Position numbers and translations under genes: made by a program
The notes under the pieces: generated by a model
Told to the model about the DNA's origin: nothing
The model's input: only the letters and a program-made list of their open reading frames with translations
Databases searched by the model: none
Assembly (NCBI GenBank): GCA_030427595.1
Contig: JAUIBX010000007.1
Span: forward strand, 1-41,203
Direction of reading: 5' to 3'
DNA length: 41,203 nucleotides
Source: Bacteriovoracia bacterium
GTDB taxonomy: Bacteria; Bdellovibrionota; Bacteriovoracia; Bacteriovoracales; Bacteriovoracaceae
In this document: positions 1-41,203 of the stretch, piece after piece
Position numbering within the stretch: the first letter of the stretch is position 1
Layout: every line of letters starts with the position of its first letter

Positions 1-1259
1 GCTTGAATAAAACGACCTGGCATGGCCCCAACATAAGTTCTTCTGTGGCCGCGAATCTCTGCTTCATCCTTTACACCACCAAGAGAGATGCGAACAAATT
101 CTCTACCTGTGGCGCGAGCAATACTCTTACCAAGGGATGTCTTACCAACGCCTGGGGGACCTGAGAAACAAAGGATAGGACCTTTCATTTCTTTACCTTT
201 GAGTTGTCTTACCGCAAGGTACTCAAGGATTCTCTCTTTTACTTTTGTAAGATCAAAGTGATCTTCATTTAATATTTCGAGAGCATTATCAAGATCAATT
301 TTTTCTTCTGAGGCAGTTGACCAAGGGAGATCACCCATCCACTCAAGATAGTTGCGAATGATACTCGCTTCCGAGGAGTCAGGATGCATCTTCTCAAGAC
401 TGTTGAGTTGTTTAGTAACTTCTTTCTCAACTTCTTCTGGCATGCCAGCTGCTTGAACCTTCTTTCTCATTTCTTCAAACTCATCATCGGCAGGAGCTTC
501 TCCTTCATCACCAAGCTCAGACTTGATGGCCTTGATTTGTTCTCTTAAGAAGTATTCTTTTTGTGATTTATTAATTTCATCCTTAGCGTTGTTTCTGATC
601 TTCGCTTGCATAGCAAGAATTTCAAGTTCGCGCGTGAGGATGTCATTTATCTTATGAAGTCTCTCGATAGGGTCAAGAGTTTCTAAAATCATTTGAGCTT
701 CGGCGACATGAAGATTGAGGTTGGAGGCAACAAGGTCCGCAAGTCGTCCAGGCTCAGTGATGTCTTCAAGTACAGTAAGAATATCTGGAGAAAGAACTTT
801 TCCAAGAGTGATCACTCTTTCAAGCTGCTCTCTAATATTTCTCATAAGAGCGTTAACAGCAACGTTGTCAAAGTCGGTGTTGGTGTCTTCAACTTTTTCT
901 AGCTTTGTTGTGAAGTAAGGTTGGCTTTGTTCAAAGTCGATGATGCGAGCTTTACTTAAACCTTGTACTAAGATTTTAACTCGTCCATCCGGTAACTTTC
1001 TCATTCTCATAATCATGGCAACTGTTCCAAGGTCATAAATTTCACTTGGATCAGGATGCTCAGCAGAGATGTCCTTTTGACTTGCAAGAAGAATCAATCT
1101 ATCGCTTTGATTAAGAGCATGCTCAACGGCTTGGATTGAAGATTCTCGCCCAACAAATAAAGGAAGAATCATAAAGGGGTACACCACGATGTCCCGTACC
1201 GGGAGAAGAGGGAGGCGGTCCTTAAATTCGATATTATCACCCTCGTAGTTCGTTACCAT
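1..1259 (-). CDS. lon: ATP-dependent protease Lon, N-terminal part (cut by window edge)
   Basis: Lon is a cytosolic AAA+ serine protease that degrades damaged and regulatory proteins. The frame is open from the ATG at 1259 to the window edge, so about 419 residues are visible. They hold the N-terminal substrate-binding LAN domain (start MVTNYEGDNIEF, then LPLLPVRDIVVYPFMILPLF), the long helical linker containing the typical KSQKEYFLREQIKAIKSELG segment, and the beginning of the ATPase domain with the Walker A motif GPPGVGKTS followed by SLGGVKDEAEIRGHRRTYVG, all classical LonA signatures. Walker B, the sensor residues and the Ser-Lys catalytic dyad lie outside the window. The gene points away from glmU, with about 230 bp between them that must hold both promoters. 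Assignment is firm; whether the rest of the gene is intact cannot be seen. Confidence 0.95.
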   Translation of the reverse strand, partial: MVTNYEGDNIEFKDRLPLLPVRDIVVYPFMILPLFVGRESSIQAVEHALNQSDRLILLASQKDISAEHPDPSEIYDLGTVAMIMRMRKLPDGRVKILVQGLSKARIIDFEQSQPYFTTKLEKVEDTNTDFDNVAVNALMRNIREQLERVITLGKVLSPDILTVLEDITEPGRLADLVASNLNLHVAEAQMILETLDPIERLHKINDILTRELEILAMQAKIRNNAKDEINKSQKEYFLREQIKAIKSELGDEGEAPADDEFEEMRKKVQAAGMPEEVEKEVTKQLNSLEKMHPDSSEASIIRNYLEWMGDLPWSTASEEKIDLDNALEILNEDHFDLTKVKERILEYLAVRQLKGKEMKGPILCFSGPPGVGKTSLGKSIARATGREFVRISLGGVKDEAEIRGHRRTYVGAMPGRFIQ

Positions 1260-1487
1260 ATCTGTCCTCCAACAACAGCTATTCCGTGCTTATATGTCAC
1301 ACCTAAGTTGTTCGGGCGTAACTGCCTCATTCTTTAAACTTTTTATGCATTTTGTGATGAAAAATTACGAACAATTGGTAGAGTTAAATACTTAAAAACT
1401 AAACGAATTCTATCCAATCTTGGCAAATCCCATTAATAATGGTGCATTAGAAAATTGGATCAAATAAGTTGGGAAAACGGAGAAAAT

Positions 1488-2900
1488 ATGGCCGACAAAA
1501 TTGGTGTGGCAATCCTTGCAGCAGGTTTGGGAAAAAGAATGGGAGTTCAAGTCGCAAAACCTCTTATTCCTTTGATGGGAAAGAAGCTCGTGGACTACTC
1601 TTTGAAAGCTGCAGTGGACTTTAGTGAAGAGCAAAAGGCCTCTTTGCAGACTGGTATTGTTGTTGGTCACCAAAAAGACGAAGTCATAAAGCACTTTGAG
1701 GCTTCCTCTTTTAAGCTTTCTTTTCCCGTTCAAAAAGAACAAAAGGGGACCGCCGATGCTCTTCGCTCTTACTTTGAAGGATGTGAATGGGCCAAAGATA
1801 CTGATTACACATTAGTCCTTTGTGCTGACACCCCTTTGCTGACGGACGTTGAGCTTTCGGCACTTTGGAATGTACTTAAAGAAAAGAACCTTGATGCCGT
1901 AGCGGCTTCTTTTAAAACAGCAGCGCCAAAAGGTTACGGTCGCATTATCAGAGCTTCTCAAGGTTTTCATATTGTTGAAGAAAAAGATGCAAACGATCAA
2001 GAACGCTCCGTTAATGAAGTGAACTCTGGTCTCTACTTCTTTAAAACAAGTATGGTACTAGAAAACCTCGCCAAGGTTGATAGTAACAATAAGTCAGGCG
2101 AGTTTTATCTTACTGATGTTTTCAAAGATGGCGCCAATGTTGAAGCCCTTTGCTTTGATAGTGAAACACCATTTCTAGGAGTGAATAGCCCCGTTCAGTT
2201 GGGAACGGCCCTTCATCAGCTTAAGAAAAGGATTAATAAAGACCATCAGGCCCGCGGTGTCCTTATTATGGAGGCAGCTCATACCTATATTGAGCCCGAT
2301 GTTGAACTTGAACCTGGTGTTACAATATTCCCAAACTGTTATCTCCATGGAAGTACAAAGATTGCTGCTGGCTCAACTCTAGAACCGGGTTGTGTTGTTA
2401 AAAACTCTTCCATTAAAGAAAATGCTCTCATTAAGGCTTATTCCTACCTTGAGCAAGCCTCAGTTTCTCCCTCGTGTCAGGTTGGTCCTTATGCACGCTT
2501 GCGTCCGGGAACGGAGTTAGGAGAGAAGTGTAAAATCGGAAATTTTGTCGAAGTTAAAAAGGCGAAGCTCGATCCTTCAGTGAGCGTCAGTCACCTTTCC
2601 TATGTTGGTGATGCTGAAATTGGCGAGAATGTGAATATTGGTTGTGGCTTCATCACTTGTAATTACGACGGTGAAGGGAAGCATAAAACTATTATTGGTA
2701 AAAACTCCTTTATTGGTTCAGACACTCAAATGATTGCACCGGTTACTCTAGGTGAATCGGTTTTTGTGGCCAGTGGCTCCACCATTAATCAAGATGTACC
2801 TTCTCGTGGTTTTGCGCTCTCTCGTGCGCGTCAGGTCACAAAAGAAAATATGGCCGGCCGCTTTCTTAAGGGCAAATGGGCCATCCCTAAAAAAGACTAG
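1488..2900 (+). CDS. glmU: Bifunctional GlmU: UDP-GlcNAc pyrophosphorylase / glucosamine-1-phosphate acetyltransferase
   Basis: GlmU acetylates glucosamine-1-phosphate and couples the product to UTP, giving UDP-GlcNAc for peptidoglycan and LPS. The N-terminal half has the nucleotidyltransferase signature LAAGLGKRMG and the uridyl-binding GTADAL. The C-terminal half is a left-handed beta-helix of hexapeptide repeats with the acetyltransferase landmarks RPGTELGEKCKIGNFVE, LSYVGDAEIG and NYDGEGKHKT. I chose the ATG at 1488 (470 residues) because a GGAG at 1479-1482 sits five bases upstream; an in-frame TTG at 1455 would add 11 residues without a ribosome site. The length is close to the usual 450-460. 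The metal/substrate loop reads AKPLIPLMGKK rather than the commoner LPKVL form, a modest divergence. glmS follows after 108 bp, a logical pairing because GlmS starts the same pathway; glmM is not in the window. Confidence 0.96.
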   Translation: MADKIGVAILAAGLGKRMGVQVAKPLIPLMGKKLVDYSLKAAVDFSEEQKASLQTGIVVGHQKDEVIKHFEASSFKLSFPVQKEQKGTADALRSYFEGCEWAKDTDYTLVLCADTPLLTDVELSALWNVLKEKNLDAVAASFKTAAPKGYGRIIRASQGFHIVEEKDANDQERSVNEVNSGLYFFKTSMVLENLAKVDSNNKSGEFYLTDVFKDGANVEALCFDSETPFLGVNSPVQLGTALHQLKKRINKDHQARGVLIMEAAHTYIEPDVELEPGVTIFPNCYLHGSTKIAAGSTLEPGCVVKNSSIKENALIKAYSYLEQASVSPSCQVGPYARLRPGTELGEKCKIGNFVEVKKAKLDPSVSVSHLSYVGDAEIGENVNIGCGFITCNYDGEGKHKTIIGKNSFIGSDTQMIAPVTLGESVFVASGSTINQDVPSRGFALSRARQVTKENMAGRFLKGKWAIPKKD

Positions 2901-3008
2901 TTTTTGCGCATTGTTAATTTTGTCGGTTCTATGCTCTGAGTGCTATTCTTAGGCTTTTAGTTTTGCCCATGAATAAAGTATTCTTGGGCCTTTAGGGTAT
3001 GGTGCGTT

Positions 3009-4823
3009 ATGTGTGGAATCGTTGGCCATCTTGGGCCTTCTCATTCTGTTGAAGTTACTTTGGAAGGTCTGAGAAGACTTGAGTATCGCGGTTATGATTC
3101 CGCTGGAATCACATTCTTAGATGATCAAAACAAACTAGTGACTCATAAGAAGACTGGCAAGATTGAAAATCTCTCCAAGCTCTTGTCTGAAGTGAATACT
3201 GAGTCGATGGTTTCCATTGGCCATACCCGTTGGGCCACCCATGGTGGGGTCACCGACTACAACTCCCATCCTCATTCCTATGAAGATATCTCTATGGTTC
3301 ACAATGGAATCATTGAAAACGCAGACAAACTAAGAGATGAGCTTAAGGCCAAAGGTTATAACTTCAAATCAGAAACTGATTCGGAAGTATTTTTGATGTT
3401 GGTGGCCGACCTGAAAAAAGATATGCCACTAAAAGAGGCCATTCTCAAGGCCTTTCCTTTAATTGAAGGAAACTCTGCCTTTGTCTTTATTTGTGAGGAT
3501 TCAAAAGAAATTTTTGCGATCAAAAGAGCAGCTCCTCTTGTTTGTGGTACTCACTCGACAAAATCACAGGCCGTTGTAAGCTCTGATCCCTATGCCCTAA
3601 TTGATGCTGCTGATCGCATTTATTTTCCTGAGGATGGAATTCTCTGTAACCTAAGCACTAAAAATAAGCACCTTATCCATTTCTATGACCTTGAAGGAAA
3701 TCCTTCAAAGGCTTATCAGTCCCGCAAGCAAGAAATGAAAATAGATCCCTCAGACAAAGGCGACTTTGAGCATTACATGCTTAAGGAGATTCATGAACAG
3801 CCAGGTCTTATTCGTGGCCTATGTCCATTTTATTTCAAAGGTGATGGTCGCAAGCATCTTGAAAATGCTGGCAAGCTGACGCCAGAAAAGTTTCATGTGT
3901 CCGCCTGTGGTACCGCTTTCTATGCCGGAATGGTGGTAAGAGATTATATTGAGGGAATTAATAGAGTTTCTTGTGCCCTCGAATTAGGAAGTGAGTTTCG
4001 TTACAGAAATCCTATTCTTAATAAGAACGACGTCGGACTTTTTATTAGTCAATCTGGTGAGACGGCAGACACTCTTGCCTCTCAAGAAGAGTGTAAGAAT
4101 AACGGTATTAAAACGGTATCTCTCGTTAACGTGGAAGGAAGTTCTCTCTATAGAGAATGTGATTATAACCTCCTTATTCGTGCTGGCGTTGAGATTGGGG
4201 TGGCTTCAACAAAAGCTTTTACCCAACAATGTTTAACAGGAAGGCTTTTGGCCTTTGCTCTAAATAAAAATAATTCTTCAAGTGATGAAGGCAAACTTGA
4301 AGAAAGGTTTGAACTTCTCGCCTCTAGAATTGATGAAGTCCTTAATCGTACGGAAGAAATTCAAGGCATTGCTGAAGCGATTTACAATAAGAAAGGCTAC
4401 TTCTTTACAGGAAGAGGTCAGTATTACCCTGTCGCTCTTGAAGGTGCTCTAAAGCTTAAAGAAATTGCTTATGTCCACGCTGAAGGTTATGCAGCTGGTG
4501 AGCTCAAGCATGGTCCGATTGCCCTTATTGATGAGGATATGGTTAATATCGCCATCGTTGGTCCTGAGCTAAAGGATAAGACCATCTCTAACATCCAAGA
4601 GATTAAGGCAAGAAAAGGTATCATTGTTGGTCTTGGGCCAAAAGATGATTCCCTAAAGAAGATTTCTGATTACTTCTTTGAACTTAATTATGATGGTCTC
4701 AATGAGCTTGGTCCTCTCTATGTAAATGTAGTGAACCAGCTTCTTTCTTATTACATGGCCAAGTTCAAGGGCACAGACATAGATAAACCTAGAAACTTAG
4801 CAAAATCTGTAACGGTAGAATGA
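3009..4823 (+). CDS. glmS: Glutamine-fructose-6-phosphate aminotransferase GlmS
   Basis: GlmS converts fructose-6-phosphate and glutamine to glucosamine-6-phosphate, the entry step to UDP-GlcNAc. The protein begins MCGIVGHLG; Cys2 becomes the N-terminal nucleophile of the class II glutaminase domain, which fixes the start despite a weak, distant AGGG upstream. The glutaminase part shows RRLEYRGYDSAG and GHTRWATHGG. Two SIS isomerase domains follow, with SACGTAFYAG, the phosphate-binding SQSGETADT, STKAFTQQ and the C-terminal EGYAAGELKHGPIALI and KSVTVE ending. At 604 residues it is full length. The 108 bp leader is too short for, and shows no sign of, a glmS ribozyme. Its stop overlaps the start of the helicase gene by four bases (ATGA), implying translational coupling. 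Confidence 0.97.
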   Translation: MCGIVGHLGPSHSVEVTLEGLRRLEYRGYDSAGITFLDDQNKLVTHKKTGKIENLSKLLSEVNTESMVSIGHTRWATHGGVTDYNSHPHSYEDISMVHNGIIENADKLRDELKAKGYNFKSETDSEVFLMLVADLKKDMPLKEAILKAFPLIEGNSAFVFICEDSKEIFAIKRAAPLVCGTHSTKSQAVVSSDPYALIDAADRIYFPEDGILCNLSTKNKHLIHFYDLEGNPSKAYQSRKQEMKIDPSDKGDFEHYMLKEIHEQPGLIRGLCPFYFKGDGRKHLENAGKLTPEKFHVSACGTAFYAGMVVRDYIEGINRVSCALELGSEFRYRNPILNKNDVGLFISQSGETADTLASQEECKNNGIKTVSLVNVEGSSLYRECDYNLLIRAGVEIGVASTKAFTQQCLTGRLLAFALNKNNSSSDEGKLEERFELLASRIDEVLNRTEEIQGIAEAIYNKKGYFFTGRGQYYPVALEGALKLKEIAYVHAEGYAAGELKHGPIALIDEDMVNIAIVGPELKDKTISNIQEIKARKGIIVGLGPKDDSLKKISDYFFELNYDGLNELGPLYVNVVNQLLSYYMAKFKGTDIDKPRNLAKSVTVE

Positions 4824-7078
4824 TTAATCTCGAAAAGCTTAACAAAAATCAAAAAGCTGCAGTTTTAGAAACTGAAGGGCCAGTAATGGTTCTTGCAGGG
4901 GCTGGCTCTGGGAAAACCAGAACTTTGGTAACTCGTATTTCTTATTTGTTAGCAGAAAAACATGTGAGCCCCTACCGCATTTTAGCCCTTACCTTTTCTA
5001 ATAAAGCAGCAAGGGAAATGCGAGAGCGAGTTGCCTCTGAAGTTAACGAGGACCTTGGCTCTCTTCAAATCACAACATTTCATGCCTTTTGTTCTCGCGT
5101 TTTACGCCAGGAATCTCAGTTTCTCGGTCTTTCAAAGAATTTTACGATCTATGATACTTCTGAGAGTAAGTCTGTCGTCAAAACTCTTCTTGGCCGCAGA
5201 GGAATCAGTACCAAAGAGTTGTCTCCCTTTGAAATCCTCTACTTCATGGATCACCTCAAAAATAATGGCTATTATCCTGGGCGTGAGGTGGAAAACTTTG
5301 TACCTGATAAAGAGGACTCTTTTTTTGAGTATTACGAAGAGTACGAAAGTGAGCTTCATCGCGCCAATGCGGTTGATTTTGGTGGATTAATTACTGGTGT
5401 ATTACAACTTTTTGAAAAATACCCAGAAGTTCTTAAACGCTATCAAGAGCGTTATCAGTATATCTTGGTGGATGAGTATCAGGATACAAACCGCGCGCAG
5501 TTTGATCTCCTTAAGCATTTGAGTGAAGGAAATTCTAATATCTGTGTTGTTGGTGATGAAGATCAGTCGATCTATAGTTGGCGTGGAGCCGATATTAATA
5601 ACATTCTAGATTTTGAGAAGACCTATCCCGATGCCAAAATCCTCAAGCTTGAGCAAAATTACCGCTCGAGTAAAAATATTATCGAAGCCGCCTCTCATGT
5701 CATTTCTCGCAATTCCCTAAGGAAAGGAAAGGAAATGTGGACTCAAAATCCTGAAGGCGAAAGCATTCAGATCATTGAGTGCCATAATGATAAGAAAGAA
5801 GGCGAATTTATTGCGCAAAAGATCCTTGATTTAAACCGCAACGAAAATGCTGAGTATCGGGATATAGCGGTTTTCTATCGCACGAATTCTCAGTCAAGGC
5901 TTCTTGAGGATTACTTAAGAAAATCTAATATTCCTTATCGTGTGGTAGGCGGGGTTAAGTTCTACGAAAGAAAGGAAATTAAGGACCTTTTGGCTTACTT
6001 AAGAATCGTTGTTAACGAAAAGGACTCGCTAGCACTAAGTCGGATTATTAATGTACCGACTCGAGGAATTGGGGCAACATCGTTAAGAAAGCTTGAGGCT
6101 GAAGCCGTTAAACAAGCCACCTCTCTATTTGAAGCATGTGAAAATATTGTGGATAACCCCACAGAATACAAGCACCTCCGCCTCTCGGCTAAGGTCAAGA
6201 GTTCACTTAACGGCCTAGTCACTCTTGTTCAGGAGGTTCGCGCTTTTAGCAGTGAGGGGGTGGCCCCGAGTGTTCTTTACGAGAAGCTTTTGCATGAATC
6301 AGGCTACTGGGACCACCTTAAGGCGTCTAAAGATTATGAATCGATGGCCCGTTTGGAAAACCTTGAAGAACTAGGAAACGCGATATCTCAATTTGAAGAG
6401 ACAGAACAAAAGCCAGAGTTATTAGGCTTTTTAGAAACGATAACTCTCGATCAAGCGTCAGAAGAAGATCGCGAGCTTCCTCAGGGTGAGGTCGCTCTGA
6501 TGACAGTTCATGGGGCAAAAGGATTGGAGTTTTCTTATGTCTTTTTGGCGGGTGCTGAAGAAAATGTTTTCCCTAGCTACCGATCATTGGAAATGGGTCA
6601 GCAAGCTGAAGAAGAGGAAAGACGCCTTTTCTATGTTGCTATGACCAGGGCCATGAGAAAACTCTATATTTGCTTTGCCCAGGGTCGTATGCTCTTTGGT
6701 CAACTCAAGTTTAATGGACCAAGTCGCTTTATCCATGAAATTCCCAATAAGTACTATGAGTGGATTAAAGATGGTCACAAGACGACTGGATACTCTTGGC
6801 AAGAGAGTGAGAGCTTTGATGATGGTTGGGATAGTCAATACGATCAAGATCATCAATATGAAGATGGAGATGTCATCTATCAGGTCAAAAGCTCTGCTGA
6901 GCCAAAGATTCCTCAGAAATTCCCTAAAGGCTCCAAAGTGATTCATTCTCTCTATGGTGAGGGTGAGGTTCTCGAAAGTGAGGGAGCAGGCCCAGAAGAA
7001 AAAGTTGTAATTAAGTTTCTCGATGGAGCGAGGAAGAAATTTATGGTGCGTTTTGCGCCACTTGTTTTAAGTCAATAA
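4820..7078 (+). CDS. pcrA: UvrD/PcrA-type superfamily 1 DNA helicase
   Basis: This is an ATP-driven 3'-5' DNA helicase of the UvrD/PcrA/Rep family, acting in excision repair and in removing proteins from DNA. All SF1A motifs are visible: Walker A AGAGSGKT (residues 26-33), LTFSNKAAREM (Ia), DEYQDTN (II), GDEDQSIYSWRGAD (III), LEQNYRSS (IV), MTVHGAKGLEF (V) and FYVAMTRA (VI). After a linker rich in Asp, Glu and Tyr, the tail (about residues 700-750) has the Tudor-like FPKGSKVIHSLYGEGEV pattern that in PcrA/UvrD contacts RNA polymerase, which favours PcrA/UvrD over Rep. Length 752 is typical. It overlaps glmS by four bases, so it is probably cotranscribed with cell-wall precursor genes, a link with no obvious functional meaning. 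Confidence 0.93.
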   Translation: MINLEKLNKNQKAAVLETEGPVMVLAGAGSGKTRTLVTRISYLLAEKHVSPYRILALTFSNKAAREMRERVASEVNEDLGSLQITTFHAFCSRVLRQESQFLGLSKNFTIYDTSESKSVVKTLLGRRGISTKELSPFEILYFMDHLKNNGYYPGREVENFVPDKEDSFFEYYEEYESELHRANAVDFGGLITGVLQLFEKYPEVLKRYQERYQYILVDEYQDTNRAQFDLLKHLSEGNSNICVVGDEDQSIYSWRGADINNILDFEKTYPDAKILKLEQNYRSSKNIIEAASHVISRNSLRKGKEMWTQNPEGESIQIIECHNDKKEGEFIAQKILDLNRNENAEYRDIAVFYRTNSQSRLLEDYLRKSNIPYRVVGGVKFYERKEIKDLLAYLRIVVNEKDSLALSRIINVPTRGIGATSLRKLEAEAVKQATSLFEACENIVDNPTEYKHLRLSAKVKSSLNGLVTLVQEVRAFSSEGVAPSVLYEKLLHESGYWDHLKASKDYESMARLENLEELGNAISQFEETEQKPELLGFLETITLDQASEEDRELPQGEVALMTVHGAKGLEFSYVFLAGAEENVFPSYRSLEMGQQAEEEERRLFYVAMTRAMRKLYICFAQGRMLFGQLKFNGPSRFIHEIPNKYYEWIKDGHKTTGYSWQESESFDDGWDSQYDQDHQYEDGDVIYQVKSSAEPKIPQKFPKGSKVIHSLYGEGEVLESEGAGPEEKVVIKFLDGARKKFMVRFAPLVLSQ

Positions 7079-7096
7079 TTTTCAAGGAAGAACTTT

Positions 7097-9298
7097 TTGA
7101 GCAAAAACAAAATTGTCGTTCTTATTTTTTCCCTCGTTCTCGTAGGACTAACGGGTCTTTATTTCTACGCTCAATCAGTTATTGAGCCTAAAGAGATTAA
7201 GGAAACCATTACTTCCAAGCTAGAGCAAGCCCTGCCAGGAGCAGCAGTGAGCCTAGGTGATCTTAAAGTTAGTTATGGTCCCTCTATCGTCCTTACCATT
7301 GAGGGCATGGATATCCTTTTAAAGAAACAAGTCATGAAAAAGAGGGATCTTCTTCAAATTAAAAGGGCCAATATCAGGCTACCCTTGGTCTCTCTCTTAA
7401 CAGGTGGTGGCAACCTTGAGGTGAACTTGGAAGAGCCTGAGCTTTTTCTTCACAGAAAGAAAGACAAGTTAGGCAACTGGAAGCAAGCCTTTAATAAAGA
7501 GTTTGAAGACAAGAATGCCATCACAAAAAATAGGCCTTTGAGTAATAGTCAAAATATTATTTTGCCTGCATTTCTCATTAACTCGACGGTGGCCTTTAGA
7601 TTAAGAGACCTCAAAGTCTATTATGACATTGATGATAAAGTTGGAGTTTGGCGCTCCAGTAAATTTATCATTAAAAACCTCGGACTTAATTCAAACGCAG
7701 CTTTTGAGGTCCAATCAAACTTTAAAAGGGTCGCTGAAGAAAAGGAAAAGTTTAGCTTTGATTTAACAATGATTGGCTCACTCGAATTCTCTAAATATCT
7801 AAAGACGGGAGAGCTCAATATCAATTCAAATATTAAAATCAAAGAGCTTTCTTTAGACTCAGGCAAGAAGAAACTCCCTCTCGTGAGAGGAGATGCTTTT
7901 GTGAGTTTGGCAAAGAATGGGTCGTTAAAAGGAAACTTAAAAACTTTATTTAAAGAGAGTAGCTTGGATGCAACCTTTGAAATTGTTGATGAAAAGCAGG
8001 AACTTACGCTACAAAAATCGGTGATTCAAGCTGCTGACATTAATGACTTTGTCACAAAACTTAACTGGGGACCTCTTTCCCTTGCCGGCTCAACTGTTGA
8101 GTTAATGGGACGGTTAGACCTATCTCGTGGACAAGTTGTTCCCTATCTAAATTTTAAGGTGGAAAATCTTTTCCTCTCTAAAGAAAATATCAATCTCAGC
8201 TTTTCTGGATCAGGAAAGTTTGCCGGTGATAAGATTATTAGTGATCTTAATAGCTCTGCTCTTGGAGGTTCTTTAGAGGTCAATACTGAAGTCAATTTCA
8301 AAATTAATTCAAGTGATACCTTTGAGAAACGTCTGAGTTTCTATCGAGTCAATGCATTGGCCAAAGGTGTGACCTTGAATAAAGAGCTTATGGGCTTTCT
8401 AAGAAAGAAAGAGAAGGAAATAGGTCCAGGTGAAGTTGTAGAAAAGGTTCCGAATTTTCTTATGCCTAAGGGGATTGTCACCCTGACTTTAGAAGATGCT
8501 TCCTTGGGAAAACTTAAGGTAAGTGGCGGTGGGACCTTAAAAACTGTAGAGGATGAAGTTGAGCTTAAAAATGGTGCTCTGCTTTTGAGTGATGGTAAAT
8601 TAAACTTTAGTGGCAGTGCAAAAGTCTTTAAAGACAGCTTAAAGTGGAATATCAAATCAATTTTAAAAGATTGGCCTCTAAGTGGGCTAGCCCATTTCTA
8701 TGAAAGCGACTTATCTCTTATTGATGGTCTGATGAGTGGAGAATTAACGATAGATGCCCTTAATCGGCCTCTTAATTCAAAGCGAGTCCAAGCTAAGTTA
8801 AATTCTCAAAAAGGAGATTTGTTAAAAGTATCTCCGGAATTTTTCGTAGAGACGCTAGAAGAAAGCTTAAAACGATCGCCTTATTTCAATCTTCAATATA
8901 AGAAGAATAGTAGAAAGCTTTCCAACTACAAGGATCTCTCAGTAAGTGCTTCATTTACGGATAATGAACATAACTATGAGAACTTGATTTTCACCACCAA
9001 TAATAATCAGCAAATAATAGTGAAGGGCGTAGTGGATCCCAAGGCGAAAGAGCGCAAAAGGATTAAGGTGTGGGTAAAGGGTGACTCGGACTTCCAAAAA
9101 GCGTTAAGTAAAAAGGCGCGCTTAAAAACCTTCCCCCTCGGCTTTTGGTCAAAGGGATATGAGCTAGAGGAAGATCCGCTTTATTCTTTATCAATTCTTG
9201 CAAAGAAGATGAGATTTAAAAAAGACCGTAAGAAAGTTCAAGATAAAATAAAAGAAGTAAAGGCCAATATTAAAAAGGAAGAAAATGAGAAAAGTTGA
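7097..9298 (+). CDS. AsmA-like inner-membrane-anchored envelope protein
   Basis: I assign this to the broad AsmA/DUF748-type family, whose members are inner-membrane-anchored beta-rich periplasmic proteins thought to help move phospholipids to the outer membrane. Residues 6-26 form one hydrophobic anchor, followed by the typical AsmA opening: a short helix, a stretch with alternating hydrophobic residues (VSLGDLKVSYGPSIVLTIEGMDI) and IRLPLVSLLTGGGNLEVNLEEPEL. The remaining 600 residues are rich in beta-strand repeats such as LNFSGSAKVF, with a Lys-rich tail. The start is a TTG, supported by AAGGAAG at 7084-7090. Its end overlaps mtnA by 14 bases. Family assignment is by pattern only; the substrate is unknown. 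Confidence 0.72.
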   Translation: MSKNKIVVLIFSLVLVGLTGLYFYAQSVIEPKEIKETITSKLEQALPGAAVSLGDLKVSYGPSIVLTIEGMDILLKKQVMKKRDLLQIKRANIRLPLVSLLTGGGNLEVNLEEPELFLHRKKDKLGNWKQAFNKEFEDKNAITKNRPLSNSQNIILPAFLINSTVAFRLRDLKVYYDIDDKVGVWRSSKFIIKNLGLNSNAAFEVQSNFKRVAEEKEKFSFDLTMIGSLEFSKYLKTGELNINSNIKIKELSLDSGKKKLPLVRGDAFVSLAKNGSLKGNLKTLFKESSLDATFEIVDEKQELTLQKSVIQAADINDFVTKLNWGPLSLAGSTVELMGRLDLSRGQVVPYLNFKVENLFLSKENINLSFSGSGKFAGDKIISDLNSSALGGSLEVNTEVNFKINSSDTFEKRLSFYRVNALAKGVTLNKELMGFLRKKEKEIGPGEVVEKVPNFLMPKGIVTLTLEDASLGKLKVSGGGTLKTVEDEVELKNGALLLSDGKLNFSGSAKVFKDSLKWNIKSILKDWPLSGLAHFYESDLSLIDGLMSGELTIDALNRPLNSKRVQAKLNSQKGDLLKVSPEFFVETLEESLKRSPYFNLQYKKNSRKLSNYKDLSVSASFTDNEHNYENLIFTTNNNQQIIVKGVVDPKAKERKRIKVWVKGDSDFQKALSKKARLKTFPLGFWSKGYELEEDPLYSLSILAKKMRFKKDRKKVQDKIKEVKANIKKEENEKS

Positions 9299-10334
9299 GC
9301 CCCTCGTATGGAAAGATAATAAACTCACGTTGATCGATCAGAGAAGAATCCCCCATGAGGAGAATTTTCTCTCTTTTGATACTGTTGAAGGAGTTCATAG
9401 CGCCATCAAAGATATGGTTGTAAGAGGTGCACCCCTGATTGGCTTTACGGCCCTTTTTGGTATGGTTGTAGCCGTTAATACTGCTAAGGAGTTCACCTTT
9501 GAAGAGCTTCAAAAGCAAGGAGATTACTTAAAAACTGCAAGACCAACAGCGGTTAACCTTGCTTATGAAGTTGATCGTGCCCTTGAACTTTGTGCCATAG
9601 AAATAAAAGAGGGGAGAATTGAAACGCTCAAAAATACATTAGAGAAATTTGCCATGGCCCAAATGGAGAAGCTTCACCACGATAATCTCCAAATGGCTAA
9701 ATTTGCTTTTGAGGACTTAAAGGAGCGATACGGCGACAAAAAACTTAATTTGATGACTCTTTGTAACACAGGCTTTTTGGCCTGCGGACCCATGGGAACC
9801 GCTCTCGGTGTTATTGAATATGCTTTTCAACAAGGGCAGGTAAATCATGTCTATGCTTCAGAAACGCGCCCCTATCTTCAAGGTGGACGTCTCACGGCCT
9901 ATGAATTGACTGTCTCAGGCATTCCTCATTCTGTAACTGTTGAGGGTGCTTTCTCTTATCTTCTTAAAAATAAACTTGTGGATGCTATTTTTATTGGTGC
10001 CGATCGCATTGTTGAAAACGGTGATACGGCCAATAAGGTGGGAAGCTCCACTCTTGCGATTGTCGCCAAACATTATGGTGTGCCTTTTTATACAGTCGCT
10101 CCTACAAGTACATTTGATTTGAATTCAAAGACTGGGGATGACATCGAAATTGAAATGAGGCCTGAAGAAGAGGTTTTAGAGGCCGTTGGTAAAAGAATTT
10201 GTCCCATGGAATCTCGCGCCCTTAACCCTAGCTTTGATGTCACTGACCATCGTCTTCTTACGGGAATTGTCTGTGAAAAGGGTCTTATAAAGGACATTAC
10301 ACCAGAGAATGTTGTTAAAACGGTGAGGCCCTAA
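9285..10334 (+). CDS. mtnA: S-methyl-5-thioribose-1-phosphate isomerase (MtnA family)
   Basis: MtnA turns methylthioribose-1-phosphate into methylthioribulose-1-phosphate in methionine salvage. Visible landmarks are MVVRGAPLIG near the start, LCNTGFLACGPMGTALGV with the catalytic cysteine at residue 160, SETRPYLQGGRLTAYEL, and IGADRIVENGDTANKVGS with the catalytic aspartate at residue 240; both positions match the known family numbering. At 349 residues it is full length. The fold is shared with eIF2B subunits, but the Cys-Asp pair argues for the isomerase. The start overlaps the AsmA-like gene and has AAGGAAG upstream. No other methionine-salvage genes (mtnK, mtnB, mtnC, mtnD) occur in the window, so the pathway must be elsewhere, or the enzyme serves a related pentose-phosphate isomerisation. 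Confidence 0.9.
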   Translation: MRKVEPLVWKDNKLTLIDQRRIPHEENFLSFDTVEGVHSAIKDMVVRGAPLIGFTALFGMVVAVNTAKEFTFEELQKQGDYLKTARPTAVNLAYEVDRALELCAIEIKEGRIETLKNTLEKFAMAQMEKLHHDNLQMAKFAFEDLKERYGDKKLNLMTLCNTGFLACGPMGTALGVIEYAFQQGQVNHVYASETRPYLQGGRLTAYELTVSGIPHSVTVEGAFSYLLKNKLVDAIFIGADRIVENGDTANKVGSSTLAIVAKHYGVPFYTVAPTSTFDLNSKTGDDIEIEMRPEEEVLEAVGKRICPMESRALNPSFDVTDHRLLTGIVCEKGLIKDITPENVVKTVRP

Positions 10335-11251
10335 TGACCCTTAGGGCTTCTATCGATATTGGCTCTAACACTACTCTTCTCTTGGCTGCAGAAATTGGGC
10401 ATGATGGTTCGTTTATTGAAAAGGCCAATGAAAGTAGGGTGACTAGTCTTGGAAAAGACCTGGATAAGACGGGTGTCTTTCGAGATAAATCCATGAAAGA
10501 CACTTTTAAGGCTTTAAGTGAGTACAAAGACGACTTGGCAAAAATCGGAATAGGGCCTGAAAGCGTCATTGTTACCGCAACAGAAGCCGCCAGAGTTGCG
10601 AAGAATTCATCTGATTTTTTTCAAAAAGTCAGGAAAGAGATTGGATTTGAAGTCACTATTATCAACGGGGAAGGGGAAGCTTACTACACTTCTTATGGCG
10701 TCGTTTCTCGTTCTCAATTAAATGAAAGCAATATAACGATCATGGACATAGGTGGAGCTTCAACTGAGCTTATTCGAGTCTCTGTTAACCCCTTTGAAAT
10801 TTTAAGTTCCATTAGTCTTCCAATTGGAAGTGTTCGTTGTACGGACTGGTTAAAAGAAAAGATCTTTGATCAAAAGGTAGAAGAAATCTTTCAAAACTTT
10901 GATCTTGAAGCTTATAAGACCGATCATCTTCTCTGCGTGGCGGGCTCAATGACTTCTTTAGGAAGTATGATCAAGGGTCTTAAGAAATTTGACTCTAATG
11001 AAGTGAATGGAACTCGCATATCCTTTTCTGATTTCCTAAAGTTTACTAAAAAAATCAAGAAAAAGACTCCTACAGAACTTCTCTTAAAGTTTCCCTTTTT
11101 AGGAAAACGATCCAAGAGTATCGTGGGCGGTGCTTATTTGGGTGAAGTTATAGGAAGTGCTTTAGAGGTTAACACTTTTGAAATCTCCACTTTGGGGTTG
11201 AGATACGGTACACTTTTAGCTGGAGGTATCGATGAGCACTATTGCGAGTAA
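10334..11251 (+). CDS. Ppx/GppA-family phosphatase (short exopolyphosphatase-like form)
   Basis: Ppx/GppA enzymes release phosphate from polyphosphate or from pppGpp; they belong to the actin/ASKHA fold. The sequence opens with the phosphate-binding loop IDIGSNTTLLLAA (residues 7-19), has a central VTATEAARVAKNS segment, the second loop IMDIGGASTELI, and LGLRYGTLLAG near the end. Length 305 is that of the short two-lobed form lacking the C-terminal HD-like domain of the E. coli enzymes. Its start codon shares one base with the mtnA stop (TAATG). The downstream cyclic-nucleotide-binding gene begins inside its last codons, suggesting coupled expression. Substrate (polyphosphate or pppGpp) cannot be told from sequence. 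Confidence 0.88.
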   Translation: MTLRASIDIGSNTTLLLAAEIGHDGSFIEKANESRVTSLGKDLDKTGVFRDKSMKDTFKALSEYKDDLAKIGIGPESVIVTATEAARVAKNSSDFFQKVRKEIGFEVTIINGEGEAYYTSYGVVSRSQLNESNITIMDIGGASTELIRVSVNPFEILSSISLPIGSVRCTDWLKEKIFDQKVEEIFQNFDLEAYKTDHLLCVAGSMTSLGSMIKGLKKFDSNEVNGTRISFSDFLKFTKKIKKKTPTELLLKFPFLGKRSKSIVGGAYLGEVIGSALEVNTFEISTLGLRYGTLLAGGIDEHYCE

Positions 11252-11705
11252 CTTCGACAAACCTGTAAGTTTCAAAAGAGGTCAAGTCATCTTCGCTGAA
11301 GGGGAGGCTTCTAGCTATCTCTACATTGTTGTGTCCGGTGAAGTGCGAGTTTTTAAAGAGAACTCGGGTAAGCTCATGCCCGTGACAATTGTTGGGCCCA
11401 AAGACTTCATTGGTGAGCTTTCTATGTTCAATGATGAGCCAAGAAGTGCCACTGCAATTGCCACAAAAGATACTCAATTGATGATTATAAAGAAATCGGA
11501 CATAAGAAAGGTTTTACGTTCATGCCCAGAATGGGTATCCAATATCATGATCACCATTAGTGACCGTCTCAGAAGTACCGTCGAGGTTCTCAGAGAACAC
11601 CGTATCGTCGATGATCTCAGTGAGGGAGCTGGAGAAGTCACTCCTCAAGACTTAAAAGAATTTAAAAAGAATGTTGATTCTTACCGCTCAAGGAGAGGTC
11701 TTTAA
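11232..11705 (+). CDS. Single cyclic-nucleotide-binding-domain protein
   Basis: The 157-residue protein is essentially one CNB domain: an entry strand VSFKRGQVIFAEGEASSYLYIVVSGEVRVF, then the phosphate-binding cassette GELSMFNDEPRSATAIA, in which the Glu and Arg that hold the cyclic phosphate are both kept, then the closing helices. The tail (residues 115-157) is charged and probably helical. There is no helix-turn-helix, so it is not a CRP/FNR transcription factor; such stand-alone CNB proteins act as sensors that bind a partner. It overlaps the Ppx/GppA gene by 20 bases. Which nucleotide it binds (cAMP, cGMP or another) is not visible. A TTAA-looped hairpin overlaps its stop codon. Confidence 0.85.
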   Translation: MSTIASNFDKPVSFKRGQVIFAEGEASSYLYIVVSGEVRVFKENSGKLMPVTIVGPKDFIGELSMFNDEPRSATAIATKDTQLMIIKKSDIRKVLRSCPEWVSNIMITISDRLRSTVEVLREHRIVDDLSEGAGEVTPQDLKEFKKNVDSYRSRRGL

Positions 11706-11734
11706 TTTAGACCTTATAGCTGAATAATTTTTTT
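11696..11734. terminator. Possible terminator hairpin between convergent genes
   Basis: AGGTCT (11696-11701) and AGACCT (11709-11714) form a six-pair stem with a seven-base AT loop, exactly across the two facing stop codons. A run of eight T follows at 11727-11734, about 12 bases after the stem, further than in a textbook intrinsic terminator. It could work weakly for the rightward transcript. Only 8 bp separate the two genes, so some terminator is expected here. Confidence 0.4.
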
Positions 11735-12139
11735 CTTAGAAAGAGCAGTCATTACTGCTTTGACTCTAGCACAAGCTCGGTCAATGTCTCTGGCCTCATT
11801 GGTAAGCCTTGTGTTCATGACTTTGAAAGCTTGCTCAGCAAATTGCCTTTCACATAAAGATAGAATTTTTCTCTGACCCTGAACACTCAGGCTTTTAAGG
11901 GCCACACCCAAGATAGGTGCTTTTACATAAGAAAGAACTTTTTCAATAGTGGCGTCAGGAAGGTCAACCAAGGCCTTGAACGTTATCGCTGATTCTGCAA
12001 TCTCGTCTGCAAGTTGCGGGTTACGTGGTCTAATCTGACGTAAAAGCCTTTCACGCTCTTCAGGCTCTAGGTATTGGAACATCTCGAGGATCTGAGCTCT
12101 ACCATTAATAAAAACATTAGCTGTGTTGTCTTGTTCCAT
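11714..12139 (-). CDS. Stand-alone FliG C-terminal-domain-like protein
   Basis: The 141 residues align in order with the C-terminal armadillo-type part of the flagellar rotor protein FliG: ILEMFQYLEPEERERLLRQI, then ADEIAESAITFKALVDLPDATIEKVL (FliG: FxDLxxLDDRxIQRLL), then ALKSLSVQGQRKILSLCERQFAEQ (FliG: ALKGASExLREKxLxNMSxRAAE), ending at a helix like the one that completes the FliG C-domain. The FliG N-terminal and middle domains are absent. The acidic and arginine residues of the FliG torque region (ED and DDR in the pattern above) are K, A, P, D, A here, so a role as an ordinary rotor torque subunit is doubtful. The ATG has AAGGA six bases upstream. It lies 25 bp after a coiled-coil gene on the same strand; no flagellar genes are nearby. 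Confidence 0.7.
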   Translation of the reverse strand: MEQDNTANVFINGRAQILEMFQYLEPEERERLLRQIRPRNPQLADEIAESAITFKALVDLPDATIEKVLSYVKAPILGVALKSLSVQGQRKILSLCERQFAEQAFKVMNTRLTNEARDIDRACARVKAVMTALSKKKIIQL

Positions 12140-12164
12140 GACTTTCCTTTAAGGGTTGGCAGTT

Positions 12165-12593
12165 TTATGCGTCTGCGACATCAAACTTGGCTTTCGCCTT
12201 GATAAACTTTTCTCGAGCGTTTTCTAGTGTGCGCCTATGGCTCTCTTTCATGTTCTGAAGTTCGTTTTGTTGAGATTCACTCACTTCAGCGATTTGTTCA
12301 GTGTGTGCCATCTTAAGATTTTTTAATTCTTCAGTAAGACGCTTATTCTCATCTTGAATGCGCATCTCATGACGGCTGCGAACAGTGTTGAGTTTTTGCT
12401 CTAGTTCTGCTTCAAGCGCAGTGATTTTTGTTTCATACTCTTCACGCATACGCGTAAGCATGGCCTCGTTACGCTTAACTTCAGATTCGTAAGTCTTATT
12501 ATTCTTGCTTCGAAGCTTCTTGATCTCAAAGTTATGGCGCTTTTGTTCATTCGCCTTGAACCTTTGAGCTTTGACATGTGAGATATCTGTCAT
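12165..12593 (-). CDS. Small coiled-coil protein of unknown function
   Basis: I do not recognise a family. The 142-residue protein is almost entirely charged heptad-type sequence (Glu, Lys, Arg, Gln and Leu in alternation from about residue 15 to 130), without signal peptide, membrane segment or Cys, so a cytoplasmic extended coiled coil is likely. It starts at an ATG with AAGGA seven bases upstream and ends 25 bp before the FliG-C-like gene, so the two are probably cotranscribed. General resemblance to flagellar export coiled coils such as FliJ or FliH can be imagined but is not supported by any specific motif. The thiolase gene is divergent, with 90 bp between. Confidence 0.75.
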   Translation of the reverse strand: MTDISHVKAQRFKANEQKRHNFEIKKLRSKNNKTYESEVKRNEAMLTRMREEYETKITALEAELEQKLNTVRSRHEMRIQDENKRLTEELKNLKMAHTEQIAEVSESQQNELQNMKESHRRTLENAREKFIKAKAKFDVADA

Positions 12594-12683
12594 CGGAGCT
12601 TCCTTAATTCCTTTGTAAATGCCGTCCTGGCATCTTATATTTAGGGTATCTAATAGGTTGGCTTTACTTCAAGGAGGCAAAAA

Positions 12684-13874
12684 ATGACGCTTAATACTAT
12701 GCTAAGTAGCCGAAATATATATCTGGTGGAAGGGAAGAGAACTCCTTTTGGTAAATTTGGGGGCTCCCTCAAAGATATTTCACCCGTAGACTTAGCTGTT
12801 CATGCCTCAAAAGCGGCCTTGGATGCGGCCAATGTTGGCCCCGAAAAGATTGACCACTTTATTTTAGGAAGTGTTGTTCCAACGACAACAGATGCTCTCT
12901 ATGGTGGTCGCCACCTTGCCTTAAAATGCGGCGCTAAGGAAGGTACTCCTGGCTATAATGTAAACCGCCTATGTGGTTCCGGCGCTCAGGTAATTTTAGA
13001 TGCTGTTCATATGCTTCTTTTAGGTGAGGCCAATGCCGTTATTGCCGCGGGAACTGAAAATATGTCCAATGTTCCTCACCTTGTTTATGGTTCAAGATTT
13101 GGCACTAAATACGGACCATTAAAAACAGTCGATATGTTAATGGATTCACTGACAGATAAGAATGCTGGCTGCCCTATGGGGATAACAGCAGAAAATCTTT
13201 CTGAAAAGTATGGCATTACAAGAGAGGATGCTGAGGCATTTTCTCTCTCTTCTCACTTAAAAGCTGCCAAAGCCTACGAGGAGGGCGATCTTCAGGGAGA
13301 GATTGCAAGCTTTACCACAAAGAGAGGTGAAGTCTCTCAAGATGAACACTTTAGAGCAGATTCTACTCTCGAGGGGATGGCTAAGCTCAGACCATCTTTT
13401 AAAGAAGGTGGGACTGTTACACCGGCAACGGCCTCTGGAATTGTTGATGGAGCCTCATCAACTCTCATTGCTCATGAGGATTTTTGCAATCAAAATAATT
13501 TGAATCCCTTGGCCCGTATTTGTGATGGCGTCGTTGTGGGAGTTGATCCAAACATTATGGGAATTGGTCCTGTTCCTGCTATTCAGGCTTTGCTTGAGCG
13601 CAATAGTTTGTCTTTAGATGATATTGATCTTATTGAAATCAATGAAGCTTTCGCTAGTCAGGTGCTCTCTTGTGCAAAAGAGCTTAAAATAGATCAAGAA
13701 AAGCTTAATATTTGGGGGGGCGCTATTGCTTTAGGCCACCCATTGGCAGCATCGGGCAATAGGATTACTCTAACACTTGCTCGTCAGCTAAAAGCAAAGG
13801 GCTTAAAAAGAGGTATCGCCTCGGCTTGTATCGGTGGCGGTCAAGGAATCGCACTACTTATTGAAGTGGTCTAG
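12684..13874 (+). CDS. Thiolase (acetyl-CoA acyltransferase / acetyltransferase)
   Basis: Thiolases make or split 3-ketoacyl-CoA in beta-oxidation, ketone or polyester metabolism. The active site is complete: nucleophile Cys97 in NRLCGSGAQ, NEAFA, the GGAIALGHPLAASG loop with the catalytic His, and the second Cys in CIGGGQG near the end. Length 396 matches type II thiolases. The start has a perfect AAGGAGG six bases before the ATG. Without the neighbours of a beta-oxidation (fadB) or polyhydroxybutyrate cluster, I cannot choose between FadA-like and AtoB-like specificity. The next gene follows after 12 bp but seems unrelated in function. Confidence 0.93.
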   Translation: MTLNTMLSSRNIYLVEGKRTPFGKFGGSLKDISPVDLAVHASKAALDAANVGPEKIDHFILGSVVPTTTDALYGGRHLALKCGAKEGTPGYNVNRLCGSGAQVILDAVHMLLLGEANAVIAAGTENMSNVPHLVYGSRFGTKYGPLKTVDMLMDSLTDKNAGCPMGITAENLSEKYGITREDAEAFSLSSHLKAAKAYEEGDLQGEIASFTTKRGEVSQDEHFRADSTLEGMAKLRPSFKEGGTVTPATASGIVDGASSTLIAHEDFCNQNNLNPLARICDGVVVGVDPNIMGIGPVPAIQALLERNSLSLDDIDLIEINEAFASQVLSCAKELKIDQEKLNIWGGAIALGHPLAASGNRITLTLARQLKAKGLKRGIASACIGGGQGIALLIEVV

Positions 13875-13886
13875 TTAGGAAGACAT

Positions 13887-15194
13887 TTGAGCGAGAAGAT
13901 AATTTACACAGAGGAAAACCTCCTTCAGTTTGAGTCCTGGTTGGGACTTAATTATGATGCCCTTACATGGCAGGGACGTTACGAGTCTGAGTTTGTTACT
14001 TTTTGGCAAACCTTCTTTGTTGCAGGTCAGTCTCTTGAGCAAATGATGGAGCGTTTTAAATATGCTCTTCTGTATGCGCAAATTGGCCCTCTTCATTCTT
14101 GGTTCACTTGGTTAAGAGATTGCTTCTTTTGTTACACTTTCCTTAATAAGAATATTTCAATCATTGAATTAAGCCGTATTGTGAATATTCCTTATGATTC
14201 TCTGGGTATTATTTTAAGAGAGTATTTTTTAGAGCATTACCCTGAGTACGAAGAGCAGCTTTCACAAAAATTTCAACTCGCTAATCGTATTAGCCCTAAT
14301 CTCGAGTTGACCTATAATCAGCTTGCAGAGGAATTAGGATTTGATGAGCGTGCTCTTCAAAAAAATAATGAATCGGTTCTCAATTCGATGGAGGTAACTC
14401 TTTATCCAGAGTGGCAGAGCCTCAACAAGAAGATGGAACAGGATCTATTTCATCCCAATTTTGACTTTTCTCGTATCAAAACAAACCTGTCATTTACTCG
14501 TCAGCTTAAGCTCTTTAGAGAAATTCTTATTTTTCTTTTGATTGGAGTGGGCTTAGTTTATGGCATTCAAAAACTAAATCTTAAGTGGGAAAAATCAATT
14601 CTCGACCAGATTAGTATTTATGAGCCCCAACTCAATTGGCTTGATACGAGTCTTTCCTTTCAAGATAATGAGGCTAATGCTCGTCAAAACTTTGAGCTTG
14701 GAGCTAGAGAGCTAGATGAAGTTGAAACAAAGGAAAGTCAGTTTGACTCCCTCGCTTTTGGCGATGATATTCGTTACGAAGAGGAGTCAGATGTTGTTTT
14801 AACGAGTTGGGACGCTCTTCCTAAAGATTTTGATACTGTCGAGTTAGAGCAATCTGCATATGAGGAACTTAAAAAAAGAGGTTATCGCGACAGTCGTTAC
14901 GGTAACACTAAGGTGTATCGAGTCCTCATGCGTTCGGTTGACACAAAAACCTCAAAAGATCGTCTCAATAATCTTCTTCAAAAGTATGATGTCACCCGAG
15001 TAGACAATGTTGCGCCAGGAAAACAAGTTCCCGGTGGTATTTACTACAACCTCTATGTTCCTCGCGAATACCTCAAAGAGTTCATGGCCCAAGTGATGGA
15101 CTTTGATGATGCTATTCTCTACGAGTCCAGAACAAGAACTGGTAGAAACCCTCCGGGGAAGAATAAGGTTTTTATTTGGGTGAAAAATATTTAA
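13887..15194 (+). CDS. Single-pass membrane protein of unknown function with HTH-like N-terminal domain
   Basis: No family recognised. The 435 residues fall into three parts: a soluble N-terminal domain (1-205) holding two helix-turn-helix-like stretches (about 90-118, IIELSRIVNIPYDSLGIIL, and 141-162, LTYNQLAEELGFDERAL); one membrane helix at about 212-228; and an outer domain (229-435) with an acidic linker and a compact final section from about 320 (YRVLMRSVDTKTSKDRLNNL, ending WVKNI). The layout, DNA-binding-like domain inside and sensor-like domain outside, recalls anti-sigma or ToxR-like membrane regulators, but this is inference. The start is TTG with AGGAAG upstream, 12 bp after the thiolase. 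Its last eight codons form one arm of a 26-pair hairpin. Confidence 0.7.
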   Translation: MSEKIIYTEENLLQFESWLGLNYDALTWQGRYESEFVTFWQTFFVAGQSLEQMMERFKYALLYAQIGPLHSWFTWLRDCFFCYTFLNKNISIIELSRIVNIPYDSLGIILREYFLEHYPEYEEQLSQKFQLANRISPNLELTYNQLAEELGFDERALQKNNESVLNSMEVTLYPEWQSLNKKMEQDLFHPNFDFSRIKTNLSFTRQLKLFREILIFLLIGVGLVYGIQKLNLKWEKSILDQISIYEPQLNWLDTSLSFQDNEANARQNFELGARELDEVETKESQFDSLAFGDDIRYEEESDVVLTSWDALPKDFDTVELEQSAYEELKKRGYRDSRYGNTKVYRVLMRSVDTKTSKDRLNNLLQKYDVTRVDNVAPGKQVPGGIYYNLYVPREYLKEFMAQVMDFDDAILYESRTRTGRNPPGKNKVFIWVKNI

Positions 15195-15227
15195 GGCTTC
15201 GCCTTAAAATTTTCCACCCAAATAAAA
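15170..15227 (+). terminator. Very long hairpin overlapping the end of the preceding gene
   Basis: An inverted repeat with about 26 base pairs: arm 15170-15197, loop TTC 15198-15200, arm 15201-15227. I find one mismatch (15183 against 15214) and one bulged A (15189). The inner eight pairs are perfect around the TTC loop. The left arm includes the final codons and stop of the membrane-protein gene. It can end rightward transcription or protect the mRNA 3' end, although no pure T run follows. Confidence 0.6.
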
Positions 15228-15245
15228 TCAGCCAAACCCTAAGAG

Positions 15246-15282
15246 CATTTTTCTTCAGCTGCGAAGGCAGCAAAGAAAAATG
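15246..15282. repeat. Compound inverted repeat (hairpin)
   Basis: The outer ten-base arms at 15246-15255 and 15273-15282 are perfectly complementary. Inside, GCTGC (15258-15262) pairs with GCAGC (15267-15271) around the loop GAAG. Because the outer arms are T-rich then A-rich, the structure has the shape of a bidirectional intrinsic terminator. Confidence 0.6.
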
Positions 15283-15591
15283 GGATCGTTGAAAGATTTG
15301 TTTTCTAAATGAATTTGAATTTGGTGTAAAAGGCGAGTTGCTCGTGTGTGGTTTGGGTGATTCGAATAAAATAAGAACCCCTCTGTCCCTTCAGCCCCGA
15401 TGTGCGAAGTCTTGTGGATAAAACTAGAATATATTTTTGAGTAGTTCTTACCTTCGAATCCGTTTTTTCCTTTGCTGCTTTTTCCTGTGGAAATATTACT
15501 TATGCACAGATGTTCTTCGGTCCTCATTCATGGGGCTCTAGTTTCTAAGAAATCTCTTTAATTCGATTTAATTATCAATCAAGGACGAGCA

Positions 15592-15627
15592 CTTTTGCTT
15601 GAGCGGCTATCGCCGCCAAATCAAAAG
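15592..15627. repeat. Compound inverted repeat (hairpin)
   Basis: CTTTTG (15592-15597) pairs with CAAAAG (15622-15627), and inside it GCGGC (15603-15607) pairs with GCCGC (15612-15616) around the loop TATC. The design, an AT-rich outer stem and a GC inner stem, is like the hairpin at 15246-15282. Confidence 0.55.
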
Positions 15628-15648
15628 AACTCTGAAGGACCTCAGAAC

Positions 15649-15673
15649 GATTTTTTTCCTATGGAAAAAAATC
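15649..15673 (-). terminator. Perfect 11-pair palindrome at the 3' end of a minus-strand gene
   Basis: GATTTTTTTCC (15649-15659) and GGAAAAAAATC (15663-15673) are exact complements around the loop TAT. It overlaps the stop codon of the gene read leftward from 16217. The T-rich arm gives a terminator-like form, but the GC content of the stem is low. Confidence 0.5.
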
Positions 15674-16217
15674 ACATCTGACCATCCGGAATTTCAAATA
15701 AGCCTTTAACTTTTCTTAGAGCGACGTGACTAACTTTGAGGTAGTACCACTGGCGAAAGAAACCGATCATCATAGCGACCATGAAACCATAAACGACACC
15801 AGAATGGATAACCTTAGATACAAGACCTGTATCGTGGGCACCGCCAAGGAGAAAGGCAATAGAGCCGAGGACTAACATCAGCATAGTCCAGGGAATGGTT
15901 TGTCTTTTACAGCGGTCAGAGTCTTGAACAAACTTTATGGTTTTCTTTTTATAGGGCTCAAGATCCTCTGGCGGATCATCAAAAAGTTCACCGAGATTAG
16001 TTTTAGTGTTGAGGACTGAGTAGACATTATTCATAAGTCTCGCGACACCAATGAAGTAGAACATCACAAAGGCCTGTGCAAAAATTGTATAAATGAAGGT
16101 GACAATAGCGAGTTGAATGTGACCAAATCCAACCTCCCACCAGCCAAGCGCAACACCTGCTGTAAGAATAATCCCACCAACCATTAAAAGTATGAGAAGT
16201 CTCAACAAATACGCCAT
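15672..16217 (-). CDS. Four-helix membrane protein of unknown function
   Basis: I recognise no family. The 181 residues contain four hydrophobic segments (about 3-23, 35-60, 108-125 and 136-153), with a hydrophilic loop between the second and third (LGELFDDPPEDLEPYKKKT...SDRCKRQ) probably on the cytoplasmic side. There are no heme-binding motifs; the few His residues (in the second and fourth helices and the tail) are not arranged as a known cofactor site. It is divergent from the HEAT-repeat gene, with about 50 bp between, and lies next to the bc-type complex genes, so a role in respiratory complex assembly is conceivable but only by position. The ribosome site is weak (AGGA some 9-11 bases before the ATG). 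Confidence 0.7.
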   Translation of the reverse strand: MAYLLRLLILLMVGGIILTAGVALGWWEVGFGHIQLAIVTFIYTIFAQAFVMFYFIGVARLMNNVYSVLNTKTNLGELFDDPPEDLEPYKKKTIKFVQDSDRCKRQTIPWTMLMLVLGSIAFLLGGAHDTGLVSKVIHSGVVYGFMVAMMIGFFRQWYYLKVSHVALRKVKGLFEIPDGQM

Positions 16218-16267
16218 GCAAGGAATTCCTATTTAATTGTCAATATTTCGTGGTTTTGGTGAACCTA

Positions 16268-17125
16268 ATGAGCGAAGTTAAAAAGAAAAAAATTCTCGAG
16301 AACCCTTTGGCAAGTGGAGTGGTTGTTCCTATAGCTGTCGTCCTTGTGGGTGCATTGGTCGTTTTTGGTGTAACGAAACTTCTCTCTTCAGAAAGGTCTT
16401 ATAAAGATTTAGTAAGAGAGATGCATACGAAAACTTTGGGAAATCGTTGGGTTGCAGTTTTTGAACTCAGTAAGCTCATCTCTAGATCTCAAATTCCAAA
16501 GGAAGATATTCCTTGGCTCATCACAAACCTAAAGGAAATTTATAGCGAAGCAAAGGATCCCCGTACGCGTCAATTTACTGTTGTAGCTGCTGGCGCCTTG
16601 CGTAATAAGACATCATCCGAGCTCTTGGCCAAAGCCCTTAATGACGAAGATGAAAAAGTTCGTTTTCATGCCATCGTCGCTCTTGGAAATATGCAGAGAG
16701 GCGTCGAGTTTTCGGCATGGCCAGCTGTTGTTGCTTACTTGGATAGTAAAGATGTTGGAGTTGTTCAAGCGGCGGCACTCACTTTGGCCACTCATCGCGT
16801 CCCAGAGGCGCAGTCACGCCTTGTGGATTTTTTGACACATAGCAATCGCATCCTGAGATACACAGTTGCTTCAGGCCTTGCAAACTATAAGGACGAAAAA
16901 GCCGTTCCTACTTTAAAAGAAATTTTGTTTTTAAAACCAGAGGGTGGCAGCGGGTCAAGCTTACAGTCAGCACAAGTCGAAGCCCTTAAGTTAAGTTTAT
17001 TGACTTCACTCGAAAGAAATCAATGGCCGATATTGAACGAAGATTTGTCGATTGTTGCTAAGCAGGACAAAAGTTTGAAAGTGGCTGCACGAGCAGAGGA
17101 AGTCTTAAATTTATTGAAAAACTAA
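16268..17125 (+). CDS. Membrane-anchored HEAT-repeat protein
   Basis: The protein has one N-terminal membrane helix (about residues 17-38, VVVPIAVVLVGALVVFGVTKLL) and then an alpha-alpha repeat region with HEAT/PBS-lyase character: LAKALNDEDEKVRFHAIVALGNM, LDSKDVGVVQAAALTLATH, LTHSNRILRYTVASGLANY. Such repeats are protein-binding scaffolds. I chose the ATG at 16268 (285 residues) because GGTGA lies five bases before it; a GTG at 16250 would add six residues. It sits immediately upstream of the Rieske gene, with 122 bp between, so an assembly or scaffolding role for the respiratory complex is an inference from position only. No catalytic motif is present. Confidence 0.75.
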   Translation: MSEVKKKKILENPLASGVVVPIAVVLVGALVVFGVTKLLSSERSYKDLVREMHTKTLGNRWVAVFELSKLISRSQIPKEDIPWLITNLKEIYSEAKDPRTRQFTVVAAGALRNKTSSELLAKALNDEDEKVRFHAIVALGNMQRGVEFSAWPAVVAYLDSKDVGVVQAAALTLATHRVPEAQSRLVDFLTHSNRILRYTVASGLANYKDEKAVPTLKEILFLKPEGGSGSSLQSAQVEALKLSLLTSLERNQWPILNEDLSIVAKQDKSLKVAARAEEVLNLLKN

Positions 17126-17247
17126 GTTATTGTAACTAATAATTAAATGGCTGATTTTCCTTATAAATTGTGTTACTTACGGAGCATCCGTATTCGGCCA
17201 AAATAATTTTTTCACGACTTTTAAAAAAGTGTGTGGGGTTTTGTCAT

Positions 17248-17748
17248 ATGAGTGAAGCAAGACAAAGTTTAAATCGTAGAGAGTTTTTTAGTTATCTCAC
17301 AGTTGCATGGGTTGCCTTCGGTGCTGCTTGTGGTGGGATGCTAAGTTTAGCCTTTCGATATTCCTATCCAAACGTAAACTTTGAACCAGAAATGGAATTC
17401 ATTGCGGGTACACCTGATATGTATGAAGAGGGTGTTGATGAAAGATACAAAAACGGTATGGGCGTTTGGATGGTTAAGCTTGAAGGTAAACTTTTTGCTT
17501 TATCAAATATCTGTACACACCTTGGATGTATTCCAAACTGGCTTCCTGCCGAATTAAAGTTTAAGTGTCCTTGTCACGGTTCTGGTTATTATATGAGCGG
17601 AATTAACTTTGAAGGACCAGCACCTCGTCCTCTAGAAAGATACGCCATTAACCTCACTCCTGAAGGAAAGATTAAAGTTGATAAAACAAAAGTCTACCGT
17701 TGGGAAAAAGGTCAGTGGGATCACCCGAACTCTTATCTTGAAGTTTAA
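17248..17748 (+). CDS. Rieske iron-sulfur subunit of quinol:cytochrome c oxidoreductase
   Basis: This subunit takes the first electron from quinol at the Qo site. The [2Fe-2S] ligands are all present: Cys89 and His91 in CTHLGC, Cys107 and His110 in CPCHGSGY, with the stabilising disulfide pair Cys94-Cys109. The N-terminus has a twin-arginine signal (SLNRREFFSYL) followed by a hydrophobic helix, as expected for a folded, Tat-exported and membrane-anchored protein. I chose the ATG at 17248 (166 residues), preceded by GGGG nine bases upstream; the longer open frame from 17170 would put an unlikely 26 residues before the twin arginines. Cytochrome b genes follow directly. The short C-terminal part after the cluster resembles b6f/menaquinol-type Rieske proteins. 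Confidence 0.94.
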   Translation: MSEARQSLNRREFFSYLTVAWVAFGAACGGMLSLAFRYSYPNVNFEPEMEFIAGTPDMYEEGVDERYKNGMGVWMVKLEGKLFALSNICTHLGCIPNWLPAELKFKCPCHGSGYYMSGINFEGPAPRPLERYAINLTPEGKIKVDKTKVYRWEKGQWDHPNSYLEV

Positions 17749-17783
17749 TTTTTTAAAGTTGTTTTAATTATAAGGAAAAGAAA

Positions 17784-18566
17784 ATGGCAGCAAAAGGTTT
17801 AGCCGACAAAGTTAGAGAAACACAGGTCTGGAAATCTATTTTCAGACACGGACCACCAGACAACGCTCGTAACCGTGCAGCTGTTGTGGCAGGTAACGTT
17901 TTTCTTCACCTTCACCCCATTAAGCTTAAGAAGTCCGGCGTTCAGTTGGGGTATACATGGTGTATGGGTGGGTTAACGTTTTTTATCTTCCTTGCGCTTA
18001 CAGTTTCGGGCGTACTTTTAATGTTCTATTACCGTCCAACTGCAGAATACGCTTTCAACGATATTATTGCTCTTAGAGAACACGTGCCTCTAGGTATTAT
18101 GAGAGAGATTCACCGTTGGGGTGCACACGCCATGGTTATCACCACTTGGCTTCACATGTTCCGCGTCTTTATGACGGGTTCATATAAACCACCTAGAGAA
18201 TTCAACTGGGGTGTAGGGGTTATTCTCCTTGTTCTTACCCTTCTTCTTTCGTTCACTGGTTACCTTCTTCCTTGGGATCAGCTAGCGATCTGGGCGATTA
18301 CCGTTGGTGCGAACATGGCAAAGGCAACGCCTTTCCTAGGTCACGGTGGTCCTGGTGCTTCATTAGCTCAAATTGGTGACTTTGTTCTTGTGTCTGATAA
18401 AAACGATGTGCGCTTTCAGCTTCTCGCAGGACGTTTTGTTGGTGAGCCAGCGCTTCTTCGTTTTTATATTCTCCACTGTGTCTTTATTCCTCTCGTTGTG
18501 GGAACTCTTATTGCGGTTCACTTCTGGCGAGTTAGAAAAGACGGTGGGATTTCAGCACCTTTATAA
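17784..18566 (+). CDS. Cytochrome b, N-terminal (b6-like) part
   Basis: The four-helix heme-carrying half of cytochrome b. The ligands of the two b hemes are in place: His110 and His124 in one helix (IHRWGAH and LHMFRVF), His231 and His246 in another (LHCVFIPLV and VHFWRVRKDGG), with the 14- and 15-residue spacings of cytochrome b6. The Qo-loop glycine region and the GYLLPWDQ motif also fit. An N-terminal extension of about 50 residues precedes the first membrane helix and may be amphipathic. The start has AAGGAAAAG upstream. Being 260 residues long and followed by a separate subunit IV-like gene 32 bp later, cytochrome b is split here, as in b6f and many menaquinol complexes. Confidence 0.94.
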   Translation: MAAKGLADKVRETQVWKSIFRHGPPDNARNRAAVVAGNVFLHLHPIKLKKSGVQLGYTWCMGGLTFFIFLALTVSGVLLMFYYRPTAEYAFNDIIALREHVPLGIMREIHRWGAHAMVITTWLHMFRVFMTGSYKPPREFNWGVGVILLVLTLLLSFTGYLLPWDQLAIWAITVGANMAKATPFLGHGGPGASLAQIGDFVLVSDKNDVRFQLLAGRFVGEPALLRFYILHCVFIPLVVGTLIAVHFWRVRKDGGISAPL

Positions 18567-18598
18567 GACAAGGATTTTTTTAATAAGGTAAATAAGAG

Positions 18599-19675
18599 AT
18601 GAGAGAATTAATTAACTGGATTGCCGATCCCATTAGGTCATTTCCCATCGTTTGTGTGCTCTTCTACTTAATGATGAAGTACTACCGAGTTGTTGGATCG
18701 AAGAAGTTTCTTTATGTAGCTTTAGCTGTCATTATTCCTACGGCCGTGTGGTTTGCAGCAGATCCAAACTTTTTCACCATTCTAATCCTTCCCGATAATA
18801 TCCCCATTATTATTCTTCTCGTTCTTGTGGGTTACCTCACATGGTTCTCTCTTCACAAGGCTGCTATCAATGACGAAAGAATTGAGCAGGGGTTAGGTCC
18901 GGTTGAAGGGACACCAGAAAACCGTGAGAAAGTTTGGTGTTGGCCAAACCTTGTTTATACAGAACTTTTTGCCATTATCGCCGCAACATCTTTTCTCATT
19001 GTTTGGGCAATTCTCTTTAAGGCTCCTCTAGAAGAACCCGCTAACCCAACATGGGCACCAAACCCAGCAAAAGCACCTTGGTACTTTCTTGGTCTGCAAG
19101 AAATGCTTGTTTACTTTGACCCTTGGATGGCCGGTGTTGTTCTTCCTGGTGTTGTTGTTGTTGGCCTTATCGCTATTCCTTATATTGATACCAACCCAAA
19201 AGGTAATGGTTACTACACCATTGCTGAAAGACCTGTTGCTCAGTGGGGCTTTCAATTTGGATGGTTAGTCCTTTGGATCTACCTCATTATTGTCGGTACT
19301 TTCTTGCGAGGTCCTAACTGGACATTCTATGGTCCTTTTGAATATTGGGATTACCACAAGGTTGTCGCAGAATATAACGTCAACCTTTCTGAATTTATGT
19401 GGATTAAGTGGCTTAATACGGCCATGCCAGAAAATATGTTTGTAAGAGAGATTCTTGGAATCCTCCTCTCTCTAGCTTACATGATCGTTCTCCCCCCTCT
19501 TACTGCTGCTACTAAGTACGGCAAGATGATGATCGAGAAGGTGGGGCAAATGCGTTATTACATTTTTGTTGTATTGCTCCTTTTGATGATGAGCTTACCA
19601 ATCAAGATGGTTTTAAGATGGCTATTTTCATTGAAGTACATCGTCGCTCTGCCAGAGCTAGAGCTTAACTTGTAG
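18599..19675 (+). CDS. Cytochrome b, C-terminal (subunit IV-like) part, extended
   Basis: This gene supplies the second half of cytochrome b. The quinol-site motif appears as APWYFLGLQEML, the variant of PEWY seen in menaquinol-type complexes, preceded by PTWAPNPAK. At 358 residues it is roughly twice the length of plastid subunit IV, with about eight hydrophobic segments: two before the core (residues about 15-60), the core pair near 125-200, and further helices towards the end. No heme ligands or CxxCH occur. It ends 48 bp before the octaheme cytochrome gene. Function is clear by motif and position; the role of the extra helices is not known. Confidence 0.9.
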   Translation: MRELINWIADPIRSFPIVCVLFYLMMKYYRVVGSKKFLYVALAVIIPTAVWFAADPNFFTILILPDNIPIIILLVLVGYLTWFSLHKAAINDERIEQGLGPVEGTPENREKVWCWPNLVYTELFAIIAATSFLIVWAILFKAPLEEPANPTWAPNPAKAPWYFLGLQEMLVYFDPWMAGVVLPGVVVVGLIAIPYIDTNPKGNGYYTIAERPVAQWGFQFGWLVLWIYLIIVGTFLRGPNWTFYGPFEYWDYHKVVAEYNVNLSEFMWIKWLNTAMPENMFVREILGILLSLAYMIVLPPLTAATKYGKMMIEKVGQMRYYIFVVLLLLMMSLPIKMVLRWLFSLKYIVALPELELNL

Positions 19676-19723
19676 GTCGAACTTTTAAGTTAGCTTAGGG
19701 AAGTAAAAGAAGGATTTAAAAAA

Positions 19724-22558
19724 ATGAAGAAATTAGAACCGGGAATGGCATACGATACAAATAAGCTGAATAAGATATTCGCTTTTTTGTCAGTTCTCTT
19801 CCTTATGATCACTGTTTGGGTTTTCTTGGATGATTACATTCGTCCTTGGAAAGCTGTTCAACTTGAGGCCATGCAGATTAAAAAGCAAAAGCTTCAGGCC
19901 AAGCTAGAAGAAGCCGAAAAAGAGATCAATAAAGACAAACTCGAATCTTTGAAAAAGAAAATGGCAGAGGCTGAAAAGGTTGTTGCTGAAAGAAGAAAAG
20001 AGATTCGTAAGGTTGAAAAAGAACAGACTGTTGTTCAAAAGAAGCTAAAAGCTGAAACGATCCTTAATGGTACTCTTAACTCTCAGGTTGCAGCCTATAC
20101 TTTCAAATATGAACAGGCTCAGCTCAAAAACAAGTCCAATAAAGCGGTTATCTTTGCCAAGCTAAAAGAAAATAAAAAGCTCTTTGCAGAATCGAAAGAT
20201 CGCATGAAGGAATACCAATTCCAAAAGAAAGCGCTCTTTAAGAAAAAAGAAAAGCTTCAAAAGGAAGTTCTCTCAATCGAAAGAGAAATCAAGAGCATGA
20301 CAACGACTCGCGACCTTATAGCTAAGGCCGTTGAGAAAACAAAAATGGGACCAATTTTTGCTCTTAGAAACTCACCCCTTATCGACTACCTCGATCCTAC
20401 GTTGAAAATTGAGCAGATCGTCCTTGATAACATTACTGATGATCGATACTTCCAGCATGTTCCTAGAGTTGACCGTTGTATCACTTGTCACACTTTTATT
20501 GATCAGCCTGGTTATGAAGATCAGCCTAACCCTCACAAAACTCACCCTAATCTTGATCTGATGGTTGGAAAAGATTCTCCTCACCCAATGAAGAGTACTG
20601 GGTGTACTACATGTCACGGTGGTGAGGGCCACAGAGTTAATGACTTCACTAGTGTTGCTCACTGGCCACAAAACGAAGAACAAAAGAAAGAATGGATTGA
20701 AAAATATGATTGGCATGAGCCACACAGAATCCCTTCTCCCATGCTTAAGGTTAGCCAAACTGAGGCAAGCTGTGTGAAGTGTCACCAAGGAGTAGAGTTC
20801 ATTCCTGGTGCTACGGTTCTTAATGAAGGTCGTAGAAATATTGAGAAGTATGGCTGTTATGGCTGTCACAAAATCGAGGGTTGGGAACATAAGCGCATGC
20901 CTGGTCCTTCTCTTCAAAAAATTGCCTCAAAGATCGACAAAGAATTCTTTAAGAACTGGGTTTGGGATCCAAAATCATTTAACCCTCATGCCATGATGCC
21001 TAGATTCTTTGGTCAATCAAATAACTCTCAGCCGAAACACATGGTGAAAAACGTTGCTGAAGTTAATGCCATGGCCGAATTCATTTGGGATAAGTCCAAA
21101 GCTTATAAGCCTTTTATGAAATACACTGGCGGCGATGTTGAGCGCGGTAAAGAACTTACAGCTCAAGTTGGCTGTATGGGCTGTCACGGTGTTCAAGGCA
21201 TGGAAGAGATTAGTGATAAGATTGGAGCATACGCAGGTCCTTACCTTTACGGCACGGGATCTAAAGTTGATCCCGATTGGCTTGTTTCTTGGCTTAAGAA
21301 ACCAGATCACTACCAAGAAGATACGATCATGCCTTCTTTCCGTCTGACGGATAGAGAGGTTAACGATATCGCAGCCTACCTGATGACTTTAAGAAATAAG
21401 AAGTTTGAAGGTTACCGTTTTGAAGAAATGGATAAAGAGGCGAGAGATTCTATCTTGATGGGTTACCTCTCTGCTTTTGATACGGAAGAAGGTGCTCGAG
21501 CGAAGCTTGCTAAAATGAGCGACCGTGAAAGAACTCTTGAGCTTGGTTACCGCTCGGTAGGTAAGTACGGCTGTTACTCCTGTCACAATATTGATGGCTT
21601 TGAAGGAAGAGCTCCAATTGGACCAGAGCTTACTCATGAAGGCTCAAAGCCACTTACTCAATTTGGTTTTGGTCTTCAAAAGCAGGTTGAGCACACAAGA
21701 GATGGCTGGATTAAAGCTCACCTCTTAGATCCAAGAAGATGGGATATTGGCATTGATAAGCCTTTTAAAGACTTAACAAGAATGCCTAACTTCTATCTGA
21801 CTGAGCGTGAAGCTGAAACCATGACGGTCGCGATCATTGGCCAAGTTAACGAAAAGATTCCTCTCAAGGGTGTTAAGCGCCTCAACGCAAACGAGAAAAT
21901 TGTTGAAGATGGGATGAAGGTCGTTAACAAGTTCAACTGTATCGGTTGTCACCAGATTGATGGCTACCGCGGTGATATTCTTGCCAAGTACGAGGATGAT
22001 CTTAATGAAGGTCCACCACGTCTTAACGGTGAAGGTCATCGAGTTCAACTGGATTGGTTCCATTACTTCTTAGATAATGTTTACCCCATCCGTCCTTGGT
22101 TAAAAGTGAGAATGCCTTCTTACAATCTAACGGATAAGGAAAGAAATACGATTGTAACTATGTTCCAATACAAGGCTGAACAGAAAGCTCTCGTAGACCG
22201 CTCTAAAGTTGTCGATTGGCAGCCGGGTGAAAAAGAAGCCGCTTGGAAGCTGTGGGAAGAAATGGCTTGTGCCTCATGTCACACTGCTGGTTTCAACAAT
22301 GACGATCCATCTGCGCCTAATCTTTACTTTGCTAGAAGAAGGCTGCGTCCAAGTTGGATTAAGAAGTGGCTCTATGATCCCCAAGCAATCCTACCAGGAA
22401 CACTCATGCCGAACTTCTGGGTAGATGGTGAGTCAACTTCACCAGATATACTTGGCGGAGATCCTGAGAGGCAAATTGATGCCCTGACGAAATTAATGTA
22501 TGATTTTGGTACTGAAAAGTTACCAACAAAGAACACCAATTACTGGAGTAAGCAATGA
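19724..22558 (+). CDS. Octaheme c-type cytochrome with N-terminal anchor and coiled coil
   Basis: The protein (944 residues) replaces the usual small cytochrome c1/f in this complex. An N-terminal uncleaved helix (about 16-34) is followed by a Lys/Glu-rich coiled coil (about 45-200) and then eight CxxCH heme sites, whose first cysteines lie at residues 252, 294, 350, 378, 484, 617, 739 and 849. Several sites sit in repeating cytochrome c modules with distal Met-bearing motifs such as PSFRLTDREVNDIAAYL and MPSYNLTDKERNTIV, indicating tandem class I-type domains after an initial tetraheme-like segment. It should accept electrons from the Rieske protein on the outer side of the inner membrane. 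The last bases overlap the next start (ATGA). Such size and coiled coil are unusual. Confidence 0.88.
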   Translation: MKKLEPGMAYDTNKLNKIFAFLSVLFLMITVWVFLDDYIRPWKAVQLEAMQIKKQKLQAKLEEAEKEINKDKLESLKKKMAEAEKVVAERRKEIRKVEKEQTVVQKKLKAETILNGTLNSQVAAYTFKYEQAQLKNKSNKAVIFAKLKENKKLFAESKDRMKEYQFQKKALFKKKEKLQKEVLSIEREIKSMTTTRDLIAKAVEKTKMGPIFALRNSPLIDYLDPTLKIEQIVLDNITDDRYFQHVPRVDRCITCHTFIDQPGYEDQPNPHKTHPNLDLMVGKDSPHPMKSTGCTTCHGGEGHRVNDFTSVAHWPQNEEQKKEWIEKYDWHEPHRIPSPMLKVSQTEASCVKCHQGVEFIPGATVLNEGRRNIEKYGCYGCHKIEGWEHKRMPGPSLQKIASKIDKEFFKNWVWDPKSFNPHAMMPRFFGQSNNSQPKHMVKNVAEVNAMAEFIWDKSKAYKPFMKYTGGDVERGKELTAQVGCMGCHGVQGMEEISDKIGAYAGPYLYGTGSKVDPDWLVSWLKKPDHYQEDTIMPSFRLTDREVNDIAAYLMTLRNKKFEGYRFEEMDKEARDSILMGYLSAFDTEEGARAKLAKMSDRERTLELGYRSVGKYGCYSCHNIDGFEGRAPIGPELTHEGSKPLTQFGFGLQKQVEHTRDGWIKAHLLDPRRWDIGIDKPFKDLTRMPNFYLTEREAETMTVAIIGQVNEKIPLKGVKRLNANEKIVEDGMKVVNKFNCIGCHQIDGYRGDILAKYEDDLNEGPPRLNGEGHRVQLDWFHYFLDNVYPIRPWLKVRMPSYNLTDKERNTIVTMFQYKAEQKALVDRSKVVDWQPGEKEAAWKLWEEMACASCHTAGFNNDDPSAPNLYFARRRLRPSWIKKWLYDPQAILPGTLMPNFWVDGESTSPDILGGDPERQIDALTKLMYDFGTEKLPTKNTNYWSKQ

Positions 22559-23193
22559 GTTCAAGCGCCGCTAAGGTCGGACATGATGGACCACTAAAGT
22601 ATTCTGACGACCCTCAATTTGGTAAGGCGAGTCCTGGTAAAATTGGCATGTGGCTCTTCCTTGGAACGGACGCCATGTCTTTCTCTGGTCTTCTTCTTGC
22701 TTATGGGATCCTCCGTGCGCAGATGATGGATGATTGGCCAAACCCTGTTGAAGCCTTGGGCGGTGTTGGTCTTTCAGGTTTCATGACTTTTTGGCTTATT
22801 TGTTCATCAGTTTCAATGGTTATGGCGATTGATTCTTGTAAGCTTCGTGACCCAAAGGGGATTCGTCTGTGGCTTGGACTTACTGTTCTTGGTGGCGCAG
22901 GCTTCCTTGGAATGCAGGTGTATGAGTATCTTCACCTCATGCATGATATGGGTATGAGTTTCTCTTCTTATGCCAAAGGAAATAACCTCTTTTCTGCGAC
23001 CTTTTTCAGCATTACTGGGTTTCACGGTCTTCACGTTCTTTCAGGGACTCTCTATTTAGCCTATATGTTTAAGCTTGCTCTAGATGGCCGCTTCGATAAC
23101 GGAGACTACAATCTTCTTGAGATCGCAGGGCTTTTCTGGCACTTTGTTGACCTCGTCTGGATCTTGGTTTTCACTTTTGTTTATCTCCTGTAG
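22555..23193 (+). CDS. Cytochrome c oxidase subunit III-like protein in the bc operon
   Basis: The 212-residue membrane protein belongs to the CoxC/heme-copper oxidase subunit III family: the helix GFHGLHVLSGTLYLAYMF and the C-terminal IAGLFWHFVDLVWILVFTFVYLL are its classical signatures, and GMWLFLGTDAMSFSGLL marks the first helix. It overlaps the octaheme cytochrome gene by four bases and ends the operon at a strong terminator. No subunit I or II is beside it; those are 12 kb away next to a second coxC (37414). It may be a structural part of a bc-oxidase supercomplex, or pair with the distant oxidase. Confidence 0.87.
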   Translation: MSSSAAKVGHDGPLKYSDDPQFGKASPGKIGMWLFLGTDAMSFSGLLLAYGILRAQMMDDWPNPVEALGGVGLSGFMTFWLICSSVSMVMAIDSCKLRDPKGIRLWLGLTVLGGAGFLGMQVYEYLHLMHDMGMSFSSYAKGNNLFSATFFSITGFHGLHVLSGTLYLAYMFKLALDGRFDNGDYNLLEIAGLFWHFVDLVWILVFTFVYLL

Positions 23194-23225
23194 ATCCAAA
23201 TAAAAATCATTATTTACGATCATAT

Positions 23226-23254
23226 AAAGGCCGCTTATGCGGCCTTTGTTTATT
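23226..23254 (+). terminator. Intrinsic terminator of the bc-complex operon
   Basis: AAAGGCCGC (23226-23234) and GCGGCCTTT (23239-23247) form a perfect nine-pair GC-rich stem with loop TTAT, followed by GTTTATT. This is the clearest Rho-independent terminator in the window and closes the transcript starting upstream of the Rieske gene. Confidence 0.9.
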
Positions 23255-23287
23255 GCGCTTAGTCTAATGGTTTGCTAATAATAGGAC

Positions 23288-23515
23288 ATGGGTCATTTGA
23301 AATTTATCGTTACTTTCGTTTATTTATTTTTCCTAGAAGCAGCCTTGGCATGCCCGAGTTGTATGGGCTCAATGGATGATCCAAAAAGTGGCAATCTTGT
23401 TTATATTTTGGGTGGCTTTATAGTTCTCACTTACATTCCCTTTTACTTGATTTATAAAACCATCATTAAAAACAGAAATTTTAATGAGCAAGTTGAAGAT
23501 GGAAGCCAAGAGTAG
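23288..23515 (+). CDS. Small membrane protein with CPSC motif
   Basis: A 75-residue protein: signal-like hydrophobic N-terminus (about 5-21, ending ALA), then CPSCMGSMDDPKSG, one membrane helix (about 36-57) and a short charged tail. The Cys pair just after the predicted cleavage site could bind a metal or form a disulfide. Similar tiny proteins near oxidase genes exist, but I do not recognise a named family. The start is uncertain: AGGA lies only one base before the ATG at 23288, so a TTG at 23297 with better spacing is an alternative. The next gene (DUF420) begins 32 bases before its end, so the two are translated from overlapping frames. Confidence 0.65.
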   Translation: MGHLKFIVTFVYLFFLEAALACPSCMGSMDDPKSGNLVYILGGFIVLTYIPFYLIYKTIIKNRNFNEQVEDGSQE

Positions 23516-24050
23516 CCCAACCAAAAACTCCTTCAAGTCATTATGGTTTTCCATTTCTGGGATAAGCCTAGTCATTTTTGCATTTCTTGTGTGGTGGATC
23601 TACGGCAAAGAAACAGCTGACAGCACTGGTATGGCATGGGTATCAGCTCTTCCTTATCTCAATAGCGGTCTTAATACTTTAACAGCAATACTTCTGTGCT
23701 TTGGTGTGGCCGCCATCAAGAAAGGAAAAAAAGAACTTCACCGCAATATTATGATTACCGCAGGTGTTGTCAGTGCACTCTTTTTGGTTTCTTACCTTAC
23801 TTATCACCACTTTCAAGGGGACACTAAGTTTACGGGAACGGGGTTTATCCGCACGATTTACTTTACCATCCTTATATCTCACGTGATTCTAAGTATGGTT
23901 CAGGTCCCACTTATTCTTGGAACTTTTTACTTGGCCTTCACAAAGAAATGGGCCACCCATAAGAAGGTGGCCAAAATTACTTTCCCGATCTGGCTCTATG
24001 TTTCAGTCACGGGAGTTCTTGTTTTTATATTTCTGAAGTATCTTCAGTGA
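23484..24050 (+). CDS. DUF420 family membrane protein (oxidase assembly-like)
   Basis: DUF420 proteins (YozB/CtaM type) are four- to five-helix membrane proteins linked with maturation of heme-copper oxidases. Landmarks here are LPYLNSGLNTLTAILLCFGVAAIKKGKKELHRNIM (the NxLN...HR pattern), SYLTYHHFQGDTKFTG with the paired His, ILISHVILSMVQVPLIL and KKWATHKKVAKITFPIWLYVSVTGV, all typical. Length 188 is normal. Conserved His residues are thought to serve a metal or heme. It overlaps the CPSC-motif gene by 32 bases and converges on the SDR gene, whose 3' end it overlaps by seven bases. Family assignment is firm; function follows from known neighbours, including the oxidase genes in this window. 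Confidence 0.87.
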   Translation: MSKLKMEAKSSPTKNSFKSLWFSISGISLVIFAFLVWWIYGKETADSTGMAWVSALPYLNSGLNTLTAILLCFGVAAIKKGKKELHRNIMITAGVVSALFLVSYLTYHHFQGDTKFTGTGFIRTIYFTILISHVILSMVQVPLILGTFYLAFTKKWATHKKVAKITFPIWLYVSVTGVLVFIFLKYLQ

Positions 24051-24781
24051 CCTTTGAGGACACCGCCATCAATCGCAATACTTTGTCCGGTAATGTAACC
24101 AGCTTTTGGAGAAGCAAGAAACGTTGCCATATCCGCAAGTTCTTCAGGTTCTCCTAATCTTCCTGCAGGGACCATTTCCTTAATTTTTTCTTCAGAGAGG
24201 TTAAGGGCCTTTATACGGTCAGTATTAGTGTAACCAGGAAGCAGAAGATTAAATGTTATGCCATCTTTAGAAAATTCATTGGCCATGGAGCGAACAAGTC
24301 CAGCAAGACCAGCACGAAGTCCATTTGAAGTTGTTAAGCCAGGAAGGGGCTCTTTAGCTGCAAGGCTCGTTACCAATAGGATTCTGCCATAGCCTTGCTT
24401 CTTCATCGCAGGTAGTGCCTCGTGGAGAGTTTCAACGACACTTAACCAAAGGCTTTGATAGTCTGTACGCCACTGTTCAATGGTGACATCGAGAAAATCA
24501 CCTTTTTGGGGACCACCAGTATTGGTAACAATAATATCAACGCCACCTTGGTCATTGACCATCTTTTTTGTAATGACAGAAGCAATAGTCGGTTCACTTA
24601 AATCGCCGGCATAAAAGCCTTTAGCTCCAATTTCTTCAGCGACCTTGGCGCATTTTTCATCTGTTCGACCGTTAATGAAAACCTCAACTCCCTCTTTGAT
24701 GAGAGATTCAGCAACAGCTCGGCCAATACCGCCAGTAGAGCCAAAGACGAGAGCTTTCTTACCTTTTAATTCTAAATCCAT
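24044..24781 (-). CDS. SDR-fold protein with altered catalytic site, in kynurenine operon
   Basis: A short-chain dehydrogenase/reductase fold protein: nucleotide motif GSTGGIG at residues 14-20, NTGG (where NNAG is usual) at 87-90, Ser139 in LVTSLAA, and a C-terminal IDGGVLKGH. However, the Tyr-x3-Lys active-site pair is missing; the segment TTSNGLRAGLAG puts Ser152 and Arg156 at those positions. This is a known SDR variant, not a decay sign. I chose the ATG at 24781, which shares a base with the upstream stop (TAATG) and has AGGG seven bases before it; 245 residues. It is last in the leftward operon after 3-hydroxyanthranilate dioxygenase, so it probably acts on an intermediate of aminomuconate breakdown, but the reaction is unknown. 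Confidence 0.82.
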   Translation of the reverse strand: MDLELKGKKALVFGSTGGIGRAVAESLIKEGVEVFINGRTDEKCAKVAEEIGAKGFYAGDLSEPTIASVITKKMVNDQGGVDIIVTNTGGPQKGDFLDVTIEQWRTDYQSLWLSVVETLHEALPAMKKQGYGRILLVTSLAAKEPLPGLTTSNGLRAGLAGLVRSMANEFSKDGITFNLLLPGYTNTDRIKALNLSEEKIKEMVPAGRLGEPEELADMATFLASPKAGYITGQSIAIDGGVLKGH

Positions 24782-25287
24782 TACCAAACCCTATCTGTCA
24801 CAGTCCCGCATTCAGGACATTTTGTATGTTCACTTCCATAGTAGCGATCAAAAATCGCACCAAATTGTGTTTCAATATTTGTGAGGTGAAAGGACTCCTC
24901 ATAAAGCTTATGGCAACATTCCTTGCAATACCACTGAAGCTTATCAGTTTCCCCTTCTTGGCGGGTCTTTTCAACTACTAGACCTACAGAGTTTGCCATC
25001 CTTTGAGGTGAGTGGGGCGTCCCTCTTTTAAGCATGTAAATTTCTCCGGCCTTAATCGGCACGTCCTCAAACTTGCCTTCTTCATTGATGGTCCTAAGGT
25101 TCATTTCCCCTTCAAGCTGATAGAAGAACTCGTCAGATTCATTGACGTGAAAATCTGTTCTTTCATTGGGTCCACCAACGACCATCACAATAAAAGTGGA
25201 ATCTTTAAAAACGACCTTATTACCAACTGGTGGCTTAAGTAATTCTCTATTGTCATCGATCCATTTTTGAAAATTAAATGCTTTCAT
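24781..25287 (-). CDS. 3-hydroxyanthranilate 3,4-dioxygenase
   Basis: This cupin-fold, Fe(II)-dependent enzyme opens the ring of 3-hydroxyanthranilate to 2-amino-3-carboxymuconate semialdehyde (ACMS). The metal ligands are His47, Glu53 and His92 (FHVNESDEFFYQ, GTPHSPQR), and the substrate-binding arginines R43 and R96 lie where expected. The C-terminal part has two CxxC pairs (WYCKECC and KCPECG), the rubredoxin-like second iron site found in bacterial and yeast but not animal forms. Length 168 is typical. The ATG has AAGGAG five bases upstream; it follows the RidA-type gene by 18 bp and is coupled to the SDR gene. High confidence. Confidence 0.95.
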   Translation of the reverse strand: MKAFNFQKWIDDNRELLKPPVGNKVVFKDSTFIVMVVGGPNERTDFHVNESDEFFYQLEGEMNLRTINEEGKFEDVPIKAGEIYMLKRGTPHSPQRMANSVGLVVEKTRQEGETDKLQWYCKECCHKLYEESFHLTNIETQFGAIFDRYYGSEHTKCPECGTVTDRVW

Positions 25288-25305
25288 CTGGACTCCTTAT
25301 TCATC

Positions 25306-25722
25306 TTAATCAATGGTGGCAATGCACTTTAGTTCAATCGCAATAGGTGTAGGAAGTTTATTGATTTCAACGGTAGTCCTACAGGGGCGATTTTCTTTAA
25401 AATATTCAGCATAAATTTTGTTATAGGCTTTAAAGTCGTCATCCATATTGGTTAAAAAAACAGTGACGTCAACGAGCTGGTCCCAGCTAGAGCCTGAAGC
25501 CTCAAGGATTAAGCGAACATTTTTAAAAACGCTATGGCATTGAGCCTCAATATCATAGGAGGTGATTTTGCCATTCTCATCAAGAGTCACCCCAGGAATC
25601 TCCTTTTTACCTCTTTCACGAGGGCCAACTCCCGAAAGAAAAAGGAGGTTACCTACTTTTCTGGCATGAGGGTAAAGTCCTACCGGTTCAGGGGCTTTTT
25701 CCGAATTGTGTTCAGTGCTCAT
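25306..25722 (-). CDS. RidA-family protein, probable 2-aminomuconate deaminase
   Basis: RidA/YjgF-family proteins release ammonia from enamine or imine groups. Family marks are VGNLLFLSGVGPR, a central ECx-like AQCHSVFKNVRLILEASG, VDVTVFLTNMDDDFKAYNKIYAEYF and the RxTVEINKLP segment carrying the catalytic Arg. In the known 2-nitrobenzoate/3-hydroxyanthranilate meta pathway a member of this family (NbaF/AmnD type) deaminates 2-aminomuconate, and its place between the semialdehyde dehydrogenase and the 3-hydroxyanthranilate dioxygenase fits. I chose ATG 25722 (138 residues) with GGGAG seven bases upstream over the ATG at 25734, which overlaps the previous stop but has no ribosome site. General RidA activity cannot be excluded. 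Confidence 0.85.
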   Translation of the reverse strand: MSTEHNSEKAPEPVGLYPHARKVGNLLFLSGVGPRERGKKEIPGVTLDENGKITSYDIEAQCHSVFKNVRLILEASGSSWDQLVDVTVFLTNMDDDFKAYNKIYAEYFKENRPCRTTVEINKLPTPIAIELKCIATID

Positions 25723-25733
25723 ATATTCTCCCA

Positions 25734-27158
25734 TTAGTAACTAATGCAAATATTCTTTGGTTCAGTAAAAAATCTGAGGGCCTCTGTGCCACCTTCTCTA
25801 CCAACACCACTATCTTTCATGCCACCAAAAGGTGTTCTTAAATCCCTTAGCATCCAGGTGTTAACCCATATAATCCCGGCATCAAGCCTTTCCGAAACGC
25901 GGTGAGTACGTGAGGAGTTTTCTGACCATAGGGAAAAGGCCAAGCCGTAGTCTGTAGAGTTTGCCAGATCGATAGCTTCCTCTTCAGTTGAAAAGGATTG
26001 GATTGTGGCGACTGGTCCAAAAATTTCTTGTTGGTTTGTTTGGCAATTCATGGGGAGACCCTCGATGAGGGTTGGTTTCACAAAGTAGCCCTTTGAACCT
26101 TCTCTTTCTCCGCCACAAAGGATCTTGCCACCTTCTCTCTTCGCCAACTCAATACAGCCCATGACTTTTTCAAAATGGGCCTTACTAACAAGAGCTCCTT
26201 GCTGGGTAAGCTCGTCTAAAGGGTTCCCAACTCTTAGTGACGAAACTTTCTCGACAAGATCGGTTTTAAGTCTCTCATAAAGAGATTCATGCACTAATAT
26301 TCTTGAACCACACAGGCAGATTTGACCTTGATTAGAAAAGCCAGCTCTTAGTACACCGGCTAACGCTTTGTCATAATCACAGTCTTCAAAAATAATTGTG
26401 GCGTTCTTTCCCCCCATCTCAAGAGAAACTTTTTTAAAGAGGGGAGCTGCCTGTTGAGAAATAATTCTTCCTGTTGCCGTTGAGCCGGTAAAAGAAACGG
26501 CTTTGATACTTTTATTTTCAACCAGCTCTTTACCCATGCGGGCACCTTGGCCGTGAAGAATGTTGAGAACCCCTTTAGGGAGGCCAGCTTCGTTAGCAAC
26601 TTCTCCGAGGAGTGAAGCGGTTATAGGTGTGACCTCTGAGGGTTTTCCAATGACCGCATTACCTGTTGCTAAGGCCGGTGCAATTTTCCATGTAAAGAGA
26701 TAGAGGGGCAGGTTCCAGGGGCTTATGCAACTGACAACACCAAGAGGTTGTCTTCTAGTGTAATTAACGGCGCCTTTCATGTGATAGGCTTCTTGAGACC
26801 ACTGGCCAATGGCATCTGCAAAAAACTGAAGGTTAATCGCCGCTCTTGGGATATCGACAGTTTTAGCAACACTCAAGGGCTTGCCATTATCTTGAGATTC
26901 TATGAGAGCAAGTTCATCGAGACGAGCCTTGATAAGCTCTGCCATTTTTCTTAAAACCTTAGCTCTCCTTTCTGGAGACTGGGAGGCCCAATTTGCTTGA
27001 GCATTCTTAGCCGCTTCAATCGCCTTGAGAACATCTTTCTCATTTGAATTTACAACATCAGCAATTTTTTCTTCAGTGGCCGGGTTAATGGAGTCCATCC
27101 ATTCACCATCAACGCCTTCACAATATTCACCATTAATGAAGTTTAAGACCTTTCTCAT
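25734..27158 (-). CDS. 2-aminomuconate 6-semialdehyde dehydrogenase (ALDH family)
   Basis: An NAD-dependent aldehyde dehydrogenase of the class that oxidises 2-aminomuconate or 2-hydroxymuconate semialdehyde. The catalytic machinery is intact: general base Glu247 in LEMGGKNA, nucleophile Cys281 in QGQICLCGSR, Asn149 in SPWNLP and the FTGSTATG cofactor loop. Length 474 is slightly short of the family's 480-500. Specificity is inferred from the neighbours: the deaminase downstream, formamidase upstream and the decarboxylase on the other side of the promoter. The ATG has AAGG about eight bases upstream and starts five bases after the formamidase gene ends. Confidence 0.92.
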   Translation of the reverse strand: MRKVLNFINGEYCEGVDGEWMDSINPATEEKIADVVNSNEKDVLKAIEAAKNAQANWASQSPERRAKVLRKMAELIKARLDELALIESQDNGKPLSVAKTVDIPRAAINLQFFADAIGQWSQEAYHMKGAVNYTRRQPLGVVSCISPWNLPLYLFTWKIAPALATGNAVIGKPSEVTPITASLLGEVANEAGLPKGVLNILHGQGARMGKELVENKSIKAVSFTGSTATGRIISQQAAPLFKKVSLEMGGKNATIIFEDCDYDKALAGVLRAGFSNQGQICLCGSRILVHESLYERLKTDLVEKVSSLRVGNPLDELTQQGALVSKAHFEKVMGCIELAKREGGKILCGGEREGSKGYFVKPTLIEGLPMNCQTNQQEIFGPVATIQSFSTEEEAIDLANSTDYGLAFSLWSENSSRTHRVSERLDAGIIWVNTWMLRDLRTPFGGMKDSGVGREGGTEALRFFTEPKNICISY

Positions 27159-27162
27159 GTTC

Positions 27163-27804
27163 TTACCTTTGATCTCGTTCTAAAAGAACCGCACGCACTG
27201 GGCTTGCGTCTGCTCCCGCAAGGGGAAGAGGAAGTGCTATCAAGTCATATCGACCAGGCTTAACTTTGGAAAGAATAATCCCTTCCAAGATGGCCATGTC
27301 AGCTTTGTAAATTGCATTGTGAGTAAGGAGTTCTTTATCGTTGGCAGGGTCGACACTTGGAGTATCAATACCAACGAGGCAAACGCCCTTACTGTGTAAA
27401 AATTCAATGAGCTCTGGAGAGAGTGCTGTAAAATCGTCATTCCATTTATTGGGGTTGGGAAAACTTCCTGTTTTAAAGAGAACTCTCTTTTCAGTAACTT
27501 CTTCCTCTATATTTGAGGGGAGAATACGCTCCGTTTTATGGGAGATTTCAATAACCTGACATCCACCCATGTAGTAGGACAGCTCTCGTCCCTCCATGGT
27601 TTTCCCTTGGGAATGATAATGACTTGGCGCATCTGTATGGGCACCTAAATGGACGGTTGTGGTGATGGAAGATAGAACTAAATTGTTACCATTTTTAAAG
27701 CTGAGAAGTTCGTTTCGTTGAAACTCAGTATCTCCAGGAAAGACAGCAATATCTTCAGTAATCACAGGTGTGATATCAATGGTTTTGCGACCCTCTAGAT
27801 TCAC
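27163..27804 (-). CDS. kynB: Kynurenine formamidase, cyclase-fold (KynB-like)
   Basis: KynB hydrolyses N-formylkynurenine to kynurenine and formate. The fold is the metal-dependent cyclase family, whose signature HxGxHxDAPxH appears as HLGAHTDAPSHY at residues 52-62 and gives the two-metal site (His52, His56, Asp58). GIDTPSVDP (about residue 145) and the tail LPLPLAGADASPVRAVLL are typical of this family. Length 213 matches. The gene starts with GTG at 27804, with GAGGG six bases upstream, first in the leftward operon. Its place next to tryptophan-catabolic genes makes the formamidase role far likelier than another cyclase activity. Confidence 0.9.
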   Translation of the reverse strand: MNLEGRKTIDITPVITEDIAVFPGDTEFQRNELLSFKNGNNLVLSSITTTVHLGAHTDAPSHYHSQGKTMEGRELSYYMGGCQVIEISHKTERILPSNIEEEVTEKRVLFKTGSFPNPNKWNDDFTALSPELIEFLHSKGVCLVGIDTPSVDPANDKELLTHNAIYKADMAILEGIILSKVKPGRYDLIALPLPLAGADASPVRAVLLERDQR

Positions 27805-27816
27805 AAATGTCCCTCT

Positions 27817-27845
27817 TCTATAGCGTGTTACGCCTTGTAAACAAG
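27817..27845 (-). promoter_or_regulatory. Candidate promoter for the leftward kynurenine operon
   Basis: Reading leftward: TTGTTT as a -35-like box (complement of 27839-27844), a 16-base spacer, and TATAGA as a -10-like box (complement of 27817-27822). The match is partial, but it mirrors the rightward promoter and shares its palindrome. Confidence 0.4.
27834..27845. promoter_or_regulatory. Palindrome in divergent promoter, candidate operator
   Basis: CTTGT (27834-27838), AA, ACAAG (27841-27845): an inverted repeat placed between the divergent kynurenine operons and overlapping the -35-like boxes of both candidate promoters. A regulator bound here could control both directions at once. No regulator gene lies in the window. 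Longer inverted copies of TGTCCCTC (27808-27815) and GAGGGACA (27891-27898) flank the intergenic region but include the ribosome sites, which may explain them. Confidence 0.45.
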
Positions 27846-27863
27846 TTCCATAATTTCTATCAT
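27835..27863 (+). promoter_or_regulatory. Candidate promoter for the rightward kynurenine operon
   Basis: TTGTAA (27835-27840), a 17-base spacer and TATCAT (27858-27863) resemble a sigma70-type promoter, 47 bp before the first start codon. The -35-like box lies inside the CTTGT-AA-ACAAG palindrome. Confidence 0.45.
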
Positions 27864-27910
27864 TCTTTGGCTATCTAGTCATATTTGAATGAGGGACAAA
27901 AGGGGAACTT

Positions 27911-28696
27911 ATGACACCTGATGATATTATTAATTGGGCTCAAACTCTGCATAGTGCTCGTACATCTGCAGCACCAATTGAGCAGATTTCAGATAAGATA
28001 AAAGAATTTGATCGTGCTGATGCTTACTCTATTCAAGAGAAAGGAATGGCCTTGCGAGAAGAGGCAGGTGAAAAACTCATTGGTCTTAAAATGGGTCTTA
28101 CCTCGGAAGCTAAAAGGAAGCAGATGGATCTGGATTCCCCCCTTTATGGTGAACTAACAGATGAGATGCAAGTTAGTAACGGGGGAACCTATAAACTCGC
28201 AGGACAGATTCACCCGAAAATCGAGCCTGAGGTCGCCTTTCATATTTCAAAAGAATTATCAGGAACTGTCACGAGAGAGGAAGTCCTTGCGGCCACTGAT
28301 AAAGTTTATGCTTGCATGGAAATCTTAGATAGTCGTTATAAGCAATTTAAGTATTTCTCAATGGAAGATGTGATTTCAGATAATTCTTCTTCCAGTCATT
28401 TCATTTTAGGTGAACCAATTACTGACTTTTCTCATATTGATTTAAAGAATCTTAAACTAAAAATGAAAGTCAATGGGGAGATTGCACAAGAGGGTAATAC
28501 TTCAGCAATTAGTGGTGACCCTGTTGTATCGGTTATTCAACTCTGTGAGCTTTTAGAGAAGAGGGGACGTGTTCTCCCCGCTGGAAGTATTGTTCTTGCC
28601 GGTGCTGCAACAATTGCGGTTGCTTTAGAGCCTGGTATGACTATTGAGTTAGAGATGGAAGAGCTGGGGAACGCTTCAGTAAAGGTAGAGGCATAG
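27911..28696 (+). CDS. 4-oxalocrotonate decarboxylase-like protein (DmpH/NbaG family)
   Basis: The family includes 2-oxo-3-hexenedioate (4-oxalocrotonate) decarboxylase and 2-oxopent-4-enoate hydratase, working in meta-cleavage pathways. Matches to the decarboxylase branch are strong: ADAYSIQ, LIGLKMGLTSEAKRKQM, IHPKIEPEVAF with a metal-ligand Glu pair, MEILDSRYKQFKY, SDNSSSSHFILG and LPAGSIVLAGAATIAVAL. Length 261 agrees (decarboxylase about 264). After deamination of 2-aminomuconate, this enzyme would convert 4-oxalocrotonate to 2-hydroxypenta-2,4-dienoate. The ATG has AGGGG five bases upstream. No hydratase, aldolase or acylating aldehyde dehydrogenase of the lower pathway is present here, so the pathway must finish elsewhere. 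Confidence 0.88.
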   Translation: MTPDDIINWAQTLHSARTSAAPIEQISDKIKEFDRADAYSIQEKGMALREEAGEKLIGLKMGLTSEAKRKQMDLDSPLYGELTDEMQVSNGGTYKLAGQIHPKIEPEVAFHISKELSGTVTREEVLAATDKVYACMEILDSRYKQFKYFSMEDVISDNSSSSHFILGEPITDFSHIDLKNLKLKMKVNGEIAQEGNTSAISGDPVVSVIQLCELLEKRGRVLPAGSIVLAGAATIAVALEPGMTIELEMEELGNASVKVEA

Positions 28697-28698
28697 AT

Positions 28699-29982
28699 AT
28701 GATGACATTTAACGAAAACCACAAGTCGATTCAAGGTGCAAAAGAGCTTGATAATCAAGATGAGCTCTATAATTATCGCAATGAATTTCATTTTCCTCTG
28801 ACCGAGTCAGGTGACAAGTGCCTTTATTTTACAGGGCATAGTTTGGGCCTTATGCCTAAGAATGCTGAAAGCTATATTCAAGAGGAGCTTAATGCATGGA
28901 AAGCCTTTGGGGTTGAGGGACATTTCAAAGGTAAGCATCCTTGGATGCCCTATCATGAGTTCTTAACTGAGAACATGGCCCATGTTGTAGGAGCGAAACC
29001 TGAAGAAGTTGTTGTGATGAATTCACTTACTGTGAACCTTCACCTGATGCTCGTGAGTTTCTATAGGCCTACTCAAACACGAAATAAAATTCTCATTGAG
29101 CATACGACTTTCCCATCTGATAAATATGCGGTTGATTCTCAGGCACGTTTTCATGGACATGACCCCAAAGATGCCGTGGTTATGCTTAAGCCATCAGAAG
29201 GCAAGATGACTTTAACGGATGATGAGCTTGTCGAGCAGATCAAGTCTCACGGTGATTCTCTTGCTCTTGTCATGCTAGGTAATTGTAACTACCTCACTGG
29301 TCAGTGTTTTAACTTTAAGAAAGTGGTTCAGGCCGCAAGAGAGGTTGGTGCCAATGTCGGTTTTAACCTCGCTCATGGTGCAGGAAATCTTCTTTTGAAC
29401 CTCCATGATATTGAAGCCGATTTTGCGGTTTGGTGTACTTATAAATACCTCAACTCTGGCCCGGGTGGCCTATCAGGTGCTTTTGTTCATGAGAAGCACT
29501 TGAATGATAACTCACTTCCTCGCTTTGAAGGTTGGTGGGGTACAAAAAAGGAAACTCGCTTTAAAATGAAGCCTGAGTTTGAGCCTATGGGAACTGTCGA
29601 GTCATGGCAGCTTTCTAATCCACCCATCTTCCAACTTGCTGCAATCCGCGCCAGTCTTGAGCTCTATGCAAAGGCCGGTATGAAGAACCTAAGAGCTAAA
29701 GGGGATAACTTAACAGGTTACCTTGAATGGCTACTTAAAAATAAGTGTGGTGACTCTGTTGAAATCGTTACACCTGAATTTAAAGAGGGGGAGCAAACTC
29801 GTGGCTCTATGCTTTGTGTCCGCGTGAAAGGTGATGCGAAGAATGTGGAAGCAAAACTTAAAGAAGCAGATGCTATTGTAGACTTTCGCGAACCAGATAT
29901 TCTAAGAATGGCCCCCATTCCAATCTACAACTCTTTTGAAGATGTTTACGAACTTGTAGAAGTTATTAGCAAGGCGATTTAA
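28699..29982 (+). CDS. kynU: Kynureninase, with an unusual Asn in the PLP site
   Basis: Kynureninase (PLP fold type I) splits 3-hydroxykynurenine to 3-hydroxyanthranilate and alanine. The PLP lysine is Lys249 in CTYKYLNSGPGGLSGAFVH; the following family segments (RFEGWWG, MGTVESWQLSNPPI) and HPWMPYHEFLTENMAHVVGA are well conserved; length 427 fits. Unusual: the residue 26 positions before the lysine, an Asp that contacts the PLP ring nitrogen in the human (D250/K276) and Pseudomonas (D201/K227) enzymes, is Asn223 here (codon AAC at 29365), in GFNLAHGAGN; the adjacent His226 is kept. The gene follows the decarboxylase by two bases and precedes kynurenine monooxygenase. Activity may be lowered or the mechanism tuned differently. 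Confidence 0.92.
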   Translation: MMTFNENHKSIQGAKELDNQDELYNYRNEFHFPLTESGDKCLYFTGHSLGLMPKNAESYIQEELNAWKAFGVEGHFKGKHPWMPYHEFLTENMAHVVGAKPEEVVVMNSLTVNLHLMLVSFYRPTQTRNKILIEHTTFPSDKYAVDSQARFHGHDPKDAVVMLKPSEGKMTLTDDELVEQIKSHGDSLALVMLGNCNYLTGQCFNFKKVVQAAREVGANVGFNLAHGAGNLLLNLHDIEADFAVWCTYKYLNSGPGGLSGAFVHEKHLNDNSLPRFEGWWGTKKETRFKMKPEFEPMGTVESWQLSNPPIFQLAAIRASLELYAKAGMKNLRAKGDNLTGYLEWLLKNKCGDSVEIVTPEFKEGEQTRGSMLCVRVKGDAKNVEAKLKEADAIVDFREPDILRMAPIPIYNSFEDVYELVEVISKAI

Positions 29983-30000
29983 GTAAAGCTTGAGGTTATT

Positions 30001-31392
30001 ATGGAAAAGATCGTTATTTCTGGAGCAGGATTAGTTGGTGCTTTCTGGGCCCTTGCCTTAAAAAAGAAAGGCTTTGAAGTTGAGCTCTATGAAAAGCGCT
30101 CTGATATGAGAGAAGAGTCTGCTGATGGTGGACGCTCGATAAACCTCATCGCCACATCTCGTGCACTCAATGCTTTTACTGCAGTCGGAATTCTAGAAGA
30201 CATTAAAAAAATCGTTGTTCCCGTAACAGGAAGAATGATGCATTCCCTTGAAGGTGAACTTACATATCAGCCCTACGGTCGAGATGAAAGCGAATGCAAC
30301 TACAGTGTTTCCCGTTCTCTTCTTAATATTACTCTTCTTAATAAAGCCGAAGAGGCCGGAGTTAAGATTTTCTTTTCCCATGACCTAGAATCTTTAGACC
30401 CTGATAACGGTGTAGCTAAGTTTGCAGGAAGAGAAGTTTCCTTTGATCGCTTTTTTGGTGCTGATGGGGCAGGTTCTATCACCCGAAAAGAGCTTCTAAG
30501 GCTTATGCCTGAGGCGAAAGAAAGTGTGGATTTTATTAGCTCTGATTATAAAGAGCTTTTAATGCCTGCAACAAAAGAGGGAGATTATCCAATTGAGAAA
30601 AAGGCCCTTCACATTTGGCCTCGTGGAAATCACTTTCTCATGGCCCTGCCGAATCTCGACGGAAGTTTTACGATGACTATGTATCTTCCCAAAACGGGAG
30701 AAGATAGTTTTGAAACTCTAAAAACAAAAGAGGATGTGACGGCCTTCTTTGAGAAGTATTACAAAAGCTCAATCCCTCACATGCCAGATTTTGCAGATGA
30801 CTATTTTGAAAACCCTCAAGGTATTTTAGGTACAGTTCGAATGAGTCACTGGGCCTACAAAGACAAGGTTGCTCTGATGGGTGATGCTGCCCATGCTGTG
30901 GTTCCTTTCTTCGGTCAGGGCATGAACTGCGGCATGGAAGATTGTTTCTATCTTCTGTCGTACATGGAAAAATATGGCAATGATTGGGCCAAGATCTTTT
31001 CTGAATATGACCGCAATCAGAGACCTAATGGTAACGCGATCGCTGATATGGCCCTAGAGAACTTTATTGAGATGCAGTCAAAGGTTGCAGACAAGAAGTT
31101 CCTTCTTAAAAAGGCGATTGAGCATAAGATCGAAAATGAGTTTCCCACTAAGTATCGTGCTCGTTATGGCATGGTTACCTATACCCTTATTCCTTACGCC
31201 ACGGCCAAAAAGGCAGGTCTTATTCAACAAGAGATTTTAGAAGAGCTGGCTCAAGGAATTGAGGTGGTTGAGCAAGTTGATCTTAAAAAAGCAGAGACTT
31301 TAATTGATGAAAAATTTGTCCCTTTTGTGAATGAGACAGGAATTACCCTAGACCGTTATCAAGAGGGTGAAACTCCAAAGTATGTTTCTTAA
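30001..31392 (+). CDS. kmo: Kynurenine 3-monooxygenase
   Basis: This FAD/NADPH enzyme hydroxylates kynurenine to 3-hydroxykynurenine using O2. It shows the FAD Rossmann motif GAGLVG (residues 8-13), RSINLIATSRAL, the DG-type GADGAGS segment, and GDAAHAVVPFFGQGMNCGMED from residue 294, which is the hallmark of KMO. The C-terminal part (about residues 370-460) carries the family extension, with hydrophobic stretches but no clear transmembrane helix. Length 463 is normal. Gene order kynU-kmo and the 18 bp gap support cotranscription. Its last codons contain the start of the small DUF4174 gene. Confidence 0.95.
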   Translation: MEKIVISGAGLVGAFWALALKKKGFEVELYEKRSDMREESADGGRSINLIATSRALNAFTAVGILEDIKKIVVPVTGRMMHSLEGELTYQPYGRDESECNYSVSRSLLNITLLNKAEEAGVKIFFSHDLESLDPDNGVAKFAGREVSFDRFFGADGAGSITRKELLRLMPEAKESVDFISSDYKELLMPATKEGDYPIEKKALHIWPRGNHFLMALPNLDGSFTMTMYLPKTGEDSFETLKTKEDVTAFFEKYYKSSIPHMPDFADDYFENPQGILGTVRMSHWAYKDKVALMGDAAHAVVPFFGQGMNCGMEDCFYLLSYMEKYGNDWAKIFSEYDRNQRPNGNAIADMALENFIEMQSKVADKKFLLKKAIEHKIENEFPTKYRARYGMVTYTLIPYATAKKAGLIQQEILEELAQGIEVVEQVDLKKAETLIDEKFVPFVNETGITLDRYQEGETPKYVS

Positions 31393-31732
31393 AATCCTTT
31401 TCTTTGCCTCGACCTTATTTGCTGCTAGTCCTGGGGATTTTCTTTGGAAGAATCGAGTTATTGTCGTTGAAGAGGCCTCTTTAATCAAAAAACAGTTAGA
31501 GGCCTTTAAGGAAGACAAGAAGGGCTACGAAGAAAGAAAGCTCATCATTTTACACTTCCCCATGTTTCATAAAAATAAGGATATATGCTGTGCCCTTCTT
31601 GGGTTAGATGGTGGTGTTAAGGCCACCTCTAAGGCTCCCTTTTCCAAGAAGGTCATTTTTGACCTTATTGATTCCATGCCTATGCGCCAAGCTGAACTAA
31701 GAAAGAAAGCTAACCCTGAAAAGAAAAATTAA
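31382..31732 (+). CDS. DUF4174-like exported small protein
   Basis: The 116-residue protein has a signal-like N-terminus (MFLKILFFASTLFAAS) and then a thioredoxin-like pattern ending LLGLDGGVKATSKAPFSKKVIFDLIDSMPMRQAELRKK, which matches the DUF4174 family closely (GKDGGVK...LIDxMPMRxxEM). That family's function is unknown. It starts inside the end of kmo (ATG at 31382, GAGGGTGA upstream) and its 3' end overlaps the convergent tryptophan dioxygenase gene by 23 bases. A GTG at 31367 would add five residues but has no properly spaced ribosome site. Its Cys pair ICCALLG is not a CxxC. Confidence 0.78.
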   Translation: MFLKILFFASTLFAASPGDFLWKNRVIVVEEASLIKKQLEAFKEDKKGYEERKLIILHFPMFHKNKDICCALLGLDGGVKATSKAPFSKKVIFDLIDSMPMRQAELRKKANPEKKN

Positions 31733-32804
31733 GATCTTTCTGGATATCACTCGGAAGCTTGGGGAGGTCTTTTCTAGAAATTAAAAAGGTCGATAAATCA
31801 AAAAGATCAATATAGACACGATTATTTTCTGCCGCCATTTTTAAATAGTGATGACCTGAAGATCCACCTGTTCCAATTTTAGTCCCAAGCATACGATGGG
31901 CCATAAGAGCATGGCGGTAGCGCCAAGTTGTAAAGTTCTCATCAATGTCCATAAGACAGGTAAGAAAACGATAGGGAAGTTGGAGAATGGGCTCATCTCT
32001 GTAGAGAAGAATAAAGAGAGCATTAAGTGTTGCTCTTCTTGAGAGTCTTCTCTTTCCTTGCTCTAGAAGCTTCCCATATTCACTCTCATTAAACAGCGAA
32101 GAAAAAGTTTTTCTCGTGGACTCGAGGTTGGCCAATTGACCTTCCTTTGCCTTTGGAGAAAGAGTGGCAAGATTGTTGTTGATAATGTCCTCATCCCTTT
32201 TGAGCATGGTTGAGATGACATTTTCGTATTCTTCCCAGAAGTTGAAATTCTCTTTTTGGGTGAAGGGAAGTCTTTCAAGCCACTTATTAACGAGATCAAG
32301 GAGAGACTCTTCTTTTTCAACATTAAGAATATGTTCTTTGTCTTTGTTGTTAAGGCGTCCAAGAAAGTAATCTCTGTCCACGGCTTTGCGGTTATTGGTT
32401 CTTAATCCCATACGCACTTCGATTTCTCGAAACTGAACAGACTGAAAACCCGAAGCCGGTACCAGCAGATCTCTAAATTCAAGAAAATCCATGGGGCTCA
32501 TGGTCTCCATAACGGGGAGTTGGTCCAATAATAGTGATTGAATTTTGATGACTCGCTCGAGGCGTGAGGTGGCCAAGGCGATATTTTTTTCAGGAATTTG
32601 GGGTGCAGAGAAGATGTCGAGCACCGAGGCCATTTCATGGATGATTTGTTTAAACCACATTTCATAAACTTGATGCACGATGATAAAGAGAGTTTCATCG
32701 TGGGCTTCGTCTCCAACCTCCTTACTTTTAGGATGTTGGGTATCGAGGAGTTTCTCCAGTTGAAGGTAATCACCGTAATATGTTCCTTCTACATCTTGTC
32801 CCAC
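31710..32804 (-). CDS. kynA: Tryptophan 2,3-dioxygenase
   Basis: The heme enzyme opens the indole ring of tryptophan to N-formylkynurenine with O2. Recognised segments are TYYGDYLQLEKLLDTQHP, HDETLFIIVHQVYEMWFKQI (His44 corresponds to the distal His of the Xanthomonas enzyme), MSPMDFLEFRDLLVPASGFQSVQFR, the proximal heme ligand region RYRHALMAHRMLGTKIGTGGSSG, and YIDLFDLSTFL near the end. Length 364 is longer than the 280-300 of many bacterial forms and closer to the animal size. The start is GTG at 32804 with AAGGAG seven bases upstream. It is the first enzyme of the pathway, but it is encoded opposite the rest and divergent from the heme A synthase fusion. Confidence 0.95.
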   Translation of the reverse strand: MGQDVEGTYYGDYLQLEKLLDTQHPKSKEVGDEAHDETLFIIVHQVYEMWFKQIIHEMASVLDIFSAPQIPEKNIALATSRLERVIKIQSLLLDQLPVMETMSPMDFLEFRDLLVPASGFQSVQFREIEVRMGLRTNNRKAVDRDYFLGRLNNKDKEHILNVEKEESLLDLVNKWLERLPFTQKENFNFWEEYENVISTMLKRDEDIINNNLATLSPKAKEGQLANLESTRKTFSSLFNESEYGKLLEQGKRRLSRRATLNALFILLYRDEPILQLPYRFLTCLMDIDENFTTWRYRHALMAHRMLGTKIGTGGSSGHHYLKMAAENNRVYIDLFDLSTFLISRKDLPKLPSDIQKDLNFSFQG

Positions 32805-32823
32805 TTTGGTCTCCTTTAAACTT

Positions 32824-32839
32824 TTCCGGACATTCCGGA
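32824..32839. promoter_or_regulatory. Tandem TTCCGGA motif between kynA and ctaA-ctaB
   Basis: TTCCGGA occurs twice, at 32824-32830 and 32833-32839, two bases apart; TCCGGACATTCCGGA also reads as an inverted repeat. It lies just after a TAAAAT box on the minus strand (complement of 32839-32844), thus at or near the expected kynA transcription start, a usual place for a repressor site. Confidence 0.35.
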
Positions 32840-32864
32840 TTTTATTGCGATAGGCCGAGTTGAT

Positions 32865-34691
32865 GTGTATAAACCAACAAAGTTAAATCCTATGACACGC
32901 GCTAGAACTTATAGTTTACTTACCATTGTGTTTTCGTTTGGGCTATTGCTCTTAGGGGCAATGGTGCACTATTCGAGTAACTCCATCACGTGCACTTCCT
33001 GGCCTCTATGCTACGGAATGGGCACACCTTTGACTCTAGGCCTAAATCTTGGGCACCGAGTTCTCGGAATGATTGTTGGTTTACTGACATTATTCATGGT
33101 TTTTTATGTCAAAAAGTCTGAGGGAAGCGAGGTTCAATCTGGGCCAGAAAACCTGACGCTCTTGGCGTTCTTTGCGCTCTTTCTTGTGGGTCTTCAGGGG
33201 CTTCTTGGTGGTATCACTAGCTTCTACAGATTACCGACTATTGTGAACACATCTCACTTTGCTCTCTCTGTTTTCTTTTTAAGCACAGTAATTCTTCTCG
33301 ATCATAAGATCCGTCTTAGGGAAGGGGGAGCCTCTATCAGGGTAAATCCTCAAACCTGGGGTGGCATGCACCTTTCGGATGGTTTGGGCCTTCTTGTTTT
33401 TTTGAGTTTCTCAACGATTTTACTAGGAGCTTTTGTTCGCCACTCTGGTGCTCTAAATGCTTGTGGTGTTGGTTGGTCTTCAATTCTGACCTGTCAGGCG
33501 CAAGGAGTGTCTTCTTTTTGGCCAGACGATAAAGCCGGCCAAATTCATATGTTCTATCGCTACTTTGCTTTTCTCACTTGGAGTTTTGGTGGCTTTTGGC
33601 TGTGGATAGTTTTTCGTCAGAGCCCCTCTCTGAGAAAACTTATAATCGGAACGGCCGTGGCACTCTCTGGTCATCAGGTCTTTGGTCTTTTGGCCGTAGG
33701 TTATAGCCTGCAACAACCTTGGACCCTCTTTCACTTTGGTTCTGGGGTTCTTTCGCTTGCTCTTTTTTGGAAGCTTAACTTAGAGATTAGATCGAAAGAA
33801 AAGGAACTGTTGGGTGATGCGCGTTATTCTTTTTGGAGTGATCTTCTTGAAATTACCAAGCCGCGCTTAGGCCTTTTGGTGATGTCGACTGTTTTTGTGG
33901 GTATGATGCTAGCGCCGCGTCAGTTGATGTTCTTTAAAGGCCTTATAGGTTTCTTCTTCACTTTTATTCTCGTTATGGGAGCAGCAGCTTTCAATTGCTG
34001 GATGGAAATAGATATCGACAAGTTGATGGATCGCACAAAGGACCGCCCTCTGCCAGCTGGTCGTATGAAGCCCGAAGTGGCGCTGGTCTTTAGTTCTGGT
34101 CTCATGATTGCGGCGATGCTTGGGCTTTATTTCTTTGTAAATGCAGCTACAGCGGTGCTTGGTTTAATTGCTGCTGTGCTCTACGTTTTTGCCTACACAC
34201 CTTTAAAGCAAAAGAGTGTTCTTGCTCTTTATGTGGGGGCGATTCCCGGAGCGATTCCGCCACTAATGGGCTGGACCATTGTTATGGGTAAGATGACCAC
34301 ATTTTCTTGGGTTCTCTTTGCCATTCTCTTTGTGTGGCAGTTGCCACATTTTCTAGCGATCTCCATTTATCACGCCGAAGACTATGGCAAGGCCAAGATT
34401 AAAATTTACCCCAACTCCTTTGGTCTTAATTTAACGAAGTGGGGCATCTTTCTTTTAACGGGTCTTTTGGCCTACGCCTCTCTTTACGCTTGGTGGTACG
34501 ACTTGGGCGTGACTGATTACTATGGTTATTTTGCGAGCTTCTTGAATGTTGTCTTTTTGCTGGTGTCTTTGAAAGTTCTCATAACACCTACTGTCAATAA
34601 AAATAACTTAAAGAAGTGGGCACGAATTTACTTTTTTGGTTCTATTTTTTATTTACCTTTGCTCCTTGGGTCAATGATCTACTTAAGTTGA
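32865..34691 (+). CDS. Fused heme A synthase / heme O synthase (CtaA-CtaB)
   Basis: One 608-residue polypeptide joins two enzymes of heme A formation. Residues about 10-310 are COX15/CtaA-like: TSWPLCYG, GHRVLG, NTSHFALSV and TLFHFGSGVLSL. Residues about 325-608 are COX10/CtaB (protoheme farnesyltransferase): ITKPRLGLLV, NCWMEIDIDKLMDRTKDRPLPAGR with the prenyl-diphosphate Asp cluster, YTPLKQKS and WQLPHFLAISIYHAEDYGKAKIKI. About 16 membrane helices. It makes heme A for the aa3 oxidase encoded next. The start (GTG 32865) has little ribosome-site support; ATG at 32892 is the alternative. In the CtaA half, the expected His-Arg of the sixth helix reads Tyr231-Arg. Confidence 0.92.
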   Translation: MYKPTKLNPMTRARTYSLLTIVFSFGLLLLGAMVHYSSNSITCTSWPLCYGMGTPLTLGLNLGHRVLGMIVGLLTLFMVFYVKKSEGSEVQSGPENLTLLAFFALFLVGLQGLLGGITSFYRLPTIVNTSHFALSVFFLSTVILLDHKIRLREGGASIRVNPQTWGGMHLSDGLGLLVFLSFSTILLGAFVRHSGALNACGVGWSSILTCQAQGVSSFWPDDKAGQIHMFYRYFAFLTWSFGGFWLWIVFRQSPSLRKLIIGTAVALSGHQVFGLLAVGYSLQQPWTLFHFGSGVLSLALFWKLNLEIRSKEKELLGDARYSFWSDLLEITKPRLGLLVMSTVFVGMMLAPRQLMFFKGLIGFFFTFILVMGAAAFNCWMEIDIDKLMDRTKDRPLPAGRMKPEVALVFSSGLMIAAMLGLYFFVNAATAVLGLIAAVLYVFAYTPLKQKSVLALYVGAIPGAIPPLMGWTIVMGKMTTFSWVLFAILFVWQLPHFLAISIYHAEDYGKAKIKIYPNSFGLNLTKWGIFLLTGLLAYASLYAWWYDLGVTDYYGYFASFLNVVFLLVSLKVLITPTVNKNNLKKWARIYFFGSIFYLPLLLGSMIYLS

Positions 34692-34736
34692 GTTAGCGAA
34701 AAGGTGACCAATATAGTAAATCGTAGAAATTATTAG

Positions 34737-34742
34737 TATAAT
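34737..34742 (+). promoter_or_regulatory. Possible -10 box before the cox operon
   Basis: A perfect TATAAT lies 71 bp before coxB in a 121 bp AT-rich gap after the heme A synthase fusion. I see no good -35 box at the right distance (TAGTAA at 34714), so activity is uncertain and might need an activator. Confidence 0.3.
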
Positions 34743-34812
34743 TCCATTCAAAATAGATATTAGAAAATAAAAGCACCTTGATAATTGGCTTCGCGCTAAA
34801 GGGATATGTGAC

Positions 34813-35649
34813 ATGAAAAACAAAGTTTTTACGGAACCAGTAATTAAAAATACTGAAAGCTTGGGGTTCTTTGAATCGTTTGCTCCCCCTGAAGACATCT
34901 CTGCAAACGGACATCTTATTGATTACCTTTTTAACTACACGACCTCATTAAACCTTTTCTTCTTCGTTTTGGTTTGTATTGGTCTCTTTGGTTTCTCATA
35001 CCTCTATCATCAGAGTAGACATCCGAAGCCTTACTACACTTATGGAAATAAAAAGCCTCACATTCTTATCGCTACTATCATCGGTATCGCGGTCTTTGTT
35101 GGTATCGATATGAATATTACAAGAATGTCGAATAATGATTTCACTGGTGTTTTTATTAACTGGCCAGATGAAAGCAAGGAAGATGTTGTTCGTGTTCAGG
35201 TTCTTGGTCAGCAATGGGCATGGAACTTTCGTCAACCAGGCGCGGACGGTATCTTTAACACACAAGATGACATCGTTACTTTGAATGACCTGCGTGTTCC
35301 GGCCAATAAGAAAGTTGTTTTTCAAATTCTATCAAAAGATGTGATTCACTCACTTTATTTTCCAAATGCTCGTCGTAAGACAGATGCGATCCCAGGTCGT
35401 ATTACAAGAATGTGGGTTGAATTCACCAAACCTGGAACATACGACATCGCTTGTGCGGAAATGTGTGGAACTTACCACTACCGTATGGCCGCAAAACTTA
35501 CTGTTTACGAAGAAGAAGAATTTAATCACTACTTAGCTGAGGCTGCTCAAATCCATAGAGCGGTAAATGATCCAGAAGATGCAGATATCTACTGGGGCTG
35601 GAAGTGGACCTCCACCTCATCGGCTAAGAAAATTGGAATGAATAAGTAA
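34813..35649 (+). CDS. coxB: Cytochrome c oxidase subunit II
   Basis: Subunit II takes electrons from cytochrome c through the binuclear CuA centre. Ligands are all present: His179 (VIHSLYFP), then Cys214, Glu216, Cys218, His222 and Met225 in the CAEMCGTYHYRM segment. The aromatic QQWAWNFRQPGADG patch relays electrons. Two membrane helices (about 46-64 and 84-100) precede the soluble domain. The C-terminus has no fused cytochrome c, unlike caa3 oxidases; instead a separate diheme cytochrome gene lies downstream. The start (ATG 34813) has AAGGG upstream. Asp/Glu-rich tail of unknown role. Confidence 0.95.
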   Translation: MKNKVFTEPVIKNTESLGFFESFAPPEDISANGHLIDYLFNYTTSLNLFFFVLVCIGLFGFSYLYHQSRHPKPYYTYGNKKPHILIATIIGIAVFVGIDMNITRMSNNDFTGVFINWPDESKEDVVRVQVLGQQWAWNFRQPGADGIFNTQDDIVTLNDLRVPANKKVVFQILSKDVIHSLYFPNARRKTDAIPGRITRMWVEFTKPGTYDIACAEMCGTYHYRMAAKLTVYEEEEFNHYLAEAAQIHRAVNDPEDADIYWGWKWTSTSSAKKIGMNK

Positions 35650-35673
35650 TTAATTAATTGAGGAGATATTGAG

Positions 35674-37401
35674 ATGGCTTTTTACGAACAGCACATCCAC
35701 CCCAAACCAAAAACTTTTCTATCAAAGTATATTTTTTCTTACGATCACAAGGTGATTGGTAAGCAATTTCTTTGGTACGGAATCTTTTTTCTATTTGTTG
35801 GTGGGTTAATGGCCCTTATGATTCGTTGGACTCTGGCTTACCCCGGACAACCTTTTCCAGTTATTGGAAAGTTCCTTTTTCCTGAAACTGGTGGTGCCGT
35901 TCCTCCTGATACTTATGCCATGCTTTTTACTATGCATGGAACAATCATGATCTTCTATGCGATTACGCCGATCCTGATTGGAGCCTTTGGTAACTTCTGT
36001 ATCCCGCTCATGCTTGGTGCGAGAGATATGGCGTTTCCCTTGTTGAATATGCTCTCCTTTAACGTTGCTGTTATTTCTGGTGCCCTTCTCCTTGGGTCGC
36101 TTTTCACACCTCTTGGTGCTGCAGCAGGTGGTTGGACTTCTTATCCAACACTTTCAACACTGATTGGATCCCCTGGTGTTGGGCAAACTCTTTGGACTCT
36201 AGCGATCTTTGTTCTTGGGGTTTCTTCAACAATGGGTGCTGTGAACTACATCACAACCATCATTACCCTTAGAGCTCCCGGTATGGGCTATTTCGATATG
36301 CCGCTTACGATCTGGGGTCTTGGATTGACGGCCGTTCTAAACGCCATCTTCCTACCTGTTCTAGGTGCCGGTTGTTTACTTCTTATTTTTGATCGTGTTT
36401 TTGGAACAACCTTCTTCCTTGCTGGTGCCGCTGCAACGACTGGTACTGGTGACCCGGTTCTTTTCCAACACGTATTTTGGATCTTTGGTCACCCTGAAGT
36501 TTATATTCTTATTCTTCCTGCATGGGGGATTGTTTCTGACCTTCTTTCATTCTTCGCAAGAAAGCCGGCTTTTGGGGCCAAGGCAACTGCTCTTGCGATG
36601 ACATCGATCACGATCCTTTCAACTCTAGTTTATGGTCACCACATGTTTACAACTCAGATGTCTCCACTTCTGACTCAAACATTTATGACCCTGACTATGA
36701 CGATTTCAATTCCTTCGGCGATCTTCTTCACCAACTGGTTGGGAACGATCTGGAAAGGTTCAATCCGTTTTCACAGTCCAATGCTTTTCAGCCTTGGTGT
36801 GGTCTTCGTATTTGGTCTTGGTGGTCTAACAGGTCTTTACCTCGGTACCGTAACTACTGACCTTTATCTTCATGACACTTACTTTGTTGTTGGTCACTTC
36901 CACTACACTATGGCAGCTTCGGTTCTTCTTGGTGGATTTGCTGCAACTTACTTTTGGATGCCTAAGATGTTTGGAACTCTCATGAACGAGTTCTGGGCCA
37001 AGGTTCACTTCTGGATTACCATGATGGGTCTTAACGGCGTTTTCTTTGCGATGATGCTTGTTGGCTATGGTGGTATGCATAGAAGGATCTTTAATCCATT
37101 CATCTATGAATTTACTCAAAAGCTCATCCCTCTCAATACTTTCGCGACCTGGTCAGCGATCGTTATGGGCTTTGCTCAAATTATCTTTGTAATCAACTTT
37201 GTTCACGCTGTTTTCTTCAAGAAAGAGAAAGCTTCAGACAACCCTTGGGAAGTTGGGACTCTTGAATGGACCATTCCTTCACCAGCTCCTCACTACAACT
37301 TCAAGGAAATCCCTGTTGTGAAGTGTGGACCGCACGAGCTTGGTAACCCCAACCTTAGTGGTAGCAAAGACTTTCAGTATCAAACTGAAGAACTAGCTTA
37401 G
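35674..37401 (+). CDS. coxA: Cytochrome c oxidase subunit I (A-family heme-copper oxidase)
   Basis: The catalytic subunit reduces O2 to water and pumps protons. Heme a ligands are His88 (TMHGTIM) and His410, heme a3 His408 (VVGHFHYTM), CuB ligands His273, His322 and His323, with the cross-linked Tyr277 in GHPEVYIL; the Glu275 in that motif marks the A1 (mitochondrial-type) proton path. About 12 helices, 575 residues. A GAGGAG upstream supports the ATG at 35674. The order coxB-coxA-coxC with tight spacing and the downstream Sco copper chaperone form a complete oxidase operon. Confidence 0.97.
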   Translation: MAFYEQHIHPKPKTFLSKYIFSYDHKVIGKQFLWYGIFFLFVGGLMALMIRWTLAYPGQPFPVIGKFLFPETGGAVPPDTYAMLFTMHGTIMIFYAITPILIGAFGNFCIPLMLGARDMAFPLLNMLSFNVAVISGALLLGSLFTPLGAAAGGWTSYPTLSTLIGSPGVGQTLWTLAIFVLGVSSTMGAVNYITTIITLRAPGMGYFDMPLTIWGLGLTAVLNAIFLPVLGAGCLLLIFDRVFGTTFFLAGAAATTGTGDPVLFQHVFWIFGHPEVYILILPAWGIVSDLLSFFARKPAFGAKATALAMTSITILSTLVYGHHMFTTQMSPLLTQTFMTLTMTISIPSAIFFTNWLGTIWKGSIRFHSPMLFSLGVVFVFGLGGLTGLYLGTVTTDLYLHDTYFVVGHFHYTMAASVLLGGFAATYFWMPKMFGTLMNEFWAKVHFWITMMGLNGVFFAMMLVGYGGMHRRIFNPFIYEFTQKLIPLNTFATWSAIVMGFAQIIFVINFVHAVFFKKEKASDNPWEVGTLEWTIPSPAPHYNFKEIPVVKCGPHELGNPNLSGSKDFQYQTEELA

Positions 37402-37413
37402 GAACAAAATTAA

Positions 37414-38025
37414 ATGGCTGTAGCTGTGGTAAATGACAAAAGTATAGAAAGAGACGTTCAAAGGAACGCTCAAAGAGAAAGAGCGACATCCTCCATTGCG
37501 ATGGTGATGACGCTCGTTTCTTTTTCAATGCTTTTTGCCACCCTTATGCTTGGCTACATCGCCTATCGTTTTACTTCTGAAGTATGGCCTCCTCTTGGGA
37601 TGCAACGTGCTTCATTAGGACTTCCTACAATTAGTACTGTGATTATCCTAATGAGCTCACTCTCTTATTTCCTATGCGAGGGGGGCTTTAGTAAGGGAGA
37701 TCATAAGTCCTTTAAGACTTACTTTTGGATCACACTACTTCTTGGAATAGGGTTTATGGTGAGCCAGCTCTTTTTGTGGCGCGACCTTAAGCTTTCTGGA
37801 ATTTATGTAGATACAACTGTTTTTGCTTCAATCATTTATGCCTTTACCTGGGTTCATGCAGCTCACGTTATTGGTGGTATTGTGGCGCTCCTTCTCCTTT
37901 TTCCGACCTTGCTTGGAAAGAGAGAGAAGTTAAAGTCTGAACTCTGGATTAAGAATGTTGGTCAGTTTTGGCACTTTTTAGGCATTGTTTGGGTCATTAT
38001 TTATTTTGGTATTTTTGTTTTTTAA
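37414..38025 (+). CDS. coxC: Cytochrome c oxidase subunit III
   Basis: Five-helix subunit III, stabilising subunit I. Diagnostic segments are the first helix (MVMTLVSFSMLFATLMLGYIA), ISTVIILMSSLSYFL, TWVHAAHVIGGIVALLLL and the final NVGQFWHFLGIVWVIIYFGIFVF. The N-terminal 30 residues are hydrophilic and charged. It lies 12 bp after coxA. This is the second CoxC-family gene in the window; it is the one expected to pair with coxA/coxB, whereas the copy at 22555 is attached to the bc-type operon. The two differ clearly in sequence, so they are not a recent duplication. Confidence 0.94.
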   Translation: MAVAVVNDKSIERDVQRNAQRERATSSIAMVMTLVSFSMLFATLMLGYIAYRFTSEVWPPLGMQRASLGLPTISTVIILMSSLSYFLCEGGFSKGDHKSFKTYFWITLLLGIGFMVSQLFLWRDLKLSGIYVDTTVFASIIYAFTWVHAAHVIGGIVALLLLFPTLLGKREKLKSELWIKNVGQFWHFLGIVWVIIYFGIFVF

Positions 38026-38043
38026 ATATTTAAGGAATTGATC

Positions 38044-38955
38044 ATGAGGTTTTTAACTCCCTTTGTAGCAATTTTATCGACTCTCTTTTTTGTAGGCTGC
38101 GAGCCCAACGATTTTAAAGAGGGTGTAGTAATGGCCGGTGGTCAGTATGTTTCTGCTCAAACCCTTAACAAAGGTAAGCAGATCTACGCTGAGTACTGTA
38201 TGGCCTGTCATGGTGTAGACGGTGATGGGAAAGGTGTGGCAGCTAAAGGTCTTCAGCCACCTCCGCGTAACTTTAAACTTGGAATTATCAAGTTTGGTAA
38301 TGTTGTAAGTGGTGAACTTCCTCATGATGATGCTATATACAAAGCTCTTAAGCACGGTCTAAACGGTTCAGCGATGCTTCCTTGGGATCTTAAAAAGGAT
38401 CAAATGGTAGCTGTCTGGCAATATATCAAGACTTTTGCTCCTGACACTTGGATAGGTAAAGACAAAGAGCTTGGTGAAAAACTTAATGCAAAAGAATTTA
38501 AAGACCCTTTCACTCTAGCTCGTCGTGACCAGGCCATTGAACTTGGTAAAAAAGTTTATCATGTTGAAGCCAACTGTCAGTCTTGCCACCGTGGTTATGT
38601 CACTCTCGCTGAGTACGATGCTATGACAAAAGAGCTCACAGGGGACGGAATTGATGAGCTTGATGAAGACTTCTATCAGCTTAAAATTCAAGAGTCCGAT
38701 CATGGTTATGCGGTTATCCCACCAGATTTTACTTGGCATGAGCTTCGTTCTGTAAGAGCTGGCGGTAAAGAAGAAATTGAAGATCTTTACTTGAGGCTTC
38801 TTGCCGGTGTTGGTGGTACTGCCATGCCAGCTTGGAAAGATACCCTTGAAGATCACAAGATTTGGGCCCTTGCTTATTATGTGAGCCATCTAAGAACTTT
38901 TAAAAACTCACCAAAGCGTAAAGAGTTTGTAACAAGACTTGCTGAAGGGAACTAG
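38044..38955 (+). CDS. Diheme cytochrome c lipoprotein
   Basis: A cytochrome c with two CxxCH sites (Cys52-Cys55-His56 in YCMACHGVDG, Cys178-Cys181-His182 in NCQSCHRGY), each in a separate class I-like domain. The N-terminus is a lipoprotein signal ending in LFFVGC, with Cys19 as lipid-modified residue, so the protein is membrane-tethered on the periplasmic side. Its place between coxC and sco suggests it is the electron donor to CuA. I chose ATG 38044 (303 residues), with AAGGA seven bases upstream, over a TTG two codons earlier. Methionine axial ligands are probable (GSAMLPW and GTAMPAW) but inferred. Confidence 0.9.
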   Translation: MRFLTPFVAILSTLFFVGCEPNDFKEGVVMAGGQYVSAQTLNKGKQIYAEYCMACHGVDGDGKGVAAKGLQPPPRNFKLGIIKFGNVVSGELPHDDAIYKALKHGLNGSAMLPWDLKKDQMVAVWQYIKTFAPDTWIGKDKELGEKLNAKEFKDPFTLARRDQAIELGKKVYHVEANCQSCHRGYVTLAEYDAMTKELTGDGIDELDEDFYQLKIQESDHGYAVIPPDFTWHELRSVRAGGKEEIEDLYLRLLAGVGGTAMPAWKDTLEDHKIWALAYYVSHLRTFKNSPKRKEFVTRLAEGN

Positions 38956-39650
38956 TGACCACTGATACGCTATCCTACGTTAGAGAAGAAAGCCTGGTAG
39001 AAAAGCTTGTGAGAAGCAAGCTTTTCTGGGTGTGTTTCTTTGTCCTAACTTTTAGCTATCCGATTTACCGTTCTTACAACAGGGTATTACCACCTGAGCT
39101 TCCTCGCCTAGGAAAGGTTCCTGAGTTCACTTTAACTAATGAATTTGGAAAGCCATTTGGTAGTAAAGATTTGCAAGGCCGCATTTATATGGCGTCCTTT
39201 ATGTTCACTTCATGTCCGACAACATGTCCTGGTCTTATTGAAAGAATGAAGGTGGCGCAGAAAAGGCTTAAAGGCCTAGGGCAAAAAGCTGCACTTCTTT
39301 CAATTACTGTAGATCCCATAACAGATACGCCTGAAGTGCTTAATAAATATGCTCGTAAAAATAAGGCGAACCCCTATGTTTGGCATTTCTTAACTGGGAC
39401 AAGGTCTGAGTTAAAAGATTTATTAGTTGATGGTTTTAAAGTCCCCATGGGTGATAAAGAACCTGTTGAAGGTGTTGTGGGATCTGAAACTGTAACATTG
39501 ATGGATATTGCTCATACAGAAAAACTTGTCCTTGTTGATGAAGAGGGCATGATTAGAGGTTATTACTCCACTGATAAGATGGGGATGGATAAGCTCATGA
39601 TTGATGTTGGATTATTAGTTAATAGACCAAATAAGAAAGAAACGATTTAA
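38955..39650 (+). CDS. Sco/SenC-type copper chaperone
   Basis: Sco proteins deliver copper to the CuA site of subunit II. The copper-binding residues are present: Cys87 and Cys91 in SCPTTCPG, and His187 in MDIAHTEKLVLVD. A single N-terminal membrane helix (about 22-38) anchors a thioredoxin-fold domain outside. Length 231 is typical. The start is a GTG overlapping the previous stop by one base (TAGTG), with AAGGG upstream. Within an oxidase operon this function is secure. Confidence 0.93.
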   Translation: MTTDTLSYVREESLVEKLVRSKLFWVCFFVLTFSYPIYRSYNRVLPPELPRLGKVPEFTLTNEFGKPFGSKDLQGRIYMASFMFTSCPTTCPGLIERMKVAQKRLKGLGQKAALLSITVDPITDTPEVLNKYARKNKANPYVWHFLTGTRSELKDLLVDGFKVPMGDKEPVEGVVGSETVTLMDIAHTEKLVLVDEEGMIRGYYSTDKMGMDKLMIDVGLLVNRPNKKETI

Positions 39651-39685
39651 ATATATTAGGATTAAAAAATAATTAGGAGTTAACC

Positions 39686-39973
39686 ATGGGTGCAGACGCT
39701 CAAGTTTATCACAGCCATAAGAAGAAATATTTTATGATCTTCATTCTTCTTGGGGTACTAACCATTGCAGAACTTATTGCTGCAGAAGCTGGATGGTCCT
39801 ACTTTTGGAAGGCCACGAGTTTATCTGTGCTAGCTCTTGGTAAGGCATTTGCTGTTGCTTATTGGTACATGCACTTAGATGAGGAGAAATCATGGCTTAA
39901 GTTTATTGCGGCCATTCCTATGAGTGCATTTGCTTACGCCGTTGTTGTTATTTTAGAATCTGTATCTAGGTAG
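39686..39973 (+). CDS. Cytochrome c oxidase subunit IV (prokaryotic COX4 family)
   Basis: A 95-residue, three-helix membrane protein of the caa3-type subunit IV family. The markers are a short basic N-terminus (HSHKKKY), a first helix with ILLGVLTIAELIAA, and KAFAVAYWYMHLDEEKSWLKFI, the best conserved part of the family. It stabilises the oxidase. The ATG has TAGGAG upstream. The next small gene begins nine bases later. Confidence 0.9.
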   Translation: MGADAQVYHSHKKKYFMIFILLGVLTIAELIAAEAGWSYFWKATSLSVLALGKAFAVAYWYMHLDEEKSWLKFIAAIPMSAFAYAVVVILESVSR

Positions 39974-39981
39974 GAGTTGAT

Positions 39982-40149
39982 ATGAACGAAACAGTAAAAA
40001 CCTCTTCCATTGTTAATGAGAAAGTACAAACTCCACAAAATGATCAAACAATCGCACCAACTTGGTTTGTGATTGTTTTTCTTATTTTTGCACTGATTAT
40101 TTTAAAGTCTTTTATCTACATTAAAGACGATAAGAGACACGGAAAGTAA
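39982..40149 (+). CDS. 55-residue single-pass membrane protein, end of cox operon
   Basis: Too short for most gene callers but well supported: the ATG at 39982 has AGGAG (39972-39976) five bases before it, follows subunit IV by eight bases and stays open to a TAA at 40147. The protein has a polar N-terminal half (MNETVKTSSIVNEKVQ...), one membrane helix (TWFVIVFLIFALIILKSF) and the basic tail IKDDKRHGK. It resembles in size the tiny extra subunits often coded in oxidase operons, though I recognise no family. Its stop directly abuts that of the convergent cyclophilin gene. Confidence 0.78.
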   Translation: MNETVKTSSIVNEKVQTPQNDQTIAPTWFVIVFLIFALIILKSFIYIKDDKRHGK

Positions 40150-40746
40150 TTACTTCCTTTTAAAGACCATACTGATGATGACGTCATTTTGCTGAACCTT
40201 GCTGATGACGTCTAATCCCTCCACGACTTGCCCAAATACAGTGTACTTGCCATCTAAATGAGGAATCGTTGTTAAGGCGATATAGAACTGAGAGTCAGCA
40301 CTATCCGGATCATTTGTTCTTGCCATCGCTACAGTGCCCTTAATGTGCTGGATATCATTGAACTCTGCTTTTAATTTCTTTCCACTGCCACTTGTTCCAG
40401 TTCCTGTTGGGTCACCTGCTTGAATAACAAAATTGGGAACCACTCGGTGAAACTTAATACCGTCATAAAAGCCCTGATTCACAAGTTCTATGATTCTTGT
40501 AACGGTATTAGGGGCTTTTTGCGGATAAAGCTTGAATTCAATATTTCCACGAACAGTTTTGATGATAATTGATTCTTGAGACAGGCCATTTTTATCGAGC
40601 TTTAGGTCCTCCGCCTTGATGGCGTCGGCCGAATTAGCGACCGGCTTTTCGACCTTTTTTTCCTCCTTAAAGCAGCCTGCAAAAAGAAGCATAAAAGAGG
40701 CTAAAACAGGCATAAGAAGGGCTTTGGCGCTAATGGATTTTGTCAT
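40150..40746 (-). CDS. Cyclophilin-type peptidyl-prolyl isomerase lipoprotein
   Basis: Cyclophilins speed proline cis/trans isomerisation during protein folding. The core has KFHRVVPNFVIQAGDPTGTGTSG, MARTNDPDSADSQFYIAL and LDGKYTVFGQVVEGLDVI. An N-terminal signal ends with LLFAGC (Cys25), so this is a lipoprotein acting in the periplasm or at the membrane. I chose ATG 40746 (198 residues), with GAGAGA upstream; the longer frame from 40800 puts 18 residues before the signal peptide. The gene faces the cox operon, and may help fold periplasmic cytochromes, by position only. Confidence 0.92.
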   Translation of the reverse strand: MTKSISAKALLMPVLASFMLLFAGCFKEEKKVEKPVANSADAIKAEDLKLDKNGLSQESIIIKTVRGNIEFKLYPQKAPNTVTRIIELVNQGFYDGIKFHRVVPNFVIQAGDPTGTGTSGSGKKLKAEFNDIQHIKGTVAMARTNDPDSADSQFYIALTTIPHLDGKYTVFGQVVEGLDVISKVQQNDVIISMVFKRK

Positions 40747-40858
40747 GATAAAGTCTCTCACATTTCCCAAATATTTCAGGGAGTTAAATAAATTTTGCAT
40801 GGCCTAAAGACCATAGGAATATTATCCAGAATTTTTTTCCAAAATCAAAAATTTAAAG

Positions 40859-40887
40859 TTGACAGCAATACGCAAAATAACTAAATT
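40859..40887 (+). promoter_or_regulatory. Strong promoter for tRNA-Ala
   Basis: TTGACA (40859-40864), exactly 17 bases, then TAAATT (40882-40887); the -35 box is perfect and the -10 box matches four of six. AT-rich sequence with A and T runs lies upstream (40830-40857), like an UP element of stable RNA promoters. The tRNA begins 38 bp after the -10 box. Confidence 0.7.
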
Positions 40888-40925
40888 ACCCCTCACCTCA
40901 GAAATTACTGATCCTCATTAATAGT

Positions 40926-41001
40926 GGGGGTGTAGCTCAGTTGGGAGAGCGTCTGATTTGCATTCAGAAGGTCGCTGGTTCGATCCCAGTCATCTCCACC
41001 A
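40926..41001 (+). tRNA. tRNA-Ala (anticodon UGC)
   Basis: A complete cloverleaf: acceptor GGGGGTG (40926-40932) with CATCTCC (40991-40997), D arm GCTC/GAGC, anticodon stem TCTGA/TCAGA with loop TTTGCAT giving anticodon TGC (40959-40961), T arm GCTGG/CCAGT with TTCGATC, discriminator A and encoded CCA. The G3-U70 wobble (40928 with 40995), the alanine identity element, confirms the charge. It has its own promoter and is followed by an rRNA-like leader. Confidence 0.97.
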
Positions 41002-41203
41002 CTACTAATGGCTGGCGTTTAAAACCTGGCTGGATATTTTTGAGCGTGAATCTAGAGCGAAAGCAATAGATTGAGATCTTTGACATTCGAATAAGATGAA
41101 AGATTTTGTCGCTTCGGCGGCGAAACAAGACGAGAAAGATAATCGGGCGTTTTAGACAGACGATAATCTGACGTAACTAAATCCTCCTTAGTAGAAGCGA
41201 AAG
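41002..41203 (+). other. Probable rRNA leader region (rRNA gene beyond window)
   Basis: No gene. The stretch has TTGAGATCTTTGACATTC (from 41071), similar to the boxA-type antitermination and leader sequences before 16S or 23S genes, and a stable hairpin (41105-41112 with 41117-41124) closed by the very stable C-TTCG-G tetraloop. Two similar short motifs (AGAGCGAAAG, AGAAGCGAAAG) occur near its start and end. No mature 16S or 23S start is reached before the window ends. Confidence 0.5.

Follow-up and report, generated by a model that had tools for sequence, protein, structure and literature searches.

The window, i.e., the whole stretch of 41,203 nucleotides analyzed in this study, is contig C4 of a 3.8-Mb Bacteriovoracaceae genome assembled into 360 contigs (G000). 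It harbors a minus-strand gene pair, CC and FG, and a divergently oriented gene, c2. Both open reading frames of the pair were found as delimited in an earlier note on this DNA. The following features are of relevance here:

11714–12139, minus strand: FG, 141 residues comprising a FliG C-terminal domain on its own (ARM_C plus C1-6) that has lost its torque charges
11813–11854, minus strand: FG residues 96–109, counterpart of the FliG torque helix according to the alignment, without R281, D288 and D289
11990–12115, minus strand: FG residues 9–50, conserved FINGRAQ segment plus ARM_C helices, a putative docking face
12165–12593, minus strand: CC, a 142-residue coiled coil of no known family, first gene of the pair
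12643–12672, minus strand: sigma70-like promoter pattern (TTG..N..TA...T) upstream of CC
13887–15194, plus strand: c2, 435 residues, divergent neighbor and proposed partner

The Pfam model FliG_C (PF01706) matched residues 35–141 of FG with 46.1 bits against a cut-off of 23.3 (E 6.7e-12), covering positions 2–108 of the 108 profile positions and thus the whole domain. Neither FliG_N nor FliG_M was found in FG by Pfam, and TIGR00207, representing the full FliG with N, middle and C domains, scored 38.6 bits against a cut-off of 226.7. FliG_C was matched by all 40 members of the FG family. Furthermore, a profile of these 40 relatives searched against the PDB returned FliG chains with E-values down to 2.8e-16, and the AlphaFold model of FG (pLDDT 88.9) yielded FliG for all of its top 16 Foldseek matches in the PDB. 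FG comprises the FliG C-terminal domain in full, and no further FliG domain is present in it, as had been read from the sequence beforehand. The lack of a FliG-C profile match, or a predicted structure without the C-domain fold, had been named as results that would speak against this assignment; since profile and structure searches both return FliG, it stands.

Torque-related positions were mapped via the T. maritima FliG sequence to the E. coli FliG numbering (K264, R297). Charges were surveyed in an alignment of 33 FliG, 40 FG and 19 P proteins, the latter being a second stand-alone FliG_C family. Described stator contacts comprise R90/D288–D289 and E98/R281 (PMC12505986). FliG of the Bacteriovoracaceae has kept the charge at all five positions in all 33 proteins. 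The earlier note was right in substance that the torque charges are lost from FG, but the residues it named ('K/A/PDA') were wrong: in the family alignment, K264 is kept as K82, and R281, D288, D289 and R297 are represented by Q99, K106, V107 and E115, respectively. Across the FG family, the D289 position is acidic in none of the 40 proteins, compared to 33 of 33 FliG of the same family; an acid at D288 occurs in few of the 40, R281 is replaced, the R297 position is Glu in 26, and a basic residue occupies the K264 position in 33. Measured by the charged R281, D288/D289 and R297 that FliG uses for stator contact, FG falls short. The missing acid at D289 in all 40 members, together with the usual Glu at R297, makes it very unlikely, as judged from the alignment, that FG takes torque from MotA.

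FG was detected in 70 of 73 near-complete Bacteriovoracaceae genomes, the three exceptions all being aflagellate, and was conserved across the 48 genera surveyed, g33 excepted; many of the surveyed genomes are metagenome assemblies. Phylogenetically, it forms one clade (100/98 support) apart from FliG, P and the FliG_C proteins of other families, the deep branching order being unsure because the FG/FliG/P tree rests on 139 columns. We propose that FG is an old FliG paralog cut down to its C-terminal domain. According to branch lengths, FG evolves faster than FliG. Purifying selection acts on both genes of the pair: comparison of close relatives gave pN 0.15 versus pS 0.87 for FG and 0.15 versus 0.86 for CC. 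The best conserved part of FG is the ARM_C half with the FINGRAQ segment (column entropy 0.88 and 1.68 versus 1.8–2.2 in the rest of the domain). ARM motifs of FliG stack between subunits and thereby build the C-ring, according to work cited in PMC11870540.

CC contains no Pro or Gly, is 40% charged and shows a hydrophobic period of 3.65–3.7. No Pfam or NCBIfam family matched it, in agreement with its previous description as a coiled coil of no known family, and on the same grounds, CC was rejected as one of the described flagellar coiled-coil proteins (FliJ, FliH, MotE). The gene occurs in 66 of the 73 near-complete genomes and in 110 of 129 family genomes. It lies immediately upstream of FG, in the same direction, in 39 of 40 FG loci; the intergenic distance, determined for 34 loci, ranges from −1 to 61 nt and is 25 nt in the window. 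The partnership of CC and FG proved weaker than the earlier note had assumed: FG persists in at least five genomes that lack CC (G032, G034, G146, G147 and G151) and hence does not depend on it, and mirror-tree analysis revealed no special coupling (partial r 0.14 for FG–CC and 0.16 for FG–c2, no better than for control genes). The reverse case, CC without FG, was limited to a CC fragment in the 84%-complete assembly G128. The sigma70-like pattern upstream of CC was present in 26 of 34 loci, compared to 5.9 in shuffles. Control of the pair by FliA was discarded, since a FliA pattern was found in 0 of the 34 upstream regions.

For c2, AlphaFold predicted a helical N-domain, a long membrane helix and a disordered linker leading to an alpha/beta domain at the C-terminus (pLDDT 76, pTM 0.48). 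A search of this fold against the PDB gave no match better than E 0.66, and a single weak DUF4349 match was obtained for the c2 members. The gene was located beside the FG–CC pair in 37 of 41 neighborhoods read, several of them with otherwise broken synteny; in genome G031, it is located elsewhere. c2, which the earlier note does not mention, is the most faithful partner of FG, above CC. On the other side of the pair, a gene for a cNMP-binding protein (11232–11705, plus strand) is convergent with FG and conserved in most neighborhoods; in other families, the operons for membrane FliG and MotAB likewise include a gene for such a protein (see below).

Regarding the flagellum, inspection of the window (41 kb) revealed no switch genes, and in the one-chromosome genome of a relative (G008), the positions of FG and FliG are 0.208 and 2.926 Mb, respectively. 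The earlier statement that FG lies far from flagellar genes is thus accurate for switch genes, although flagellin genes are approximately 30 kb from FG in G008. In the four genomes of genus g33 (G038, G129, G130 and G131; 88–99% complete), no FlhA, FliG or flagellin was found, indicating that this genus is apparently aflagellate; FG, CC and c2 were not found in them either, and pilus-type ATPases are retained. FlhA, FliG and flagellin were also not found in G034, a 1.6-Mb genome of another genus, which is the one exception to the co-occurrence of FG with flagella. It keeps intact FG and c2 and has no CC, and its fast-evolving FG occupies the longest branch of the FG clade. Since g33 has lost the flagellum genes together with FG, CC and c2, and since FG of G034 evolves fast and its CC is gone, these patterns favor a flagellar link, without proving it.

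Our preferred reading, which we put forward tentatively, is that FG represents a torque-dead FliG_C docking module acting with c2 and CC at the flagellar motor or the flagellated pole. FG would no longer trade torque with MotA and would instead mediate protein–protein docking. Its conserved ARM_C face, which in FliG packs on the middle ARM of the neighboring subunit, may bind the middle domain of FliG at the motor or, alternatively, the cytosolic domain of c2. CC could act as a long helical spacer linking FG to another part of the assembly, and c2 would anchor the latter at the membrane. The net role would be that of an accessory scaffold or stabilizer of the motor or the flagellated pole of the Bacteriovoracaceae. 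The FliG_C identity and fold, the absence of FG from aflagellate genomes only among the near-complete ones, the adjacency of c2 despite broken synteny, the loss from FG of charges that the family's own FliG retains (as do, at the acidic pair, the membrane FliG proteins beside MotA), and the conservation of ARM_C were counted in favor of a role at the motor. Counted against it were the retention of FG and c2 in G034 without flagellum genes, the promoter being sigma70-like and not FliA-like, and the mirror-tree values at control level. The idea of a re-used scaffold or FliG-binding regulator, as raised in the earlier note, finds support in fold, conservation, gene order and charge loss. A rotor domain would have been retained for its structure after its torque chemistry was lost, across a whole family of predatory bacteria. 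If its role is flagellar, FG would be a candidate for an as yet unassigned accessory component of the motor in the Bacteriovoracaceae; otherwise, FliG was reused outside the flagellum. In either case, FG, CC and c2 constitute a small gene set for genetic study.

Alternatively, FG, CC and c2 might constitute a membrane complex unrelated to the flagellum, e.g., a polar, envelope or predation scaffold reusing the FliG armadillo fold. This would fit with FG being followed more closely by c2 than by flagella (both genes are retained in G034, which has no flagella), with the lack of a FliA promoter and of flagellar genes nearby, and with the occurrence of FliG domains in proteins other than the canonical one in further families of the phylum. 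However, the set was lost in four out of four genomes of the aflagellate genus although pilus ATPases were kept there, a loss that would then have to reflect a wider change of life-style, and in G034, FG is fast-evolving and CC is gone. This is the main competing explanation, which we consider possible, but somewhat unlikely. Its more far-reaching form, an undescribed Bacteriovoracaceae membrane machine built on the torque-dead FliG armadillo by FG, CC and c2 and serving polarity, envelope or predation rather than rotation, appears unlikely. Another conceivable role is that of a soluble regulator or assembly factor, i.e., a decoy C-domain stabilized by CC that tunes assembly or speed through transient binding to FliG, FliM or the stator. 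A FliG-like fold with a dead torque helix in a small, soluble protein that accompanies flagella in nearly all genomes would suit such a function, but the faithful link to c2 and the retention in G034 are left unexplained by it, and we regard it as distinctly doubtful.

A working second rotor face receiving torque from MotA would account for the shared FliG_C fold and the basic K264 position in 33 of 40 proteins. Yet the other stator-contact charges are all lost or reversed, and FliG_N and FliG_M for binding FliF or FliM are missing. A single MotAB pair is present in Bacteriovorax HI3, a published isolate (PMC12827227), which also speaks against a second rotor face. Being largely refuted by the charge survey, this possibility seems highly improbable. 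That FG is a functionless, decaying FliG remnant is scarcely credible: it is truncated and evolves faster than FliG, but its conservation across the 48 genera except g33, the low pN relative to pS and the fixed gene order refute decay.

Compared to known systems, FG shares with the FliG C-domain the domain, the fold and the full C-domain length, and differs from FliG in lacking the N and middle domains and the stator-contact charges and in being encoded outside a flagellar operon. The E-ring proteins FlgY/MotE/FlbB, which are flagellar accessory proteins, consist of an armadillo-like head joined to a coiled coil (PMC11870540, PMC13023049), a plan resembling that of FG plus CC. However, each of them is one periplasmic protein with an MgtE_N-type head, whereas two genes and a FliG_C head are found here. 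No hydrophobic signal segment was recognized in FG and CC when their N-termini were read by eye, and both are probably cytoplasmic. MgtE_N was matched by 12 of 40 FG members at E ≤ 0.01, and FG of the window reached 17.5 bits versus a cut-off of 25.9. FG was not classed as an E-ring protein, because its MgtE_N match did not reach the cut-off, FliG_C is the domain present, and two genes encode the parts. No description of the FG family was found in the literature searched. For Bdellovibrio HD100, 'FliG, 2 copies' was mentioned (PMC3539863), an earlier sign of extra FliG-related genes in the phylum, given there without analysis of a stand-alone C-domain.

Further FliG_C proteins were detected in the phylum:

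L201 2545–4893, L204 2544–4835, L208 750–3050, L215 2616–4838, L210 742–2628, L212 1322–3151 and L214 2188–3825: membrane proteins with FliG_M and FliG_C, other Bdellovibrionota families
L203 2214–2930, L205 2109–2801, L209 2612–3286 and L213 1874–2581: N-terminal FliG_C and, at the C-terminus of the same polypeptide, a short coiled coil, 224–238 residues, other families
L002 (G000:C320:5828–6133), L105–L119 and L158–L160: P, approximately 145 residues, Bacteriovoracaceae

In the membrane proteins (545–782 residues), the N-terminal half is periplasmic, a single helix crosses the membrane, and FliG_M and FliG_C lie in the cytosol. They adjoin MotA (Pfam, four loci) and MotB (Pfam in L201, by reading in the others), and three of the loci also encode a cNMP-binding protein and a TPR protein. 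The acid at D289 is kept in 7 of 7 of these proteins beside MotA. They may constitute an additional, membrane-anchored rotor for which MotA/MotB would serve as a dedicated stator; they were not found in the Bacteriovoracaceae searched. With FG, they have in common a FliG_C domain outside canonical FliG, and they differ from it in their membrane anchor, the retained acidic pair, their own stator genes and their position outside the FG clade. The FliG_C proteins of 204–238 residues from other families, some with a C-terminal coil, were rejected as orthologues of FG, as they also fall outside the FG clade, and the FliG_C–coil fusion is therefore only an analogy. Among the P proteins, the acid at D288 is kept in many members and that at D289 is not, and the P genes are mostly located downstream of a sugar epimerase-like gene.
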